A DNA stretch of 64,000 nucleotides, taken from positions 62,001-126,000 of the forward strand of contig JAUQWM010000044.1 in NCBI GenBank assembly GCA_030835125.1, read 5' to 3'. This DNA comes from Gemmatimonadaceae bacterium (lineage in GTDB: Bacteria; Gemmatimonadota; Gemmatimonadetes; Gemmatimonadales; Gemmatimonadaceae). The translations under genes were made by a program, and so were the position numbers. Shown piece after piece: positions 1 through 64,000 of this stretch (positions are counted from its first letter, which is position 1; every line of letters begins with the position of its first letter). The notes below the pieces were generated by a model. That model saw only the letters and a program-made list of their open reading frames with translations, searched no databases and was not told the origin of the DNA.

Positions 1-2120
1 GTCTTGTCGTAGTACGTCCCCTCGAAGGTGATCCGGTCGTTGAGGAACCCGGCGTCGAACCCGAGTTCGTACTCCGCCGAGCGCTCCGGCTTGAGGCTCG
101 CGTTGCCGACCGGCGCGCCGATCTGCACCCCGCCCACGTCGCTGCCGGCTTTCTTCACCGCCACCGCCGTGTAGAACGTGATGGCGTTCCGGAAGCCCGG
201 GCGCTGCCCGGACTGGCCATAGGCCGCGCGCAGGCGCAGGGAGCTGAGCCAGTCGTTCTGTGGGAAGAACGATTCCTCGCCGATCACCCACGACAGGCTG
301 GCCGACGGATAGTAGATGAAGCTGAAGTCCTGGCCGAACGCGGAGTTGTCGTCGCCACGGAGGGCGCCGGAGAGGAAGACCTTGTCGCGCCAGGCGAGCT
401 GCTGCTGCACGTAGCCACCGATGGTGATCACGTCGCTGTTCTGCGCGGCGACGGCGAACCCGCTGGTGGTGCCGCCGACCGAGCCGGTGCCGCCGGCCAG
501 GCCCTCGCCGAACGCCTGCGTGCCGCGCACCCGCTCCCCGACGTACTGACCGCCCACGGCGCTCGAGGCCTCGATGTCCGAGGTGAGCTGGTACGTCGCC
601 GTGGCGTTGACGTTGCTCGTGTACGTGTAGAGCGAGTACGGGTTGGACGTCGCGTTCCCGATCGCGCGGCGATCCGGATCCGGGATCAGTCCCGGCGGGG
701 TGATCGACTGGTCGGTGCGCCCGGCGTAATCGAGGCCGGTCACGGCGTTCACGCGCAGCCAGCCGAGCGGCTGCCAGCGCGCCTCGAGTCCGCCCGTCAG
801 GCGGTCGACCGACTGGTTGGTGGTGATCTGATTGTAGACCTCCTTCGGGAACGACAGGTACCCGCCGTTAGGCGACGTCAGCGGGTCGCGACCGAGCAGG
901 CCGTTGCCGAGCGGGCCCTGGTCGTTGTTGTCGTTCTGGGGCAGCTCGAGGCGGTTGGAGCCGTAGCCGAGCCGTGCGGCGGCGGTCAGGTCGCTGGCGA
1001 GTTCGGCGCTCAGGTTCGAGCGCAGGTTGACCCGCCGGGCGACGTTGTTGGCGTAGACGCCGTGCTCGCGGCTGAAGTCGCCGCTGAGGAAGTACTGCAG
1101 GAGGTTGACGCCCCCGGCGGCGCTGGCGCCGTACTGCTCACGGTAGCCGGTGACGAAGATGCTGTTGTCCTCGAGCGGGTTGTAGGAACGCAGCGAGTCG
1201 GGCTTGGGCGTGCACAGGCCTTCCGCCTGGAGGAGCAGGGAGCACCGGGCCACACGACCGCCGCCGGCGTTGGTCCCGATCTGCTGATAGTTGGCCGGAT
1301 AGGCCGTCGTCTCGTCGAGCGTACCGGCGTCGGCGTAGGCGGTCCAGCGGGTCCTGCCCGACAGGCCACGCCTGGTGGTGATCTGGACGACGCCATTGGC
1401 GGCGGCGGTGCCATAGAGGGCGGCCGCGGCCGGTCCCTTGATGATCTCGATGGTCTCGATCTCGGCGGGGTTCAGGTCGTCGAGGCGGCTGGGATTCTGG
1501 CCGCCGACGCTGATCGTGCTCCCGCCCGGATCGGCGATGGCGCGGACGCCGTCGATGATGATGAGCGGCTCGTTGGTCAGGGAGACCGAGTTCGAGCCGC
1601 GGATCCGGATGCGCGAGCCGCCGCCGGTGGTGCCTGACGTCGCCGTCACCGTGACGCTCGGCGCCCGTGACGAGAGGAGGTCGCTGACGCTGTTGATGGC
1701 CGTCTTTGGAATGGCGTCGGCGTTGATGGTGGCGACGGAGTTGCCGGTCTCCCGGCGCCGCTCCGACTCGCCGGTGGCGGCCACGACGACCTCATCGAGC
1801 CGCGCGATGGTCCCCTGGAGCGAGAAGTCGGCTGTGGCCGTGCCGCCTGACGAGACCGTCACGGTGGTGAGTCCGGCTTCGTAACCCAGCCGCAGGGCGC
1901 GGACGCGGGTCGGACCCTCGGGAACGTTGGTGATGCGATACTGCCCGGCGTCGTCGGTGCGGGCGCCGCGCTGGGTCCCCACGACGAGGACCTGCGCGTC
2001 CTGGATCGGCGTCCCGGTGGTCCGGTCGGTCACACGACCGGTGATGGTCCCGCCTTGTGCCGAGGCGACGATCGGCACGGCGAGGGTGAGGATGGCAAGC
2101 AGACGGAAGCGTGGTTGCAC
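1..2120 (-). CDS. SusC/RagA-family TonB-linked outer membrane receptor (3' part beyond window)
   Basis: Outer membrane TonB-dependent transporter, probably importing an oligomeric nutrient. The 706 visible residues start at a GTG at 2118-2120 behind a GGAGG Shine-Dalgarno. Residues 1-22 are a signal peptide. Residues 25-105 form a carboxypeptidase-regulatory-like beta-sandwich, followed by a TonB-box-like LDEVVV near 108-113. The plug carries the SusC signatures IRIRGSNSVS (171-180) and IEIIKGPAAAALYGT (224-238). Barrel strands follow and run off the left edge. Family members are about 1,000 residues, so roughly 300 residues and any SusD partner lie outside the window. The substrate cannot be inferred. 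Confidence 0.95.
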   Translation of the reverse strand, partial: MQPRFRLLAILTLAVPIVASAQGGTITGRVTDRTTGTPIQDAQVLVVGTQRGARTDDAGQYRITNVPEGPTRVRALRLGYEAGLTTVTVSSGGTATADFSLQGTIARLDEVVVAATGESERRRETGNSVATINADAIPKTAINSVSDLLSSRAPSVTVTATSGTTGGGSRIRIRGSNSVSLTNEPLIIIDGVRAIADPGGSTISVGGQNPSRLDDLNPAEIETIEIIKGPAAAALYGTAAANGVVQITTRRGLSGRTRWTAYADAGTLDETTAYPANYQQIGTNAGGGRVARCSLLLQAEGLCTPKPDSLRSYNPLEDNSIFVTGYREQYGASAAGGVNLLQYFLSGDFSREHGVYANNVARRVNLRSNLSAELASDLTAAARLGYGSNRLELPQNDNNDQGPLGNGLLGRDPLTSPNGGYLSFPKEVYNQITTNQSVDRLTGGLEARWQPLGWLRVNAVTGLDYAGRTDQSITPPGLIPDPDRRAIGNATSNPYSLYTYTSNVNATATYQLTSDIEASSAVGGQYVGERVRGTQAFGEGLAGGTGSVGGTTSGFAVAAQNSDVITIGGYVQQQLAWRDKVFLSGALRGDDNSAFGQDFSFIYYPSASLSWVIGEESFFPQNDWLSSLRLRAAYGQSGQRPGFRNAITFYTAVAVKKAGSDVGGVQIGAPVGNASLKPERSAEYELGFDAGFLNDRITFEGTYYDK

Positions 2121-2141
2121 GGTGCCCTCCTGGGGGTGACG

Positions 2142-2164
2142 GGCCGTGCTCCCCTGGCACGGCC
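2142..2164 (-). promoter_or_regulatory. Leader hairpin upstream of the SusC gene
   Basis: GGCCGTGC (2142-2149) pairs perfectly with GCACGGCC (2157-2164) around a 7-base loop. In transcript orientation the hairpin lies 21 bases before the GTG start and just upstream of the GGAGG ribosome-binding site. It could control translation or stabilise mRNA; there is no T-run to make it a terminator. Its function is inferred from position only. Confidence 0.4.
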
Positions 2165-2504
2165 TAACGAAGTAAGGACACTCGAATCAGGAAAAGATCC
2201 GTACGCCGGTGTCGAGATGCTGTGTCAGTGAGGTAGGCGGCGGGAAACGATTGCGAACGGATGGTCACAACGGGCTCTGCCCTGCCTGCCCGTGGGCGCG
2301 GAATGGGTCGCGCGTCCGTGTGCGACACGGACGGGGTCGCCCGACCGGCGGCGCGAAGAAGTGCCGGCCTTCCAGGCAGCCGACTCGTGCCCGGCATCAC
2401 AAAGAACCGCTCCACCCGGGGTCGGATGCAGTTGACCAACCGTAAGCGTCCAGTGAACTTACGAATCCCCGCCAACCATACCTTGCGCATCTTCCGATAA
2501 GTCC
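2165..2504. other. Gene-free divergent intergenic region with palindromes and a weak promoter
   Basis: No credible protein gene is seen between the divergent SusC and response-regulator genes. The stretch holds a perfect palindrome, GTCCGTGT-gcg-ACACGGAC (2314-2332), and a 6-bp inverted repeat, CGTAAG/CTTACG (2441-2446 and 2458-2463). A TACCTTGC element (2479-2486) resembles the TAnnTTTG promoter box and lies 18 bases before the GTG of the regulator. These could be operator and promoter sites; none is proven. Confidence 0.4.
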
Positions 2505-3431
2505 GTGAGTTACCTGCTCCTCGCCGACGACAACGAAGAGATGCGCCTCATGCTCCGCGACCTCTTCAGGTCCGCGGGCCACGAAGTCACCATGGTCGAG
2601 GACGGCCACGCCGCGCTCTCGGCCATCCAGGCGCGCGAACCCGACCTCGTCATCCTGGACCACGCGATGCCAGGGATGAACGGCTTCGAGGTCTGTCGCC
2701 GGGTCAAGACGAATCCATTCACCGCGCGCATTCCGGTGCTCATGCTCACCGCACAGAGCACCGTCGAGTCGAAGGTCGAGGGTTTTGCCGCCGGGGCCGA
2801 TGACTACCTCGCCAAGCCGTTCGACCCGCGCGAACTGCGCGCCAGGGTCCAGGCGCTGCTGCGCCTCGTCCAGCGCGAGTCCGACCGGAATCCCACCAGC
2901 GGCCTTCCGGGTGGTCGTGCCATCGATCGCGAGATCCAGAACCGCATCGAGCGCAGCGAGTCGTTCGCCGTCTGTTACCTCGACCTCGACTATTTCAAGC
3001 CGTTCGCCGACACCTTCGGCTTCGCCATCGCGGACGAGGTGATCCGCGGACTCGGCGCCGCCATTCGCGAGTCGAGTGCCACTGTTGGCAGCGAGGACGG
3101 CAAGGATTTCGTGGGTCACATCGGGGGCGACGACTTCATCATCCTGACGGCGCCCGGCCGGGCCGAGGCGTTCGTGGCCGAGTGCACCAGTCGCGCCAGG
3201 CGAGTCATCGAGCGCGCCGTCGGCGACGAGGCGACGAAGGCCGGCTCGTTCACCGGCGTCGATCGGGAGGGGCAGGTCCGGCGGTTTCCGCTGGCGCGCC
3301 TCTCCACCGCGGTCCTCCTCGTCAGGCCGGACGGCTGGGTGAACCTGCAGCACCTCGGCATGCGCGCCGCCGACGTCAAGCGTCGCGCCAAGCAGCGGGG
3401 CCCGGGCACGGTCCTCGTCGAAATCGCGTGA
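2505..3431 (+). CDS. Response regulator with GGDEF-like output domain (GGDDF)
   Basis: Two-component receiver fused to a diguanylate-cyclase-like domain, 308 residues. The receiver (1-125) has the acidic pair D8/D9, the phospho-acceptor D52 and K104 in YLAKPF. Residues 130-300 follow the GGDEF fold (YLDLDYFKPFAD at 158-169), but the active-site loop reads GGDDF at 207-211 instead of GG[DE]EF. Activity is therefore uncertain: it may be a cyclase variant or a nucleotide or c-di-GMP sensor. The start is GTG. The next gene begins 2 bases after its stop, suggesting co-transcription with the tamA/tamB-like genes. No cognate kinase is adjacent. Confidence 0.85.
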   Translation: MSYLLLADDNEEMRLMLRDLFRSAGHEVTMVEDGHAALSAIQAREPDLVILDHAMPGMNGFEVCRRVKTNPFTARIPVLMLTAQSTVESKVEGFAAGADDYLAKPFDPRELRARVQALLRLVQRESDRNPTSGLPGGRAIDREIQNRIERSESFAVCYLDLDYFKPFADTFGFAIADEVIRGLGAAIRESSATVGSEDGKDFVGHIGGDDFIILTAPGRAEAFVAECTSRARRVIERAVGDEATKAGSFTGVDREGQVRRFPLARLSTAVLLVRPDGWVNLQHLGMRAADVKRRAKQRGPGTVLVEIA

Positions 3432-3433
3432 CG

Positions 3434-5680
3434 ATGCCCCGGGCGGCCTGTCTCGCGGCGGCCCTGCTGTCGGTTCTGGCAACCACGGCGGCCGCGCAGC
3501 GCCGCGCCGAGATCAGCTGCGGGAGCCCGGGAGACCGCGAAGTCCGCAAGGTCAGCTTCAGCGGCAACAAGACCCACACCGACTACGCGCTCGAGCGCGG
3601 CATTGCCACCACTTCGTCGACGATCTGGCGCCGGACGATCGGCGTCGGGCAGTCCTACTGCCTCGACTCGCTGGCCGTCGTCGAGGACTCGGCACGGCTC
3701 GACTACTACTACCGGCGGACCGGGTTCCCCGACGTCCAGGTCAGCTACCTGATCAAGACGTTAGGCGCCGGTCGCGTAGGGGTGGAGTTCGCCATCGTCG
3801 AGGGCACCCCGATGGTGATGGACTCGGTGAACTTCGCCTGGGATCCCACCGTCCAGGTGCCCGACTCGGCCCGGTACCTCGACGACCTGCCGCTGGAGGT
3901 GGGAGACCGCTTCGACGTCGCCGTCGTCCAGGCCACGCGCGACACCATCCGCCGGCGGCTGGCGAACCGGGGGTATCCGCAGGCAGAAATCCTCCGGGAC
4001 TTCGAGCAGCGCGTCGCCGAGCACAAGGCGAGCGTCACGTACAAGATCTATCCCGGGCCGCGCTCCTGGATCGGCGAGATCATCATCCCGACGCCGATCC
4101 CGTCACCGGGACAGTCGTCGCGCATCGACACCGACCGGGTCCGTGCGACGCTCGGGGTGAGCGAAGGCGATCTATATAATGAAAGCGCGCTGGAACGCGC
4201 GAAGCGCGGTCTCTTCCTCACGGAGGCGTTCCGGTTCGTCACGATCGACACGCTCCACACTCCCGGGAAGCCGGACAGCCTGATCGACCTCACCGTCTCG
4301 CTGGCGGAGGCGCAACTACTCGCGCTGCGCGCGTCCGTGGGATGGGCGAACCTCGACTGCCTGCGCGCGGGCGTGAACTACACGAACTACAACTTCCTGG
4401 GCCTGCGTCGACTGGACCTGAACACCCGGGTCTCGAAGGTCGGCACGTCCTCGCCGACGGAGTGGGCGGAGAGCCTGTGTACCAGCGAGCTCCTCAACGA
4501 TGAGGTGAGCGACACGCTCAACTACTACGTGGGCGGGACGATCTCGCAGGCCGCGCTGTTCGGGCTCAGCATCGTGCCGTCGCTCTCGGTGTACAGCGAG
4601 CGCCGCTCCGAGTTCAAGGCATACCTGCGGGAGACGCCGATCGGCGTCATCGCCTCGGTGCAGCAGGGCATCGGGACGCAACTGCCCATGACGTGGTCGT
4701 ACCAGCTGGAGTACGGGCGGACGGCGGCGCAGCCCGCGTTCTTCTGCGCGGTGTTCAACGTGTGCGAGACCGAGGTCCGCGAGCGCCTGCAGCGGCTGAC
4801 GCGCAGCGCGGCGGTGGGCTGGGCGGCGACCCGCAGCCGGGTGGCCAGCATCGTCAACCCGAGCAGCGGGTCGGTGGTCCGGCTCGACCTGCGCCATGCG
4901 TCGCCGGCGGTGGGGGCGACGCGGGACGCCAGCTTCAACCGCGCCACCTTCGACGCCACCTCGTACCACCAGGCGTTAGGCGGCGCGCTGGTGCTCCGGC
5001 TGCGGGCGGGCACGGTGCTGGGGACGCGGCTCAACCTGACCGGGACGCCGACGTTCATCCCGCTGCAGGAACGGCTCTATGCCGGTGGTCCCAACAGCGT
5101 GCGCGGCTTCCGGCAGAACGAGATGGGCCCGGCGATCTACGTGCCGGTGGGCTTCGCGGAGGTCGCCATCCCCGGGGACGACACGCTGCAGTACTGGCGG
5201 GCCGACCCGGACCTGGTGGGCGAGCGCACGGTGCCGACCGGCGGTGACAACGTGATCGTCGCCAACGCCGAATTGCGGCTGCGAAGCGCGGCGTACCCCG
5301 AGCTGCTGCAGTTCGCCGTCTTTGTCGACGCCGGCCAGGTCTGGAACCGCGGGCGCGCCGGCACGGGGGTGAACTTCGCCGACGTGCAGGTGACGCCGGG
5401 CGTCGGGATCCGGTTGTTCACGCCGGTCGGGCCCATCCGGGTGGATGTGGGTTACAACCCGTATCGCCGGTCATCCGGACCGGCCTACGTCACCGACAAC
5501 ACGGGCATCAACCTGATCTGCGTGAGTCCGGGAAACACGCTGCGTGTGCGCGTGGCGGAGCCGGGAGTGCCGGCGCACCAGGTGGACGAGGGTGACTGTC
5601 CCGCGACCTACGCGCCCCGGTACGGGAAGTCGTTCTGGAACCGCCTGACGTTCCAGTTCTCCATCGGCCAGCCGTTCTGA
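3434..5680 (+). CDS. Omp85 outer membrane protein, TamA/BamA-like
   Basis: Predicted POTRA-beta-barrel protein that inserts or exports proteins at the outer membrane. The ATG at 3434 gives 748 residues with a signal peptide ending near AAA-Q (residue 21). POTRA-like repeats follow, the first around VRKVSFSGNKT (36-46), then a C-terminal 16-strand-type barrel ending in Phe, the usual assembly signal. A longer in-frame reading exists upstream but overlaps the preceding gene and lacks a signal peptide, so I rejected it. The partner tamB-like gene begins 2 bases after the stop, which favours a TamA role over BamA. Two TTA codons lie inside GTTAGGC motifs. Confidence 0.9.
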   Translation: MPRAACLAAALLSVLATTAAAQRRAEISCGSPGDREVRKVSFSGNKTHTDYALERGIATTSSTIWRRTIGVGQSYCLDSLAVVEDSARLDYYYRRTGFPDVQVSYLIKTLGAGRVGVEFAIVEGTPMVMDSVNFAWDPTVQVPDSARYLDDLPLEVGDRFDVAVVQATRDTIRRRLANRGYPQAEILRDFEQRVAEHKASVTYKIYPGPRSWIGEIIIPTPIPSPGQSSRIDTDRVRATLGVSEGDLYNESALERAKRGLFLTEAFRFVTIDTLHTPGKPDSLIDLTVSLAEAQLLALRASVGWANLDCLRAGVNYTNYNFLGLRRLDLNTRVSKVGTSSPTEWAESLCTSELLNDEVSDTLNYYVGGTISQAALFGLSIVPSLSVYSERRSEFKAYLRETPIGVIASVQQGIGTQLPMTWSYQLEYGRTAAQPAFFCAVFNVCETEVRERLQRLTRSAAVGWAATRSRVASIVNPSSGSVVRLDLRHASPAVGATRDASFNRATFDATSYHQALGGALVLRLRAGTVLGTRLNLTGTPTFIPLQERLYAGGPNSVRGFRQNEMGPAIYVPVGFAEVAIPGDDTLQYWRADPDLVGERTVPTGGDNVIVANAELRLRSAAYPELLQFAVFVDAGQVWNRGRAGTGVNFADVQVTPGVGIRLFTPVGPIRVDVGYNPYRRSSGPAYVTDNTGINLICVSPGNTLRVRVAEPGVPAHQVDEGDCPATYAPRYGKSFWNRLTFQFSIGQPF

Positions 5681-5682
5681 CG

Positions 5683-8600
5683 ATGAGCCGCCGGCGCCGC
5701 GTCTTCCTGGCCTTCGCGATCATCGTCGTGAGCGTGCTCGGCGTCGGCGTGATCGGGGTCGCGACGCTCACGCGCACCGACTGGGGACGCGACAAGCTGG
5801 TGGAGTTCGTCGTCGGTCGCGTGAACAACGGGATCCAGGGGACGATGCACATCGGCCGGATCGACGGATCGATCTTCACCGGCTTCCGTCTCGATACCAT
5901 CGAGATTCGCGACCGGCAGGATTCGGTCTTCGTCGCCGCCGCGCGCCTGCAACTGGCGTTCGATCCCCGGGACTTGCTCGACCGCCGCCTCCTCCTCCGC
6001 CAGGTCCGGATCGGCCGGCTGCACGCGCACATCTTCGAGGACTCGGTGGGGGAGCTGAACTTCCGCCGCATCTTCCCCTCCGGGCCGCCGGGACCGCCAC
6101 AGCAGGCGCCGCGCCAGGCGTGGGGCCAGTTCATCAAGCTCGAGGACGTCGTGGTGGATTCGGCGTCGATCACGCTGACCCAGCGCTGGAGCCCCGACAG
6201 CAACCTGACGAGGACCGAGCGCGACAGCGTCACCACGTTCAACCTCCAGCGCACCGACCGGGTAATGTGGCGCAGCGGCTCGACGCTCTATGAGACGCGT
6301 CGGTGGACGAGCGGCCACATCGAGCTCGACTCGGCGCGCCTCGACGATCGGCAGCCGGGCGGCCGCAAGTTCGCGGTGCGCACCCTGTCGATCGACGAGA
6401 GCTACCCGCCATTCAAGTTCCGCAACGTGCGCGGGTTCATTCGCATCCAGGGCGACTCGATCTGGCCCGACATCCCGCACTTCGAGCTGCCCGGTTCGGC
6501 GGCGAACGCGACCGGGAAGGTCTGGTGGGGCCCCGGGCAGCCGACACGGTTCGACCTCACGATCGAGTCCGACACGGTCTCGCTGGCCGACATCGCGTGG
6601 ATCTATCCCACGCTGCCGACCTCGGGCGGCGGTCGGATGAAGCTGAAGATCGTCTCCGAGCGGGATCCACGGATCGTCGACTACGTGATCACGGACATGG
6701 ACGTGCGCTCGACGGACTCTCGCCTCCGCGGCGACATGACGTTCGGCGTCGGGGCGCCGGTGATGATCATGAAGGACATAGACCTCGTGGCGCAGCCACT
6801 CGACTTCAAGCTGGTCGAGCAGCTCGCGGGGGAGCCGCTCCCGTATCCGTGGCGCGGGACGATCAGCGGTTCCCTCGTCGCGACCGGTGGGCCGCTGACG
6901 GCGTTCGTCGTGGACACGTCGGACCTGGTCTTCCGCGACGCGAACGTGCCGGGTGCGGTGACGATCGGGCAGCTCCGCGGCGTAATGGACATCCTGGAGC
7001 CGTCGCAGGTGGTGTTCAACGGCCTGCAGGTCAACCTCGATCAGCTCGACCTGCGAACGCTGCAGTTCCTCATGCCGACCTTCCCGCGGCTGAACGGGAT
7101 GATCGCGGGCCGCGCGACGCTCGACTCCTCGTGGCTCGACGTCCGCTTCCGCAACGCCGACCTCACCCACAGCGACGGCACCGGCCCGGCGACGCGGATG
7201 GTCGGTGCGGGACGGGTGACGTTCGGCGACTCGACCACGACGTATGACGTGGCCATGACGGCGCAGCCGTTCTCGTTCACAACGTTCGGGCGCGCATACA
7301 CCGACAGCCGCATCCCGCTGAAAGGCGAGTACACGGGCCCGTTGCGCCTGCAGGGGACGACGCAGGATTTGTCGATCACTACCGAACTGCGCGGACCGGC
7401 CGGGCTGCTGGCGTACGACGGGCGCGTGGATGGTGACTCGCTCGGCGGCTACGGAGTGGACGGGCAACTGCGCTTCGAGGGACTGGACCTGCGCACGCTG
7501 CTCGACACCGCCGTGACGCCGACGACGAACCTGACGGGGTCGGCGACAATCGCGGTGCGCGGCGATTCGCTGGCCAACCTGGTCGGGGCGACGGAACTCG
7601 CCCTCGACCGGTCGCGGATCGACTCGGTGCTCGTCCGCGAGGGCGCGCGGGTGCAGGTGCGTTTCGCCGATGGCCGGATGCAGATCTTCGGGGAGGACAC
7701 CCTCGAGACGGGCGCGGCGCGGTTTGTCGCGTCAGGCGGGCTGGGCCTGGCGAAGGGGGTGCGCGATTCCCTCACCATCCGGATGCTGGCGGAGTCGCTG
7801 GCGGACGTGCGGCGCTACGTCGACATCGCGCCGACCGACTCGCTGGTGGGGTCGGTGGACGGCCGCCTGACGCTGGTGGGATCGGTGGATTCGCTCGACG
7901 TCGGTGGCGTGGTGATCGCGCGCGGATTCATGTACCCTGGCGTGCAGGCGCGACAGGTCCGCCTGACGCCCAACCTCCGCAACGTGACGGGGGCGATGGC
8001 CGGGTCGGTCAACCTGCGAGCTGACACGTTGACCCTGGGCGGGGTGCGCTTCTCCGAAGTCGACGGGGACGTCGACCTGTCCGACGGCAAGTCCGGGGGG
8101 TACTCGGTGCTGGCGACCGAGATCAACGGCCCGGTGCTTCGTTCGGTGGGCGCCGTGAGCATCCTTGGCGACACGACCAGCGTACGGATGGACTCGTTGA
8201 CGCTGCTGCTCGAGGACAAGCGGTTCGTGATGCAGCGGCCGGCGACGATCCGGGTCGAGCCTTCGTTGATCGCGGTGGATACGGTCGTGCTGGCATCGAG
8301 CGGCGACGCACGGATCCTCTTCGCGGCGAACCTGCCCGACAGCATGCCCATCGCGGCCCGGTTGTTCGTGGAAGCCGTGCCCCTGGCCGACGTGTCGCTC
8401 GTCGCGCAGGCCGAGGTGCCGCTCGGCGGGGACCTGACGGCGTCGCTGGATGTCACCGGCACGCGGGAGTTTCCACGGATGGCGGCGACGGCGAGGCTCA
8501 ATGCCGTGACCGCGGGGAACGTGAAAGTCGCGCAGGTGGCGATGAGCGGGTCGTACGCGAACCGCCGGGTGCGCGGCGAAGCCCGGATCGTGGAGTCGGA

Positions 8601-10194
8601 CACGACCGTGCTGACGATGACGGCGAACTACCCGATCGACCTGGCGCTCGTGTCGCTGGACACGCGAGTGATCGAGGACACGATGCGGGTCGCCGTGCGG
8701 AGCCCCCGGGTCGGGCTGTCGATCCTGGAGTCGTTCACCACGGCCGTGCGCCGGGCGCGCGGGACGTTCATCGTCGACGCGGAACTGGCGGGCCTGCCCG
8801 GCAGCGCGCTCCTCAATGGCTCGCTGCGCGTCGACTCCGGGGTGATGACGCTGCCGGGCATGGGCATCACGATCCGGTCGCTGAATGCCGACCTGGTGGC
8901 GTTGAATGACACGGTGCGCATCGACACCCTGTTCATGATCTCCGGTCCGCAGGACGGGACGTTCAGGGCTTCAGGCTGGGTGGCGCATCCGATGCACAGG
9001 GACAGTGTCGGCTTCGACCTGGAGATGGTGGCCAGGCGGTTCCACGCGATCGGCCTGTCACGCACCGTCGCCGACCTCATGGTCACCGCGGACGTGGCCT
9101 GGAAGGGCAACGAGCGACTGTCGGTCGGCACCGGGACGGTCTACGTGGACGAAGGGACCATCGCGTTGCCGGAGACGTCGGACAAGGAGCTGTTCAGCCT
9201 CGAGGACTGGCGGGAGCTGGGGATCGATAGCGTCTCGGTCGGGCGGCTCGGCTTCCTTCCGGGGCCGGCGACGCGATTCCTGGGCGGCCTGTCTGCCGAG
9301 AACGTCCGCGTGGCGATGGGTCCGGACGTCTGGCTGCGGTCGCAGGACGCGAACATCAAGCTGGCAGGCTCGGTGAGCCTGACGGTCGACACGGCATCGA
9401 CCTTCTCCACGAACCAGTTGGCGTTCACCGGCGAGTTGCAGACCGAGCGGGGCACCTACCGGCTCAACGTGAGTCCGCTGCAGCGCACGTTCCAGGTGGA
9501 GTCGGGGACGTTGCGCTTCAACGGCGACCGTGGCTTCAACCCGGACCTCGACATCCGCGCCGTGTACACCTCGCGCGTGATCAACTCGACGTACGGCGGG
9601 CGCAACGACGTGCGCGTCGGCGTGCGGATCACCGGTACCCTCGACGACCCGCGCCCCGACCTCTACGCCGCGGACTCGCTGCTCGGACTTTCCCAGTCCG
9701 ACCTGCTCAGCTACGTGCTGTTCGACCAGCCGAGCTTCTCGGTGGGCAGCGGCACGAACAGCGCCATGGCTTTGCTGCTGAACACGGCGACGAGCTTTGC
9801 CGGGTCGTTCGCGGCTCGTTATGCATCGGGCCTGGTGGACTTCGTCCAGTTGCAGACGTCGGGGCAGGGGCTCGGCGGCGCGGACCCGTACTCGCTGGGC
9901 GGGGCGCAACTGGCCGTCGGGCGCCAGGTCTCGGACCGGCTGTTCGTGTCGCTGACGTCGGGCCTGTGCCAGGTGGGGCAGTTGTTCAACCCGAACTCGA
10001 CGACCGGGGCGCCTCCGCTGCTCTCCGGCCTCGGCGCGAAGGTCGAGTACCGGTTCGGGCGCACCTCGCCGAGCGGCGTGGCGTTCGCGTATGAGCCGTC
10101 GTTCGACAAGCTCGTCTGCGGCATCGGCGAGCGCGGGTTCAGCACCGCGAAGAAGCAGGTCGGCTTCGACTTCTTCCGGGTGTGGCGGCGCTGA
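5683..10194 (+). CDS. tamB: TamB-like translocation/assembly module protein
   Basis: Very large (1,503 residues) inner-membrane-anchored periplasmic protein of the AsmA/TamB superfamily, thought to bridge the envelope and move phospholipid or assist outer membrane biogenesis. An N-terminal transmembrane helix (about 5-25) is followed by long repetitive beta-rich sequence. The C-terminal TamB/DUF490-type region covers roughly 1,200-1,503, with motifs such as GTLDDPRPDLYAADSLLGLSQ. It directly follows the Omp85 gene, the classic tamA-tamB order. Its last 13 bases overlap the lipid kinase gene downstream. Confidence 0.92.
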   Translation: MSRRRRVFLAFAIIVVSVLGVGVIGVATLTRTDWGRDKLVEFVVGRVNNGIQGTMHIGRIDGSIFTGFRLDTIEIRDRQDSVFVAAARLQLAFDPRDLLDRRLLLRQVRIGRLHAHIFEDSVGELNFRRIFPSGPPGPPQQAPRQAWGQFIKLEDVVVDSASITLTQRWSPDSNLTRTERDSVTTFNLQRTDRVMWRSGSTLYETRRWTSGHIELDSARLDDRQPGGRKFAVRTLSIDESYPPFKFRNVRGFIRIQGDSIWPDIPHFELPGSAANATGKVWWGPGQPTRFDLTIESDTVSLADIAWIYPTLPTSGGGRMKLKIVSERDPRIVDYVITDMDVRSTDSRLRGDMTFGVGAPVMIMKDIDLVAQPLDFKLVEQLAGEPLPYPWRGTISGSLVATGGPLTAFVVDTSDLVFRDANVPGAVTIGQLRGVMDILEPSQVVFNGLQVNLDQLDLRTLQFLMPTFPRLNGMIAGRATLDSSWLDVRFRNADLTHSDGTGPATRMVGAGRVTFGDSTTTYDVAMTAQPFSFTTFGRAYTDSRIPLKGEYTGPLRLQGTTQDLSITTELRGPAGLLAYDGRVDGDSLGGYGVDGQLRFEGLDLRTLLDTAVTPTTNLTGSATIAVRGDSLANLVGATELALDRSRIDSVLVREGARVQVRFADGRMQIFGEDTLETGAARFVASGGLGLAKGVRDSLTIRMLAESLADVRRYVDIAPTDSLVGSVDGRLTLVGSVDSLDVGGVVIARGFMYPGVQARQVRLTPNLRNVTGAMAGSVNLRADTLTLGGVRFSEVDGDVDLSDGKSGGYSVLATEINGPVLRSVGAVSILGDTTSVRMDSLTLLLEDKRFVMQRPATIRVEPSLIAVDTVVLASSGDARILFAANLPDSMPIAARLFVEAVPLADVSLVAQAEVPLGGDLTASLDVTGTREFPRMAATARLNAVTAGNVKVAQVAMSGSYANRRVRGEARIVESDTTVLTMTANYPIDLALVSLDTRVIEDTMRVAVRSPRVGLSILESFTTAVRRARGTFIVDAELAGLPGSALLNGSLRVDSGVMTLPGMGITIRSLNADLVALNDTVRIDTLFMISGPQDGTFRASGWVAHPMHRDSVGFDLEMVARRFHAIGLSRTVADLMVTADVAWKGNERLSVGTGTVYVDEGTIALPETSDKELFSLEDWRELGIDSVSVGRLGFLPGPATRFLGGLSAENVRVAMGPDVWLRSQDANIKLAGSVSLTVDTASTFSTNQLAFTGELQTERGTYRLNVSPLQRTFQVESGTLRFNGDRGFNPDLDIRAVYTSRVINSTYGGRNDVRVGVRITGTLDDPRPDLYAADSLLGLSQSDLLSYVLFDQPSFSVGSGTNSAMALLLNTATSFAGSFAARYASGLVDFVQLQTSGQGLGGADPYSLGGAQLAVGRQVSDRLFVSLTSGLCQVGQLFNPNSTTGAPPLLSGLGAKVEYRFGRTSPSGVAFAYEPSFDKLVCGIGERGFSTAKKQVGFDFFRVWRR

Positions 10195-11078
10195 TCGAGC
10201 GTGTCCTGCTGGTCGTCAATCCCGGCTCGCGTCGCGGGTTGCGGCATCGCGAGGCCGCGCTGCGCGCCTTCCTCGACGCGGGGGTGGAGGTACGCGAGAT
10301 CACGACGCGACACCCCGGTCATGCGCGCGACGTGCTGCTGGCGCGCACCGAGACGTGGGACGCGGTCTTCGTGCTTGGCGGCGATGGCACGGTGATGGAA
10401 GTGGTCAGCGCGCTGGCGCACTCGAACGTGCCGGTCGGGGTGCTCCCCGGCGGTACGGGAAACCTGGTGGCCGGGGCGCTGGGAGTGCCGCAGAACGTCG
10501 GCAAGGCGGTTCGCGCGCTGCTCGCCGGCGATCGGCGTCCGATCGACCTGGGGCAACTGCCTGACGGGCGGTACTTCGCCTTCGCGGCCGGGGTGGGGGT
10601 GGACGTCGCGATGATCGAGCGGACGACGACGGAGCAGAAGCGCGTGCTGGGGATGCTGTCGTATGCGATCACTGCCACACGCGCCGCACTCAGGGTCGAC
10701 GCGATCGATGTCACCGTGGAGGTGGACGGCGTTCCGGCGCGCGGGCGCGTGGTGATGGCGATGGTGGCCAACGCCGGCTCGATCCTGGGGGGCCGATTCA
10801 CGATCGGGCCGGACGTGCGCATGGACGATGGGGAGCTGGACCTGTGCCTGTTCCGGCCCGAGGGCCTCGCCGACGTGGTGTCGGTGTTCTGGCGCCTGCT
10901 ACGCCGCGATTTCCGCAGCACGCCGCACATGGCGTTCGTGCGCGGAAGGACGTTCCGGATCTCGACCGACCCGCCGGTGGCGGTGCAGGCCGATGGCGAG
11001 ATTGTGGGGACGACGCCGATCGAGATCGTGGTGGCGCCGAGGGCGATCACGGTCCTTGTGCCACGTGACGCGCCGTAA
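10182..11078 (+). CDS. Diacylglycerol/sphingosine kinase-family lipid kinase
   Basis: Cytoplasmic lipid kinase of the YegS/DagK/LCB5 family, 298 residues. Visible motifs are VVNPGSRRG (11-19), the nucleotide-binding GGDGT (66-70) and GGTGN (90-94). These are followed by the beta-sandwich domain with a typical basic end. The lipid substrate (diacylglycerol, phosphatidylglycerol or other) cannot be told from sequence. The GTG start lies inside the 3' end of tamB (13-base overlap), implying translational coupling. A lipid kinase tied to a putative phospholipid-transport protein suggests a shared role in envelope lipid balance, which is inference. Confidence 0.9.
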   Translation: MAALIERVLLVVNPGSRRGLRHREAALRAFLDAGVEVREITTRHPGHARDVLLARTETWDAVFVLGGDGTVMEVVSALAHSNVPVGVLPGGTGNLVAGALGVPQNVGKAVRALLAGDRRPIDLGQLPDGRYFAFAAGVGVDVAMIERTTTEQKRVLGMLSYAITATRAALRVDAIDVTVEVDGVPARGRVVMAMVANAGSILGGRFTIGPDVRMDDGELDLCLFRPEGLADVVSVFWRLLRRDFRSTPHMAFVRGRTFRISTDPPVAVQADGEIVGTTPIEIVVAPRAITVLVPRDAP

Positions 11079-11099
11079 CTAATTCCAGCGGAAGGCGAA

Positions 11100-11212
11100 G
11101 CTGCGTGCTGATTGCTGGTTGCTGGGCCTGCGGGCTGTTGCTGGAGCTGGGGCACCCAGGATTCCGCGGAGCACGCAGCGGCAGCAGCAGCCCGCAGCAA
11201 TCAGCACGCAGC
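11100..11212. repeat. Dispersed palindromic repeat, copy A (heptamer-based)
   Basis: Left arm GCTGCGTGCTGATTGCTG (11100-11117) and right arm CAGCAATCAGCACGCAGC (11195-11212) are perfect 18-bp inverted repeats. An inner, imperfect pairing of CGGGCTGTTGCTG with CAGCAGCAGCCCG adds to the structure. The outer arms read as 7-base units (GCTGCGT, GCTGATT, GCTGGTT). Related copies lie at 16470, 24605 and 33288. It follows the lipid kinase gene and could end its transcription. Confidence 0.8.
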
Positions 11213-11254
11213 CTGACCCAGGGTCTTGTGTCCGACTTACGCGAACGTGACGCG

Positions 11255-11413
11255 ATGCAGTGCCGTGCCTGTGGCAACGAGGAGCGCGCCTCCGAGGGCT
11301 ATCCCTGCCACGGCTGCGGCACGTTCATCTGCCAGGTCTGTTCGATGAAGGGCGTCACGCTCTGCCGGCGGTGCGCGGCGCGGAACGAAGTGCAGGCGCC
11401 CTGGAACGGGTGA
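11255..11413 (+). CDS. Small zinc-ribbon peptide with four CxxC motifs
   Basis: A 52-residue protein that is nearly all metal-binding motif: CRAC, CHGC, CQVC and CRRC, the layout of a double zinc ribbon. The ATG at 11255 is chosen because upstream in-frame sequence runs through the palindromic repeat. A GTG at 11228 is possible, and no strong Shine-Dalgarno is visible. Its stop overlaps the GTG start of the peptidase gene by 4 bases (GTGA), so the two are probably co-translated. The function is unknown; nucleic-acid or protein binding is a guess. Confidence 0.7.
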   Translation: MQCRACGNEERASEGYPCHGCGTFICQVCSMKGVTLCRRCAARNEVQAPWNG

Positions 11414-12354
11414 GCGGCGTCGACTTTCGTCCCCTCGGCCTGATGGTCGGTCACGCGACCGACGCCGAGGGCGCGACCGGCGTGACGGTCGTCAGGCATG
11501 CCGAGCGGCCGTGGCGTGGCGGGCACTCCATAATCGGCCGTGCGACCGGGACCCGGGAGCTCAACGCCCTGACGCCGACCAGCCTGGCCGATCGCGTCGA
11601 CGCCGTGATGCTGACCGGCGGCTCCGCGTTCGGCCTCGATGCCGCCGCCGGGGTGATGCGCTGGATGGAGGAGCGGCAGCGCGGCGTCGCGATGGCCGGC
11701 GTGGTCGTGCCGATCGTGCCGGCGGCGGTGATCTTCGACCTCTTGCCGCTTGGCCGCCCGGACGCGCGTCCCACCCCCGACATGGCGTACCGGGCCTGCG
11801 ACAGCGCAGTCTCCACCGGGATTGCGGAAGGGAGCGTCGGCGCCGGCACCGGGGCGACGGTGGGGAAGGTTGCCGGGCGTGAGGGGGCGATGAAAGGCGG
11901 CGTGGGGTGCTGGTTCGAGCAGGTCGACAGCCTGATGGTCGGCGCGGTAGTGGTCGTGAACGCGTTCGGGGACGTTCGCGATGGCACTGGCGCCATCATC
12001 GCCGGGGCACGGATGCCGAACGGACGCTTCCTCGACTCCGCGCGAGTCCTGGCGCACGGGGCGGCGTCGCCGCCGGCCGCGCAGCAGGGCGCGGCGCATG
12101 CCGAGGGGCAGAACACGACTCTGGCGGTGGTTGCCACGAACGCCGCACTTTCCCGGACCGGGGTGATGGAACTGGCTGGGGCGGCGGCCGGGGCGTTCCA
12201 CCGGCGCATCACACCGGCCGGTACATCGTTCGATGGCGACACGGTCTTCTCGCTGTGTCCGCACGAGGGGTTGAGCTTTCCGCTGGTGCAGGTGGAGGCG
12301 CTGGCGGTCCGCGTGCTGGAAGCCGCGATCGAGAGGGCAGTCAGATTGGCGTGA
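11410..12354 (+). CDS. P1-family (S58, DmpA-like) peptidase
   Basis: N-terminal-nucleophile hydrolase of the DmpA/P1 family, 314 residues. These proenzymes cleave themselves to expose a Ser or Thr nucleophile and act as aminopeptidases or amidases. Family features include GHATDAEGATG (14-24), MLTGGSAFGLDAA (68-80) and GAGTGATVGK (145-153). The likely autocleavage region is NTTLAVVATNA (235-245), placing Thr236 or Thr237 where DmpA has Ser. There is no signal peptide. The GTG start overlaps the zinc-ribbon gene by 4 bases. The TGA stop lies in the first unit of a heptamer array. Confidence 0.88.
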   Translation: MSGVDFRPLGLMVGHATDAEGATGVTVVRHAERPWRGGHSIIGRATGTRELNALTPTSLADRVDAVMLTGGSAFGLDAAAGVMRWMEERQRGVAMAGVVVPIVPAAVIFDLLPLGRPDARPTPDMAYRACDSAVSTGIAEGSVGAGTGATVGKVAGREGAMKGGVGCWFEQVDSLMVGAVVVVNAFGDVRDGTGAIIAGARMPNGRFLDSARVLAHGAASPPAAQQGAAHAEGQNTTLAVVATNAALSRTGVMELAGAAAGAFHRRITPAGTSFDGDTVFSLCPHEGLSFPLVQVEALAVRVLEAAIERAVRLA

Positions 12355-12441
12355 CTCGTGACTCGTGACTCGTGACTGGTGGCCCCTGGCCCCTGGCCTC
12401 TGGCCTCTGGCCTCTGACCTCCGACCTCCGACCTCTGACCT
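12351..12441 (+). repeat. Heptanucleotide array, 13 in-phase units changing family
   Basis: Thirteen consecutive 7-base units run without loss of phase: three GTGACTC, then GTGACTG, GTGGCCC, CTGGCCC, three CTGGCCT, CTGACCT, two CCGACCT and CTGACCT. Neighbouring units differ by 0-2 bases, so one family grades into another. The peptidase stop codon is in unit 1. A GGAGGG ribosome-binding site for the next gene follows directly. Confidence 0.93.
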
Positions 12442-12456
12442 GATGGAGGGTATGCA

Positions 12457-13017
12457 ATGGAGTTCCTGACGCAGCTGTGGCTCCCGATTGTCGTGAGTGG
12501 CGTAGTGGTCTTCATTCTCTCCGCGATCGCGTGGACCGCGATGCCACACCACAAGAAGGACTGGCGGGGATTGCCTGACTCCGATGCCGTGCAGGCGGCG
12601 ATGCGCGCCAACCCCCCGGCGCCGGGGCAGTATGCCATGCCGTGGGCCCCGGACCCTTCGGTGTTCAAGGATCCCGCGATGGCGGAGCGGATGCAGAAGG
12701 GTCCGCGTGCCTACATCACCGTGGTGCCTAACGGGATGCCGGCGATGGGCCCGATGATGGTGCAGTCCCTCCTGTTCAACGTCGCCGTGTCGTTCCTGGT
12801 GGCCTATGTCGCCTGGCACGCGCTCGGTGCCGGCGCGGACTACCTCGCGGTCTTCCGGATGGTGGGCGCGGTGTCCGCGATGTCCTACATCCTGGGCATG
12901 GTGCCGGAGTCCATCTGGTTTGGGCGTCCCTGGCGGGCCCTCGCGATGTCGGCCATCGACGGCCTGGTGTTCGGCCTGTTCACGGCCGGGGTGTTCGGGT
13001 GGTTGTGGCCGCGGTAG
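12457..13017 (+). CDS. Conserved-looking membrane protein of unknown function
   Basis: A 186-residue integral membrane protein I cannot assign. One N-terminal helix (about 8-30) is followed by a soluble Pro/Met-rich segment (40-100). About three C-terminal helices (107-128, 133-152, 164-184) complete it. No catalytic motif is visible. The start is well supported by GGAGGG 7 bases before ATG 12457. It is flanked on both sides by heptamer arrays, so it is probably its own transcription unit. The Pro-Asn pair near residue 91 sits in a GCCTAAC motif. Confidence 0.75.
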   Translation: MEFLTQLWLPIVVSGVVVFILSAIAWTAMPHHKKDWRGLPDSDAVQAAMRANPPAPGQYAMPWAPDPSVFKDPAMAERMQKGPRAYITVVPNGMPAMGPMMVQSLLFNVAVSFLVAYVAWHALGAGADYLAVFRMVGAVSAMSYILGMVPESIWFGRPWRALAMSAIDGLVFGLFTAGVFGWLWPR

Positions 13018-13020
13018 GCA

Positions 13021-13062
<42 letters not shown>

Positions 13063-13146
13063 GCCGATCGCGGGTCTCAACACTTCCGCTCGTGGAATCG
13101 TAGGCTCAAGTTGAAGCGGCTCGCCCCTCCAGTCCCCATCTCACCG

Positions 13147-16100
13147 ATGCGAATCTCTCCTGCTTCACGACTCCTCACCGCGGCGCTCCTCGCCGCCCCG
13201 GCGGTGCTTGGCGCGCAAGCCGTCGATTCCGCCACCCTGGCCGGCATGCGATGGCGCAGCGTCGGGCCGGCGGTTTTCGAAGGCCGCATCGCCGACATCA
13301 CCGGCATCCCGTTCCCATCCCGGACGCTCTTCGTGGCGCCGGCGGCGGGTGGCGTCTGGAAGTCCACCAACGGTGGCGTGACGTTCCGGCCCACCTTCGA
13401 CACTTATCCCGTCATGTCGATGGGTGCGGTCGCGGTGGCGCCCTCGGACACCATGCAGGTCTGGGCAGGCACCGGTGAGCCGAACTCGCGCAACTCGATC
13501 GAGCCGGGCGCGGGCGTCTACAAGTCCACCGACGGCGGTATCACGTGGCGCCTGATGGGGCTGGAGAAGACGCAGCATATCGGCCGCATCGTCGTCCACC
13601 CGAGAAACCCAAATGTCGTCTACGTGGCCGCGCTGGGCGCCGCGTGGGCCACGAACCCGGAGCGGGGCCTCTACAAGACGGAGGACGGTGGGCAGACGTG
13701 GAAGCTGGTGAAGTTCATCAGCGATCGCGCGGGCTTCATCGAGGTCGCGCTGGACCCGTCGAACCCGGACATCGTCTGGGCGTCGAGCTGGGAACGCATC
13801 CGCGGGCCGTACTTCCTGAAGTCGGGCGGCCCCGGGTCGGCGCTCTGGCGGTCGACGGACGCCGGCGCCACGTGGACGGAGGTGAAGGGCACCGGGTGGC
13901 CGGAAACGCACAAGGGGCGCATCAACATCGCCATCTACCCGGGCGACTCGAAGATCGTCTACGCGATGGTCGAGGCCGACTCGATGCCGAACACGCGGGC
14001 CGGCCAGCCGCCGCAGCAGCTGAAGAACGGGCTCTATCGCACGCAGGACGGCGGCGCCACCTGGGAGCACATGAATCCCACGAACGTGCGGCCGTTCTAC
14101 TACAACCAGGTGCGCGTACATCCCACCAAGCCGAACCGCGTCTGGTTCACGTCCACGCCCATGCTGGTCTCAGACGATGGCGGCCGGACGGCCCGCGAGG
14201 CAGCCCGCGATGTGCACATCGACACGCACGCCCTGTGGATCGATCCGGGCGACCCGGAGCACATGGTCATCGGGAACGACGGCGGCGTCTATATCACGTG
14301 GGACGGTGGCGGTGCCTGGGACTTCGGCGAGTACTTCCCGATCGGGCAGTTCTATGAAGTGAGCTACGACTATCGCGTGCCTTACCACATCTGTGGCGGC
14401 GCGCAGGACAACGGGTCGTGGTGCGGCCCGAGCCGCCGCAAGAACGGCAACCTGCAGAACAGCTACTGGTTCATGGTGACCGGCGGCGACGGCTTCTACG
14501 CGCAGCAGCATCCGCGCGAGCCGTGGGTGGTCTGGACCGAGTCGCAGGGCGGCAACGTCCAGCGCACCGACCTGCGCACGGGCGTGGGGGCGCCGCTGGC
14601 CAAGCCGGGCTACCGTCCCCGGTACCTGCAGCTCGAGGACTCCATCATGATGGTGCGCGGCGACACCACGCGCCCGGCGACCCGCGAGATGCAGCGGATG
14701 CTCACCGAGATGCGGCAGCGCCAGGTCGCCGATTCGCTCGAGTGGAGCATGCGGTACAACTGGAACACGCCGTTCCTGCTCTCGCCGCACAATCCGGACG
14801 TCTTCTACATGGGCGGGAGCCGGGTACTGAAGTCGACGTACCGGGGCGACGACCTGGTGCCCATCTCGCCCGACCTCTCCAAGAAGCAGTGGGCGAAGAT
14901 CGACACGTCGATGACGAAGACGGGCGGCATCACCCGCGACGCGACCGGCGCCGAGACGTACGGCACGGTGGTGGCGCTGGCGGAATCGCCGCGGCGTCCG
15001 GGCTGGCTGATGGCCGGCACCGACGACGGCAACATCTGGCTGACGCAGAATGATGGCCAGAGCTGGCAGCAGGTGCCGATGTCCCGCTTCCCGGGCATCG
15101 CCGCCGGCGACCTCTACGCCGGCAAGTTCGAGGCGTCACGGTTCGACGACAACACGTTCTACGTGACCTTCGACAACCATCGGAACAACGACTTCACGCC
15201 GTACGTCTACGTGACGAACGACTGGGGCAAGAGCTTCCGGTCGATCGTGAACAACCTCCCGAAGGAGAGCCCGGCGGACTACGCGCGGGTGCTCCGCGAG
15301 AGCCCGCGCACCCGCGACCTGCTGTTTCTGGGCACCTCGCGGGCGGTCTACACGTCGCTCGACCGTGGCCAGACCTGGCAGCGGTTCATGACCGGGATGC
15401 CTAACGTCCCGGTGTACGACCTGCAGATCCACCCGCGCGACCGCGAGCTCATCGCGGCGACGCACGGGCGCAGCTTCTGGATCGTCGACATCAACCCGCT
15501 GGAGCAGGTCGCCCTGAACCAGCGTGTCCTGGCCGATGCGGCGCACCTCTTCGCGCCCCGCGTGGCGTACGACTACGGGGAGGTCGGGAACCTGGGCGAG
15601 GCGGGATACGGCATCGGCCACAAGACGTGGCAGTCGCCCAGCCCGCCGCACGGTGCCGAGATCTCCTACCGCGTCGGCAGCGGGGCCGCGGGCGCGGCCG
15701 GTGGCGGCGGTGCCGGTGGCCGGGGAGGCCGTGGGGGCGGGCCGGCGGCGTCGATCCTTATCGCCGATGCCGCCGGAGACACCGTGGCGGTCGTCACCGG
15801 CCCCGCCACGCCGGGGCTGCACAAGGTGACCTGGAACTTCCGCGGCCGTGCCACGCCGGTGCGGGTCGCGTTAGGCCCGTCGCAGCTCCGGGACAGCACG
15901 AACGTGGCGCGTCGGATCAACGCGATCTTCGACTCGGTCGGCCGCGGCGGCGCCGTGCCACAGGCTGCGCTCGACCGGATGCGCCAGGCCCTGCTCTCGG
16001 GCCAGGTGGCCGCAGGCGGACGTGGCGGCGGGGGCGGGGGTGGTGGTGGGGGTCGTGGCGGTGCCCAGCCTTCGGGCTGGGTTGACCGGCCGGGTGAAGG

Positions 16101-16455
16101 TGACATCGTTGGCGCCCGCGGTGGCGGCGCCGGCGGCGGCAGGGCAGGTGGCGCCGCGGCTGGTCCGTTCGATGAGTTCCCGGGCGGCGCCGAGGCGCTG
16201 GCGACCCTGATGCGCCCGCGTGGCGCGCCGGCCTTTAGCGGTCGTGGCGGCGGACAGGGCGAGATCGCGCAGCGGCTGTCCGCGCTGTCGGGTGGCGGCG
16301 GCGGCGGGCGTGGGGGCGGAGGCGGCTTTGGTGGCGGTGCTGCGCCGCTGGCACCCCCGGGTGACTACATGGTCATCCTGACGGTCGGTGGACAGACCTA
16401 TCGGCAGAAGCTGCGCGTGGAGCGCATGGAGGGATTCGGGGAGGTACCCCGGTAG
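13147..16455 (+). CDS. Secreted VPS10/BNR-repeat (sortilin-like beta-propeller) protein
   Basis: Exported 1,102-residue beta-propeller protein, often annotated as a glycosyl hydrolase; the true substrate is unknown. The ATG at 13147 gives a signal peptide (1-22, ending LGAQA). Repeated BNR/Asp-box motifs follow, such as GVWKSTNGGVTF, GVYKSTDGGITW, GLYKTEDGGQTW, ALWRSTDAGATW and LYRTQDGGATW, spread over about 45-800. The C-terminal third has three low-complexity Gly/Arg blocks (near 850, 960 and 1,050) and a domain ending in DYMVILTVGGQTYRQKLRVE. No Shine-Dalgarno is obvious. It converges on 16691-17116 with a palindromic repeat in between. Confidence 0.9.
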   Translation: MRISPASRLLTAALLAAPAVLGAQAVDSATLAGMRWRSVGPAVFEGRIADITGIPFPSRTLFVAPAAGGVWKSTNGGVTFRPTFDTYPVMSMGAVAVAPSDTMQVWAGTGEPNSRNSIEPGAGVYKSTDGGITWRLMGLEKTQHIGRIVVHPRNPNVVYVAALGAAWATNPERGLYKTEDGGQTWKLVKFISDRAGFIEVALDPSNPDIVWASSWERIRGPYFLKSGGPGSALWRSTDAGATWTEVKGTGWPETHKGRINIAIYPGDSKIVYAMVEADSMPNTRAGQPPQQLKNGLYRTQDGGATWEHMNPTNVRPFYYNQVRVHPTKPNRVWFTSTPMLVSDDGGRTAREAARDVHIDTHALWIDPGDPEHMVIGNDGGVYITWDGGGAWDFGEYFPIGQFYEVSYDYRVPYHICGGAQDNGSWCGPSRRKNGNLQNSYWFMVTGGDGFYAQQHPREPWVVWTESQGGNVQRTDLRTGVGAPLAKPGYRPRYLQLEDSIMMVRGDTTRPATREMQRMLTEMRQRQVADSLEWSMRYNWNTPFLLSPHNPDVFYMGGSRVLKSTYRGDDLVPISPDLSKKQWAKIDTSMTKTGGITRDATGAETYGTVVALAESPRRPGWLMAGTDDGNIWLTQNDGQSWQQVPMSRFPGIAAGDLYAGKFEASRFDDNTFYVTFDNHRNNDFTPYVYVTNDWGKSFRSIVNNLPKESPADYARVLRESPRTRDLLFLGTSRAVYTSLDRGQTWQRFMTGMPNVPVYDLQIHPRDRELIAATHGRSFWIVDINPLEQVALNQRVLADAAHLFAPRVAYDYGEVGNLGEAGYGIGHKTWQSPSPPHGAEISYRVGSGAAGAAGGGGAGGRGGRGGGPAASILIADAAGDTVAVVTGPATPGLHKVTWNFRGRATPVRVALGPSQLRDSTNVARRINAIFDSVGRGGAVPQAALDRMRQALLSGQVAAGGRGGGGGGGGGGRGGAQPSGWVDRPGEGDIVGARGGGAGGGRAGGAAAGPFDEFPGGAEALATLMRPRGAPAFSGRGGGQGEIAQRLSALSGGGGGGRGGGGGFGGGAAPLAPPGDYMVILTVGGQTYRQKLRVERMEGFGEVPR

Positions 16456-16469
16456 GGGGCTGGGGCAGG

Positions 16470-16688
16470 GCTGCGTACTGATTGCTGCCTACTGCTGCTG
16501 GGACTGCGGGCTGGGGCTGGGTGCTGGGGCTGGGTGCTGGTCGCACCCGGGCCCGGCACCCTTCCGCTTTTCAGGGCAAATGCGCCCGGCAATGGGGTCT
16601 GACCCCATTGGTCCCAGCGCCAGCGCGAGGACGCAGCGGCAGCAGCAGCCCGCAGCAATCAGCACGCAGCAATCAACACGCAGCCTGA
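16470..16688. repeat. Dispersed palindromic repeat, copy B, filling a convergent gap
   Basis: Left arm GCTGCGTACTGATTGCTGC (16470-16488) matches inverted right-arm sequence ending at 16684. The right arm reads in 7-base phase: CAGCCCG, CAGCAAT, CAGCACG, CAGCAAT, CAACACG, CAGCCTG (16647-16688). The centre has GCTGGG-rich repeats and a separate short palindrome. The element occupies almost the whole space between two convergent genes, a natural place for a two-way terminator. Confidence 0.82.
16590..16610. repeat. Perfect short palindrome CAATGGGGT-ctg-ACCCCATTG
   Basis: Nine-base-pair perfect stem with a 3-base loop, nested in repeat copy B. It has no 3' T-run on either strand. The GGGGTCnGACCCC core is a shape I recall from dispersed intergenic palindromes in other bacteria, from memory only. 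It could be a mobile miniature repeat or a protein-binding site. Confidence 0.55.
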
Positions 16689-16690
16689 CG

Positions 16691-17116
16691 CTAGCTTACC
16701 ATCTCGTTGGCGGGCATGAGCGGGGAAGCACCGACGCGTACCTGCAGCTTGACGTCGGCGCGCTGCTCGTTGTCCAGCGAGATCCGCATCACGTAGCCAC
16801 CCGCGGTGTCAATCGGCAGGTCGACCGGCGCGATGAGCGGGAAGTCCATCTCGGTCACGGTCGGCGGCGGCGGCGTGATCTCGATCTGGCCACCCGAGTT
16901 CCAGAGTTCGTTGCCCGACGGGCCGATCCACTGCAGCATCATGGTGTGGACGCCGATGTCGGTCCGGTTCCCCTTGAGCCGAACGACGAGGTGCGCCCGG
17001 GGGTGGACGGCCGGGAGCGTGCCGACCTGCACGGCGTCGAAGACGCCGAGGATATTGAGCTTCCCTTCCTGGGAGAGGTTCGCCGCGTCGGCGAAAAGCG
17101 CAAAGGAGACGTGCAT
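16691..17116 (-). CDS. Small conserved-looking protein (DUF6941-like)
   Basis: A 141-residue soluble, beta-rich protein opening MHVSFALFADAANLSQEGKLNILGVFD, which resembles a family of short uncharacterised bacterial proteins (DUF6941, from memory). There is no signal peptide, membrane helix or catalytic motif. The ATG at 17114-17116 is chosen over an in-frame ATG upstream because that one sits inside the repeat array. There is no Shine-Dalgarno; a TACTATTC sequence lies 3 bases before the ATG, so a leaderless mRNA is possible. It is divergent from the EamA gene across a 25-bp hairpin. Confidence 0.7.
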   Translation of the reverse strand: MHVSFALFADAANLSQEGKLNILGVFDAVQVGTLPAVHPRAHLVVRLKGNRTDIGVHTMMLQWIGPSGNELWNSGGQIEITPPPPTVTEMDFPLIAPVDLPIDTAGGYVMRISLDNEQRADVKLQVRVGASPLMPANEMVS

Positions 17117-17137
17117 CAGGAATAGTAACAGGGGTCG

Positions 17138-17220
17138 GGCATCAGGCATCAGGCATCAGGGGGAACCCGGTGCTCGGAGGATGTGCGGCCCCTGATGCCT
17201 GATGCCTGATGCCTGATGCC
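17138..17220. repeat. Heptamer arrays in inverted orientation: perfect 25-bp hairpin
   Basis: Three GGCATCA units (17138-17158) face four TGATGCC units (17193-17220). With flanking Gs and Cs, 17138-17162 and 17189-17213 are perfectly complementary over 25 bp, leaving a 26-base loop. The hairpin separates two divergent genes, and the right array supplies several ATGs in different frames just ahead of the transporter gene. Confidence 0.93.
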
Positions 17221-17230
17221 TGTCGACTAC

Positions 17231-17238
17231 TACCTTTC
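17231..17238 (+). promoter_or_regulatory. TACCTTTC promoter-like element at the EamA start
   Basis: TACCTTTC resembles the Bacteroidota -7 box TAnnTTTG and ends 4 bases before GTG 17243. If transcription starts about 5 bases downstream of the box, the message would begin at the start codon and be leaderless. The same spacing occurs at rsmB and at the PorX-like gene. Confidence 0.4.
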
Positions 17239-17242
17239 TCCC

Positions 17243-18148
17243 GTGAAATCTCGCCGCCGCACGATCCTCCTCACCGACGCCATGCTCGTCGCCATGGCCC
17301 TCATCTGGGCCGTGAACTACAGCGTCCTCAAGTTCGGCACGCGCCTCGTCACCCCGCTCGCGTACAACGGCGTCCGCATCCCCGCCGCGGCCGTGCTGCA
17401 GTTCGGTATCGCCGGGGCCATGCGACTCGGTCCGATCGCGCGACAGGACGCCATCCGGCTGGTCGTGCTCGGCATGCTGGGCAACGGCATCTACCAGGTC
17501 TTCTTCATCCTGGGCCAGGCGCGTTCCCGGGTCGCGACGACGGTGCTCATGCTCGCGTCCGGGCCGGCCCTGGCCGCGATCCTGGGACGCCTGCGGGGGA
17601 CGGAAGTCCTCAGCCGCCGCTCGTGGTCGGGCATCGGCCTGCAGCTGGTCGGGGTCGCGTGCGTGGTCCTGGGCGCCGCCACCGGCCGCGGCGGGCGGGA
17701 CAGCTTGTTAGGCGGCGCGCTCGTGCTCGCGTCGGCGGTGAGCTGGGCGCTGTTCTCGGTGCTGGTGGAGCCGCTGACCGAGCGGGTGCCGGGGCTCCAG
17801 GTCGGCGCCTACACCATGCTGGGCGGAGGCATCGTATCGCTCGTGGCCGGGGTGCCGGCGATCGCCGCCACGCCGTGGGGGGCGCTCCCCGCCTCCCTCT
17901 ACTGGGCGATGGCCTACTCGACCATCGGCGCGATGGTCATCGCCTACCTGTTCTGGTACCAGGGCGTGAAGACGCTCGGGCCCACGCATACGTCGATGTA
18001 CTCGAACATGCAGCCCCTGCTCGCCATGACCGTCGCCTGGGCGACGTTAGGCGAACTGCCGACGGCCTGGCAGCTGGCGGGGGCGCTCTTCATCATGACG
18101 GGCCTGCTGATCGCGCGCACGGCGGCCCACGAGCCGGAGGCCGGGTGA
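17243..18148 (+). CDS. EamA/DMT-family transporter
   Basis: Drug/metabolite-transporter superfamily permease with ten predicted helices in two EamA repeats; the substrate is unknown. The start is ambiguous. GTG 17243 begins VKSRRRTILLTDAM, a natural cytoplasmic end before helix 1. ATG 17216 would add nine residues but lies inside the TGATGCC array. With GTG the protein has 301 residues. Repeat 2 contains the familiar LFWYQGVKTLGPTHTSMYSNMQPLLA. Its stop overlaps the GTG of the HAD gene by 4 bases, making it the first gene of a five-gene overlapping operon. Two GTTAGGC motifs lie inside. Confidence 0.88.
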   Translation: MKSRRRTILLTDAMLVAMALIWAVNYSVLKFGTRLVTPLAYNGVRIPAAAVLQFGIAGAMRLGPIARQDAIRLVVLGMLGNGIYQVFFILGQARSRVATTVLMLASGPALAAILGRLRGTEVLSRRSWSGIGLQLVGVACVVLGAATGRGGRDSLLGGALVLASAVSWALFSVLVEPLTERVPGLQVGAYTMLGGGIVSLVAGVPAIAATPWGALPASLYWAMAYSTIGAMVIAYLFWYQGVKTLGPTHTSMYSNMQPLLAMTVAWATLGELPTAWQLAGALFIMTGLLIARTAAHEPEAG

Positions 18149-18852
18149 GCCGCCCGGCGCCGCACCGCCTCGTCCTGTTCGACATCGACGGGACGCTCCT
18201 CGACAGCCATGGCGCGGGCCGGCGGGCGATGGAGGCGGCGCTCCGCGTCGTCTTCGGCACCTCGGGGTCGCCCGCCTACCGCTACGACGGCCGGACCGAC
18301 CGCCAGATCGTCCGCGACCTGATGCGCGGCGCGGGCTTCGACGACGCCACGATCGACGCGCGCATGCCGCTCGTGCTGGAGACCTACGTGGCGGGACTGC
18401 ACCGCGAGCTGGATGCCCCCGACGCCCGCGTGGACGCGCTGACCGGCGTGGTGGAGCTGCTCGATGCCCTCATCCATCGCGCGCATTGCACCGTCGGCCT
18501 GTTGACCGGTAACCTCGAGCCCGGCGCGGAACGCAAGCTCGCCGCCGCCGGCATCGCCTTCAGCCGGTTCGCCATTGGCGCCTTCGGGTCAGACCACGAG
18601 GTGCGCTCGGCCCTGCCGGGCATCGCGCAGCAGCGCGCGCGGGAACGCCTAGGGATCCACGTGGAGGGACCGGGGATGGTCATCATCGGCGACACGCCGA
18701 GTGACATCGCCTGCGGCCGGCCGGTGGGGGCCCGGGCCATTGCCGTCGCCACCGGGCACTATGCCGTGGAGGCGCTCGCCGAGCACGGCCCCGATGCCGT
18801 CTTCGCGGACCTTGGCGACACCGAGGCAGTGCTGGGCGCGATCGATGCGTGA
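18145..18852 (+). CDS. HAD-superfamily hydrolase (phosphoglycolate phosphatase-like)
   Basis: Cytoplasmic phosphatase of 235 residues. HAD motif I is LVLFDIDGTLLDS (9-21) with both aspartates. Motif II is VGLLTGN near 118, a Lys follows (ERKLAAAGI), and motif IV is VIIGDTPSDIACGRP (near 175-190). A small helical cap lies between motifs I and II, as in PGP/beta-phosphoglucomutase relatives. The substrate is not certain. It overlaps the transporter by 4 bases upstream and the CYTH gene by 8 bases downstream, so it is translated as part of an operon. Confidence 0.9.
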   Translation: MSRPAPHRLVLFDIDGTLLDSHGAGRRAMEAALRVVFGTSGSPAYRYDGRTDRQIVRDLMRGAGFDDATIDARMPLVLETYVAGLHRELDAPDARVDALTGVVELLDALIHRAHCTVGLLTGNLEPGAERKLAAAGIAFSRFAIGAFGSDHEVRSALPGIAQQRARERLGIHVEGPGMVIIGDTPSDIACGRPVGARAIAVATGHYAVEALAEHGPDAVFADLGDTEAVLGAIDA

Positions 18853-19438
18853 GACGGAGCTGAAGGCGGTCGTGCCTGACGAGCCGGCCTGCCTGGCCAG
18901 GCTGCTCGCGGCGGACGCGGTGCCCGTCGCCGGCGGGCGGCTGGAGGACCGGCGCTACGACCTGCCGGACCGCCGCCTGGCGAGTCGCGACACGGTCCTT
19001 CGCCTGCGCACGTGGCGCGAGGCCGGCGGGACGCGGTCGTCGATCGACTTCAAGGGAGCGGCGACGGTCGAGCGCGGCTACAAGCACCGGGACGAGACGA
19101 GCGTCACGGTGGGCGACGGCGACGCGATGGCACACGTCCTGGCTGCGCTGGGGTACGTCGTGACGCGCGAGATCGACCGCGACGTGCAGGTGCTGCGCCT
19201 CGGCGAGGCCACCTGCCGCTTCGAGCGGTTCGCGCGCATGGACACGCTGCTCGAAGTCGAGGGCACCGAGTCCGCGATCGAGGCGGCGATCGCGGCCACC
19301 GGGATCCCGCGCGATGCGTTCACGGCTGGCCGGCTCTTCGAGTTCATCCAGCGCTTCGAGGCGCGGACCGGGCAACGGGCGGCCATCTGCGATCGCGAGG
19401 CGCGCGGCGAGTACCCCTTCGCGGCCGGCGATGCCTGA
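18845..19438 (+). CDS. CYTH-domain phosphatase/cyclase-like protein
   Basis: CYTH/triphosphate-tunnel metalloenzyme of 197 residues. The diagnostic ExExK motif is at the N-terminus (MRETELKAV, E3-E5-K7). Tunnel-lining Arg and Glu follow in VLRLRTWRE, IDFKG, FERFARMDTLLEVEG and related strands. Family members hydrolyse inorganic triphosphate or thiamine triphosphate, or make cAMP (class IV cyclases); sequence alone does not decide. The start overlaps the HAD gene by 8 bases, and its 3' end overlaps the next gene by 8. Confidence 0.85.
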   Translation: MRETELKAVVPDEPACLARLLAADAVPVAGGRLEDRRYDLPDRRLASRDTVLRLRTWREAGGTRSSIDFKGAATVERGYKHRDETSVTVGDGDAMAHVLAALGYVVTREIDRDVQVLRLGEATCRFERFARMDTLLEVEGTESAIEAAIAATGIPRDAFTAGRLFEFIQRFEARTGQRAAICDREARGEYPFAAGDA

Positions 19439-20144
19439 GGCCGAGGTCGAGGTTCCCTTCGCCACGGCGGTCGGGCGCTGGGGCCCGATGGCGATCACCG
19501 GGCCCGGGCAACTCCGCCTGACGAGTGAAACGCTGACGATCGACGCGCCCGGCGGGTCGGTGCGGGTGCGGTATGCGGACCTGGACGGCGGGGGGTGGCG
19601 CACCGGCGCGATCTCGATCCACGCCGGCGCCGACTCGGCCACGATCGAGGCAGCCCGCGGGCTCCAGGACGCCTGGGTCACGCTGGTGGCCCGGGCCTGC
19701 CCGCTCCCGGAACTGGCCAGGGGACACCGCCTGCTGGGTTCGCGGCGTGGTGGCCCGGCGGATGCGCAGGGCCGGTTCATGGCGCCCCTCGTCCAGGCAC
19801 GCAGGCGACTCGAGGAAGGTGCCGACCTCGACGCGCGCGTTGCGGCGCTGGATGCCCGCGCGCTGCGGGAGCGCATCGATCTCGCCCTGCAGGCGATCGC
19901 GAAGGAGGCGTACCCGGTGAGCCTGCCCGATCGCCGCGCGCTGGAGGCTGAACTCGAGGAGACGATGACGGCGTTCTTCGCCAGCCTCGAGGCCCTGGAG
20001 ACAACCGCCCGGGTCTTCCGCGGCGCTGCGGAACCCGTTCGTTTTTCCGCGTGGCGCGACTGGGTCACCGCTGTGGCGAGCGTGTTCGCCGAGGCGGACC
20101 GTGGGTGGTCCGGCGTCGCGCGCCTCCTTCCCGGATCTCGATGA
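19431..20144 (+). CDS. Unknown protein in the HAD-CYTH-AcpS operon
   Basis: A 237-residue soluble protein I do not recognise. The first 100 residues are beta-rich (GQLRLTSETLTIDAPGGSVRVRYADLDGG), reminiscent of a small PH-like barrel. Residues 120-215 are charged and helical (ARRRLEEGADLDARVAALDARALRERIDLALQ), possibly a coiled coil. There is no signal peptide or membrane helix. It overlaps both neighbours (8 and 4 bases), so it is certainly expressed with them. Codon use matches the surroundings. Confidence 0.75.
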   Translation: MPEAEVEVPFATAVGRWGPMAITGPGQLRLTSETLTIDAPGGSVRVRYADLDGGGWRTGAISIHAGADSATIEAARGLQDAWVTLVARACPLPELARGHRLLGSRRGGPADAQGRFMAPLVQARRRLEEGADLDARVAALDARALRERIDLALQAIAKEAYPVSLPDRRALEAELEETMTAFFASLEALETTARVFRGAAEPVRFSAWRDWVTAVASVFAEADRGWSGVARLLPGSR

Positions 20145-20527
20145 TCATCGGCATCGGCGTCGACCTGGTGGAGATCTCCCGAGTTCGTTCGCTGCTCGCG
20201 GGACAGGGTGAGCGGGCGCTCAGGCGCCTGTTCACCGATGCCGAGCGTGAGTACTGCGAGGGTATGGCCAACCCCTCGCGCCACTTCGCGGTGCGCGTCG
20301 CCGCGAAGGAGGCCGCGTTCAAGGCGCTGAGCGGGAGCGAGGACGCGCGGGGGATCGGCTGGCGGGAGATGGAAGTCCGCCTGGACCACATCGGGCGGCC
20401 CAGCCTCCTGCTGCACGGACGGGCGCAGGCGCGGGCACACGTCATCGGGGTGGCGAAATCGTGGGTTTCGCTATCCCATGGCGACGACCTGGCGACCGCG
20501 TTCGTGGTGCTCGAGTCCGCACCGTAG
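20141..20527 (+). CDS. acpS: Holo-[acyl-carrier-protein] synthase
   Basis: Transfers the 4'-phosphopantetheine arm of CoA to apo-ACP, activating it for fatty acid and lipid synthesis. At 128 residues it has the normal family size. The Mg-binding Asp is in GIGVDLVEISRV (4-15, D8), and the second signature, FAVRVAAKEAAFKAL (48-62), contains the conserved Glu. The C-terminal VSLSHGDDLATAFVV is typical. ATG 20141 overlaps the unknown gene by 4 bases. It is last in the EamA-HAD-CYTH-unknown-AcpS operon. Confidence 0.95.
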   Translation: MIIGIGVDLVEISRVRSLLAGQGERALRRLFTDAEREYCEGMANPSRHFAVRVAAKEAAFKALSGSEDARGIGWREMEVRLDHIGRPSLLLHGRAQARAHVIGVAKSWVSLSHGDDLATAFVVLESAP

Positions 20528-20568
20528 CGATGATCGCGTGCTGCCGATAAATTCACTCGGGATAACAC

Positions 20569-20583
20569 TGAGAATCGTTCTCA
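20569..20583. promoter_or_regulatory. Fur-box-like palindrome upstream of the iron permease
   Basis: TGAGAATCGTTCTCA is a 6-3-6 perfect inverted repeat closely resembling Fur boxes (TGAnAATnATTnTCA type). It lies 15 bases before the start codon of an FTR1-type iron permease, in a locally AT-richer spacer. Iron-dependent repression is the likely meaning; assignment to Fur rather than another metalloregulator is inference. Confidence 0.7.
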
Positions 20584-20597
20584 CCTTACGTATCCTG

Positions 20598-22745
20598 ATG
20601 ATCCTGAATGGGACACGGCGCCTGATCCTGGCGACGTTGATCGCGCTGGTGGCTGCCTCGGGCGTATCGGCGCAGGGACGGCCGGCCAAGCGCGTGGCTG
20701 ACATCGTGGGCGTGGCGCTGGCCGAGTACGACAAGGGCGTCGACGCGTCCGGCCGCCTGATCTCGAGCCTCGAGTTCGACGAGGCGGTGTCGTTCCTGGG
20801 GACCGCGCGCGAGGCGGCGCAGCGCATGAGCGGCACCGGCGCCGACTCGGCGCGGCTGGCGCTCGACTCGATCTGGGCGGGGGTCAACCGGCGCGTGCCG
20901 CCGCGCGCGCTGGACCGGTGGCGCGACGCCTTCCTCGCGGCGCTGGGCGCGGATGCCGCGCTCGACCTCCCGACGCGACCGGTGGACCTGGCGGCCGGCG
21001 CGCGGCTCTACGCGCTGCATTGTGCCTCGTGCCACGGGCCGCGGGGGATGGGCGACGGGGAGGCGGGCCGGGGGATGGTCCCGCCGCCGCCGGCGATAGG
21101 CAGCGCCGCAGTGATGGCGGACGTGCCGCCGGCGCTGATGTACCGGATCGTGTCGGTGGGGATCGCCGGGACGCCGATGACCGGCTGGGCGGAGCAGCTC
21201 GGCGCCGACGACCGCTGGAGCATCGTGTCCTGGCTGGTGCGGCTGCGGCAGCCCGGCGACAGCGGCCTGGCGGTCGGGGAGGGCGTGTGGGTGCAGCGCT
21301 GCGCGTCGTGCCACGGCGTGGGCGGGGGATCGAACGGACCCATGAGCGCGTCGCTGTCGCGACTTCCGCGCGAGCTGTCGTCGTTCGCGTGGCAGGCGGA
21401 ACGGAGCGATGCCCAGATCGTGGCCGCGACACGCGACGGCGTGCCCGGCACGGCGATGCCCGCGGCGCGGGACCTCACCGAGGCCGAGATGCGCGGGCTG
21501 GTCGCCTGGGTGCGTTCGCTGTCGGCGCTCGACGCGCCCGGCGCGACCTCTGCCGGCGGGTCGAGTCCCGACTCGACGGTCCGCGGGGTGATGCGGCACC
21601 TCGAGGCGGCGATGGCCTCGGTGCGGGCCGGTCGCCAGTCGGAGGCGGATGACCACGCCTTCGATGCCTACATCGCCTTCGAACCGCTGGAGACTCCGGC
21701 GCGGGCGCGGAGTCCGGGAACGGTGGCGGCCCTCGAGCGGCATTTCGCCGACTTCAAGGGCGCCATCTCCGCGCGCGACCTGCGGGGGGCCGATCGCTCG
21801 AAGAACGCGATCGAGCAGGGCCTTCCGGGTGTCCAGGCACTGACCGGGCCGCCGGCGAGCGGGTGGGGCGCGTTCCTCCAGTCCCTCCTGATCATCCTCC
21901 GGGAAGGGCTGGAGGCGATCCTGGTGATCGGCGCGGTGGTGGCGTTCCTGGTCAAGACCGGCCACCGGGAGCGCCTGCGCTCGATCTGGGTGGGCGTGCT
22001 CCTGGCGTTAGGCGCGAGCGCCCTGACGGCCGTGATCATGGCCACGGCGCTGCGGGCGCTGCCGGCGACGCGTGAGGTCATCGAGGGGGCGACCATGCTG
22101 GTGGCCGTCGCGGTCCTGTTCTCGGTCAGCTACTGGCTGATCTCGAAGGTCGAGGCGGCGAAGTGGCAGAAGTTCATCCGGGAGAAGGTCGACGCGGCGC
22201 TGCAGCATGGCGGCGGCACGGCACTGGCGCTGGTGGCGTTCCTGGCGGTGTATCGCGAGGGCGCCGAGACGGCCCTGTTCTACCAGGCCCTGCTGAACGA
22301 GGGCACCGGGATCCTGCTGCCCCTGCTGGCCGGCGTCCTCGTGGGCGGCGCGATCCTCGCGGTCATCTTCACGCTGTTCTGGAAGTACGGCGTCCGCATC
22401 CCCCTCCGCCCGTTCTTCGCCGTCACGAGCGTGCTGTTGTACTACATGGCGTTCGTGTTCATGGGGAAAGGCATTCGCGAGCTGCAGGAGGGTGGGGTGG
22501 TGGGGATCACGGTCCTGCCCGGCTGGCCGCACATCGATCCGATGGGGATCTTCCCCAGCGTGGAGACCCTGCTGGCCCAGCTGCTGCTCCTGGTGCTGTT
22601 TGCATTCGCGCTGCTGAAGACGTTCTGGCCGAAGCGCTCGGTGACGCTGCCGACGGTGCCCGTGAATGGCGGCGAACTTCCCAATGTGCTGGAGCGGCTG
22701 GATCGCATCGAGACGAGGTTGGGAATCGGAAATCGTGACTCGTGA
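20598..22745 (+). CDS. Cytochrome c-FTR1 fusion, high-affinity iron permease
   Basis: Iron uptake protein joining an electron-transfer module to a permease, 715 residues. A signal peptide (about 1-25) precedes two class I cytochrome c domains with haem sites CASCH at 142-146 and 235-239. A helical linker (330-425) leads to a seven-helix FTR1 domain with both iron motifs, REGLE (435-439) and REGAE (553-557). In FTR1 systems iron is oxidised before transport; the fused haems may do this in the periplasm. ATG 20598 is chosen for the signal peptide. A Fur-like palindrome lies directly upstream. The stop and last residues fall in a heptamer array. Confidence 0.92.
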   Translation: MILNGTRRLILATLIALVAASGVSAQGRPAKRVADIVGVALAEYDKGVDASGRLISSLEFDEAVSFLGTAREAAQRMSGTGADSARLALDSIWAGVNRRVPPRALDRWRDAFLAALGADAALDLPTRPVDLAAGARLYALHCASCHGPRGMGDGEAGRGMVPPPPAIGSAAVMADVPPALMYRIVSVGIAGTPMTGWAEQLGADDRWSIVSWLVRLRQPGDSGLAVGEGVWVQRCASCHGVGGGSNGPMSASLSRLPRELSSFAWQAERSDAQIVAATRDGVPGTAMPAARDLTEAEMRGLVAWVRSLSALDAPGATSAGGSSPDSTVRGVMRHLEAAMASVRAGRQSEADDHAFDAYIAFEPLETPARARSPGTVAALERHFADFKGAISARDLRGADRSKNAIEQGLPGVQALTGPPASGWGAFLQSLLIILREGLEAILVIGAVVAFLVKTGHRERLRSIWVGVLLALGASALTAVIMATALRALPATREVIEGATMLVAVAVLFSVSYWLISKVEAAKWQKFIREKVDAALQHGGGTALALVAFLAVYREGAETALFYQALLNEGTGILLPLLAGVLVGGAILAVIFTLFWKYGVRIPLRPFFAVTSVLLYYMAFVFMGKGIRELQEGGVVGITVLPGWPHIDPMGIFPSVETLLAQLLLLVLFAFALLKTFWPKRSVTLPTVPVNGGELPNVLERLDRIETRLGIGNRDS

Positions 22746-22869
22746 TTCGTGATTCGTGATTCGTGACTCGTGACTCGTGACTCGTGACTCGTGATTCGCG
22801 TTTGCACCTGATTCCTCGGTTCTCAACGCACTCTCAACTCTCAACTCGCAACTCCCAACTCGCACCTGG
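22734..22869 (+). repeat. Two adjacent heptanucleotide arrays
   Basis: Nine in-phase units of CGTGACT/CGTGATT span 22734-22796 and contain the FTR1 stop codon. After a short AT-richer gap, 22824-22869 has CAACTCT-type units (CAACTCT, CAACTCG, CAACTCC, CAACTCG) with one partial unit out of phase. The second family is the reverse complement of the AGAGTTG arrays at 13021 and 59046. Confidence 0.92.
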
Positions 22870-22887
22870 TTGTAAGGCATCGGCGTA

Positions 22888-22916
22888 TTGCGTGAATCGC
22901 GGAGTTGTTGAATACT
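22888..22916 (+). promoter_or_regulatory. Putative sigma-70-like promoter of the structured RNA
   Basis: TTGCGT (22888-22893) and AATACT (22911-22916) are separated by exactly 17 bases. The predicted start, about 22922-22924, coincides with the first base pairs of the long stem that opens the RNA candidate. Support is by eye only. Confidence 0.45.
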
Positions 22917-22920
22917 GAGC

Positions 22921-23204
22921 GTGCAGGCGGGGCGAAGCCAACACGACGCCCCAAGCAGGCCGGGCAACATGATCCCGGTTCTCCCAGGGAAGCAGGGAGC
23001 ACAGTGCGAAGGCGCTGCGAGCAACGCCCCGCTGCACAGTCCCGCCAACGAGCGGGGTGAACCGTCGAGGTCAGTAAACCCTCGATCGGGCGCTGGTCCG
23101 GAAATCGGGAGCCTGAGGCTCTCGCGGCATTGCCGCCTGGATCCTCCGGACACGGCGCAACAGGGCGCCGGGGCGAGCATGGCCCCGGCGTCCTCGTTGT
23201 TTCT
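22921..23204 (+). ncRNA. Candidate structured non-coding RNA, about 285 nt, no known family recognised
   Basis: No plausible protein gene covers this stretch, yet it is full of nested base pairing. Domain 1: 22921-22934 pairs with 23025-23037 (13 bp, one bulged G) and encloses three hairpins (22960-22978, 22981-22999, 23002-23017). Domain 2: hairpins 23041-23056 and 23065-23085, then a stem 23096-23102/23145-23151 enclosing two hairpins (23109-23121, 23124-23136). Several loops are 9 bases long. A promoter-like pair precedes it and a 9-bp GC hairpin with a T-rich tail ends it. I looked for SRP RNA, tmRNA, RNase P, 6S and cobalamin-riboswitch core sequences and saw none. Confidence 0.55.
23166..23204 (+). 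terminator. Intrinsic terminator-like hairpin
   Basis: CGCCGGGGC (23166-23174) pairs perfectly with GCCCCGGCG (23182-23190) around a 7-base loop. TCCTCGTTGTTTCT follows, T-rich on the + strand only. It would end the structured RNA and any read-through from the FTR1 gene, just before the convergent DinB-like gene. Confidence 0.65.
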
Positions 23205-23213
23205 CCGGCCCGC

Positions 23214-23708
23214 CTAACGCAGCGTCCGGTAGTAGGCGATCAGGTCCGTGCTCGCGCCGGGCGCGGCGCCCAGCTGCCGCAGCATCGTCGTGACCTGGCC
23301 GCGATGGTACGTCGCGTGGTTCACCACGTGGGTCACGATCTGCCACACGGTGGACTCGCCGGCCGCGCCGCTCAGCAACGCATACGGGACCACCCTGGCG
23401 ATCCCGGCCTCGCCGGCACCGGCGATGTCCGCGCGGACCTTCGATTCCAGTTCCCCCCAGTGTCGCCGCAGCGTGTCGACGTCAGGCAGGTCGATCGACG
23501 GAAACGCGGTCGGCGAGATCCCGTTCCAGCGTTCGTGCCAGATCCACTCGGCCAGGTACACGTGATTCAGCGTGTCGCGGACGGAAGAAAAGCTGTTCCC
23601 CATCGGTCGCGCATACTGCTCCGGCGTCAGCGCGCCGGCCGCCTCGAGCACCCGGTCACGCGCCCAGTAGTGAAAGTCCAGGAGCAGCCTGAGGTAGTCG
23701 AGGTTCAT
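23214..23708 (-). CDS. DinB-family protein
   Basis: A 164-residue four-helix-bundle protein of the DinB/YfiT-like superfamily, whose members bind a metal through three histidines and often act as small thiol-dependent transferases. Candidate ligands are His49 in LNHVYLAEWIWHERW and the two histidines in HVVNHATYHRGQ. The real function is unknown. ATG 23708 is preceded by no strong Shine-Dalgarno. The TAG stop lies inside a GCCTAAC motif read from the other strand. It is the last gene of the long minus-strand series after lgt. Confidence 0.85.
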   Translation of the reverse strand: MNLDYLRLLLDFHYWARDRVLEAAGALTPEQYARPMGNSFSSVRDTLNHVYLAEWIWHERWNGISPTAFPSIDLPDVDTLRRHWGELESKVRADIAGAGEAGIARVVPYALLSGAAGESTVWQIVTHVVNHATYHRGQVTTMLRQLGAAPGASTDLIAYYRTLR

Positions 23709-23760
23709 GGCGTCGCTCCGTTCGTTGCATCCGGACAGGGCCCCGATGCCACGGTTTCGG

Positions 23761-24597
23761 TCAGGCGGCCCGGGGGGACACCGGCGTCGCCGATCCCGTC
23801 CGGCGCATCTGCATGACGACGATTCCCGCGATCGCCAAGGCGACCGCGATGCCCTGGGCGAGCGTGAACCCCATGAAGCCGCGGTCGTCCTTGGCCCGGA
23901 AGAACTCGATGAGGAATCGCTCGGCACCGGCCAGGACGAGGTACATCCCGAACAGCCATCCCGGGGCACGCCGGTGGTTCCGGAACCGCCACAGCAGCAG
24001 GAACATGAGGAAGCCGAGCGCGGTCTCGTAGAGCTGCGTCGGGTGGACGGCGAGCACGGTGTTCGCGGTCGCCCCCTCGGGGATGGGGATGCCGAAGTCC
24101 TGGAACATCCAGCCCGCGGTGGACGGTGGCTGGCCCTCGGGGAACATGACGGCGAGCGGACCATCCCACGGTCGGCCATAGTCGTCGCCGACCGCCCAGC
24201 ATCCGGTGCGCCCAACCGAGTATCCCGCCGCGATCGAGATGCCGCCGATGTCGGCGAATCGCCAGAAGGAGAGTCCCTTCTTCCGGATCATGAGCCAGAC
24301 GGCGGTGACGGCCCCGATGAACCCGCCCCAGAAGACGAACCCGGCCCGCGAGAAGAGCGCCGACCAGTCGTGCACGACGAGCGCCGAGTAGTAGAGCTTC
24401 CCGCCGATGAGGGTGCCGATGACGGAGGCGAGGATCAGGTCGGGGATCGCATCGGCTTCCTTCTGGTGTCCCTGGCGCAGGAGTTCGTGCTGGGAAATGA
24501 TCTGCGCGACCACGAACGCCATGAGCACGGCGAGGCCGAACCCCGTGAGCTCGAGGGGCCCGATGTTGATGACGAAGGGATGGTGGGTAATTGGCAT
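23761..24597 (-). CDS. lgt: Prolipoprotein diacylglyceryl transferase
   Basis: Inner-membrane enzyme that moves diacylglycerol from phosphatidylglycerol to the lipobox Cys of prolipoproteins. At 278 residues with about seven helices it has normal size. The Lgt signature appears as YSVGRTGCWAVGDDYGRPWDGP (about 125-146), and the conserved HPTQLYE motif and ERFLIEFFR follow. It would process the lipoprotein hydrolase encoded at 41786-42787. Repeat copy C lies immediately upstream of the ATG, so its promoter or ribosome-binding site must be unusual or come from tsaD read-through. Confidence 0.96.
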   Translation of the reverse strand: MPITHHPFVINIGPLELTGFGLAVLMAFVVAQIISQHELLRQGHQKEADAIPDLILASVIGTLIGGKLYYSALVVHDWSALFSRAGFVFWGGFIGAVTAVWLMIRKKGLSFWRFADIGGISIAAGYSVGRTGCWAVGDDYGRPWDGPLAVMFPEGQPPSTAGWMFQDFGIPIPEGATANTVLAVHPTQLYETALGFLMFLLLWRFRNHRRAPGWLFGMYLVLAGAERFLIEFFRAKDDRGFMGFTLAQGIAVALAIAGIVVMQMRRTGSATPVSPRAA

Positions 24598-24604
24598 GGG
24601 GTCG

Positions 24605-24650
24605 GGCTGCGTGCTGATTGCTGCTTACTGGGCCAGCTTGCTGTGTGCTC
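24605..24650. repeat. Dispersed repeat, copy C (left arm only)
   Basis: GCTGCGTGCTGATTGCTGCTTACTGGGC and following sequence match the left arms of copies A, B and D, but no inverted right arm is present. It reads in 7-base steps (GCTGCGT, GCTGATT, GCTGCTT, ACTGGGC). It sits in the 71-base tsaD-lgt gap. Confidence 0.75.
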
Positions 24651-24668
24651 GGGCTGGTGCCGGGAGTC

Positions 24669-25700
24669 TCATCCCCGTCCCAACACCCGAGAAGCGAACG
24701 CATTCAACTCCCAACCGTCCCGCTCACCGCGTTCAGCGTGAAACAGGCCAGCCCGCGCGATCATCGCCGCGTTGTCGGTCGCCAGCCGGACCGATGGAGC
24801 GTACACCTCGGCGCCGGCCTCGGCCAGTCGCTTCTTCATCGCCACGACCAGCGCCTGGTTGCAGGCGACGCCGCCGCCAAGCACAACCCGCCGCCGGTCG
24901 TGCTGCTCGGCGGCGCGGTACACCTTCTCCACCAGCGTCTCGACCAGGGAGTCCTGGAAGCCGCGCGCGAGGTGCGGCGCGTCCCGCTCGAGGTCCGTTG
25001 ACTCGCGCACCGCGAGCAGTACCGCGGTCTTCAGTCCGCTGAACGACACATCGTAGAAATCCTCATCGCCCGGCTTCTGGTTCCGTCGCAGCATGGGGCG
25101 CGCGAACCGGAAGCGGCCGGGGTCACCGTCGCGTGCCAGCCGCTCGATGTGCCGTCCGCCCGGATACGGGAGCCCGAGGAGCTTGGCCACCTTGTCGAAT
25201 GCCTCACCGGCGGCATCGTCGCGTGTTGCGCCGAGGACCCGATACTCACCCCAGGCCGTAACGTCCACGAGCAGCGTGTGTCCGCCGGACACGAGGAGGG
25301 CCGTGAACGGCGGGACCGCGTCGGCATATTCGAGCGACTGGGCGAAGAGGTGTCCTTCCATGTGGTGGACGCCGATGAGCGACTTCCCGGCTCCCAGGGC
25401 GAGCCCCTTGGCGTAGCTCACGCCCACCAGGAGCGCCCCGACCAGTCCCGGCGCGTTGGTCACCGCGACCACGTCGATGTCGTCCAGCGTCGTCGACGCA
25501 TCCGCGAGTGCCTGCCTGACGACGGGCACGATGGCGGTGACGTGTGCGCGCGACGCGATTTCCGGCACGACGCCCCCGAAGACCCGGTGGACGTCCTGCG
25601 AGAGGATGACCAGCGATCGCTGGGTCACCGCGTTCCCGGTGCCCGCGACGACGGCGGCCGACGTCTCGGCGCAGGAGGTCTCGATGCCCAGGATCAGCAT
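24669..25700 (-). CDS. tsaD: tRNA N6-adenosine threonylcarbamoyltransferase
   Basis: Catalytic subunit of t6A37 tRNA modification, 343 residues, ASKHA fold. The N-terminal MLILGIETSCAETSAA is classic and fixes the ATG at 25698-25700; five more in-frame residues upstream are unlikely. The metal motif HMEGH is at 113-117. LVSGGHT, the phosphate-binding GEAFDKVAKLLGL and the C-terminal GGGVACNQAL are all present. Partners TsaB, TsaC and TsaE are not in this window. It lies between the thioredoxin-like gene and lgt on the same strand. Confidence 0.97.
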   Translation of the reverse strand: MLILGIETSCAETSAAVVAGTGNAVTQRSLVILSQDVHRVFGGVVPEIASRAHVTAIVPVVRQALADASTTLDDIDVVAVTNAPGLVGALLVGVSYAKGLALGAGKSLIGVHHMEGHLFAQSLEYADAVPPFTALLVSGGHTLLVDVTAWGEYRVLGATRDDAAGEAFDKVAKLLGLPYPGGRHIERLARDGDPGRFRFARPMLRRNQKPGDEDFYDVSFSGLKTAVLLAVRESTDLERDAPHLARGFQDSLVETLVEKVYRAAEQHDRRRVVLGGGVACNQALVVAMKKRLAEAGAEVYAPSVRLATDNAAMIARAGLFHAERGERDGWELNAFASRVLGRG

Positions 25701-25784
25701 CGCGATACCTGACACGTGCGTCCTGACTCGTGACTCGGCAATGCGGGGACGCCGAGTGATGGTGGTCGCTGCATCCCCCGTCTC

Positions 25785-26324
25785 CTATTTCCGGAGTTTC
25801 AGCAGCTCCGCCACCAGGGCGCGATTCGCCGGGGAGTTCCAGTCCGACGCACCGGCGACGCGCTTCCGGATCAGGCCGTCGCGTCCGATGAGGTAGGTCG
25901 CCGGGATGCCGCGTGCCTCGTAGTCGTTCTCGATCTTCCCCGATCCTTCGTGCAGGACCTCGAACGTGAGGCCCTTCCGCGCGATGAAGTCGCGCACGCG
26001 CTGGGTGAAGGGCGGGTCATCAACCGCCACGGCCACGACCTTGAGCCCGGCTGGCGCGAAGTCACGATGGAGGGACTCGATGCCGGGCATCTCCCACTCG
26101 CAAGGGCCGCACCAGGTGGCCCACAGGTTGAGCAGCACCACGTCGCCCCGGTAGTCCGCGATCCCCTTCGTCACCGGTTGTGCGTCGAGCGTGACCGCCG
26201 CGAAGTCGGGAGCGGGCGCTCCCGGCGCCACCGCGGACACCGATGGTGACAGCGTGCCGCCCCAGGCCAGCGCTCCCAGGGACACGACGACCGCGATCGA
26301 CGCGATCACGCCGCCGCGCGACAT
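25785..26324 (-). CDS. TlpA/ResA-like thiol-disulfide oxidoreductase
   Basis: Membrane-anchored periplasmic thioredoxin-fold protein, 179 residues. The N-terminal helix (about 5-23) is a signal anchor. The AhpC/TSA-thioredoxin domain has the redox motif WATWCGPCEWEMP (C72 and C75) and the cis-Pro region GIPATYLIGRDG. Such proteins reduce apocytochrome c or other envelope disulfides; here the cytochrome c-FTR1 protein could be one client, which is speculation. The ATG at 26324 overlaps the rpe stop, so it is co-translated with rpe. Two degenerate GACTCGT units (about 25727-25740) lie downstream. Confidence 0.9.
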   Translation of the reverse strand: MSRGGVIASIAVVVSLGALAWGGTLSPSVSAVAPGAPAPDFAAVTLDAQPVTKGIADYRGDVVLLNLWATWCGPCEWEMPGIESLHRDFAPAGLKVVAVAVDDPPFTQRVRDFIARKGLTFEVLHEGSGKIENDYEARGIPATYLIGRDGLIRKRVAGASDWNSPANRALVAELLKLRK

Positions 26325-26989
26325 CAGGCCATCTCCGAGCAGCGCGAACGGAGTTCGCTGATTTCCGCCGCGGTGTCGGGGGCGGTGAAGACCGCATTCC
26401 CGGCCACGAACGTGTCCGCGCCGGCGCGCCAGCACTGGCGGATCGTATCGCGCGACACGCCACCATCCACTTCGAGGACGGCGCCCGAGCCCACGGCGGT
26501 CAGCAGTTGGCGCGCCCGGGCGATCTTCCCGAGCGATCCCTCGATGAACTTCTGGCCGCCAAAGCCGGGATTCACGCTCATCACCAGCAGCAGGTCGAGG
26601 TCGCCGGCCACGTCGCGCAGGGACTCCACCGGGGTCGACGGATTGATGGCGGCGCCGGCGCGGCAGCCCAGCTCGCGGATGCGATGCAATTGCCGGTGAA
26701 GGTGCGGCGCCACTTCCTGGTGGATCGTCAGCACGGACGCGCCCGCTCCCGCGAAGGTCTCGAAGTAGCGTTCCGGTTCGACCACCATGAGGTGGACGTC
26801 GAGCGGGAGCGTCGTCAGGCGGCGGAGGGTCTCGATGACCTTCGCGCCGAAGGTGAGGTTCGGCACGAACCGGCCGTCCATGACGTCGACGTGGATCCAG
26901 TCGGCGCCGCCGGCCTCGCAGCGGGCGATGTCGTCGGCGAGCCGGCCGAAGTCGGCGCTGAGGACGGAGGGAGCGATGCGAACGGTCAC
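26324..26989 (-). CDS. rpe: Ribulose-phosphate 3-epimerase
   Basis: Interconverts ribulose-5-phosphate and xylulose-5-phosphate in the pentose phosphate pathway. At 221 residues, this TIM barrel has APSVLSADFGRL at the N-terminus, the metal and catalytic residues in HVDVMDGRFVPNLTFG and DVHLMV, VNPGFGGQ and EVDGGV. It overlaps the PASTA gene upstream and the thioredoxin-like gene downstream by a few bases. Its neighbourhood (fmt, rsmB, PASTA, rpe) matches the widely conserved fmt-rsmB-prpC-pknB-rsgA-rpe order with pieces missing. Confidence 0.97.
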   Translation of the reverse strand: MTVRIAPSVLSADFGRLADDIARCEAGGADWIHVDVMDGRFVPNLTFGAKVIETLRRLTTLPLDVHLMVVEPERYFETFAGAGASVLTIHQEVAPHLHRQLHRIRELGCRAGAAINPSTPVESLRDVAGDLDLLLVMSVNPGFGGQKFIEGSLGKIARARQLLTAVGSGAVLEVDGGVSRDTIRQCWRAGADTFVAGNAVFTAPDTAAEISELRSRCSEMA

Positions 26990-27780
26990 GGGCGCCCCGA
27001 GACGCGGAGGGTGATCAGGTCGGACGCGGTCACGGCCGACCCGGCGGAAGGGACCTGGGCGATCACGAGCCCGGCCGGCATGACGCTGGTCGAATCATAC
27101 ATCGTCTCGCTGACGCGGAGGCCCAGCTGCTCGAGCGTGGCGCGCACCTCGTACAGCTCGCGACCCACGACATCGGGCATCAGCAACTGGGTGGGACCGG
27201 CGCTGAGCACGATCCCCACCGGCGTTCCCTGGGGGACCTGCTGTCCCGCCTCGGGGTCGGTCGACATGACGGTGCCGCGGGCCTCGTTGCCCGGGCGCTC
27301 GACGACCTCCCCCAGCTCGAGGACGGCGGTGCGGAGCGCGGCGACCGCGTCGTCGCGGGTCATGCCGACCAGGTTCGGGACCCGGGCGCGCAGTTGTCCC
27401 GCCGAGACGTCGAGGCTCACGACCACGTCCGGGCCGACGGTGGAGCCGGCGGCCGGCGTCTGCGCGATGACGTAGCGCCGCGGCGCCGTGTTCGACGGCC
27501 GGCTTTCGCCTAACGACGACTTCAGCCCCGCCGCCGCCAGCTTCCGCTCGGCTTCCTCGAAGCGGAGTCCGACCACCAGCGGGACCGACACGCTGGGGGC
27601 GGGACCGGTGTCGGGGAACACCAGCACGGCGACGAGGAGCCACGCAACCGCGAACGCGGCCCCGCCGATGATGGCATGGGTGCGCAGCAGCCGCTGCCAC
27701 GGCGTGAGCGGCCGCGCCGGGCGCCGCGGCTTCGGCGGCTCCGCTCCGTCCACCGGGTCCGGACGGTCCGCGTCGGTCAC
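26986..27780 (-). CDS. Membrane-anchored PASTA-domain protein without kinase
   Basis: A 264-residue protein: Pro-rich cytoplasmic tail (1-30), one transmembrane helix (about 36-57), then three extracytoplasmic PASTA domains. Domain starts are visible as VPLVVGLRFEEAERKL, VPNLVGMTRDDAVAAL and MPDVVGRELYEVRATL. PASTA domains bind muropeptides or beta-lactams in PknB-type kinases and PBPs. There is no kinase domain here, although the gene sits where pknB is found in many genomes (between rsmB and rpe). It may be a decayed or re-purposed cell-wall sensor. It overlaps rsmB and rpe by 4 bases each. Confidence 0.9.
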   Translation of the reverse strand: MTDADRPDPVDGAEPPKPRRPARPLTPWQRLLRTHAIIGGAAFAVAWLLVAVLVFPDTGPAPSVSVPLVVGLRFEEAERKLAAAGLKSSLGESRPSNTAPRRYVIAQTPAAGSTVGPDVVVSLDVSAGQLRARVPNLVGMTRDDAVAALRTAVLELGEVVERPGNEARGTVMSTDPEAGQQVPQGTPVGIVLSAGPTQLLMPDVVGRELYEVRATLEQLGLRVSETMYDSTSVMPAGLVIAQVPSAGSAVTASDLITLRVSGRP

Positions 27781-29117
27781 GCCGCCCTGCGCAGGCGCGC
27801 GGCAAAGGCGCCGTCGGTGCCGTGGCGCTGCGGAAGCACCCGGAGGCGCCCGCGGTCGATCACCGCATCAGGCACGGTGCCGTCCGGCGGCGGCTCCACG
27901 GTCCAGCCGGAATGGCGGGCAAGGAAGGCATCCACCTGTTCGTCGTTCTCCTCGGGCTCGAGTGAGCAGGTGCTGTAGACCAGCAGCCCGCCCGGGTTGA
28001 CGCACCCCGCGGCGGCGCGCAGCAGGTCGGCCTGCGTCGCCGCGAGGATGGCGAGGTCGGATTGACGAAGGCGCCACCGCGCGTCCGGGTGACGGCGAAA
28101 CGTGCCGGTCCCGGTGCAGGGCACGTCGAGGAGCACCGCGTCCAGCGGCCTGACCGCCGGGACCGCCGCGTCCATCGCGACCACCCCGACGTTGTCGACC
28201 GCCAGCCGGCGCAGGTTGTCGGATAGTCGACGCATCCGGGACACGGCGCGGTCGGCCGCCACGATGAACGACGCGGCGCGGGACAACTCGAGGGTCTTGC
28301 CCCCGGGTGCGGCGCAGAGGTCGCCGGCCACCACGCCAGGCGGGAACGCCGCATAACGAGTGACGAGCGTCGCCGCCGGGTCCTGGACGAAGCACTCGCC
28401 CTGCCGCCACGCCGCCAGCTCGAGGAGGGCCGTGCCGGCGGGCAGCCGCACGCTGTCGGGCACGAGGGGCGCGTCCCCGGCCGTGACGCCGCTCCGCTCG
28501 AGCGACGCGTCGAGCTGGCGCCGGTCGACGCGCCACGGGCGCAGGATCACCGGCGCCTCGCGGTTGTTGCTCTCGAGCAGGCGTTCCGCGTCCCCGGTCC
28601 CGAACTGCGCGACCCAGCGCGCCACGAGCCATTGCGGGTGCGAATGCTGCCGCGCCAGGCGCTCGACCTCGTCCTCCTCGACGGCCGCCGTGTCGAGGCT
28701 GGCGCGCTCGCGATCGATGCGGCGCAGGACCGCGTTGGCGAGCTTGCTGGCGCCGATCCCGTGGCGCCGCTTCACCAGTTCCACGGTCTGGGCGATCGCG
28801 GCGTAGGCCGGGACACTGCCCATGAACAGCAGCTGGTAGACGCCGAGGCGCAGCAGGTCGGTGATGTCGGCGTGGATCCGCGCGATGCCGCCACGCACCC
28901 GTGGCCGGAGCGCGCCATCCAGGTCCTCACGCCGCCGGAGCAGGCCGTACACGAGTTCCTGCGTCCAGCGCCGGTCGCGGGCGTCGAGCGTGACCGTGCG
29001 GCGGTCGAACGCGGCATCGAGCAGGAGGCCGTCCCGCAGGTCGGCGAGGATCTCGGCGGCAGCGACCCGCGAGTCCGTCACCATCGTGGCTGTCCGTGCA
29101 TGCGCGCCGGCCGTCAT
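27777..29117 (-). CDS. rsmB: 16S rRNA (cytosine-967-C5)-methyltransferase
   Basis: SAM-dependent rRNA methyltransferase of 446 residues. The N-terminal NusB-like RNA-binding domain covers about 12-140. The Rossmann domain has GDLCAAPGGKTLEL (SAM-binding) and the two catalytic cysteines in LLDVPCTGTGTFRRHP and YSTCSLEPEEN. The ATG at 29115-29117 has only 5 bases between it and TATCTTTC, so the message may be leaderless and start here although fmt lies 52 bases upstream. It overlaps the PASTA gene by 4 bases. Confidence 0.96.
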   Translation of the reverse strand: MTAGAHARTATMVTDSRVAAAEILADLRDGLLLDAAFDRRTVTLDARDRRWTQELVYGLLRRREDLDGALRPRVRGGIARIHADITDLLRLGVYQLLFMGSVPAYAAIAQTVELVKRRHGIGASKLANAVLRRIDRERASLDTAAVEEDEVERLARQHSHPQWLVARWVAQFGTGDAERLLESNNREAPVILRPWRVDRRQLDASLERSGVTAGDAPLVPDSVRLPAGTALLELAAWRQGECFVQDPAATLVTRYAAFPPGVVAGDLCAAPGGKTLELSRAASFIVAADRAVSRMRRLSDNLRRLAVDNVGVVAMDAAVPAVRPLDAVLLDVPCTGTGTFRRHPDARWRLRQSDLAILAATQADLLRAAAGCVNPGGLLVYSTCSLEPEENDEQVDAFLARHSGWTVEPPPDGTVPDAVIDRGRLRVLPQRHGTDGAFAARLRRAA

Positions 29118-29122
29118 GCCCT

Positions 29123-29130
29123 GAAAGATA
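29123..29130 (-). promoter_or_regulatory. TATCTTTC promoter-like box 5 bases before rsmB
   Basis: On the minus strand TATCTTTC (29130 to 29123) fits TAnnTTT(G/C). It ends 5 bases before the ATG, the same geometry as at the EamA and PorX-like genes. This suggests an internal promoter giving a leaderless rsmB transcript. Confidence 0.4.
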
Positions 29131-29169
29131 GGGGAGAGGGCAGGGACCCGAGGCTCGGGTGGCGCCGGA

Positions 29170-30102
29170 TCAAGTCGCGAATGCGTCCCCGACCGCGATG
29201 CCGCGGCCCTGCGCCCAGTCGAGCGAGGCCAGCCGCCGGCGACCGGCCGGATGGGCGTAGGCGATGCGGACGCTGCCCGTGCCGCAACCGACCAGCATAC
29301 CCATCTCGTCGATCGCGGCCACGACGCCGGGATCGCCCGCCGCGTCGCTGGCTACGCGCGCGCCGAAGAGCTTGACCTCGGTATCCCCCAGCACGGTGAA
29401 CGCGCCGGGGGCGGGATCGTAGGCGCGGATGGCTCGCGAGACCTCGATGGCCGGGCGCGTCCAGTCGAGCCGCGCCTGCTCGCGGGTGACCTTGCCCGCA
29501 TACGTGACGCCGGCGTCCGGCTGGGGCGTGCCGGCCGTGTCGCCTAACGCCATGAGGGTCAGCGCCTCGACGATCGCCAGCGCGCCGAGCTCGGAGAGCC
29601 GGAGGGTGAGCTCGCCGCCGGTCTCGTCATCGAGGATCGGGGTGCGGGCCTGGAGGAGCACGGGGCCGGCGTCGAGCGCGGGGACCATGCGCATGATGGA
29701 CACACCGGTCTCGGCGTCGCCGGCGAGGATGGCGGCCTGGATGGGCGCGGCGCCGCGCCAGCGGGGCAGGCGCGATGCGTGGATGTTCAGCGTGCCCATG
29801 GGCGGCAGGTCCACGACTTCCTTCGGCAGGATGTGGCCGTAGGCCACGACCACCGACAGGTCGGGCGCGAGGGCGCGCACCGCCGCCACGAATTCCTCAC
29901 CGCGCGGTCGCTCGGGCTGCAGGACGGGGATGTCTTCCTCGATCGCGACCGCCTTCACCGGTGGAGCGACGGTTGCGCTGCGACTGCGTCCCTGCGGGCG
30001 GTCCGGCTGGGTGACCACGCCGACCACGTCGCACCCCTCCCCGATCAGCGCCCGAAGCGGCGGGGTCGCGAAGTCCGGGGTGCCCCAGAAGAGGATGCGC
30101 AT
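29170..30102 (-). CDS. fmt: Methionyl-tRNA formyltransferase
   Basis: Formylates initiator Met-tRNA using 10-formyl-tetrahydrofolate, 310 residues, normal size. The N-terminal Rossmann-like formyltransferase domain has ILFWGTPDFATPPLRAL. The catalytic region NIHASRLPRWRGAAPIQAAI carries the conserved Asn and His, followed by GVSIMRMVPALDAGPVL. The C-terminal OB-like tRNA-binding domain starts near 205. It lies 1 base after def on the same strand, the usual def-fmt pair. One TTA codon (in ALGDTAG) is within GTTAGGC. Confidence 0.97.
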   Translation of the reverse strand: MRILFWGTPDFATPPLRALIGEGCDVVGVVTQPDRPQGRSRSATVAPPVKAVAIEEDIPVLQPERPRGEEFVAAVRALAPDLSVVVAYGHILPKEVVDLPPMGTLNIHASRLPRWRGAAPIQAAILAGDAETGVSIMRMVPALDAGPVLLQARTPILDDETGGELTLRLSELGALAIVEALTLMALGDTAGTPQPDAGVTYAGKVTREQARLDWTRPAIEVSRAIRAYDPAPGAFTVLGDTEVKLFGARVASDAAGDPGVVAAIDEMGMLVGCGTGSVRIAYAHPAGRRRLASLDWAQGRGIAVGDAFAT

Positions 30103-30103
30103 C

Positions 30104-30670
30104 TCACAGGATCTCGTCCCGGTGGGACGCCTCGTCGCTCCCGGGGATGGTCGCCCGGGCGAGGATGCGGCGCTGGCCCGGGTATTTCTCCTTCAGGTCT
30201 TCCCAGCGCGCCATGACGCCCCGACGCTTGAGGAAGCTGAGGTAGTCGATGAACAGCTTGCCGTGCAGGTGGTCGATTTCGTGCTGGAAGGCGCGGGCCA
30301 GCAGGTCGCTGGCCTCGCGCTCGAACACCTTCCCGTCGAGGTCCATCGCGCGGACCGTCACCTGGGCAGAGCGGGTCACGTCCCCGTAGATGTCGGGGAT
30401 CGAGAGGCAGCCTTCCTCGGCACGCTCGGTTCCCGATTCGACGATGATCTCGGGGTTGATGAGCACGATCGGGTCCTTGTCGACATCGACGACCGCGATC
30501 CGCTCGAGCCGTCCCACCTGCGGCGCGGCCAGCCCGATGCCCTGGGCGGCGCGCATCGTGTCGAACATGTCGTCCACCAGGCGCCGCAGGTCATCCGTGA
30601 TCCCGGCCACCGGGGTCGTCTCCGTGCGCAGCACGGGAGAGCCGAGGACGTGGATTGCGAGCAGGCTCAC
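30104..30670 (-). CDS. def: Peptide deformylase
   Basis: Removes the formyl group from nascent proteins, 188 residues. All three metalloenzyme motifs are present: GIGLAAPQVG (I), EEGCLSIP (II, metal Cys) and QHEIDHLHG (III, two His and catalytic Glu). The C-terminal tail after about 165 is short and charged. It overlaps yajC by 4 bases upstream and abuts fmt downstream, so translation and formyl-Met handling genes are co-expressed. Confidence 0.97.
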   Translation of the reverse strand: MSLLAIHVLGSPVLRTETTPVAGITDDLRRLVDDMFDTMRAAQGIGLAAPQVGRLERIAVVDVDKDPIVLINPEIIVESGTERAEEGCLSIPDIYGDVTRSAQVTVRAMDLDGKVFEREASDLLARAFQHEIDHLHGKLFIDYLSFLKRRGVMARWEDLKEKYPGQRRILARATIPGSDEASHRDEIL

Positions 30671-31038
30671 GCCGCCGGCCCCGTTGTTCCGGTGGGACCG
30701 GTCACCCGGGCGATGCGGCCGCGCTCGACGACGACGCGCGATTCCGCCGACTTGATGGTGACGTGGTCTTCCATGGTCCTGGCCTTGGCGTCATCGCCGC
30801 CGGCTTCCTTGATGTGCACCACTTCCCCGACGATGCCACCCGCGGTGACGATCGTGTCGCCCTTGCGCAGGTTCCGGAGCCGCTCCTCGTGCTGGCGGCG
30901 CTGCTTCTGTTGCGGGCGGATCATCAGGAAGTAGAAAATCGCGAAGATCGCCCCCATCTGGATGAGCAGGGGGATGATGGGGTTCCGGCCGGCTGGGGCG
31001 GCCTGGAGCAGGAGCAGTGTGGCGAACGTCGGGGTCAT
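30667..31038 (-). CDS. yajC: Preprotein translocase subunit YajC
   Basis: Small inner-membrane accessory of the SecDF-YajC complex, 123 residues. A single helix (about 19-42, IPLLIQMGAIFAIFYFLMIRPQQKQ) is followed by a soluble beta domain with the family signature GDTIVTAGGIVGEVV. The ATG at 31036-31038 overlaps the tgt stop, as in the widespread queA-tgt-yajC arrangement. No secD or secF follows; def is next instead. Confidence 0.95.
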   Translation of the reverse strand: MTPTFATLLLLQAAPAGRNPIIPLLIQMGAIFAIFYFLMIRPQQKQRRQHEERLRNLRKGDTIVTAGGIVGEVVHIKEAGGDDAKARTMEDHVTIKSAESRVVVERGRIARVTGPTGTTGPAA

Positions 31039-32246
31039 GTCTGGGGTTCCGGACCGGAGGCCAGGCGGTCGAGCCACTCGGTGGCCCAGGCGTCGAAGCC
31101 GCCTGCCTGGATGGCGGCACGCGCGCCGCGCATCAGGGACCCGAGGAAATGTACATTGTGAAGCGAGAGCAGGCGCAGCCCCAGGATCTCGTCCGAGACG
31201 TACAAGTGCCGCAGGTAAGCGCGGGAAAAGCGCCGGCAAACCGTGCAGTCGCAGGACTCGTCGATGGGTCGCGGGTCGGCCCGGTACCCGGCTCGCTTGA
31301 TGTTGAGCCTCCCTTCCCGCGAGAAGACCGTTCCGTTGCGGCCCATGCGCGTGGGCGCGACGCAATCGAACAGGTCCACCCCCCGCCGGACGCCCTGGAT
31401 GAGGTCCTCGGGGAACCCGACGCCCATGAGGTAGCGGGGCCGGTCGGCCGGAAGCTCCGGATGGAGGACCTCGAGCATGGCGTACATGTCCGGCTTTGCC
31501 TCACCGACGGACAAGCCGCCGATCGCCACGCCCTGCCAGTCATCGATCGCCATGATCGCGCGCGCGGCGTCGCGCCGGAGATCGCGGTGGATGCCGCCCT
31601 GGACGATGGGGAAGAGCGCTTGGCGGGAATCGGGATTCGGGAATCGGGACTCGACGGTGAGAAGTTCCCTGTCCACCTCGGACCTCTGAGCTCGGACCTC
31701 TTCCAGGCAGCGCTCCAGCCATCGGATGGAACGCTCGGAGGCATCCTTCGATGCGTCGAAGGTCGATTGCCCCGGGATGACGTGGTCGAACTGCATGACC
31801 ACGTCGGCGCCGAGGTTCTGCTGGATGCGGATGACGGATTCCGGCGTGAACCGGCGTTTCGATCCGTCGATGTGGCTGCGAAACTCGACCCCATCCTCGT
31901 CGACGCTGCGCAGTCCCTCGAGCGAGAAGACCTGGAAGCCACCGGAATCGGTGAGGATAGGGCGGTCCCACGCCATGAACCGGTGGAGTCCGCCGAGGTC
32001 GCGCACGACGTCGTCGCCCGGGCGCAGGTGCAGGTGGTACGTGTTGGCGAGCACCATCCCGGCGCCGGCTGCCACGAGGTCCTCGGGGTCGAGGGCCTTC
32101 ACGGTGCCCAGGGTCCCGACCGGCATGAAGGCCGGTGTATTCACCGCGCCATGGGGCGTGGTGAACGTGCCGGCGCGTGCACTGCCCGCGGTCGCCTCCA
32201 GGCGGAACGAGAATCCGCTCACCGGGTCGCCGCTGGGTGGCTGCAA
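31035..32246 (-). CDS. tgt: Queuine tRNA-ribosyltransferase with an in-frame repeat insertion
   Basis: Exchanges guanine-34 for preQ1 in tRNA(GUN). Key elements are DSGGFQVFS with the catalytic Asp, the nucleophile motif LFDCVAPTR, and the zinc site CDCTVC followed by a distal His. At 403 residues it is about 26 longer than the usual 375-380. The excess matches residues about 182-208, encoded by heptamer arrays (31624-31701) placed between the ERCLEE helix and the QALFPIVQGG strand. It follows queA with no gap and overlaps yajC by 4 bases. All catalytic motifs are intact, so it is probably functional. Confidence 0.96.
   Translation of the reverse strand: MQPPSGDPVSGFSFRLEATAGSARAGTFTTPHGAVNTPAFMPVGTLGTVKALDPEDLVAAGAGMVLANTYHLHLRPGDDVVRDLGGLHRFMAWDRPILTDSGGFQVFSLEGLRSVDEDGVEFRSHIDGSKRRFTPESVIRIQQNLGADVVMQFDHVIPGQSTFDASKDASERSIRWLERCLEEVRAQRSEVDRELLTVESRFPNPDSRQALFPIVQGGIHRDLRRDAARAIMAIDDWQGVAIGGLSVGEAKPDMYAMLEVLHPELPADRPRYLMGVGFPEDLIQGVRRGVDLFDCVAPTRMGRNGTVFSREGRLNIKRAGYRADPRPIDESCDCTVCRRFSRAYLRHLYVSDEILGLRLLSLHNVHFLGSLMRGARAAIQAGGFDAWATEWLDRLASGPEPQT
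31624..31701 (-). repeat. Heptanucleotide arrays inside the tgt coding sequence
   Basis: CGGGAAT, CGGGATT, CGGGAAT and CGGGACT (31624-31651) and CACCTCG, GACCTCT, GAGCTCG and GACCTCT (31674-31701) flank a 22-base centre. The whole block is 78 bases, exactly 26 codons, keeping the reading frame. The inserted protein is charged and disordered-looking (VRAQRSEVDRELLTVESR). Confidence 0.88.
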
Positions 32247-33275
32247 TCAGCGCACGAGCATCGCATCGCCATACGAGTAGAACCGGTAGTCATTGGCGAG
32301 GGCGACGCGGTAGGCTTCCATCGCCAGGTCGTACCCGGCGAACGCCGCGACCAGCATCAGGAGCGTGGAGCGCGGAAGATGAAAGTTGGTGACCAGTCTG
32401 TCTACGGCCCTGAAGCGGTACCCGGGCTGGATGAACAGGTTGGTCTCGCCGATCGCCGGCCGCAACAACCCCTCGGCTGAGGCCGCGGTCTCGAGGGTGC
32501 GGGTCGTCGTGGTGCCGACGGCCCAGGCGTGTTGGCCACGGGCCCTCACCTCGTTGAAGGCGTCCGCGGCTTGCGCGCTGACCTCGTAGTGCTCGTGGTG
32601 CATGACGTGCTGCGACGGGTCCTCCACCTCGACGGGCTTGAAGGTGCCGGCACCGACATGCAGCAACAGGTCGATGCGGCGCACGCCCTTCGCGGCGAGG
32701 GTCTCGAGCAGCTCCGGGGTGAAGTGCAGGCCCGCGGTGGGCGCGGCGACCGATCCCGGCTCGCGGGCGTAGACGGTCTGGTATCGCTCCTCATCCGTCG
32801 GGGCATCCGGGCGGTCGATATAGGGCGGGAGCGGCACGTGGCCGTACCGCTCGAGCGCCTGCTCGACCGGCAGGTCCGCCTGGAGGCGCACGATTCGCGT
32901 CCGGCGGTCGGTCATCGCCTCGATGGTCACGTCGAACCCCGGGGCGACGTGCACGACGCGGCCCGGCCGCAACTTGCCGCCGGGACTGACGAGCGCCTCG
33001 AACTGCGCCGGCTCGCTGGTGGGTCGGAGGAGGAAGACTTCGGCGGGTGCGCCGGAATCGCGCGTGCCGAGCAGCCGGGCGTGGAAGACGCGCGTGGTGT
33101 TGAGCACGATCGCGTCGCCGGCGGGGATGAGGTCCTGCAGGTCGGCGAACTGGAGGTGCTCGAAGGTGCCTGACGAGCGGTCGACGAGCAGCAGACGGCT
33201 GGCATCGCGCCGGTCCCGGGGGGACTGGGCGATGAGGTGGCGGGGGAGGGGGTAATCGAATAAAGAGGTCTTCAA
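32247..33275 (-). CDS. queA: S-adenosylmethionine:tRNA ribosyltransferase-isomerase
   Basis: Builds epoxyqueuosine on tRNA from preQ1 using the ribosyl part of SAM, 342 residues. It opens LKTSLFDYPLPRHLIAQSP, typical of QueA, which fixes the start at a TTG (33273-33275); no ATG or GTG precedes it in a sensible place. Conserved blocks are LNTTRVFHARL, AAPTAGLHFT, DLLLHVGAGTF, HHEHYEVS and TNFHLPRSTLLMLVAAFAG. It is followed directly by tgt (same pathway). The atypical start and a palindromic repeat just upstream suggest weak or regulated translation. Confidence 0.95.
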   Translation of the reverse strand: MKTSLFDYPLPRHLIAQSPRDRRDASRLLLVDRSSGTFEHLQFADLQDLIPAGDAIVLNTTRVFHARLLGTRDSGAPAEVFLLRPTSEPAQFEALVSPGGKLRPGRVVHVAPGFDVTIEAMTDRRTRIVRLQADLPVEQALERYGHVPLPPYIDRPDAPTDEERYQTVYAREPGSVAAPTAGLHFTPELLETLAAKGVRRIDLLLHVGAGTFKPVEVEDPSQHVMHHEHYEVSAQAADAFNEVRARGQHAWAVGTTTTRTLETAASAEGLLRPAIGETNLFIQPGYRFRAVDRLVTNFHLPRSTLLMLVAAFAGYDLAMEAYRVALANDYRFYSYGDAMLVR

Positions 33276-33287
33276 CGGGAAGGCTGG

Positions 33288-33390
33288 GCTGCGTGCTGAT
33301 TGCTGCTTACTGGGCCTGCTTGCGTTTGCTGGGGCTGGTGCTGGGGCTGGGGCATGCTGCGGCAGCAGCAGCCCGCAGCAATCGGCACGC
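33288..33390. repeat. Dispersed palindromic repeat, copy D, between ruvB and queA
   Basis: Left arm GCTGCGTGCTGATTGCTGC (33288-33306) and right arm GCAGCAATCGGCACGC (33375-33390) are inverted with one mismatch. The loop is rich in CTGGGG/GCTGGG repeats and a GGCAGCAGCAGCCC stretch. It lies after the ruvB stop and 12 bases before the queA TTG start. Confidence 0.82.
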
Positions 33391-33405
33391 TGCGCAACCC
33401 ACTTC

Positions 33406-34434
33406 CTACGGCTCGAAGATCGAGCCCTGTGTCTCGCGGACGTTAGGCGCGTACCCGAAATGACGGTACGCCAGCGAGGTGGCCACGCGTCCGCGCGGCG
33501 TCCGCTGCAGGAAGCCGTTCTGCACGAGGAACGGCTCGTACACTTCCTCGATCGTCTCCGCCTCCTCGGCCACCGCGGCGGCCATGGCGGCGATCCCCAC
33601 CGGCCCGCCGTCGAACTTCTCGATGATCGCCCGCAGGATGCGCGCGTCCATGTCATCGAGGCCGAAGTGATCCACGTCCAGCATCTGCAGCATCGTCTCG
33701 GCCACCGCCCTGGTGATCCGTCCCTCGGCGCGCACCTGCGCGTAGTCCCGGATCCGCCGCAGCAGGCGGTTGGCGATGCGGGGCGTGCCCCGCGAGCGCT
33801 TCGCGATCTCGAGGCTGCCCTCGGGGTCGATGGCGACCTTCACGACGTCGGCCGTGCGCCTGACGATGATGTCGAGGTCCTCGACCGGGTAGTAGTTCAG
33901 CCGCTGGACGATGCCGAAGCGCGCCCGCATCGGCGGGGTCAGCATGCCGAGCCGCGTCGTCGCCCCGATGAGCGAGAACCGCTCTACCGGCATCGTGATC
34001 GTCTGGGCCCGCGGACCCTCCGACAGCCGGATGTCGATCCGGAAGTCCTCCATCGCCGGGTACAGGAACTCCTCGATCACGGGTCGCAGCCGGTGGATCT
34101 CGTCGATGAAGAGGATGTCGCCCTCGCGCAGGTTGGTGAGCGTGCCCACCAGGTCGGCCGGCTTCTCGAGCGCCGGGCCGGAGGTCGCGCGGATGTTGAC
34201 GCCGAGTTCGCGGGCCATCAGTTCGGCCAGCGTGGTCTTGCCCAGGCCGGGGGGGCCGAAGAACAGCGTGTGGTCCAGGGGCTCACGCCGCGACAGGGCC
34301 GCGTCGATGTAGATGCGAAGGCTCTCCTTCACCTTCTCCTGCCCGATGAACTCCGAGAGCCGTTGCGGCCGCAGCGTCAGCTCGACCGGGCCTTCCTCGG
34401 GGAGTTCGTCCGGCGTGGTGATCTCGCGGCTCAT
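33406..34434 (-). CDS. ruvB: Holliday junction branch-migration helicase RuvB
   Basis: AAA+ motor of the RuvABC resolvasome, 342 residues. Walker A is [13 protein letters not shown] and Walker B is LFIDEIHRL; sensor residues and the C-terminal winged helix ([18 protein letters not shown]) are present. The ATG at 34434 starts [15 protein letters not shown]. ruvA and ruvC are not adjacent: they are 5 kb away on the same strand, with other genes in between. A perfect TAnnTTTG box (34481 to 34474) lies 39 bases upstream of the ATG. Confidence 0.97.
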
Positions 34435-34473
34435 GCGGCGTTCCGGCGTGGTAAACGGGGTCCCTGACGGGGC

Positions 34474-34481
34474 CAAATATA
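34474..34481 (-). promoter_or_regulatory. TATATTTG promoter box of ruvB
   Basis: On the minus strand TATATTTG is an exact match to the Bacteroidota-type -7 consensus TAnnTTTG, in an AT-rich island. A TTC triplet about 19 bases upstream could be the -33 part. The predicted leader is about 35 bases. The identical octamer precedes yebC. Confidence 0.55.
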
Positions 34482-34648
34482 ACCCCGAAGAGAGTCCGAA
34501 GACCAGATTGGTCGATTGTGACCGCCGTAGTCTCCGCGCGTCGTTCGATGCAGGTCTGCGCGTGGGAGCGCCGGCCCGTGGGAACCCCATGCCACGTGCC
34601 TGATCAGCGCGCGGCCATGGGCGCGCATCGTCCACCACCGCCAGTCGC

Positions 34649-36688
34649 TTGCCTCCCCTCGAGAAAACCCGGCGTTCCTTCCGTCGTCCCTCGCTGACGC
34701 GCCTGCGCGCCATCTGGCGCGGATGGCGGTCGCGACCGGGCGCGGAAGCCAGGGCGATGCGCACCGACCCGGCCGGGCGCATCCTGGCGAGGATCCCGCA
34801 AGGCGGGCTCCAGGCGGTGATCATGGGTGCCGCCGCCGTTGTCTTCCTGGCGCAGACGGGCGGCCGCAACGTCGCTGGGGGCATCGCCTTCGTCGCCGTG
34901 GCGATGGTCCTCCTCCTGCTGATCCGGCGCGTGGCGGCGGTGAAGGACGACGTCGCCCTGCTGGGCATGAGCGAGGCGCGCTTCCGCTCCCTGGTCCAGC
35001 ACTCCTCCGACGTCATCCTCATCGTCGATCCGGACACCACAATCCGGTATGCGAGTCCGGCGGCAAAGCAGGTCCTCGGCCTGGCCGTGTCGCAGTTGGT
35101 CGAGACGCGGCTGATCGACCACGTGCATCCCGACGATCGGCCCCAGGCCAATCGCTTCTTCCTCCACCTGCGCGAGGTCAAGGGCGTGCCCGCCGTGCAG
35201 GACTGGCGCCTGCAGCGCAGCGATGGCTCGCAGCTCTGGACCGAGAACACGGCCACGAACCTGCTCAGCGAACCGACCGTCGGCGGGTTTGTCGTCAACA
35301 CCCGTGACGTCTCGGAGCGGCGCACGCTGCAGTCGCGCCTGGCCCACCAGGCCTTCCACGACGAACTCACGCGGCTGGCGAACCGGGCCCTCTTCCTGAA
35401 CCGCGTCGCGCACACCGTGGCGCGCTCGCCGCGCGGGCGCCACCCGGCGGCGGTGCTGTTCCTCGACCTGGATGACTTCAAGAAGGTGAACGACTCGCTG
35501 GGACACGCGGTCGGCGACGAGCTGTTGGTGGCGGCCGCGGCGCGCCTGACGATCTGCGTGCGGCCCGGCGACACGATCGCACGGCTGGGCGGGGACGAGT
35601 TCGCGGTCCTGCTCGAGGACCTGGACGACATGTCCGACGTGGTGGTGGTGGCGGAACGCATCTCGTCGTCCATTCGCGCGCCGTTCAACGTCAGCGGCCG
35701 CGACGTCTTCATCGGCGTCAGCATCGGCATCGCCTCCGTGGAGCCGGGCGACACGCCTGACGATGTGCTCCGGAACGCCGACCTGGCGATGTACTTCGCC
35801 AAGTCGCGCCGCAAGGGACATTTCGCGATCTACGAACGGTCGATGCACGACGAGATGATGGAGCGCCTGGAGCTGGAGGCGGACTTGCGACTGGCGGTCG
35901 AGCATCGCGAGTTCCAGATCGAGTACCAGCCGATCGTGAGCCTGGTGACGGGCGAAGTCCATGGGGCCGAGGCGCTGGTGCGCTGGCACCACGCGACGCG
36001 GGGCAGCGTGCCGCCGACGCGCTTCGTGGAGCTGGCCGAGGAGACGGGACTGATCATCCCGCTGGGCCGGTGGGTGCTGCGCGAGGCGTGCGAGCGGGCG
36101 CGCGACTGGCGATTGCGGCACGGCGGGCGCCGCCCGCTCCAGATGAGCGTGAACATCTCGGCGCGGCATTTCCAGGATGCGTCGCTGCTGACGGACGTGC
36201 AGCAGGCGCTCAACGACTCGGGGCTCGAACCCTGGGCGCTGACCCTCGAGATCACCGAGAGCGTGCTGATGCACCGTTCCGGCGCGACCCTCGAGCGCCT
36301 GCGCGCACTCAAGGGGCTGGGCCTGAACCTGGCGATCGACGACTTCGGCACGGGCTATTCGTCGCTGGGCTACCTGCAGCAGTTCCCCATCGACGTGCTG
36401 AAGATCGATCGCACCTTCGTGGACGCCGTCGGGAACGAGGACGAGGACCCGGTGCTGGCGCGCGCGATCATCGCCCTGGGCCGCACCCTGCAGATCGAGA
36501 CGGTGGCCGAGGGCATCGAGCGCCCGGAGCAGCGCGACGGACTGCGCTCACTCGGCTGCATGCTCGGGCAGGGCTACCACTTCGCGCGGCCGATGCCCGC
36601 CAATCGGTTCGTCGCGGAGGTGCTGAACCGGACCTTCGAGCCGGTTGCCGAGCGGACGCACGAGCAGTTGATCAGGAAGCGCGCGTAA
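34649..36688 (+). CDS. Membrane PAS-GGDEF-EAL protein (c-di-GMP turnover)
   Basis: Dual c-di-GMP enzyme candidate, 679 residues from TTG 34649 (643 if ATG 34757 is the true start; no Shine-Dalgarno decides). Two transmembrane helices (about 53-94) precede a PAS domain (105-225). The GGDEF domain has an intact [13 protein letters not shown] loop near 310. The EAL domain (410-665) keeps [15 protein letters not shown], the metal-binding DDFGTGYSS and KIDRTFV, and a late E in ETVAEGIE. Both catalytic centres look complete, so it could make or break c-di-GMP according to a signal sensed by PAS. It is divergent from ruvB. Confidence 0.92.
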
Positions 36689-36738
36689 GGCATCGCGCCC
36701 GCCGGCACGACTGGCAGCCGTCCCGCCGCGCCGATCCG

Positions 36739-38223
36739 TCAGGGAGTGGTGAAGCTCGTGTCGATCGCCCGTTGTGCCCTGCGGGTGGCGAGGTTCCACT
36801 CGAACCAGGCCTTTCGCAGGCGCTCCTCGCGCGTGGCGTACCGCTCCCGTACGGCGAGACGGAGTTCGGCGCGAACCGGTTCCGGGAGGGAGGAGAGCCG
36901 CTCCCCAATGGCCGGGATGGCGTCCATCGACAGCCCTTTCGCGAGGTAGGCGACGTCGAGCTGTCCGGTCGTCGCGAAGCGGTCGATGTTCTGCCTCGCG
37001 ATCCAGGCCTCGTGGTTCCAGTAGGCGAGCGCGATGAAGTGGACCGTGGCGGCCGAAGCGACCCGACGGAAGAGTCGGCTCGCGTCGAAGTCACCGGCGA
37101 CTTCCAGGGACAGCGCGGCCAGGCCCGCGGCCACGCCTCCCATGTAGACCTGCGCGTACAGCCTCGCGGTGGTGAATCCGTAGGCAACCTCATAGAGCCA
37201 GACCCGGCGAAACGCGGAACCAAGCAGGAGGAAGACCGCGGCGATCACCGCGAAGGTGAGGACACGCAGCATGCGCCGGCGTTCATCGCCGCTTCCATAA
37301 CGCTCCGAGACGACGATGAGCAGCGCGCTGGCGGACGCGACGATGGACAGTTCCCCGAAGCCGCGGCGCGCATACTCGGCGAACGTCACCCCGGAAGCGG
37401 CGATGCGAGGGAGGTTCCCGAAGAGGTATCCCACCTGGACGGCGAGGAACAGCCAGAACAGCGCGGCGACGCCGCCGAGCAGCATCAGGCGCTCTGTCGA
37501 TCCCAGCCAGCGATCGGGGCCTTTCCCTGCGGGCAGGGAGGGACTGACCTGGGCGACGGCGGCATGGGCATAGGCGCCGAGCACGATCACGAGAAGGACC
37601 GCGAAGAAGCCCACGCGCGGCACGAACTCCCAGCTCGCGATGAGGTCGCGGACGGCGTTCCGCCAGCCCGCGAAGATGGGATCGGCTCCCGCAAGCAGGA
37701 GCGCGAAGCCGAGCAACACCGGTAGCGTGATGGCGAGTCCCCGGACCCATTCCCGTGCGCGCGTGGAGCGGATGAGGTTCGTGGCCCCGATGCCGCGACG
37801 CATGGCATGGATCGCCGCGGTCTTGAGCGCCACCAGCGGGGCGAGCGCGACGAATGGCACCGTGATCATTTGCAGCGACGCGCGGGTGGTGAGCAGCATC
37901 AGGATCGCCAGGAAGAAGACGATCGCGAGGCAGATCACCACCCAGATCCCGGGATTCGCGGTCACCGCTGCCGCTCCGGCCAGCACGACCGGCGCGGCCC
38001 CGATGGTGAGGATGGAACCTCGCGAACGACCACTCCGCCGTGCGAAGGCCACGAGTCCGGCGACGGCCGCGCTGGTCCAGAGCAGCCAGTTGAGCCCCGG
38101 CAGGGCATCGTACAGCATCCAGGCTCCCAGCCCCGCCACCGTGGCCGCCGCAATCCAGAGCCGCCCCTGCGCGCCCGAAATCGCGCCCGGCTCGATGCTG
38201 TTCTCGTCTTGCGCGTCGTTCAT
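36739..38223 (-). CDS. Polytopic membrane protein, DUF4153/DUF4173-like
   Basis: Integral membrane protein of 494 residues with about eleven helices. The family-like segment YGFTTARLYAQVYMGG lies near 345-360, and a soluble Arg/Glu-rich C-terminal domain covers about 420-494. The function of the family is unknown. ATG 38223 begins MNDAQDENSIEPG. A 15-bp palindrome (CTTTA-n5-TAAAG) and a TTGACA hexamer lie 30-55 bases upstream, so it is probably regulated by a small repressor not encoded next to it. It converges on the PAS-GGDEF-EAL gene with a 50-base gap. Confidence 0.8.
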   Translation of the reverse strand: MNDAQDENSIEPGAISGAQGRLWIAAATVAGLGAWMLYDALPGLNWLLWTSAAVAGLVAFARRSGRSRGSILTIGAAPVVLAGAAAVTANPGIWVVICLAIVFFLAILMLLTTRASLQMITVPFVALAPLVALKTAAIHAMRRGIGATNLIRSTRAREWVRGLAITLPVLLGFALLLAGADPIFAGWRNAVRDLIASWEFVPRVGFFAVLLVIVLGAYAHAAVAQVSPSLPAGKGPDRWLGSTERLMLLGGVAALFWLFLAVQVGYLFGNLPRIAASGVTFAEYARRGFGELSIVASASALLIVVSERYGSGDERRRMLRVLTFAVIAAVFLLLGSAFRRVWLYEVAYGFTTARLYAQVYMGGVAAGLAALSLEVAGDFDASRLFRRVASAATVHFIALAYWNHEAWIARQNIDRFATTGQLDVAYLAKGLSMDAIPAIGERLSSLPEPVRAELRLAVRERYATREERLRKAWFEWNLATRRAQRAIDTSFTTP

Positions 38224-38252
38224 GGCAGAAAGTTCCGCCAAGCGCCCCAATC

Positions 38253-38276
38253 TGTCAAGTACTTTAGACTGTAAAG
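38253..38276 (-). promoter_or_regulatory. TTGACA hexamer plus CTTTA-n5-TAAAG palindrome
   Basis: CTTTA (38262-38266) and TAAAG (38272-38276) form a perfect 15-bp inverted repeat. It abuts TTGACA read on the minus strand (38258 to 38253). No convincing -10 follows at 17 bases (GAACTT). The arrangement fits an operator over or next to the promoter of the DUF4153-like gene. Confidence 0.45.
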
Positions 38277-38305
38277 CTCACGCGCTGGAGTTGGTCAAAG
38301 CTGCC

Positions 38306-38368
38306 CCGATGCCTGATGCCCGATGCCCGATGCCCGATGCCCGATGCCCGATGCCTGATGCCCGATGC
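38306..38368. repeat. Heptanucleotide array, nine CCGATGC/CTGATGC units
   Basis: Nine units in perfect 7-base phase (seven CCGATGC, two CTGATGC). The array ends exactly where the TAG stop of the minus-strand aminotransferase begins (38369-38371). It is the same family as the TGATGCC hairpin at 17138, here in one orientation only. Confidence 0.95.
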
Positions 38369-39520
38369 CTATCGCGTCGCGATCTCCCGGATCCTCTCTG
38401 CCGCCCGCTCCAGGGTCTCCGTCTTCTTGCAGAAGGCGAACCTGACGTAGTGACCGCCGAGTCCCGGCGTGGCGTGGAAGCTCGAGCCGGGCACGGTGGC
38501 GATCCCCGCTTCCTTCGCCAGCCACAGCGCAAAGCTCCGGTCGTCTTCCTGGGACAGCGCCGAGAAATCGGCCAGGACGTAGTAGGCGCCCTCGGGCACC
38601 GAGAAGCGGAAGCCCGCGTCGCGCAGCGCGGAGCAGAGCAACTCCCGCCGGCCGCGATAGTCGAGCGCCATCTGGTTGTAGTAGTCCGGGCCGAACGCGA
38701 GTCCGACGGCCCCGGCTTCCTGGAGCGGGGCGGGCGCGCCCACGGTGAGGAAATCGTGGACCTTCCGGATCGCGACCGTTTCCTCCGGCGGGGCGATGAC
38801 GTGCCCGAGGCGCCACCCCGTGCAGCTGAAGGTCTTCGACAGGCCCGAGATCGTCACGGTGAGGTCGCGCATCCCCTCGAAGCCGGCGAGGAGGTGGTGG
38901 TTCCCCGCATAACGAATGTGCTCGTAGATCTCGTCGGTGAACGCCCAGACGTCGTTGGCGACGCACAACTCGGCGATGAAGCCCAGTTCCTCGCGCGAGA
39001 AGACGCGCCCGGTGGGGTTGTGGGGCGTGTTGACGATGATCGCCTTCGTGCGCGAGGTGAATGCCGCGGCCAGGCGGTCCCGGTCGAAGTGCCAGTCGGG
39101 CGGCTCCAGCGGGACGAACACCGGCCGTGCACCGGCGAGGATGGCATCGGGGCCATAGTTCTCGTAGAACGGCTCGAAGACGATGACCTCGTCGCCGGGG
39201 TCGACGAGGGCGAGGAAGACGGCGGCCATGGCCTCGGTCGCGCCGCAGGTCACCGTGATCTCGGTCTCGGTGTCGACCGGGAAGTCGTACCAGCGGCGGT
39301 ACTTCTCGGCGATCGCCAGGCGCAGCGACGGCGCTCCCCAGGTGATGGCGTACTGGTTGACGTCGCCGTGGATAGCCGCCGCCGCCGCGTCCTTCATGGG
39401 CCCCGGCATGGGAAAGTCGGGGAAACCCTGCGCGAGGTTGATGGCGCCGTGCTGGTGCGCCACGCGCGTCATCTCCCGGATGACGGATTCGGTGAAGGTC
39501 GAGGTTCGCTGGGAAGGCAT
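38369..39520 (-). CDS. Class I/II PLP aminotransferase (kynurenine/methionine type)
   Basis: Fold-type I aminotransferase of 383 residues, closest in look to methionine or kynurenine-oxoglutarate/glutamine transaminases. Visible are the N-terminal INLAQGFPDFP, NTPHNPTGRVFS (substrate and PLP contacts), FTDEIYEH, the Schiff-base Lys in SGLSKTFSCTGWRLG, and a C-terminal RFAFCK Arg. ATG 39520 (MPSQRTSTFTESV) is chosen because sixteen more in-frame residues upstream are encoded by a heptamer array. Arrays flank both ends of the gene. The amino-acid substrate is not certain. Confidence 0.92.
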   Translation of the reverse strand: MPSQRTSTFTESVIREMTRVAHQHGAINLAQGFPDFPMPGPMKDAAAAAIHGDVNQYAITWGAPSLRLAIAEKYRRWYDFPVDTETEITVTCGATEAMAAVFLALVDPGDEVIVFEPFYENYGPDAILAGARPVFVPLEPPDWHFDRDRLAAAFTSRTKAIIVNTPHNPTGRVFSREELGFIAELCVANDVWAFTDEIYEHIRYAGNHHLLAGFEGMRDLTVTISGLSKTFSCTGWRLGHVIAPPEETVAIRKVHDFLTVGAPAPLQEAGAVGLAFGPDYYNQMALDYRGRRELLCSALRDAGFRFSVPEGAYYVLADFSALSQEDDRSFALWLAKEAGIATVPGSSFHATPGLGGHYVRFAFCKKTETLERAAERIREIATR

Positions 39521-39526
39521 GGGCGT

Positions 39527-39610
39527 CGGGAATCGGGGGATCGTGATTCGTGACTCGTGACTCGGCACTGCTTCTTGGCCTCTGGCCTCTGGCCTCCGGC
39601 CTCCGGCCTA
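39527..39610. repeat. Heptanucleotide array, twelve in-phase units of mixed families
   Basis: CGGGAAT, CGGGGGA, TCGTGAT, two TCGTGAC, TCGGCAC, TGCTTCT, three TGGCCTC, CGGCCTC and CGGCCTA run without phase loss. They link three families seen separately elsewhere. The last unit contains the ruvA TAG stop (39608-39610); the first lies 7 bases upstream of the aminotransferase ATG. Confidence 0.94.
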
Positions 39611-40204
39611 TTTCCTCGTTCTCCCCAGGGCGTCCCGGATCAGCGCGGCGAGGGCGCCGGGGGCGCCGCCGGCGGCCATCGCCTCGCGGACGGCCTTGTC
39701 GGCGTCCGCCGGCGCAACGCCCAGCGACACCAGGGCGCGGACGGCGTGGTCCGCACCCGGTGCCGTGGGCATGGTGCCGGGCGTGCCATCGCTCGACAGG
39801 TCATCCAGCTTGTCGGCGAGGTCGAGCACGAGTTGCTGCGCCTTCCTCCGTCCGACCCGCGGCACCGTCTGCAGCGTGTCCACGTCCTTCTCCCGGATCG
39901 CCCGCACCAGCCGGTCGGCGCTGAACCGGGACAGCATACCTAACGCCAAGGACGGGCCGACGCCGGTGGCCTCGAGCAGCCGGCGGAAGACGGTCCGTTC
40001 GCGGGCCGAGCTGAAGCCGTAGAGCGACCACTCGTCGTCGCGCACGACCAGGTGCGTGAACAGCGTGACCGCGTCGCCGCGCGGCGGCAGGGACTCGAAG
40101 GTGCCCAGCGGGATCGCCAGCTCGTACGTCACGCCGCCGGCCGTCGAGACCTCGACGCGGTCGACGTCCCTGGTGACGAGCCTGCCGTGAAGCTGGGAGA
40201 TCAC
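39608..40204 (-). CDS. ruvA: Holliday junction DNA-binding protein RuvA
   Basis: Tetrameric junction-binding subunit that loads RuvB, 198 residues. An OB-fold domain (1-65, ISQLHGRLVTRD) is followed by helix-hairpin-helix motifs (LLEATGVGPSLALGML and LQTVPRVGRRKAQQLVLDL). After an acidic linker comes the C-terminal RuvB-binding domain (AVRALVSLGVAPADADKAVREA). The GTG start overlaps the ruvC stop by 4 bases. Its own stop is inside a heptamer array. Confidence 0.96.
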   Translation of the reverse strand: MISQLHGRLVTRDVDRVEVSTAGGVTYELAIPLGTFESLPPRGDAVTLFTHLVVRDDEWSLYGFSSARERTVFRRLLEATGVGPSLALGMLSRFSADRLVRAIREKDVDTLQTVPRVGRRKAQQLVLDLADKLDDLSSDGTPGTMPTAPGADHAVRALVSLGVAPADADKAVREAMAAGGAPGALAALIRDALGRTRK

Positions 40205-40779
40205 CGCGTCCGCCGTGGCGGCGCGCCTGCCGGGCGCTGGTGAGGTGACCCATTGCCGTTGGCGAGCGCCGCGACGTGGCCCGTCAACAACAGGGTTACG
40301 GCCGCGGCCACGCCGTCGGAGGCGTCGGAAGGCTCGGGCGCGGCGCGAAGGCGAAGCAGGCGCGTGAGCATGAACTGCACCTGTTCCTTGGTCGCCGCGC
40401 CGGTTCCCGCGATCGCCTTCTTCACCTCGGCCGGCGCGAACTCGTGGATGGAGAGGCCGGCGGTCTCGCCGGCCAGCAGGATGACACCGCGCGCGTGGCC
40501 AAGGGCCAGGGTCGTGCGCACGTTGCGGGCGTAGAAGACATCCTCGACCGCCAGGTGTGCCGGCCGATGCCGCGCGATGAGTTCCGACACGCCCTGGTGG
40601 ATTTCCCGCAGCCTGGCGGGGAGCGGGTCCCGCGGCTGCGTGCGGATCACACCGCATTCGACCAGTCGCATGCCCAGGCCGGCCGGCCCCCGCCTGAGGG
40701 CGCTGTCCTCGTCCCGGTCGTCGCTGACGATGCCGTACCCCGTGACGGCGGTGCCAGGGTCAATGCCCAGGACCAGCAA
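40201..40779 (-). CDS. ruvC: Crossover junction endodeoxyribonuclease RuvC
   Basis: Holliday junction resolvase, 192 residues, RNase H fold. Catalytic carboxylates are visible in LVLGIDPGTAVTGYGI (D7), HLAVEDVFYARN (Glu) and the C-terminal SDASDGVAAA (two Asp). The start is a TTG (40777-40779) with AGGGA 8 bases upstream. A 20-residue insertion DDRDEDSALRRGPAGLGMRL near 20-40 and a Pro/Arg-rich tail are slightly unusual. It is co-translated with ruvA through a GTGA overlap, and yebC lies upstream. Confidence 0.95.
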   Translation of the reverse strand: MLVLGIDPGTAVTGYGIVSDDRDEDSALRRGPAGLGMRLVECGVIRTQPRDPLPARLREIHQGVSELIARHRPAHLAVEDVFYARNVRTTLALGHARGVILLAGETAGLSIHEFAPAEVKKAIAGTGAATKEQVQFMLTRLLRLRAAPEPSDASDGVAAAVTLLLTGHVAALANGNGSPHQRPAGAPPRRTR

Positions 40780-40799
40780 GCGCTATTCCCTGACCGACG

Positions 40800-40862
40800 G
40801 GCCGCAGGCCACCGGCCACGGCCCATGCGCCACGGGAACTTCCGCGTCACGCGTCACGCGTC
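40800..40862. repeat. Heptanucleotide array between yebC and ruvC
   Basis: Nine units in phase: GGCCGCA, GGCCACC, GGCCACG, GCCCATG, CGCCACG, GGAACTT, CCGCGTC and two ACGCGTC. It is more degenerate than other arrays but keeps exact 7-base spacing. The yebC stop codon (TGA, 40863 to 40861) overlaps the end. Confidence 0.78.
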
Positions 40863-41610
40863 AGGACTCGAGGCCCGACATCACGCTGGCATCGATGTCG
40901 AAGTTGGCATCCACCTTCTGCACATCGTCCAGGTCGTCGAGGGATTCGACCAGCCGGAGCACGGCCTCGGCGTCCGCCCCGGCCACGGCCACCGTTTGCT
41001 TCGGGATCCACGCCACCTCGGACTCGGTTGCCACGATGCCCTTCTTCTCGAGTGCGGACTTCACCGCGTGGAACGACGGGACGTCGGTGCTCACGACGTA
41101 CTGGTCATCTTCGCGCGCGAAGTCGGTCGCGCCGGCTTCGAGGGCGGCTTCGAGCGTCGGGTCTTCCTCGAAGCGGCTGGCGTCGAGGTAGATCTGGCCC
41201 TTCCGCTCGAACATCCAGGAGACCGAGTTGGTCGCACCCATGTTCCCGCCGCCGCGTGACAGCTTGTGCCGCACTTCGGCCACGGTCCGGGTGGCGTTGT
41301 CGGTCAGGGCCTGAATCATGAGCGCCACGCCGCCGGGCGCGAACGCCTCGTAGAGCACCTCGACGTAATCGACGCCCTCGAGCTCGCCGGTACCCTTCTT
41401 AACGGCGCGCTCGATGTTCTCCTTGGGCATGGACGACGCCTTGGCGGCGTCGATGGCGGTACGGAGGCGGGGATTGCCGTCGGGATCGCCTCCCCCCTGC
41501 TTGGCGGCGACGGTGATTTCACGTATGAGCTTCGTGAACAGGGCCCCCCGCTTGGCGTCGGTGGCGGCCTTGTAGTGCTTGATCTGCTTCCATTTGCTGT
41601 GACCAGCCAT
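40861..41610 (-). CDS. yebC: YebC/PmpR (TACO1)-family regulatory protein
   Basis: Conserved cytoplasmic protein, 249 residues, of a family reported to act as DNA-binding regulators and in translation of proline-rich stretches. The N-terminal MAGHSKWKQIKHYKAATDAKRG is diagnostic, and the ENIERAVKKGTGE and LTDNATRTVAEVRH blocks follow. ATG 41610 has a 28-base leader after an exact TAnnTTTG promoter box. The order yebC-ruvC-ruvA is the common bacterial one. Confidence 0.96.
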   Translation of the reverse strand: MAGHSKWKQIKHYKAATDAKRGALFTKLIREITVAAKQGGGDPDGNPRLRTAIDAAKASSMPKENIERAVKKGTGELEGVDYVEVLYEAFAPGGVALMIQALTDNATRTVAEVRHKLSRGGGNMGATNSVSWMFERKGQIYLDASRFEEDPTLEAALEAGATDFAREDDQYVVSTDVPSFHAVKSALEKKGIVATESEVAWIPKQTVAVAGADAEAVLRLVESLDDLDDVQKVDANFDIDASVMSGLES

Positions 41611-41642
41611 GGCTCTGCTGCCTGCTCGTGGAGGGCGGGAGT

Positions 41643-41650
41643 CAAATATA
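41643..41650 (-). promoter_or_regulatory. TATATTTG promoter box of yebC
   Basis: Exact TAnnTTTG on the minus strand (41650 to 41643) in an otherwise GC-rich spacer, about 33 bases before the yebC ATG. It is the same octamer as at ruvB. No clear -33 TTG is visible. Confidence 0.55.
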
Positions 41651-41670
41651 GGCAGGAGGTTGAGGGTCGA

Positions 41671-41740
41671 CAGAGCGCAGAGGGCAGAGGGCAGAGGGCA
41701 GATTGCAGAGTGCAGATTGCGGATTGCAGAGTGCCGCGGG
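41671..41740. repeat. Heptanucleotide array (CAGAGGG/CAGATTG family)
   Basis: Ten in-phase units: CAGAGCG, three CAGAGGG, CAGATTG, CAGAGTG, CAGATTG, CGGATTG, CAGAGTG and CCGCGGG. CAGAGTG, CAGATTG and CGGATTG recur at 62156-62211. It occupies the gap between the hydrolase stop (41786) and the yebC promoter. Confidence 0.94.
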
Positions 41741-41785
41741 CGCGGGCGCTCGTGCTTCCGCGCGATGCCTGGCGGGTCCGCCCTC

Positions 41786-42787
41786 CTACGGCGGGGTGGC
41801 CCTGGGAGGAAACCGCCCCCCGAGGAACTCCGCGATCGCCTCCACCACCTGCGGGCCGGCCTCGAGGTGCGGCAGGTGGCCGACGTTCGTCAGGGTGAGC
41901 ACCCGGGCGCCCGGGATGCGGCGCGCCCACTCCCGCGCGCCGTCGGGATTCGCGACCAGGTCGCGGCGCCCCTGGATCACCAGGGTCGGTGCGGTCACGC
42001 CCTCGGCCATCCTCCCCAGGTCCGATCCCTCGCCTAACGAGGAGAGCGCCAGCCCGGCCGCCCGGGCGACGCGCGCCGGCGACTCGTTCGCCAGCCGGCA
42101 CCATTCGGCGTGAATCCCGGCGGCCTGCGCGGTGTCGCCCACGAACAGGCGCGCGTTCACGCGCCAGAACGCGTCGCAATACCCGGCGAGGTCGGTCGTG
42201 TCACGGCCCGCGGCCCGCGCCTTCACCAGCGCGCGCGCGGCCACGGTATCCAGCCGGGCCAGGCGCTCGGGCGGGTTGTACGCCCGGGCGAGGCTGTCCA
42301 GCGGCTCGATCGGGCTGAGCAGCACCAGGCGGCTCACCACGTCCGGGTGTCGCGCGGCCCACGCGGATACGACGGCGGCGTAGTAGTCGTAGCCGATGAC
42401 CGCTGCCCGCGAGATCCCCAGCGCGCGGCGCATCGCCTCGAGGTCGGCGACGTCGCCCTCGAACGTGGCGTGCGTGGAATCGGAGAGCCCGTGGGACTGT
42501 CCCCGGTGCCGGGGGTCGTAGAAGACGACGGTGTGGCGGTCACCGAGCGGCGCCAGCGCCGGGTCGAGCCAGCTGCCTAACGGGACGAGGACGGTGTCCG
42601 GGCCGCTGCCCACGACGTGATACCAGAGCGCGCCGGCCTCGCCGGCGATGGTCCCCAGGGCCGGGCGCGGCGCGGGCGTCACGGGCGCCGCCGGTACAGG
42701 AGCGGGCGCCGGCGTCGGGACGGGAGCGGGCGGACGGGAGACGGGAGGCGAACACGCGCTGATGACGCCCGCCAGCACGACCGCCAT
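41786..42787 (-). CDS. Lipoprotein alpha/beta-hydrolase with Asp at the nucleophile elbow
   Basis: Envelope-anchored alpha/beta-hydrolase-like protein, 333 residues. ATG 42787 gives a lipoprotein signal with the Cys at 12 (LAGVISAC), then a Pro/Ala linker (17-42). The fold is recognisable: FYDPRHRGQS (89-98), nucleophile elbow VIGYDYYAA (130-138), late LVIQGRRDLVAN and NVGHLPHLEAGP with the catalytic His. The elbow has Asp134 where most members have Ser, as in haloalkane dehalogenases and epoxide hydrolases. It may therefore be a dehalogenase- or epoxide hydrolase-like enzyme, or inactive. Two GTTAGGC motifs are in the gene. Confidence 0.82.
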   Translation of the reverse strand: MAVVLAGVISACSPPVSRPPAPVPTPAPAPVPAAPVTPAPRPALGTIAGEAGALWYHVVGSGPDTVLVPLGSWLDPALAPLGDRHTVVFYDPRHRGQSHGLSDSTHATFEGDVADLEAMRRALGISRAAVIGYDYYAAVVSAWAARHPDVVSRLVLLSPIEPLDSLARAYNPPERLARLDTVAARALVKARAAGRDTTDLAGYCDAFWRVNARLFVGDTAQAAGIHAEWCRLANESPARVARAAGLALSSLGEGSDLGRMAEGVTAPTLVIQGRRDLVANPDGAREWARRIPGARVLTLTNVGHLPHLEAGPQVVEAIAEFLGGRFPPRATPP

Positions 42788-42815
42788 CAGGAGTGCGGGG
42801 CGGGGATGGTCTCCC

Positions 42816-42850
42816 TCCCATCGCCCATCTCCCGTCTCCCGTCTCACGTG
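42816..42850. repeat. Heptanucleotide array (TCCCGTC family)
   Basis: TCCCATC, GCCCATC, two TCCCGTC and TCACGTG in 7-base phase, between the DnaB-like ATPase gene and the hydrolase start. The ATPase TGA stop (42846 to 42844) is in the last unit. Confidence 0.85.
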
Positions 42851-43698
42851 CCCGGTTCCACCATATCCTCGAAGCGCAGCCATTGCTTGTAGAAGAACAG
42901 GTCGACGAAGCCCATCGGACCGTTCCGGTTCTTCAGGACGGAGAGTTCCGATGCCCCTTCGATATGCGGACTGGGGGCATAGAGTTCCTCGCGGTACAAT
43001 CCGAGCACGATGTCGGCGTGGTGACGCAAGGCACCAAGCCCGCCCAGGTCACGCAGGACGGGGCGCTGGTCGGACCGCCCGGCGGGCGACTCGCGGAGTC
43101 CGGAGGTCACCAGGATCACGGTCGACCGCCGCAGCGCCAGTTCCTTGAGCCGGCGGGCGGCATCCGCCACCTCCTCCTCCAGCGGAAGGGCCCCGCGGGC
43201 CAGCGCCTGGATCGGGTCGACGATGGTGAGGTCGACGCCGAGGTGCATGGCGAGAAAGTCCGAGACCCCTTCGACGCCGGCGTCGCGCAGGTCCTCGAAG
43301 AGGGGCGGACGCCGGCGCAGCCCGAGGGCGGCGGCCGCGACCCCCGCGTGGGCCTCGTCGGTGAGGCCGCCGCGCCGCAGGTCGTCGACCCGCACGCGGC
43401 CCTCGATCGCCAGGGCCCGCTCCATGAGGCGCGCCGTACCCATCTCGCCGCCCAGGTAGGCGGCCGGGTGACCGGCGGCGTTGGCGCGGAGGGCCATGGC
43501 CAGCGCGAGGGCGGACTTCCCGACGCCGACGTCGCCGGACAGCACGACGAGGTCACCGCGGCGCAGGCCTCCGCCTAACAACGCGTCGAGGCTGGGGAAC
43601 CCGGTGACGACCGGTGGACCGGACGCGTCGCCGCCGAGCGCAGCGGGCACGAGCGCGGCCGCCTCGGCCGGCGGGGTCGATTCCCCGGCCGTCGTCAC
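42844..43698 (-). CDS. Stand-alone RecA-fold ATPase, DnaB helicase C-domain-like
   Basis: A 284-residue RecA-fold ATPase resembling the C-terminal domain of replicative helicase DnaB but lacking the N-terminal primase-binding domain. Walker A is GDVGVGKSA (55-63) and Walker B is LTIVDPIQAL. Other DnaB-like pieces are the FPSLDALLGGGLRRGDL opening, YLGGEM, and a late SELSVLKNRNGPMGFVDLFF with R-finger-like residues. The GTG start overlaps the upstream unknown gene by 4 bases. It may be an accessory or phage-derived helicase loader; its role is unknown. Confidence 0.78.
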   Translation of the reverse strand: MTTAGESTPPAEAAALVPAALGGDASGPPVVTGFPSLDALLGGGLRRGDLVVLSGDVGVGKSALALAMALRANAAGHPAAYLGGEMGTARLMERALAIEGRVRVDDLRRGGLTDEAHAGVAAAALGLRRRPPLFEDLRDAGVEGVSDFLAMHLGVDLTIVDPIQALARGALPLEEEVADAARRLKELALRRSTVILVTSGLRESPAGRSDQRPVLRDLGGLGALRHHADIVLGLYREELYAPSPHIEGASELSVLKNRNGPMGFVDLFFYKQWLRFEDMVEPGT

Positions 43699-44096
43699 GG
43701 GACCGCCGGCGCGAGATGGTTGCTCACCCGGCGCAGTTCGGCGCGCGCCGCCAGGTCGGCCCCGGGCGCGACGAGTTGCACCACGGCTTCCCACGCATCG
43801 GCCAGTGCCTCGCGACTGGTTCCCGCGCTGGCCTCGATGGCCCGGGTGATCGTGAGTCGCGGCGTGGCGGGGAGGGCGAGTGCCGAGAGCCAGGACCGCG
43901 CGGCGTTGGCGCGCGCCCGCCGTTGCGCCTCGGGGAGCGCATGGGGCCCCGCCGCCCCCTCGACCATCCGTGCGGCCTGCATCACCGCCAGCAGGACCTC
44001 CCGAGGGCCGCCCAGCGCAGACCGCGCGGCGAGCGCGGCCAGTGCCCGCAAGGGGAAGCCAGGTGCGGCAAGCGCGAACGGGGGCAACGGGTTCAC
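43695..44096 (-). CDS. Unknown Ala/Arg-rich protein
   Basis: A 133-residue soluble helical protein (VNPLPPFALAAPGFPLRALAAL...) with no motif I recognise. The GTG at 44094-44096 is preferred because TAGATTCC lies 5 bases upstream, matching the leaderless pattern; a longer reading would cross into the divergent PorX-like gene. It overlaps the DnaB-like gene by 4 bases, so the pair forms a small operon, perhaps DNA-related. Confidence 0.55.
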   Translation of the reverse strand: MNPLPPFALAAPGFPLRALAALAARSALGGPREVLLAVMQAARMVEGAAGPHALPEAQRRARANAARSWLSALALPATPRLTITRAIEASAGTSREALADAWEAVVQLVAPGADLAARAELRRVSNHLAPAVP

Positions 44097-44101
44097 CCGC
44101 C

Positions 44102-44155
44102 GGAATCTAGGCGTCCGCCGCCACTCGGCAAACGCAGCCGTCGCCACTACATTCG
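44102..44155. promoter_or_regulatory. Divergent promoter pair with start-codon-proximal boxes
   Basis: On the minus strand TAGATTCC (44109 to 44102) is 5 bases before GTG 44096. On the plus strand TACATTCG (44148-44155) is 4 bases before ATG 44160. Both are loose matches to TAnnTTTG, leaving virtually no 5' leader for either gene. No Shine-Dalgarno is visible for either. Confidence 0.4.
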
Positions 44156-44159
44156 TGAC

Positions 44160-45737
44160 ATGCCGCTTCCCGCGAAGCTCGGGCAGCCGCCCAGGTCGGT
44201 GTTGTGGGTAGACGACGAGGCCGAGCTCCTCGAACCGCACCGACTGTTCCTCGCCGACAGGGGCTACGAGGTGTCCGTGGCGACCAACGCGGACGACGCC
44301 GTCGAGATGCTCCGGCGGCGGTCGTACGACGTGCTCCTGCTGGACGAGCAGATGCCCGGCAAGCGCGGCCTCGACGCGTACCGCGAGGTGCGGGAGATCG
44401 CGCCGCAGCTCCCGGTCGTGATGGTCACCAAGAGCGAGAACGACGCCACCCTGCGCGAGGCGTTAGGCGCGGAGGTCAGCGACTACCTGGTGAAGCCGGT
44501 GAACCCCCGGCAGGTGCTGTCGGTGGTGACGAAGCTGCTGGACGGGGCGAACCTCCGGCGCCAGGCCGTCGCCCGCGCCTTCGTCGAGCGCTTCCGGTCG
44601 CTGGAGCTGGAGCGCGATCACGACCTCGACTGGCGCGGGTGGATCGAGCGCTACGACGAGCTGGTGCGATGGGACATCGACCTGGTCGACGCCGGCGAGC
44701 GGGGCCTCCACGAGTCGCTCCGCGGCCTCCTTCCCGAGATGCACCGCGAGTTCGCGACGTTCATGCAGCGACAGTACCCGGCCTGGCTGGCGCACCTCGA
44801 GGGGGACCGGCCGCCGCTCTCGATCGACGTGGTCGGCGAGTTCGTGCTGCCGGTGCTGAAGCGGGACCCGGCCGTGATCCTCGTGGTGGTCGATTGCCTC
44901 CGGCTCGACCAGTGGCGGGTGCTGGAACCGGTCATCGCGCCGATGTTCGACCTGGAGACCACGCACTACTTCGCCGTCCTCCCCACCGCCACGCCGTACG
45001 CGCGCAATGCGCTGTTCAGCGGCCTGTTCCCCGGGGAGATCGCGGCACGCTTCCCCGACTGGTGGGGCGAGCGCGACGACGAGACGCTGAACGCGCACGA
45101 GAAGGACCTCCTGCAGGCGCAACTGCGCGAGCTCCGCATCTCGGCCTCGGTGCGGTACGAGAAGATCTCGTCCCCGGGCGACTCGGACGACCTCGAGCGG
45201 CGGATGACGACCGCGATCGGGCACGAGGGCGTGTCGGCGTTCGTCTTCAATTTCGTGGACCTGCTCACCCACGGGCGCAGCGAGAGCGCGATCCTGTACG
45301 AGGTCGCGCGCGACGAGATCGCGCTCCGCCAGCTGACGCTGCAGTGGTTCCAGCGCTCGGCGCTCTGGTCGCTGCTGCGCGAGGCGGCGCGCCGGAAGAT
45401 CACGGTCGTGGTGACGAGCGATCACGGCTCGATCCACTGCGCGACCCCGGCGACGGTCTTCGCCAAGCGGGACGCGACCGCGAACCTGCGCTACAAGTTC
45501 GGCGAGGACCTGCGCGCCGAGCGCGCGGAGCACGCGCTGCTGTTCCAGAACGCCGACCGCCTGCGGCTGCCGCGGCGCGGCCTTGGCGCCAACACCCTGC
45601 TCGCGGTGGGGGACACGTTCTTCGTGTATCCCACCAAGCTGCGCGAGTACCAGGGCCGGTACCGCGGGTCCTTCCTCCACGGCGGCGTGACGCCGGAGGA
45701 AGTGATCGTGCCCCTCGCGCTCCTGACGCCGAAATGA
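44160..45737 (+). CDS. porX: PorX-like response regulator: receiver plus PglZ/alkaline-phosphatase domain
   Basis: Response regulator of 525 residues with the PorX layout. The receiver (12-128) has D18/D19, phospho-acceptor D62 (LLLDEQMPGKRG) and K112. A helical linker (130-200) leads to a PglZ domain of the alkaline phosphatase superfamily (about 205-520). That domain has metal-site-like VVVDCLRLDQW, VLPTATPYARNALFSG (Thr nucleophile region) and VVTSDHGSIHC. In Bacteroidota, PorX works with PorY and a sigma factor to control type IX secretion. No other T9SS gene is visible here. ATG 44160 may be leaderless. Confidence 0.9.
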   Translation: MPLPAKLGQPPRSVLWVDDEAELLEPHRLFLADRGYEVSVATNADDAVEMLRRRSYDVLLLDEQMPGKRGLDAYREVREIAPQLPVVMVTKSENDATLREALGAEVSDYLVKPVNPRQVLSVVTKLLDGANLRRQAVARAFVERFRSLELERDHDLDWRGWIERYDELVRWDIDLVDAGERGLHESLRGLLPEMHREFATFMQRQYPAWLAHLEGDRPPLSIDVVGEFVLPVLKRDPAVILVVVDCLRLDQWRVLEPVIAPMFDLETTHYFAVLPTATPYARNALFSGLFPGEIAARFPDWWGERDDETLNAHEKDLLQAQLRELRISASVRYEKISSPGDSDDLERRMTTAIGHEGVSAFVFNFVDLLTHGRSESAILYEVARDEIALRQLTLQWFQRSALWSLLREAARRKITVVVTSDHGSIHCATPATVFAKRDATANLRYKFGEDLRAERAEHALLFQNADRLRLPRRGLGANTLLAVGDTFFVYPTKLREYQGRYRGSFLHGGVTPEEVIVPLALLTPK

Positions 45738-45759
45738 GCGGGGCGAGGAGCGCGGTGAG

Positions 45760-47604
45760 ATGGGCGTGAGCGCGGCTCCCATTCCGGACCTCCGACCGCG
45801 GGCCGGCCTGTACCGGAAGCTGCTCGCCTTCCTGCGCCCCCACTGGTGGCGCATGGCGGGGACGATCGGGTGCAACCTGGTCGCGGCCGTGCTCGACGTC
45901 TTCACGGTCACGCTGCTGATCCCGTTCCTCAGCGCGTTGTTCGGGTTGCCGCAGGCGGGGCCGGTGACCGAGATCCAGGAGCAGTTGATCGGGCGCTTCC
46001 TCGACGCGTCGGATCGCATGGGATCGCTCCGCAACATCCTGCTGCTGATCATGGCGGCGGTGGTGGCGAAGAACCTGCTGGTCTGGGTGAGCAGCCAGCT
46101 GGGCGCCTCGCTCCAGGAGTACGTGACCCGGGACCTGCGCAACTCGCTGTATGCGCACGTGCAGCGCCTGCCCTTGCCATTCTTCACGCGGACGAAGACC
46201 GGGCAACTCCTGGCGCGGGTGCTGAACGACACGCAGCAGACCAAGGCGGTGATCACCGAGGCGGTGACGCGGTCGATCCAGAGTGCCGCGGTCGTGCTCA
46301 CGTCGATGATCGTGCTGTTCCGCATCTCCTGGCGCCTGACGCTGCTGGCGCTGGTGATCGCGCCGCTGCTGATCGGCCTGCTGCAGCCGATCCTGCGATC
46401 GCTCCGGCGCGGGCACCGCAAGCTGTCGAACCAGTTCGGTGACATGACGGCCGTGGTGCAGGAGGCGGTGAGCGGCATCCGGCTGGTGAAGTCCTTCGGC
46501 GGCGAGGAGTACGAGGACGCCCGGTTCCGCGACGCGAGCAACCGGTATGCGCGCGGGATGATGCGGGTGTCGCGGCTGGGGCAACTGGCGCTCCCGATCA
46601 CCGAGACGGTCGGCACGGCGGTGGCGGTGATCATCCTCTGGTTCGGCGCCCGCGAGGTGCTCGAGCGGGGGACGATGGACGGCCAGACGCTGATCGGCTT
46701 CCTGGCCCTCACGCTGCGCATGCTGCAGCCGCTCAAGCAGCTGTCGCAGGTGCCGACGGTGGCCACGCAGTCGCTGGCCGCCGCCGAGCGCGTGTTCGAG
46801 GTGCTGGACGCGGAATCGGAGGCCGGGCGGGACCGGGGCACCCGCACCGTGTCCGGGCTGTCGCAGGGAATCGAGTTCGACCACGTCTCGTTCGCCTACG
46901 AGGAGGCGCCGGTCCTCGACGACGTCTCGTTCGCGGCCAGGCGGGGCGACGTCACGGCGATCGTCGGCGCGAGCGGGGCGGGGAAGACCACCCTGGTGGA
47001 CCTCCTGCCGCGCTTCTTCGAGCCGACGCGGGGCCGCGTCCTCTTCGATGGGGTCGACACCCGGGAGATCACCCTGCCCTCGCTGCGCGCGCTCACCGGC
47101 ATCGTGAGCCAGGACACGGTGGTCTTCAACGACACCGTGCGGAGCAACCTGGCCTACGGCACCGCGGGTCGGTTCACCGACGAGCAGGTCGTCGCCGCCG
47201 CGCGCGCCGCGAACGCGCACGACTTCATCATGCAACTGCCGCAGGGGTACGAGACGGTCCTCGGCGAACGCGGAACGCGGCTCTCGGGGGGGCAGCGGCA
47301 GCGCATCGCCATTGCGCGGGCCCTGCTGGTCGACCCGCCGATCCTCATCCTCGATGAGGCGACCTCGGCGCTCGACACGGAATCGGAGCGGCTGGTCCAG
47401 GAGGCGATCGAGCGGCTCCTGCGCGGCCGGACGGTGTTCGTGATCGCGCACCGGCTCTCGACGATCGCGCACGCCACGCAGATCCTGGTCCTCGAGCAGG
47501 GGAAGCTGGTGGAGCGCGGGACGCACGACGACCTGCTGGCACGGCGCGGGACCTACCACCGCCTGCACGCGCTCCAGTTCCCGCGGGGCGGGGAGGCGGC
47601 ATGA
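45760..47604 (+). CDS. MsbA-like ABC exporter (transmembrane plus ATPase half-transporter)
   Basis: Lipid- or drug-exporting ABC half-transporter, 614 residues. Six helices in the N-terminal region (about 25-320) are followed by an ATPase domain. That domain has Walker A GASGAGKTT (about 404-412), the Q-loop in VSQDTVVFNDTV, signature LSGGQRQR, Walker B LLVDPPILILDEATSALDTESE and the H-loop VIAHRLSTIAHA. Next to a glycosyltransferase and an LpxL-like acyltransferase, lipid A/LPS flipping (MsbA role) is the best guess. It overlaps the glycosyltransferase gene by 4 bases. Confidence 0.93.
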   Translation: MGVSAAPIPDLRPRAGLYRKLLAFLRPHWWRMAGTIGCNLVAAVLDVFTVTLLIPFLSALFGLPQAGPVTEIQEQLIGRFLDASDRMGSLRNILLLIMAAVVAKNLLVWVSSQLGASLQEYVTRDLRNSLYAHVQRLPLPFFTRTKTGQLLARVLNDTQQTKAVITEAVTRSIQSAAVVLTSMIVLFRISWRLTLLALVIAPLLIGLLQPILRSLRRGHRKLSNQFGDMTAVVQEAVSGIRLVKSFGGEEYEDARFRDASNRYARGMMRVSRLGQLALPITETVGTAVAVIILWFGAREVLERGTMDGQTLIGFLALTLRMLQPLKQLSQVPTVATQSLAAAERVFEVLDAESEAGRDRGTRTVSGLSQGIEFDHVSFAYEEAPVLDDVSFAARRGDVTAIVGASGAGKTTLVDLLPRFFEPTRGRVLFDGVDTREITLPSLRALTGIVSQDTVVFNDTVRSNLAYGTAGRFTDEQVVAAARAANAHDFIMQLPQGYETVLGERGTRLSGGQRQRIAIARALLVDPPILILDEATSALDTESERLVQEAIERLLRGRTVFVIAHRLSTIAHATQILVLEQGKLVERGTHDDLLARRGTYHRLHALQFPRGGEAA

Positions 47605-48389
47605 CGGCGGCCACGGGCGCGCGCGTCCCGGTCACGGCCGTGATCGCGGCGCGCAACGAGGCCGCCCAGGTCGGCGCGTGCGTGCAGAGCGTGTCGTGGG
47701 CCGCCGAGGTGCTGGTGGTGGAGAATGACTCGACCGACGACACCGTGGCGGTGGCGCGGCAGGCGGGGGCGACGGTGTTCAGCCACCCGTTCCGCTCGAT
47801 CGGCGCGCAACGGAACGCCGCCATTGCCCGGGCGGCGCACCCGTGGATCTTCGTCCTCGATGCCGATGAGCGGGCCACACCGGCGTTAGGCGACGAGGTG
47901 TCCCGGCGGGTGGCGTCGCCCGCCGCCGAGGCGTATCGCGTGAGGCGGCGGAACTGGTTCCTGGGCCGGGAGATCCGCCATGGCGGGTGGGACCGGGACC
48001 GGCCGGTGCGCCTCTTCCGTGCGCACCTGCGGTACGACGAGCGCCCCGTGCACGAGCACGTCGTCACCGCCACCGAGCCGGGAACGCTGGCCGAGCCGCT
48101 GCTCCACCGTCCCTACACCGGTCTCGGCCAGTACTTCGAGAAGCTGGGACGATACAGCCACGACTGGGCGGCACAGCACCACGCCCGCGGGCGGCGGGCG
48201 TCCGCCTGGTCGGTGGTGTCGCGTCCGCCGGCGCGATTCGTGGCGGCGCTGGTCTGGCGGTCCGGGTGGCGCGACGGCGCGCACGGCGTCGTCATCGCGG
48301 CGCTCGCGGCGATGAGCGTGGCGGCCAAGTACGCCTGCCTGTGGGCGCTGGACCGGCGCGATGGAGGGGACGCGTGGCCCGGAACGTGA
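47601..48389 (+). CDS. Family 2 glycosyltransferase, WaaE/LPS-core type
   Basis: Cytoplasmic GT-A glycosyltransferase, 262 residues. VTAVIAARNEAAQVGACVQSV is the nucleotide-binding opening, VVENDSTDDTVAVA follows, and the acidic metal motif is VLDADERATP. RNWFLGREIRHGGWDRDRPVRLFR and DERPVHEHV match the WaaE/KdtX-like subfamily that adds glucose to LPS inner core. The C-terminus has one or two membrane-associated helices (about 215-250). It overlaps the exporter (4 bases) and the acyltransferase (16 bases). Confidence 0.9.
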   Translation: MTAATGARVPVTAVIAARNEAAQVGACVQSVSWAAEVLVVENDSTDDTVAVARQAGATVFSHPFRSIGAQRNAAIARAAHPWIFVLDADERATPALGDEVSRRVASPAAEAYRVRRRNWFLGREIRHGGWDRDRPVRLFRAHLRYDERPVHEHVVTATEPGTLAEPLLHRPYTGLGQYFEKLGRYSHDWAAQHHARGRRASAWSVVSRPPARFVAALVWRSGWRDGAHGVVIAALAAMSVAAKYACLWALDRRDGGDAWPGT

Positions 48390-49333
48390 AGCCCAGGCTC
48401 CGCCACTGGGTGCAGTATGTGGCGGGACGCGGCATTCTCTCGGTGCTCCAGGTCCTGCCGCTGGGCGTCGCCCGGGCCGTGGGGCGCTGGCTCGGGCGCC
48501 TCGGCTATTCGCCCTTCGGCGTCAGGCGGAACGTGGTCGAGCGGCAGATCGCCGCGGCCTTCCCCGACGCCGATGACCGGCGGGTGAAGACGCTGGTGCG
48601 CGAGGCGTACGCCCACTTCGGCGAGGTCCTGATCGAGACGGCATTGCTGCCCGGCATGGGCCGGCGAGGCATCCTCGACCTCTTCGGGGAAGCCGAGGGG
48701 TTCGAGGCGATCGAGGCAGCGCGCGATGCGGGGAAGGGCATCATCCTCATCACGGGCCACTTCGGGAACTGGGAGCTGGCCGGCGCCTATGTCGCCGCCA
48801 GGGGCGTGCCGATCGAGGTGATCGTCAGGCGGATGAACAACCCGCTGTTCGACGCGTATGTCACCCGCACGCGCGAGGGGGCGGGGATGATCGTCGTGCA
48901 CGACCACGACGCGGTGCGGCGCACGCCCCGCGCATTCCGGGCTGGCCACGCGGTAGCCTTCGTGGCCGACCAGGGCGTGCTGGGCCTGGCGTCGACCTTC
49001 GTTCCCTTCTTCGGCCGGCCGGCCAAGACGCCGCGCGGCCCGGCGGTGTTCGCGATGCGTTCGCGACTGCCCACGTTCTTCGTGGCGGCGGTGCGGGAGC
49101 CGGGCGGCAAGTACCGCTGCGTGGTGACGCCGGTGGAGATCCCGGACACGGGCGAGCGCGAGGCCGACGTGGACGCGATGGTGGCGCGCTACACCGCCAT
49201 CCTCGAGGGCTGGGTACGCCGGTATCCCGGCCAGTATTTCTGGCATCATCGCCGCTGGAAGCGGCAGCCGCCGGACACGCCCGCCGAGTTGCGCGATCCC
49301 GTGCTCGCCGGTGCGGGAGGTGGCGGCCGATGA
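48374..49333 (+). CDS. LpxL/HtrB-family lipid A acyltransferase
   Basis: Late acyltransferase candidate adding a secondary acyl chain to lipid A, 319 residues. An N-terminal hydrophobic helix (about 10-35) is followed by the catalytic HX4E motif in ITGHFGNWELAGAY, ADQGVLGLASTFVPFFGRPAKTPRGPAVFA, and a C-terminal YPGQYFWHHRRWK typical of the family. Two GTG starts are possible: 48374, or 48386, which would give the GTGA overlap seen at other junctions here. It is third in the exporter-glycosyltransferase-acyltransferase operon. Confidence 0.93.
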   Translation: MARNVKPRLRHWVQYVAGRGILSVLQVLPLGVARAVGRWLGRLGYSPFGVRRNVVERQIAAAFPDADDRRVKTLVREAYAHFGEVLIETALLPGMGRRGILDLFGEAEGFEAIEAARDAGKGIILITGHFGNWELAGAYVAARGVPIEVIVRRMNNPLFDAYVTRTREGAGMIVVHDHDAVRRTPRAFRAGHAVAFVADQGVLGLASTFVPFFGRPAKTPRGPAVFAMRSRLPTFFVAAVREPGGKYRCVVTPVEIPDTGEREADVDAMVARYTAILEGWVRRYPGQYFWHHRRWKRQPPDTPAELRDPVLAGAGGGGR

Positions 49334-50484
49334 GCGACGAACCGGACCTCGATGGGTTGCGGGGCGAGGAGTTCCCGTGGACCAAAGGCGGCAGCATCGC
49401 CTACCTGAACCACGCCAGCACCGGACCGCTGCCGGCGCGAACGGTGCGGACCCTTGGCGAGTGGGATCGGCTGCGGGCGGAGCCGTGGCGCGTGAGCGGC
49501 GCGGACCAGTTCGGGGTGCTGGCCCGCTCCCGGGAAGCCTGTGCGCGGATGATCGGTGCGACGCCGGACGAGATCGCGCTCATGGTGAACACGACGTACG
49601 GCATGAACGTCGCGGCGTCGTGCCTTCCGCTGCGGCCGGGCGACGTCATCGTCACGCCCGACCGCGAGTTCCCGGCCAACGTCTACCCGTGGATGGCGCT
49701 CGCGCGGCGTCGCGGGCTGGAGTACCGGCGCGTCCCGAACGCCGGCCGGCTGGCGGACGAGGCCACGCTGCTCCGCGCGCTCGATGAGCCGGGGGTGCGC
49801 GTGCTGTCGGTCTCCTGGGTGTCGTTCGAGACCGGCCTGAAGCTCGACCTCGCGCGGCTGGGCGCCGCCTGCCGCGAGCGCGGCATCTGGTTCGTGGTGG
49901 ACGCCATCCAGGGGATCGCGACCGCGCCCATCGACGTCCATGCCTGCCACGTCGACTTCCTGGCCTGCGGCGGCCAGAAGTGGCTCCTGTCCCCCTGGGG
50001 CACCGGGTTCCTGTACGTCCGGCGCGAACTCGTCAGGCAGCTCGAGCCGCACGTCGTGGGCTGGATGGCGGTGCGAAACTCGGAGGACTTCACGCGGCTC
50101 TGTGACTACGAGCTGAACTGGTTCGAGGACGCGCGCCGGTTCGAGGTGATCACGCTCCCGTTCCAGGAGTTCGCCGGCTTCAACGCGTCGATGGCGTTGT
50201 TCGAATCGGTGGGGTGGGAGCGGGTGCACGCCCTCATTGCCGAGCGAACGGCGCAGATCGTGGACTGGGCGTCGCGCCGGCCCGGCATGACCCTGGTGAC
50301 ACCGGCCGATCCGGCCCGGCGTGCCGGGATCGTCTCCGTGCAGGTTGCCGATCCCGTGGCCGCCTCGGCGCGACTTACGTCAGCCGGCATCCCGCATTCG
50401 CTCCGCGAAGGAATGATCCGCCTGGCGCCCCACTTCTACACGACCCCTGCGGAGATCGAGCGCGCCCTCGCGGCCCTGGCCTGA
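49330..50484 (+). CDS. Class V PLP aminotransferase (cysteine desulfurase-like fold)
   Basis: Fold-type I PLP enzyme, 384 residues, of the NifS/isopenicillin epimerase-like group. YLNHASTGPLP is a typical N-terminal substrate motif, PLP contacts include VDAIQGIATAPID, and the Schiff-base Lys is in ACGGQKWLLSPWGTGFLY. The Cys loop of true desulfurases is not seen, so an aminotransferase, lyase or epimerase role is as likely. It overlaps the acyltransferase by 4 bases but has no obvious link to LPS. It converges on the kinase gene with a 16-base gap. Confidence 0.88.
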   Translation: MSDEPDLDGLRGEEFPWTKGGSIAYLNHASTGPLPARTVRTLGEWDRLRAEPWRVSGADQFGVLARSREACARMIGATPDEIALMVNTTYGMNVAASCLPLRPGDVIVTPDREFPANVYPWMALARRRGLEYRRVPNAGRLADEATLLRALDEPGVRVLSVSWVSFETGLKLDLARLGAACRERGIWFVVDAIQGIATAPIDVHACHVDFLACGGQKWLLSPWGTGFLYVRRELVRQLEPHVVGWMAVRNSEDFTRLCDYELNWFEDARRFEVITLPFQEFAGFNASMALFESVGWERVHALIAERTAQIVDWASRRPGMTLVTPADPARRAGIVSVQVADPVAASARLTSAGIPHSLREGMIRLAPHFYTTPAEIERALAALA

Positions 50485-50500
50485 CGAGTGGCGGTCCGGC

Positions 50501-52903
50501 TCAGCGAGGCCGGGTGATCGCGGCGCTCTCGACGCCCACGCGCCGCGCCAGGGCGATGAACCGCGGCGACTCCCGCACGCTGTCGAACATCCGCGCCCAG
50601 AGCGGCCACCAGGCAGTGGCGGATTCGCCGCGCGCGTACGCCTTCTCCAGGGCGTCGAGTGCCCGGGCCGTGTCCGGGATGGCGAGAGCGGCAACGGCCA
50701 GGCTGATGTGGTCATTCCAGCGGGCCGACCCCCGGGCCTCGATCTCGGCGATGGTGGCGCGGCTCGAGTCCGGGCTGGCGACCTTCCCCAGCACGTACGC
50801 GAAGGCACCGGTATTCATGACGTTGCGCGTCGGGGAGCTGCGGACGATGCGCAGTGCATCCGCCGGCCGGCCGGCATCGAGCGCCGTCATCGCGGCGGCG
50901 ATCTGGACGACCGCCGACGATGAATCGAGCTCCCAGGCGCGGGTGGCTTCCGAGAGCGCCCGTTCGGGAGCCTGATAGGCGAGGGTGAACCCGAGCCAGG
51001 TGGCCGTCGTCGCCTGGTACGGCTCGAGGCTCTTCGCCCGCTCGTACGCCTCCACCGCTTCATCCAGCCGTCCGACATACATGAGGCAGCGGCCGAGCTG
51101 GAAGTGCGCCGCCGCGTTTTGCGGCTCGATGGCGATGGCTGCCCTCAATTCGTTCTCGGCCACCGCGAACCGGCCGACCGCCATGTGCATGATGCCCAGG
51201 CCGACGCGGGCGTCGGCGAGCGTACTGTCGAGGGCCAGCGCCTGTCCCGCGTAGTCGATGACCCGCTGTTCCTCGAGAGGCTTGTCGCCGAAGTACGTGA
51301 GCAGCGCCAGCGCGTTGGCGATCCCCGCGTAGGCGCGCGCGAAGCGCGGGTCCCGCGCGATGGCTGCTTCGAACGCAGCGACGGCCCCCTCGAGCCCGGG
51401 GCGCCGCCGGTTCAGGTAATAGTGCCCTTTCAGGTACAGGTCGTAGGCCTCGTGGCTGGTCGTGCCGCGCCGGGTCGTCATGCTCGCGGCCGTCGTCGAC
51501 GCCGCCCCAGGGCCGAGACGTGCACCGAGGGCCGTCGTGATGGCCGTCGTCAGGCTGTCCTGGACCGCGAGCACGTCGTCCGCGGGCCGGCTGTAGCTGT
51601 CCGACCAGATCTCGACCGCATCGGTCGATCCGGTCAGCTGCGCCGACAGGCGGAGCTGCTGGCCGCTGCGCCGGACGCTGCCAAGCAGAAGGTACCTGAC
51701 CCCGAGCTCCGCGCCGACCTGGCGGACGTCGATGTCGCGGCGTCCCTTGTAGCGATACGCGGCAGAGCGGGCCGCGACGCGCAGGCCGGGGATGCGGCCC
51801 AACGCGGTCGCCAGCTCGTCGGTCAGTCCATCCGCGAAATACTCCTGCGCCGTGTCCCCTCCGATGTTCTCGAAGGGCAGGACGGCGACCGAGGGGCGCT
51901 CGTCGGTTGCGACCGTGGTCCCGGCTCCGTCGGGGCCGAGCCTGGGCAGGCTGACAACCAGGATGACCACCACGACAACCGCCGCCAGCAATCCGGCCAC
52001 GATGCCTTTCGGAGAGGTGGTGGGCCGCGCCGGGCTCTGCGAGGGCGTCGCCGCTGCCTCCAGCACGGCCAGCAACTCCGCGGCCGACTGGGGGCGGTGA
52101 TCGGGGTCCTTGTTGAGACACGCCATCACGAGGGCGGCCAGCGGCGGCGGTACCTCGGCCGCGTGCTCGCGGATCGCCGGCGGTGTTTCCGTCAGGTGGG
52201 CCGCGAGCATCGCCTGGCGCGTCGTGTGCGACGCGAAGGGGTGTCGCGTCGCCAGCAGCTCCCAGGCGACCACGCCCCAGGCGTAAATGTCCGCTCGGTG
52301 GTCGACCACGTCGCCCGCCACCTGCTCCGGGGCCATGTATCCCGGCGTCCCCAGTGAGGAGCCCGGACTGGTGATGGTATTCGTGTTCCCGGCGTTCTCC
52401 CGCGCGGCATCCATGGCCTTCGCGATGCCGAAGTCCGAGACCACCGCCGTTCCGCCCGACAGGAGGATGTTGTCCGGCTTGATGTCCCGGTGCACGATGC
52501 CCGCGCCGTGCGCGTAGGCGAGCGCCCGCGCGACGTCCTTCAGGATGGAAACCGCTTCGGCCAGCGGGATCGGTATCCCGGTGGCAACGCGCGCCCGGAG
52601 CGAGCTGCCGTCGACCAGCGGCATCGTGTAGTACGAGAAGTCGCCCGCGACACCGGCGGACAGGAGCGGCACGATGTTCGCCTGCTGCAGCGACGCCGCC
52701 AGGCGCACCTCACGCGCGAAGCGATCGGCCGAGAGTTCGGCGACGAGTTCGGGCTGGAGGACCTTGATGGCGACGCGGCGCGAGAGGGAGGTCTCGACGG
52801 CCGCGAAGACGGTCGACATTCCGCCGGCGCCGACTTCGCGCTCGATCCGGTAGGCGGCTCCCAGGGCGCGCTGCAGCTGGTCCTGCAGGGAAACAGGCGA
52901 CAT
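50501..52903 (-). CDS. Ser/Thr protein kinase with TolB-like and TPR sensor region
   Basis: PknB-type (Hanks) kinase of 800 residues. The kinase domain (15-285) has GAGGMSTVF, the catalytic HRDIKPDN and SDFGIAK, and GTPGYMAPEQ. One transmembrane helix (about 307-328) leads to an extracytoplasmic module opening SVAVLPFENIGGDTAQEYFADGLTDELATAL. This is the FlgO/TolB-like domain also found in CadC-type regulators and adenylate cyclases. TPR repeats follow (about 490-730). All catalytic residues are present. It lies 65 bases downstream of tyrS. Targets are unknown. Confidence 0.92.
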   Translation of the reverse strand: MSPVSLQDQLQRALGAAYRIEREVGAGGMSTVFAAVETSLSRRVAIKVLQPELVAELSADRFAREVRLAASLQQANIVPLLSAGVAGDFSYYTMPLVDGSSLRARVATGIPIPLAEAVSILKDVARALAYAHGAGIVHRDIKPDNILLSGGTAVVSDFGIAKAMDAARENAGNTNTITSPGSSLGTPGYMAPEQVAGDVVDHRADIYAWGVVAWELLATRHPFASHTTRQAMLAAHLTETPPAIREHAAEVPPPLAALVMACLNKDPDHRPQSAAELLAVLEAAATPSQSPARPTTSPKGIVAGLLAAVVVVVILVVSLPRLGPDGAGTTVATDERPSVAVLPFENIGGDTAQEYFADGLTDELATALGRIPGLRVAARSAAYRYKGRRDIDVRQVGAELGVRYLLLGSVRRSGQQLRLSAQLTGSTDAVEIWSDSYSRPADDVLAVQDSLTTAITTALGARLGPGAASTTAASMTTRRGTTSHEAYDLYLKGHYYLNRRRPGLEGAVAAFEAAIARDPRFARAYAGIANALALLTYFGDKPLEEQRVIDYAGQALALDSTLADARVGLGIMHMAVGRFAVAENELRAAIAIEPQNAAAHFQLGRCLMYVGRLDEAVEAYERAKSLEPYQATTATWLGFTLAYQAPERALSEATRAWELDSSSAVVQIAAAMTALDAGRPADALRIVRSSPTRNVMNTGAFAYVLGKVASPDSSRATIAEIEARGSARWNDHISLAVAALAIPDTARALDALEKAYARGESATAWWPLWARMFDSVRESPRFIALARRVGVESAAITRPR

Positions 52904-52968
52904 CGCGGGCTAGAAGTAGTGGAGCGGGCCGGCGTGCGTCAACCGATCGCGCCTGCGGCCTGCCCGCC

Positions 52969-54258
52969 TCACACGAGCTCGACCAGGGCCATGTCGCGCG
53001 CGCCCTTGCGGAGCAGGAAGTAGGCGCCGGCGATCGCCTCGTTGCCGTCGACGAACTGCTCCTCGGCGCCAAGCCGCCGCCCGTTGATCGAGACGCCGCC
53101 CTGCTGGAGTTGCCGCCGCGCATCGCCCCGGGACTTCGTGAGCCCGGTCTCGACGAGCATGTCGAGGACCGAGGCCCGCACCTCGCTGCCTGACGAGAGG
53201 GACACGTCGCGGTTCGCCGCGAGCCGCCGGAAGGGGATCTCCGCCCGCAGGACCTGCAGGGCCGACGGCGACAGCGACCGCGGGTCGGCCTTCCGGTCGA
53301 ACAACAGGCGCGACACGTCGCGCGCGCTGCGCGCCGCCTCGTCCCCGTGCACCCGGGCCGTCACGTCGAAGGCCAGCGCCGCCTGCGCCGCGCGCGACTC
53401 CGGTCGCTCGGCCATCGCGCGGTCGAGCGCCTCGACCTCCGCGCGGCCCATCAGCGTGAAGTACCGCAGGTACTTCGCGGCGTCGCGATCGTCGGCGTTC
53501 ACCCAGAACTGGTAGAACTGGTACGGCGACGTCCGCGCCGCGTCGAGCCAGACGTTGCCGGCCTCCGACTTCCCGAACTTGCTGCCGTCGGACCTGGTCA
53601 CCAGCGGCAGCGTGACGCCGTGGACCGGGACCCCGGTGGTGCGCCTGACGAGTTCGATCCCGGCCGTGATGTTGCCGTACTGGTCGCTGCCGCCGATCTG
53701 CATCGTCACGCCGTGGCGGCGGTTGAGCTCGAGGAAGTCGAACGCCTGCAGCAGCATGTAGGCGAACTCGGTGAAGGAGATCCCGTCCTCCAGCCTCGCC
53801 TTCACCGAGTCCTTCGCCAGCATGTAGTTGATGCTGAAGTGCTTCCCGACGTCACGCAGGAATGCCACCGCGCCCAGCGGAACGAGCCAGTCGGCGTTGT
53901 TGTGCAGCTGCGCCGCCGCCGGGCCCGAGAAGTCGAGGAATCGCTCGAGCTGGCGGCGAATGCCCTCGGCGTTGGACGCGATGACGGACAGGTCGGCCAA
54001 CTGGCGCTCCGTCGACCGGCCACTCGGGTCACCGATCAGTCCGGTTCCACCGCCCACCAGCGCGACGGGGCGGTGCCCGGCGCGTTGCAGGTGTACGAGG
54101 CCCATGATCGGGACCAGGCTGCCGACGTGCAGGCTGTCGGCGGTCGGATCGAACCCGCAGTAGGCGGTGACCTGGCCCGCGGCGAGCGCTTCCGACGCGC
54201 CTTCCGTGTCCTGGTAGAGCAAACCGCGCCAGCCGAGTTCCTCGAGAAACGAAGACAT
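52969..54258 (-). CDS. tyrS: Tyrosyl-tRNA synthetase
   Basis: Class I aminoacyl-tRNA synthetase for tyrosine, 429 residues. The HIGH-like motif is DSLHVGSL and the KMSKS-like motif is KFGKS. The Tyr-binding region (YCGFDPTADS) and a C-terminal S4 RNA-binding domain (SKSRGDARRQLQQGGVSINGRRL) are present. ATG 54258 (MSSFLEELGWRGLLYQ) has TTGGAG just upstream. Longer in-frame readings upstream lack family similarity. It is divergent from the PBP gene. Confidence 0.97.
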   Translation of the reverse strand: MSSFLEELGWRGLLYQDTEGASEALAAGQVTAYCGFDPTADSLHVGSLVPIMGLVHLQRAGHRPVALVGGGTGLIGDPSGRSTERQLADLSVIASNAEGIRRQLERFLDFSGPAAAQLHNNADWLVPLGAVAFLRDVGKHFSINYMLAKDSVKARLEDGISFTEFAYMLLQAFDFLELNRRHGVTMQIGGSDQYGNITAGIELVRRTTGVPVHGVTLPLVTRSDGSKFGKSEAGNVWLDAARTSPYQFYQFWVNADDRDAAKYLRYFTLMGRAEVEALDRAMAERPESRAAQAALAFDVTARVHGDEAARSARDVSRLLFDRKADPRSLSPSALQVLRAEIPFRRLAANRDVSLSSGSEVRASVLDMLVETGLTKSRGDARRQLQQGGVSINGRRLGAEEQFVDGNEAIAGAYFLLRKGARDMALVELV

Positions 54259-54357
54259 GCTCCAACCTACCAGACAGGTGACACCGGGCGGGAGACTGGG
54301 AGCGCGCAAAGCGCCGCGATCATCGGTGGACGGTCCCACCTCCCTCGTCTCGGATGC

Positions 54358-54365
54358 TACTTTTC
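54358..54365 (+). promoter_or_regulatory. TACTTTTC promoter-like box upstream of the PBP gene
   Basis: TAnnTTTC variant of the TAnnTTTG box, 18 bases before ATG 54384. It argues for that start over the in-frame ATG 54354, which overlaps the box. Confidence 0.35.
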
Positions 54366-54383
54366 GTGAGCGTCGCCATTCCG

Positions 54384-56612
54384 ATGACTGACCCCAAGCC
54401 CACCCCCTCCCGCAAGGGCCGCCTCGCCGCGCTCGCGAGCCGTTATCCGCGCCTCCTCCGCGGGGTCGGCTACGTCATGACCGCCGGCATCATGTTCGGG
54501 CTGGGGATCGCGCTGGCGGCCTGGAACCTGGTGTGCCGGGGATCGCGCTGCCCGTCGATCGAGGTGCTCGAGCGGTACCAGCCGCGCCAGACGTCGCGCC
54601 TCTATGCGATCGACGGCCGGTTCGTCGCCGAACTCGGTCTCGAGCGCCGGACCCTGGCGACGCTGGACGACATCCCGCGAATCGTCCAGGACGCGTTCAT
54701 CGTCACCGAGGACAAGCGCTTCTACAGCCATCGCGGCATCGACTGGTTCCGCATCCCGGGATCGGCCATCCGCAACGTCATGGCGGGGTCATTCGAGCAG
54801 GGCTTCTCGACCATCACGATGCAGCTCGCCCGCAACGTCTTCCCCGACCAGATCACGCGCGAGCGCCGCAGCGGGTCGCTCTCGCAGGTGATGGCGTCGC
54901 TGGTGCGGAAGCTGCGCGAGGCGCGCGTGGCGCGGTCGATCGAGCGCCGATATCCCAAGGACAAGATCCTCGAGCTGTACCTGAACCAGATCAACCTCGG
55001 CTCGGGCGCGCACGGCGTGGAGACGGCGTCGCAGCGGTACTTCGGCAAGTCGGTCCGCTACCTGAACCTCGCCGAGGCGGCGACGCTGGCGGCGTTGCCC
55101 AAGGCCCCGACCCGCTACAACCCGCGCCGTTCGCCGGCCCGCGCGGTGCAGCGGCGGAACACGATCATCGAGCTGATGCGTCGTGAGGGTGAAGTGACCA
55201 CCGAAGCGGCCAGCCTGGCCAAGGCATATCCGCTGGCGCTGGCCCGTCGCGTCGAATCCGGCGAGATCGCCCCGTACTTCGCGGAGTGGGTCCGCCAGAC
55301 GCTTTACGAGCACTTCGGGGACCGGCTGTACGACCAGGGCCTCAAGGTCTACACCACGCTCGACCTCGACATGCAGGCGGCGGCGGAACGCGCGGTCGAG
55401 AGCCAGCTCAGCGCGATCGAGGGCGGGCAGTACGGCAACTTCCGCCACCTGACCTACGAGCAATACGTGGCCCGCGGCAACCGGGACCAGGGCAGCGGCG
55501 CTGAATCGCCCTATATCCAGGCGGCCTTCGTCGCGATCGACCCACGCGACGGCAGCGTGCGGGCGATGGTCGGGGGCCGCGACTACGGGGATTCGCAGTT
55601 CAACCGGGCCACGCAGGCGTTGCGCCAGCCGGGATCGACGTTCAAGCCGATCGTCTATTCGACGGCGATCCATGAGGGGCGGTCGCCGGCGATGCTGATC
55701 GACGACTCGCGACTCAGCCTCCCGCAGATGGACGGCACCGACTGGACCCCCGAGAACTACGACCTCAAGTTCCTCGGCCCGATGACGATGCGCCGCGGGC
55801 TGTACGATTCCCGCAACCTGATCGCCATCCGGCTGGGCATGGAGCTGGGCGAGCACAACGTGATCGACATGGCGCGGCGGTTCGGCCTGACGACGCCCAT
55901 CCCGCCGTACCCGTCCATCCACATCGGCTCGGCCGAGGTCTACCCGATCGAGCTGATCGGCGCCTACACCGCCTTCGCGAATCTCGGCACCCGGACGAAG
56001 CCTAACGCGATCCTCCGCGTCGAGGACCAGGAAGGCAACGTACTGTGGAAGACGCAGGCCGACTCGGCGGCCGTGCTGGGATCGCCCGAGGCCTGGATCA
56101 TGGTCAACATGCTGAAGGACGTGGTCCTGCGCGGCACGGCCGTGGGGCGGGTCTGGAACCGGGGATTCCGCGTCCCGTCGGGCGGGAAGACGGGGACCAC
56201 CAACGACGGCGCGGATGTCTGGTACGTGGGCTTCACGGCCGACCTGGTGGCCGGGGTGTGGGTCGGCTTCGACAAGCCGAAGAAGATCATGGCGGATGCG
56301 CAGGGTGGACGGCTCGCGGCGCCGGCGTACACCGACTTCATGATCGAGGTGTACCGGCGGAAGCCGGCGCCCCCGGATTGGCCGAAGCCGGCGTCCGTTG
56401 TCGCGCGCAGCGTGGACTCGCTGACGGGGCTCCTGGCGGCGCCGCAATGCGCCGATCGTGCCTACATCGAATACTTCCTCCCTGGCACGGAGCCGCAGCG
56501 CACCTGCGGCGGCGGCGTATCGGGCGGGTCGCTGGGCAACGCGGCCTGGCGGGAGCCCCCGCCGCCTCCGCCGCCACCTGGACGACGGCCGCCACGCGGC
56601 AAGCCGGAGTGA
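54384..56612 (+). CDS. Class A penicillin-binding protein (PBP1A-like)
   Basis: Bifunctional peptidoglycan synthase, 742 residues. There is one membrane anchor (about 30-52). The GT51 transglycosylase has the catalytic Glu in TEDKRFYSHRG (E109) and GFSTITMQLARN. The transpeptidase has the Ser nucleophile in PGSTFK (S418, K421), SRN (476-478) and KTG (602-604). The C-terminal tail is Pro-rich. The canonical QGGSTITQQ of the GT domain reads QGFSTITMQ, a mild variation. ATG 54384 is preferred on promoter grounds; ATG 54354 adds ten residues. The amidohydrolase gene follows after 28 bases. Confidence 0.94.
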   Translation: MTDPKPTPSRKGRLAALASRYPRLLRGVGYVMTAGIMFGLGIALAAWNLVCRGSRCPSIEVLERYQPRQTSRLYAIDGRFVAELGLERRTLATLDDIPRIVQDAFIVTEDKRFYSHRGIDWFRIPGSAIRNVMAGSFEQGFSTITMQLARNVFPDQITRERRSGSLSQVMASLVRKLREARVARSIERRYPKDKILELYLNQINLGSGAHGVETASQRYFGKSVRYLNLAEAATLAALPKAPTRYNPRRSPARAVQRRNTIIELMRREGEVTTEAASLAKAYPLALARRVESGEIAPYFAEWVRQTLYEHFGDRLYDQGLKVYTTLDLDMQAAAERAVESQLSAIEGGQYGNFRHLTYEQYVARGNRDQGSGAESPYIQAAFVAIDPRDGSVRAMVGGRDYGDSQFNRATQALRQPGSTFKPIVYSTAIHEGRSPAMLIDDSRLSLPQMDGTDWTPENYDLKFLGPMTMRRGLYDSRNLIAIRLGMELGEHNVIDMARRFGLTTPIPPYPSIHIGSAEVYPIELIGAYTAFANLGTRTKPNAILRVEDQEGNVLWKTQADSAAVLGSPEAWIMVNMLKDVVLRGTAVGRVWNRGFRVPSGGKTGTTNDGADVWYVGFTADLVAGVWVGFDKPKKIMADAQGGRLAAPAYTDFMIEVYRRKPAPPDWPKPASVVARSVDSLTGLLAAPQCADRAYIEYFLPGTEPQRTCGGGVSGGSLGNAAWREPPPPPPPPGRRPPRGKPE

Positions 56613-56640
56613 GGTCCCGCCGCCAGCGCAGCGGCAGGCG

Positions 56641-57978
56641 ATGATCGTCTACTCCGCGCGCTGGGTGCTGCCGGTGTCCCGTCCGCCGATCGAGCACGGG
56701 GCCGTCGCCGTTGAGGATGGCCGGATCACCTTCGTCGGTCCGGTGACCAGCGCGCCGCCGGTCGATGTGCAGCTCGGGGACTGCGCACTGGTGCCCGGTC
56801 TCGTGAACGTGCACACCCACCTCGAGCTGACGGCCATGCGTGGATGGCTCGAGGACCTCCCGTTCCGCCGGTGGATCATCCGCCTGACGAAGGCGCGGCG
56901 CGAAGTGCTCGACGCCGGTCGGCTGCTCGCGTCCGCCCGCCTCGGCATTGCCGAGGGCCTGCTGGCGGGCATCACGACCTACGCGGACACCTGCGAATCC
57001 GGCGTCGCGCACCAGGCCATGCGCGACATGCGCGTGCGCGGCGTGATGTACCTCGAGGTCTTCGGGCCGGACCCGGACCGTGCTTCCGGGTCGCTCCGGG
57101 AACTCGCGACGCGCGTCGCCGCGGTGCGCGCACAGGATTCCACGCTGGTGCGCACCGGCATCTCGCCCCACGCGCCATACTCGGTGAGCGATGACCTCTT
57201 TGCCGGCGCGGCGCGCCTGTCGATCGACGAGCGGTTGCCGATGGCAATCCACGCCGCCGAAAGCGAGGCCGAGCATCTCCTGGTGACGGCCGCGCGCGGC
57301 GACTTCGCCGACGCCCTTCGCGCGCGCGGGATCGACGTCGCGCCGCGCGGCACGTCGACCATCGCGCTGCTCGATCGCGTCGGGGTCCTGCACGCCCGGC
57401 CGTTGCTCATTCACTGCGTGCGCGCGAGCCATGATGACATCCGGCGCATCGCCGCGCACGGCTGCGCGGTGGCGCACTGTCCGGCATCGAACGCGAAGCT
57501 GGGCCACGGGATCGCCGACCTCGAAGGCCTGCTGCACGCCAACGTGGACGTGGGGATCGGCTCCGACTCGGTGGCCAGCAACAACCGGATGGACCTGCTG
57601 GATGAGGCGCGGTTGGCGCTGCTGATGGGTCGCGCGCGTCGTGGCACCTGGGACGTGCTGCCGGCGGCGCAGGGGCTGGAGCTCGCCACGCTGGGCGGCG
57701 CCAGGGCGCTCGGCCTGGACGCGGAGACCGGGTCACTGGAGGTCGGCAAGGCCGCCGACCTGGCCGCGTTTCCTCTCGACGCGATCCATGCCCAGCCCGT
57801 GCAGGAGCCCGAATCGGCGCTGCTCTTCGCCACGTCCGGCCGCGGGGCACGACTGGTCATGGTCGCCGGCGAGGTGCTGGTGCGCGACGGTCGCCTCGTG
57901 CGCGAGATCACCGGGGACTTCGAGACCGTCCGCGCAGCCGGGGCGGAGCTGCGTCGGTTTGCCTCGCCGGACAGCTAG
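56641..57978 (+). CDS. Amidohydrolase-superfamily deaminase (MtaD/SsnA/TrzN-like)
   Basis: Metal-dependent TIM-barrel hydrolase, 445 residues. Metal ligands are NVHTHLE (H58, H60), IHAAESEAE (about 203), the catalytic LIHCVRA His, and GIGSDSVASNNRMDLLDE (Asp). The HCPASNAKLGHG motif is typical of the subgroup deaminating methylthioadenosine/S-adenosylhomocysteine, guanine or s-triazines. Substrate assignment is open. The N- and C-terminal beta-sandwich (GSLEVGKAADLAAF) is present. Confidence 0.9.
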   Translation: MIVYSARWVLPVSRPPIEHGAVAVEDGRITFVGPVTSAPPVDVQLGDCALVPGLVNVHTHLELTAMRGWLEDLPFRRWIIRLTKARREVLDAGRLLASARLGIAEGLLAGITTYADTCESGVAHQAMRDMRVRGVMYLEVFGPDPDRASGSLRELATRVAAVRAQDSTLVRTGISPHAPYSVSDDLFAGAARLSIDERLPMAIHAAESEAEHLLVTAARGDFADALRARGIDVAPRGTSTIALLDRVGVLHARPLLIHCVRASHDDIRRIAAHGCAVAHCPASNAKLGHGIADLEGLLHANVDVGIGSDSVASNNRMDLLDEARLALLMGRARRGTWDVLPAAQGLELATLGGARALGLDAETGSLEVGKAADLAAFPLDAIHAQPVQEPESALLFATSGRGARLVMVAGEVLVRDGRLVREITGDFETVRAAGAELRRFASPDS

Positions 57979-58007
57979 CGCGCTGGCCGGGTGGCCGGGG
58001 GCGGGAC

Positions 58008-58015
58008 TACCTTTC
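58008..58015 (+). promoter_or_regulatory. TACCTTTC promoter-like box upstream of the branched-chain aminotransferase
   Basis: Same octamer as at the EamA gene, 38 bases before ATG 58054. This leaves room for a leader containing a GGGAG ribosome-binding site. Confidence 0.4.
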
Positions 58016-58053
58016 GTCGTCCCGCTCGACGACCTGCACCCGGGAGATTGGCT

Positions 58054-59004
58054 ATGCAAGACCGCGCCTCTGGACGGACGGCGAAGATCTGGCGCGATGG
58101 CGCCCTGGTGAACTGGGAGGATGCCAACATCCACGTCATCTCCCACGTGGCTCACTACGGGTCGGGCGTGTTCGAGGGGATCCGGTCGTACGAAACGCCC
58201 AGTGGTGGTGCCGTCTTCAGGCTGCGCGACCACATGCGGCGGCTGCACGACTCCTGCCGCATCTATCGCATGCCGATGGCGCACTCGATCGATGACCTGG
58301 TGCAGGCCACCGTGGACACGATCGCGGCGAACGAGCTGACCGCCTGCTACATCCGGCCGATCGCGCTGCGGACGGGTGAGCAGATGGGCTTCTACCCCAT
58401 CGGCGTCCCGGTCGAGACGTTCATCATGTGCTGGAAGTGGGACACGTACCTGGGCCACCAGGCCTACGAGGAGGGTGCCGATGCCTGCGTATCGAGCTGG
58501 CGGCGTGCCGCGCCGGATACGTACCCCACCATGGCCAAGGCCTCGGGCAACTATCTGAACTCCCAGCTCTCGAAGATCGAGGCCCGGCAGGACGGCTACC
58601 ACGAGGCCATCACGCTCGACGCCTTCGGCAACGTGTCGGAGGGGAGCGGAGAAAACCTGTTCCTCGTCCGCGACGGCGTGCTGTACACGTCACCGATCTC
58701 GGCCGGGATCCTGCACGGCATAACGAGGGACACGGTGATGCGGCTCGGCCGCGACCTCGGCCACGAGGTCCGCGAGATGACCATCCCGCGCGAGATGCTG
58801 TACCTGGCCGACGAAGTGTTCTTCTGTGGTACGGCCGCCGAAATCACCCCCGTGCGGACGGTGGACCGGGTGCCCGTCGGCGCCGGCAAGCCGGGCCCGA
58901 TCACCCGCGCCCTGCAGCATGAGTTCATGGGTATCGCGAAGGGGCGGATCGAGGACCGGCATGGCTGGCTCACCGCGGTGCCGGTGGCGACCGCAGTGCG
59001 CTAG
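58054..59004 (+). CDS. ilvE: Branched-chain amino acid aminotransferase
   Basis: Fold-type IV PLP aminotransferase for Leu/Ile/Val, 316 residues. HVAHYGSGVFEGIRSYE (32-48) is the characteristic opening, the Schiff-base Lys is K162 in TMAKASGNYLNS, and EGSGENLFLVRDG binds PLP. FFCGTAAEITPVRTVD is present near the C-terminus. ATG 58054 has GGGAG 7 bases upstream. The gene stands alone between the amidohydrolase and an array-flanked HNH gene. Confidence 0.95.
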   Translation: MQDRASGRTAKIWRDGALVNWEDANIHVISHVAHYGSGVFEGIRSYETPSGGAVFRLRDHMRRLHDSCRIYRMPMAHSIDDLVQATVDTIAANELTACYIRPIALRTGEQMGFYPIGVPVETFIMCWKWDTYLGHQAYEEGADACVSSWRRAAPDTYPTMAKASGNYLNSQLSKIEARQDGYHEAITLDAFGNVSEGSGENLFLVRDGVLYTSPISAGILHGITRDTVMRLGRDLGHEVREMTIPREMLYLADEVFFCGTAAEITPVRTVDRVPVGAGKPGPITRALQHEFMGIAKGRIEDRHGWLTAVPVATAVR

Positions 59005-59045
59005 GGCCCCCCGGCCCTTGGCCCGATTTTGACGGGGATGTTAGA

Positions 59046-59120
<75 letters not shown>

Positions 59121-59129
59121 GGAGTCCCA

Positions 59130-59717
59130 GTGGTTCAAGGGTGCCTGGCCCTGAACTCGTCGTTCGAGCCGCTGACGATGGTGCCGCTCAAGCGTGCACT
59201 GCGACTCGTCATCGACGGCAAGGCCGAGATCGTGGAAGCCGACCTGGCGCGTCCGGTCCGGTCCGAGCGCCTGGAACTGCCACGCCCGGCGGTCATCCGC
59301 CTGACGAAGTTCATCCACGTCCCGCGCAGGTTCCGCCGCCAGGTGACCAACACGTTCCTGTTTGCGCGGGATGGCTATTGCTGCCAGTTCTGCGGCCGGT
59401 CGATCACCGAGCTGCGGCCGCGGGAGTCGCTGACGCGCGACCACCTGGTGCCACTCTCGCGCGGCGGCACCAACGTCTGGACCAACGTCGTCACGGCCTG
59501 CAGCCCCTGCAACACGCGCAAGGGCAACAAGCTGCCGTCCGAGATCGGGATGCACCCGCTCACCAACCCGGCCGAGCCGCACTTCGTGCACCTGAGCTGG
59601 GCGGTGCGGCGCCTGACACCGATCCAGGCCCGGTACATCCGGCTGTTCTATGGCACCGGCGTGCTGCACCAGCTCGAGGGACTGGAACACCGGCGGAGCC
59701 GGCGACTCGGCGGGTAG
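59130..59717 (+). CDS. HNH endonuclease-domain protein
   Basis: A 195-residue protein with a C-terminal HNH/zinc module: CQFC (85-88), TRDHLVPLSRGG (DH at 104-105), the Asn region TNVWTNVV and CSPCN (124-128). The N-terminal 60 residues (LALNSSFEPLTMVPLKRALRLVIDGKAEIVE) are typical of small chromosomal HNH proteins that are widespread and of unclear role, possibly repair or defence. The GTG start is supported by GGAG at 59121-59124. A 23-bp hairpin sits directly upstream and may control it. Confidence 0.9.
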   Translation: MVQGCLALNSSFEPLTMVPLKRALRLVIDGKAEIVEADLARPVRSERLELPRPAVIRLTKFIHVPRRFRRQVTNTFLFARDGYCCQFCGRSITELRPRESLTRDHLVPLSRGGTNVWTNVVTACSPCNTRKGNKLPSEIGMHPLTNPAEPHFVHLSWAVRRLTPIQARYIRLFYGTGVLHQLEGLEHRRSRRLGG

Positions 59718-59726
59718 CGGGGCGCG

Positions 59727-59744
59727 GGTCGGCACGCGCCGACC
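59727..59744. terminator. Hairpin between convergent genes
   Basis: GGTCGGC (59727-59733) pairs with GCCGACC (59738-59744) around ACGC. It fills the 33-base gap between the HNH gene and the convergent DUF4390-like gene. There is no T-run, so any termination role is inferred from position. Confidence 0.4.
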
Positions 59745-59750
59745 GCTCCG

Positions 59751-60398
59751 TCACCGCACCACGAAGGTCCTCGACCTCGCCTGCAGGTTCCGCCGTTCCG
59801 CGCCTAACAAGCGCACGAACACCCGCCGGATCCCGCGACCCAGGGCCGTCCCCGGGTTCCCGTCACCCCGGACCGCGGGTTGCAGCTCGCCACGAAGCCA
59901 CCGCTCGACCTCGTCCAGGTCCGTGAGGGACATGCTCTCCACGTCGAGCACGCCGATGTAGTACTGGCGGCTCCGCTGCGTGTTCGCCCGCAGGGCGACG
60001 CGCATCGGGCGCTCCACCTCGCGGACCATCTCCGCGAAGGTGGTGAACTGCCCGGCCGACGTGACCCGGTCGCCGTCGCCTTCCACGCGCACCACGCGAT
60101 ACCGCTTGCCCAGCGCGTCGTAGTAGATGAACAGGTCCCACTCGACGCTTCGCCGGTGCGCGTCGAACACCCGCCCCGCCGACCACAGCTCGACCCGGAA
60201 ATGCAGGCGCGCCGGGAACCCGCTCTCGAGCAGGTTCTGCGTCTCACCGTCGGAGACGACGTCGAGCGCGCGCACCTGCGGCCCCTCCTTCGCCAGGACG
60301 GCCGCCTCGGGGAGCGTGAACTCCAGGCGGGGCTGCCGCTGGGCGGATACCGGCTGCGCCAGCACCAACGCCGCGAACACGAGCGCGCGTCGCACCAC
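59751..60398 (-). CDS. Secreted DUF4390-like protein
   Basis: Exported 215-residue beta-rich protein. The signal peptide (about 1-19, ALVFAALVLAQPVSAQ) precedes a domain with LHFRVELWSAGRVFDAHRRSVEWDLFIYYDALGKRYRVVR, like the DUF4390 family of unknown function. Its start (GTG 60398 or 60395) overlaps the stop of the bactofilin-like/barrel gene, so the two are probably co-translated and may act together at the outer membrane. One TTA codon near the C-terminus is in a GTTAGGC motif. Confidence 0.75.
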   Translation of the reverse strand: MVRRALVFAALVLAQPVSAQRQPRLEFTLPEAAVLAKEGPQVRALDVVSDGETQNLLESGFPARLHFRVELWSAGRVFDAHRRSVEWDLFIYYDALGKRYRVVRVEGDGDRVTSAGQFTTFAEMVREVERPMRVALRANTQRSRQYYIGVLDVESMSLTDLDEVERWLRGELQPAVRGDGNPGTALGRGIRRVFVRLLGAERRNLQARSRTFVVR

Positions 60399-62155
60399 TA
60401 GAACCGCGGCTGGAGGCGGGCGAAGAAGTTGAGCGGTGTCCGCGCGTCGGTGATCGACTTCGCCACGTACAGGCCGAGATCGTCGAGTCGGATTCCCAGC
60501 CCAACGTCGGCGCGGAACGTCGCCAGGCCGGGGAACGATCCCGGTCCGTACTGCAGGTCACCCGTCCGCGGACCCACCAGCCACCCGCGCCCCATGTCGG
60601 CGAAGACAACCCACTCGGCGCGCCGCCCCCATCCGAACCGCCGCCGGCGCCGTTCCTGGTCGAGAATCCCGAACAGGTCGCCCCCGACCTCCCCGCGATA
60701 CTCCACCTGCCCGAGCACGAATCGCTCGCACTGCGCCGGAATGCCCTCGGGCGACCGCATCCCGCCCGGAGCTCCCTCCAGTCGCGCGCCGGCGCAGGTC
60801 AGGATGTCGGTGCCGGGCAGGACCTGCCTGAAGTCGTATCCGGGAAGCGTGCCCGCACTCCCGAGCGCAAAGCGCCGCTGCAGGGGCAGGTCGTCCCCAC
60901 TCAGCCAGCCGCCGGCGACCAGCCTCAGGTTGACCTGGCCCTCCGCCGAGATACGGTTGTAGCGCCTGACGTCGACGAGGATGCGGTCGTACGCATTACG
61001 GCCCGTCGGGTTGACGTCGCGGATGGAGCGCGACGTCGGACCGTAGGCCGAGATCTTCCCCACGCCGTATTCGTACTCCCCGGTGACGAACCAGCCTGAC
61101 CAGGGATCGGCTGCGTCGTTTCGCGTGTCGAAGCGGAGGGCGCCACGCACGAGGTGGAATCGGCCGGCGTCGAGCACCGGGTTCGACCGCCAATCCTGGT
61201 TGTCGCGCAACAGCGACCAGGGATCTCGCGCCAGCGGCGTGGACCACTTCTCGTCGGAATACGTGACGCTGGCGTCGAGGTTGTCGCCGACGAAGGCGGT
61301 GGCCGCGATGGACCCGCCGTGTCGGTTGTAGTAGTCGCGGAAGTCGCGGTGGAGCAGGAACGAGGCGAGTCCCGTCTCCTGGTCCGAGAGGTGCCAGTCC
61401 TCCACCGGCGTGACGACATCCTCCAGGCGTCCGGTGAGGCGAATGCCACGCGATCCACCCACCTGCAGCTCGAGCCGCAACAGGTGGCCGAGATTCTCGC
61501 TCTTGAGCTCGAACCGGTCGGCGCTGCGGAGGACGCCCATCGCATCGACGGTCGCCCGTCCCCACGAGAAATCCCGGTACGCGCGCGGGCCGATGAGGAG
61601 CGGCAATCCCTCGACGCGGTTGTACGTTCGCGCCGTCACCAGCCGCAGGTCGCTGTGCGAGCCGCTGCGGGGCGTCATCCGCCTCCGGTACCAGCGCTCG
61701 TCGTCGCTCTCGTCGCGCACCACGAGCACCCCCTCGCCGGCATCGACCGCCACACGCTCCGGGTATGCCCGCGCGCTGCCCGTGACCTCGCCGCCGGCGA
61801 TCGTCGCGAACGTGCCGCCGATCACCGTCACCGATCCGCCCACACGCCCGCCATCGCGCACCTGGATCCCGCCGTTGATCACCACCACGCTGCCCGCGAT
61901 CGTGCCGTTGACCGACAGGTGCCCGCCCACCACCACGAGGTCGCCCTCGATCACGCTGGCGGAGGACACGGTGAAGTCGCCCGTGACCCGCCGCGTCTCC
62001 CGCGCGTTGAAGAGGCGCTGCACGTCGTCCGCGACATCGCGAGGCACCGCGCGCAGGTCGCGGACCTCGAGGACGGGCGGCCCCTGCGTGGGCGCCTGGG
62101 CCTGGATGGCGTCGGCGCCCGTCAGCAGCAGGGGAACGATCAGGAGGAGGCGCAT
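60398..62155 (-). CDS. Bactofilin-like beta-helix fused to an outer membrane beta-barrel
   Basis: A 585-residue exported protein with an unusual layout. The signal peptide covers 1-20. Short beta-helical repeats like those of bactofilins (polymer-forming) cover about 55-145 (IEGDLVVVGGHLSVNGTIAGSVVVINGG...). A surface-antigen-like barrel (about 180-585) ends in Phe and contains RFALGSAGTLPGYDFRQVLPG, an Omp85/BamA-like signature. ATG 62155 is chosen for the signal peptide; upstream in-frame sequence is a heptamer array. There are no POTRA domains. It is followed by the DUF4390-like gene. Function unknown; an envelope scaffold is one guess. Confidence 0.82.
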   Translation of the reverse strand: MRLLLIVPLLLTGADAIQAQAPTQGPPVLEVRDLRAVPRDVADDVQRLFNARETRRVTGDFTVSSASVIEGDLVVVGGHLSVNGTIAGSVVVINGGIQVRDGGRVGGSVTVIGGTFATIAGGEVTGSARAYPERVAVDAGEGVLVVRDESDDERWYRRRMTPRSGSHSDLRLVTARTYNRVEGLPLLIGPRAYRDFSWGRATVDAMGVLRSADRFELKSENLGHLLRLELQVGGSRGIRLTGRLEDVVTPVEDWHLSDQETGLASFLLHRDFRDYYNRHGGSIAATAFVGDNLDASVTYSDEKWSTPLARDPWSLLRDNQDWRSNPVLDAGRFHLVRGALRFDTRNDAADPWSGWFVTGEYEYGVGKISAYGPTSRSIRDVNPTGRNAYDRILVDVRRYNRISAEGQVNLRLVAGGWLSGDDLPLQRRFALGSAGTLPGYDFRQVLPGTDILTCAGARLEGAPGGMRSPEGIPAQCERFVLGQVEYRGEVGGDLFGILDQERRRRRFGWGRRAEWVVFADMGRGWLVGPRTGDLQYGPGSFPGLATFRADVGLGIRLDDLGLYVAKSITDARTPLNFFARLQPRF

Positions 62156-62211
62156 CAGAGTGCAGAATGCAGATTGCGGATTGCGGATTGCGGATTGCGG
62201 ATTGCGAACTG
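62156..62211. repeat. Heptanucleotide array abutting a start codon
   Basis: CAGAGTG, CAGAATG, CAGATTG, four CGGATTG and CGAACTG in 7-base phase. The array begins at the base next to the ATG of the barrel gene, so on the transcript the repeat occupies the ribosome-binding position and no Shine-Dalgarno exists. Confidence 0.94.
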
Positions 62212-62297
62212 GACTGGAACCCGCTCGGTGCTCGCAGCACGGTGCGACGATGAAGTTCAGTGGGAGGAGGCTCGTGAGCAACGGCCTCCGCCGGTCG

Positions 62298-63689
62298 TCA
62301 CATGACGTTCACTGACGGGTCGCCCGCGATTCCCAGCCGCTTCATCCGGCGGTAGAGGTTCGGGCGGTCCGTCTTCAGGCGCCGCGCCGCCTCGGCGATG
62401 TTCCCGCCGGCCACGCCGAGCGCGCGCATGATCAGCAGGCGCTCGTACTCGTCGAGCAGCTCGCTCAGCGGAGCCTCGAGCTGGCCCGGCGCCGGCAGTT
62501 CCGGGACCCTGCCGGGCATGTCCCCGGCGCCCGGGAGGACCTGGGCGACCTCGCGCGTCGTTATGCGCTGTCCCGGATGGAGGATGACCAGCCGCTCCAC
62601 GATGTTCGCCAGCTCGCGGACGTTCCCGGGCCACGGGTGCCGCTGCAGCTGGGCGACGGCGTCGGGAGACCAGTCGGGCATGGCGCGGCCTGTCCGCACG
62701 CGGAAGAGCGTCGCGAAGTGGGCGATCAGCGCGGGAATGTCTCCGGGGCGCTCGCGGAGTGGTGGCACATCGATCGGGATGACGTTGAGCCGGAAGAGCA
62801 GGTCCTCACGGAACGATCCCTCGCGTGCGGCCTTCTGGAGCGCCTTGTTCGTCGCCGCGATGATGCGCACGTCGACCGGAATGGGCTTCGACCCGCCGAG
62901 GCGTTCGATCTCCTTCGCCTCGATGGCGCGGAGCAGCTTGGCTTGCGCCTCCGGACCCAGGTCGCCCACCTCGTCCAGCAGCAGCGTTCCGGTGTGCGCC
63001 AGCTCGAACCGGCCGATGCGTCGCTCGGCGGCGCCGGTGGAGGCGCCGCGCTCGTGGCCGAACATCTCGCTCGCGACCAGGTCGCGCGGGCTCGCCGCGC
63101 AGTTCACGCGCACGAACGGCCGGTCCCGCCGCGGGCTGCCGGAGTGGATCGCGGCCGCCACCAGCTCCTTGCCGGTACCCGACTCGCCGCTGATGAGGAC
63201 GCGCGAGTCCGTCGGCGCCACCCGGGCGATCACCTCGCGCAGTCGCTGCATGATGGCGCTGGCACCGACCATCTCGCCTGACAGTCCCAGGTCGGCCCGC
63301 AGCGCCTCCGTCTCCCGGCGCGCCCGCCGCAACTCGAGCGCGGAAGCGAGCGACAGGAGGACGCCCTCCGGAGTGAGGGGCTTCTCGAGGAAGTTGTGGG
63401 CGCCGAGTTGCGTGGCGCGCACCGCGTCGGCGAGCCCGGCCCGCCCGCTCATCATGATGACGGGGAGGTCGGGGAGCTTCGCGCGCAGGGCTTCGAGCGT
63501 CGCCATGCCATCCATCGCGCCCGGCATCATCAGGTCGAGCAGCACGACATCCGGGTCCCCCTGGACGGCCGCGGCCACGCCACTCGCACCGTCCGGGGCC
63601 TCGCGCACGTCGTAACCCTGTGTCGCGAGCAGTGCCCCCACCATGCGCCGGATGTTCGGCTCGTCGTCGATGATGAGGGCGGTGGGCAC
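62298..63689 (-). CDS. NtrC-family response regulator with altered GAFTGA loop
   Basis: Response regulator of 463 residues. The receiver has D8/D9, D52 and K103. The AAA+ domain has Walker A GESGTGKE (168-175), a GTLLLDEVGDL Walker B and an R-finger region (FREDLLFRLNVIPI). The Fis-type helix-turn-helix (about 425-455) is NIAEAARRLKTDRPNLYRRM. The sigma-54 contact loop reads GASTGA (215-220) in place of GAFTGA. Loss of the Phe usually abolishes sigma-54 activation, so this protein may work differently. It has 12 bases to the upstream gene, a likely operon. Confidence 0.92.
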   Translation of the reverse strand: MPTALIIDDEPNIRRMVGALLATQGYDVREAPDGASGVAAAVQGDPDVVLLDLMMPGAMDGMATLEALRAKLPDLPVIMMSGRAGLADAVRATQLGAHNFLEKPLTPEGVLLSLASALELRRARRETEALRADLGLSGEMVGASAIMQRLREVIARVAPTDSRVLISGESGTGKELVAAAIHSGSPRRDRPFVRVNCAASPRDLVASEMFGHERGASTGAAERRIGRFELAHTGTLLLDEVGDLGPEAQAKLLRAIEAKEIERLGGSKPIPVDVRIIAATNKALQKAAREGSFREDLLFRLNVIPIDVPPLRERPGDIPALIAHFATLFRVRTGRAMPDWSPDAVAQLQRHPWPGNVRELANIVERLVILHPGQRITTREVAQVLPGAGDMPGRVPELPAPGQLEAPLSELLDEYERLLIMRALGVAGGNIAEAARRLKTDRPNLYRRMKRLGIAGDPSVNVM

Positions 63690-63701
63690 GGTGATGAGTC
63701 G

Positions 63702-64000
63702 TCAGGGCCGGCGGACTGCCTCGGCGGCCGCGGGCACCCGCTCGCCCTCGCGCCCGCCGGCCGGCCAGCCGGCAGCCGGAAGGCCACGAAGCTCGGAGAT
63801 GGCCTTCGTGGTGAATCGCTGCCCCTCGGAGACGCGCTCCACCTCGATGGCGATGGCCTCAATGGCCTGTTCGATGCGGTCGAGTCGCGGCGCGATCTCC
63901 TCCACCGGTGCGCCGGCCCCGCGGCGATCCATGCGGCGCGCGAATGCCCGCGCGAGCGGCAGCCCGACGATGACAAACGCCGTCATGACGAAGAACGCGA
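63702..64000 (-). CDS. Small membrane-anchored coiled-coil protein (may continue beyond window)
   Basis: The frame is open to the right edge. ATG 63984-63986 would give 94 residues, but upstream codons (FAFFV) continue the hydrophobic helix, so the true start may lie outside. After the helix (MTAFVIVGLPLARAF) comes a basic stretch and then a helical, coiled-coil-like segment (APRLDRIEQAIEAIAIEVERVSEGQ) and a Gly/Pro tail. It is not recognised. It lies 12 bases before the NtrC-like gene and may be its membrane partner, which is inference. Confidence 0.6.
   Translation of the reverse strand, partial: AFFVMTAFVIVGLPLARAFARRMDRRGAGAPVEEIAPRLDRIEQAIEAIAIEVERVSEGQRFTTKAISELRGLPAAGWPAGGREGERVPAAAEAVRRP

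Follow-up and report, generated by a model that had tools for sequence, protein, structure and literature searches.

An independently encoded, modular structured RNA of the Gemmatimonadaceae that matches no Rfam family

Positions 22888-23204 of the window, the 64,000-nucleotide stretch of Gemmatimonadaceae DNA analysed here, hold a genuine structured RNA gene, encoded independently and without a match to any Rfam family. The gene is neither a leader nor a coding region, and almost certainly belongs to a real RNA family, unlisted to date. Its boundaries, conserved fold, non-coding nature, modularity and lack of a fixed neighbour were established computationally. A preliminary description, made from the window alone, had proposed a candidate structured RNA with promoter and terminator over this interval, with comparison to Rfam, folding energy against shuffled sequence and covariation among homologues as checks, and with a significant Rfam hit or missing covariation as grounds for refutation. 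The proposed fold, promoter and terminator are all borne out by the comparative consensus of the present study, and the extent requires one adjustment: a structured RNA is present, but its start lies nearer 22922, and 22888-22921 is the promoter (Table 1). No Gemmatimonadota-specific structured RNA was found in the open literature searched or in Rfam, and the family occurs in Gemmatimonas, a genus with cultured members. Ready homologues, natural domain-deletion variants and complete congeners without the RNA make its function directly testable. The case also illustrates that reading a single window can reveal RNA families missing from curated libraries.

Table 1 Features of the RNA gene, its variants in relatives and the neighbouring repeats. 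Positions are those of the window, except at loci prefixed L
Feature	Position	Strand	Remarks
Conserved element GTAAGG-N5-GCGTA abutting the -35 box	22872..22887	+	Candidate regulator site
-35 box TTGCGT	22888..22893	+	In homologues, first T 32/32, G 31/32, last G 29/32
-10 box AATACT (consensus NATNNT)	22911..22916	+	Second base A 31/32, final T 31/32
Structured RNA, ~283 nt	22922..23204	+	5' end inferred from the -10 box
Domain 1, junction closed by P1	22922..23036	+	P1 = 22922-22934 with 23025-23036; P2 22958-22980, P3 22981-22999, P4 23000-23019
P5 hairpin	23037..23059	+	Two significantly covarying pairs; present in short variants
P6 hairpin, length variable	23062..23089	+	Both-side changes in 9/12 pairs; two significant pairs
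Domain 2, three-way junction of P7, P8 and P9	23090..23158	+	P8 23107-23123, P9 23124-23136; four significant pairs
Intrinsic terminator hairpin with T-rich tail	23159..23204	+	Called as a terminator; hairpin 23159-23198
Members without the three-way-junction domain	L138 6317-6525, L140 1159-1370, L141 7938-8148, L142 7988-8193		
g23 members without part of domain 1	L137 649-878, L139 7849-8096		
Arrays of 7-bp units in the window	12350-12441, 13022-13059, 17138-17222, 22733-22864, 31624-31653, 38305-38369, 39541-39609, 41671-41741, 59048-59120, 62161-62206		

Identification of the RNA gene

Comparison with Rfam gave no known family for this RNA. A cmscan at relaxed thresholds returned nothing near a gathering score at the locus, none of the 4227 families of Rfam 15 produced a gathering-level match anywhere in the window, and among six homologue loci only a neighbouring tRNA reached its gathering score. 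A SAM-Chlorobi RNA match (RF01724) over 23130-23212 was dismissed as chance (18.9 bits against a gathering score of 35 bits, E = 4.3), and low matches to mir-5350, Chloroflexus-1, SorX, P37 and Scr3920 were rejected because they fell far under their gathering scores. The preliminary description had recognised none of the conserved cores of SRP RNA, tmRNA, RNase P RNA, 6S RNA or common riboswitches, and Rfam likewise matches none of them at the locus. RNase P RNA (type A, RF00010; G000:C14:30886-31261, 264 bits) and bacterial small SRP RNA (RF00169; G000:C25:13830-13926) lie elsewhere in the window's genome (G000), ARAGORN found no tmRNA in 22000-24000, and the 6S RNA model (RF00013) had no match over the locus or anywhere in that genome. 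The open literature searched contains no published description of this RNA. RNA-seq of Gemmatimonas phototrophica AP64 has been deposited as GSE217809 (PMC9862903), and two RNA-seq papers on this species, of which that is one, give counts per annotated gene only and leave small RNAs unmentioned.

The interval had also been described as protein-free, which needs qualification in that a 98-aa reading frame exists on the forward strand, although it is not conserved. No reading frame is open across all 32 members of the family described below; stops are present and the longest internal frame shifts, ranging from 0 to 86 codons. Substitutions relative to the congeneric copy in G001 are spread evenly over codon positions, with no codon-position bias, and on these two grounds we reject a coding explanation.

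The transcript part of the interval (22922-23204) folds at -151.7 kcal/mol (z = -4.3), a stability equalled by none of 200 shuffled sequences, and the whole of 22888-23204 gives z = -5.0 on the forward and -3.5 on the reverse strand. Random sequence in general folds plausibly, however, and free energy alone is weak evidence (PMC8250186), so the question was carried to homologues.

Homologues and distribution

A blastn search gave one convincing congener, G001, with 79% identity over 262 nt and the same site as in the window, between an FTR1/cytochrome gene and dinB. These two copies were used to build a covariance model of the 3' half (R1), which identified 12 members in the family Gemmatimonadaceae (E from 1e-38 to 1e-9). 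A second model built from those 12 (R2) raised the count to 28, and a full-length model (R3; 292 positions, 91 pairs) raised it to 32 across 179 genomes of the family to which the window belongs, with one member per genome and six genera represented. A copy in a single-contig genome of genus g22 occupies G096:C1:3974864-3975154. The window copy itself matches R3 over 22917-23205 with 194 bits. All 26 matches obtained in 395 genomes across the phylum lie in Gemmatimonadaceae, and no member was found outside the family. Among named genomes, the relatives are Gemmatimonadaceae, including Gemmatimonas: a pattern scan of named GTDB genomes followed by R3 recovered records labelled Gemmatimonas, Gemmatimonadaceae and Gemmatimonadetes/Gemmatimonadota, as well as one labelled only 'bacterium'.

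Distribution within the family is patchy. When 38 genomes without a match, mostly from genera that bear members and in some cases 99-100% complete, were searched in a more focused way, no convincing copy emerged; four weak matches were read and rejected. The first-pass genome search scores few candidates per genome, and divergent copies may be missed by it. A pattern search allowing up to two mismatches across the family added no further convincing member, and no member was found in the viral contigs and plasmids searched. Absence from complete congeners together with the patchy spread indicates an accessory rather than a housekeeping RNA.

Weak R1 or R3 matches at six loci (L027, L028 and L107-L110; E ~1e-3) were rejected as generic terminators or coding sequence. 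Separately, tandem units of ~120 bp carrying a motif, GCAGAGTGACGGCCGTGCCTCCGCG, that resembles the 5' end of the RNA were observed in one genome (G119) on two contigs (L173 1-700, G119:C223; L174, G119:C248). This array gave no score with R3 and is probably unrelated to the RNA.

Conserved structure and covariation

The consensus fold comprises two junction domains joined by two hairpins and followed by the terminator hairpin, much as had been drawn by eye. The four-way junction closed by 13 bp is recovered as an outer helix of 12-13 bp (P1) with three hairpins (P2 to P4), the two further hairpins correspond to P5 and P6, and the three-way junction to domain 2 with its hairpins P8 and P9. Several 9-base loops are indeed present in the window sequence; loop lengths differ among homologues. 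Domain 1 holds the most conserved sequence in the relatives, GCAGAGNGAGGGC...GACCCGCUGC. P1 of the window copy is nearly fully paired and has lost an AGNGA internal loop kept by most members. The idea of kissing dimers formed through a palindromic P2 loop (GAUCGAU) was dropped because only two genera have this loop.

The homologues show strong covariation. In the alignment of 26 full-length members, pairing holds in 91.0% of cells and both-side changes occur in 54 of the 91 proposed pairs; the covariation score is 0.349, compared with 0.163 after shuffling and no more than 0.091 with slid partners. For the first 12 members, RNAalifold had given both-side changes in 36 of 72 pairs. Since related sequences inflate such counts, a tree-aware test was made in the manner of R-scape, in which branch substitutions are re-placed at random positions and pairs are scored by a G statistic with average-product correction. 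Eleven of the 91 proposed pairs were significant at E<=0.05; they lie in P3, P5, P6, P7, P8, P9 and the terminator. No pair outside the structure was significant, and slid structures gave 0 to 1 significant pairs. Testing the whole alignment gave three significant pairs, all of them within the structure. P1 is 93-99% paired in the 26 members and three of its pairs change on both sides, although alone it stays below significance. The structure was partly derived from the tested alignment, which favours it, a concern limited by the slid controls and by the lack of significant pairs elsewhere.

The RNA is modular: the junction domain at its 5' end is followed by the linking hairpins P5 and P6, then by the optional domain 2 and finally by the terminator hairpin. 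Domain 2 is missing entirely from four members (three of genus g23 and one of g19), which retain domain 1, P5, a small hairpin and the terminator, and two g23 members are without part of domain 1 (Table 1).

Promoter, upstream element and terminator

The promoter-like pair noted in the preliminary description, TTGCGT and AATACT separated by 17 nt, is found with both boxes at conserved sites in the homologues, and almost all of the 32 members keep the consensus TTGCG-17-NATNNT, often with G at the second position of the -35 box. We interpret it as a sigma-70-type promoter belonging to the RNA itself; a scan for the strict TTGACA/TATAAT consensus does not call it.

The element abutting the -35 box has the family consensus GTNNGG-N5-CCNTA, with column identity mostly 0.4-0.9. 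Its arms form a dyad centred at -37, some 37 nt ahead of the start of the model, where 57% of cells are complementary compared with ~25% at other centres. The dyad is imperfect in the window copy, where three of five arm positions match, and absent from several g23 members. An RNA start 6-8 nt after the -10 box would put its centre near -42. Class II activators often sit near -42, and RNA synthesis is possibly controlled through the dyad by a putative regulator.

At the other end, the closing GC hairpin with a T-rich tail was called as an intrinsic terminator, and 12 of the 15 pairs of its hairpin change on both sides in the 26 full-length members. Column identity across the 32 members is ~0.28 upstream of -46 and falls to 0.30 directly 3' of the terminator; conservation thus extends from the dyad as far as the terminator.

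Genomic context

In the window, the RNA lies between FTR1 on the same strand and a convergent dinB. Most members of g22, a Gemmatimonas-like genus, have a co-oriented DUF5916 gene ending 54-163 nt upstream, and in other genera the neighbours include genes for a chemoreceptor, an aminotransferase, an E1/transketolase-domain protein and an FAD/NAD-binding oxidase, among others, in both orientations. The upstream flanking gene likewise occurs in either orientation. Downstream genes vary among members and are often convergent, so that the fixed same-strand downstream gene expected of a riboswitch or leader was not found. The neighbourhoods were searched for a protein cluster common to all of them, and none recurs across genera; no candidate protein partner emerged.

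The window also contains many tandem arrays of 7-bp units (TCGTGAC, GAGTTGA/CTCTCAA, TGGCCTC, CCCGATG, TGCGGAT and CCTGATG; Table 1), some of which recur at distant sites. Two such arrays lie between FTR1 and the RNA promoter, and one array includes the FTR1 stop codon.

Proposed function

Since neighbours differ between genera, the RNA is not the leader or riboswitch of one gene, and it very probably acts in trans. In the scheme that we propose, the gene would be transcribed from its own promoter into a predicted product of ~285 nt ending at its own intrinsic terminator, and this RNA may act in trans as a protein-binding scaffold or sponge, with a regulator at the upstream dyad possibly setting its expression. 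A folded RNA that binds protein, either as a scaffold or as a titrating sponge, is a plausible though tentative reading, which we prefer to antisense pairing. It is drawn from the conservation pattern only: hairpin loops vary, helices and the P1 strands are conserved, and there is no common single-stranded seed, a combination that favours recognition of the fold by protein over an antisense seed. Counted against a scaffold are the absence of domain 2 from some members and the partial domain 1 of two others, which leave no domain strictly universal, as well as the loss of the P1 internal loop in the window copy and the failure to find a candidate partner protein. The more elaborate proposal that the RNA might form the core of a new Gemmatimonadaceae-specific ribonucleoprotein, its 5' domain docking a protein, its optional 3' domain supplying a second activity and a dedicated regulator at the dyad switching it on, seems unlikely.

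A trans-acting antisense RNA, pairing with mRNAs through its loops or single-stranded segments and using its helices mainly for stability, would share the usual anatomy of trans-acting small RNAs seen here, namely an own promoter, an intrinsic terminator, a single copy and no fixed neighbour. The RNA is mostly paired, however, its loops differ between members in both sequence and length, it shows no long unpaired segment that is conserved, and no seed common to all members was found, which makes this reading somewhat unlikely.

We consider it improbable that the RNA was left behind or is carried along by a mobile element, or that it is the RNA partner in a defence or toxin-antitoxin system. 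Patchy presence, absence from complete congeners and sites that differ between genera would suit such an origin, but each genome carries exactly one copy, most g22 members share the same site, no adjoining gene recurs across genera, and viral contigs and plasmids yielded no member.

Replacement of 6S RNA by a lineage-specific RNA polymerase-binding regulator is quite improbable. The RNA resembles 6S RNA in being single-copy, independent and strongly folded, and the 6S role is formally vacant in the window's genome, where RF00013 has no match whereas RNase P and SRP RNAs were found; the Rfam model may, however, simply miss the 6S RNA of Gemmatimonadota. Several junctions take the place of the single long rod with a central bubble that characterises 6S RNA, and it would be strange for a housekeeping regulator to be missing from complete congeners.

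Action in cis on a neighbouring gene, as a leader, riboswitch or attenuator, or an origin as the processed end of an upstream mRNA, is very improbable and largely refuted: the co-oriented DUF5916 gene upstream in most g22 members would fit such a reading, but the RNA has its own terminator and conserved promoter, faces a convergent dinB in the window and G001, and has neighbours that change between genera and often lie on the other strand. Chance folding of a GC-rich spacer, for which the general foldability of random sequence (PMC8250186) might speak, is refuted by the covariation, the far homologues and the conserved promoter and terminator.

Comparison with known RNAs

The OLE, ROOL, GOLLD and HEARO RNAs and the raiA motif, large structured bacterial RNAs whose function is special or unknown, are long, multi-junction and lineage-restricted, and several of them are independently encoded. 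The RNA described here differs from them in architecture, ends in an intrinsic terminator and has no Rfam match at the thresholds used; it resembles them in being long, multi-junction and restricted to one lineage. Small RNAs of the CsrB/RsmZ type, which titrate proteins, are encoded by independent genes with intrinsic terminators and contain many hairpins. By eye the RNA lacks their repeated GGA loop motif, and it has no Rfam match, but like them it is an independent gene that ends in an intrinsic terminator and folds into many hairpins.
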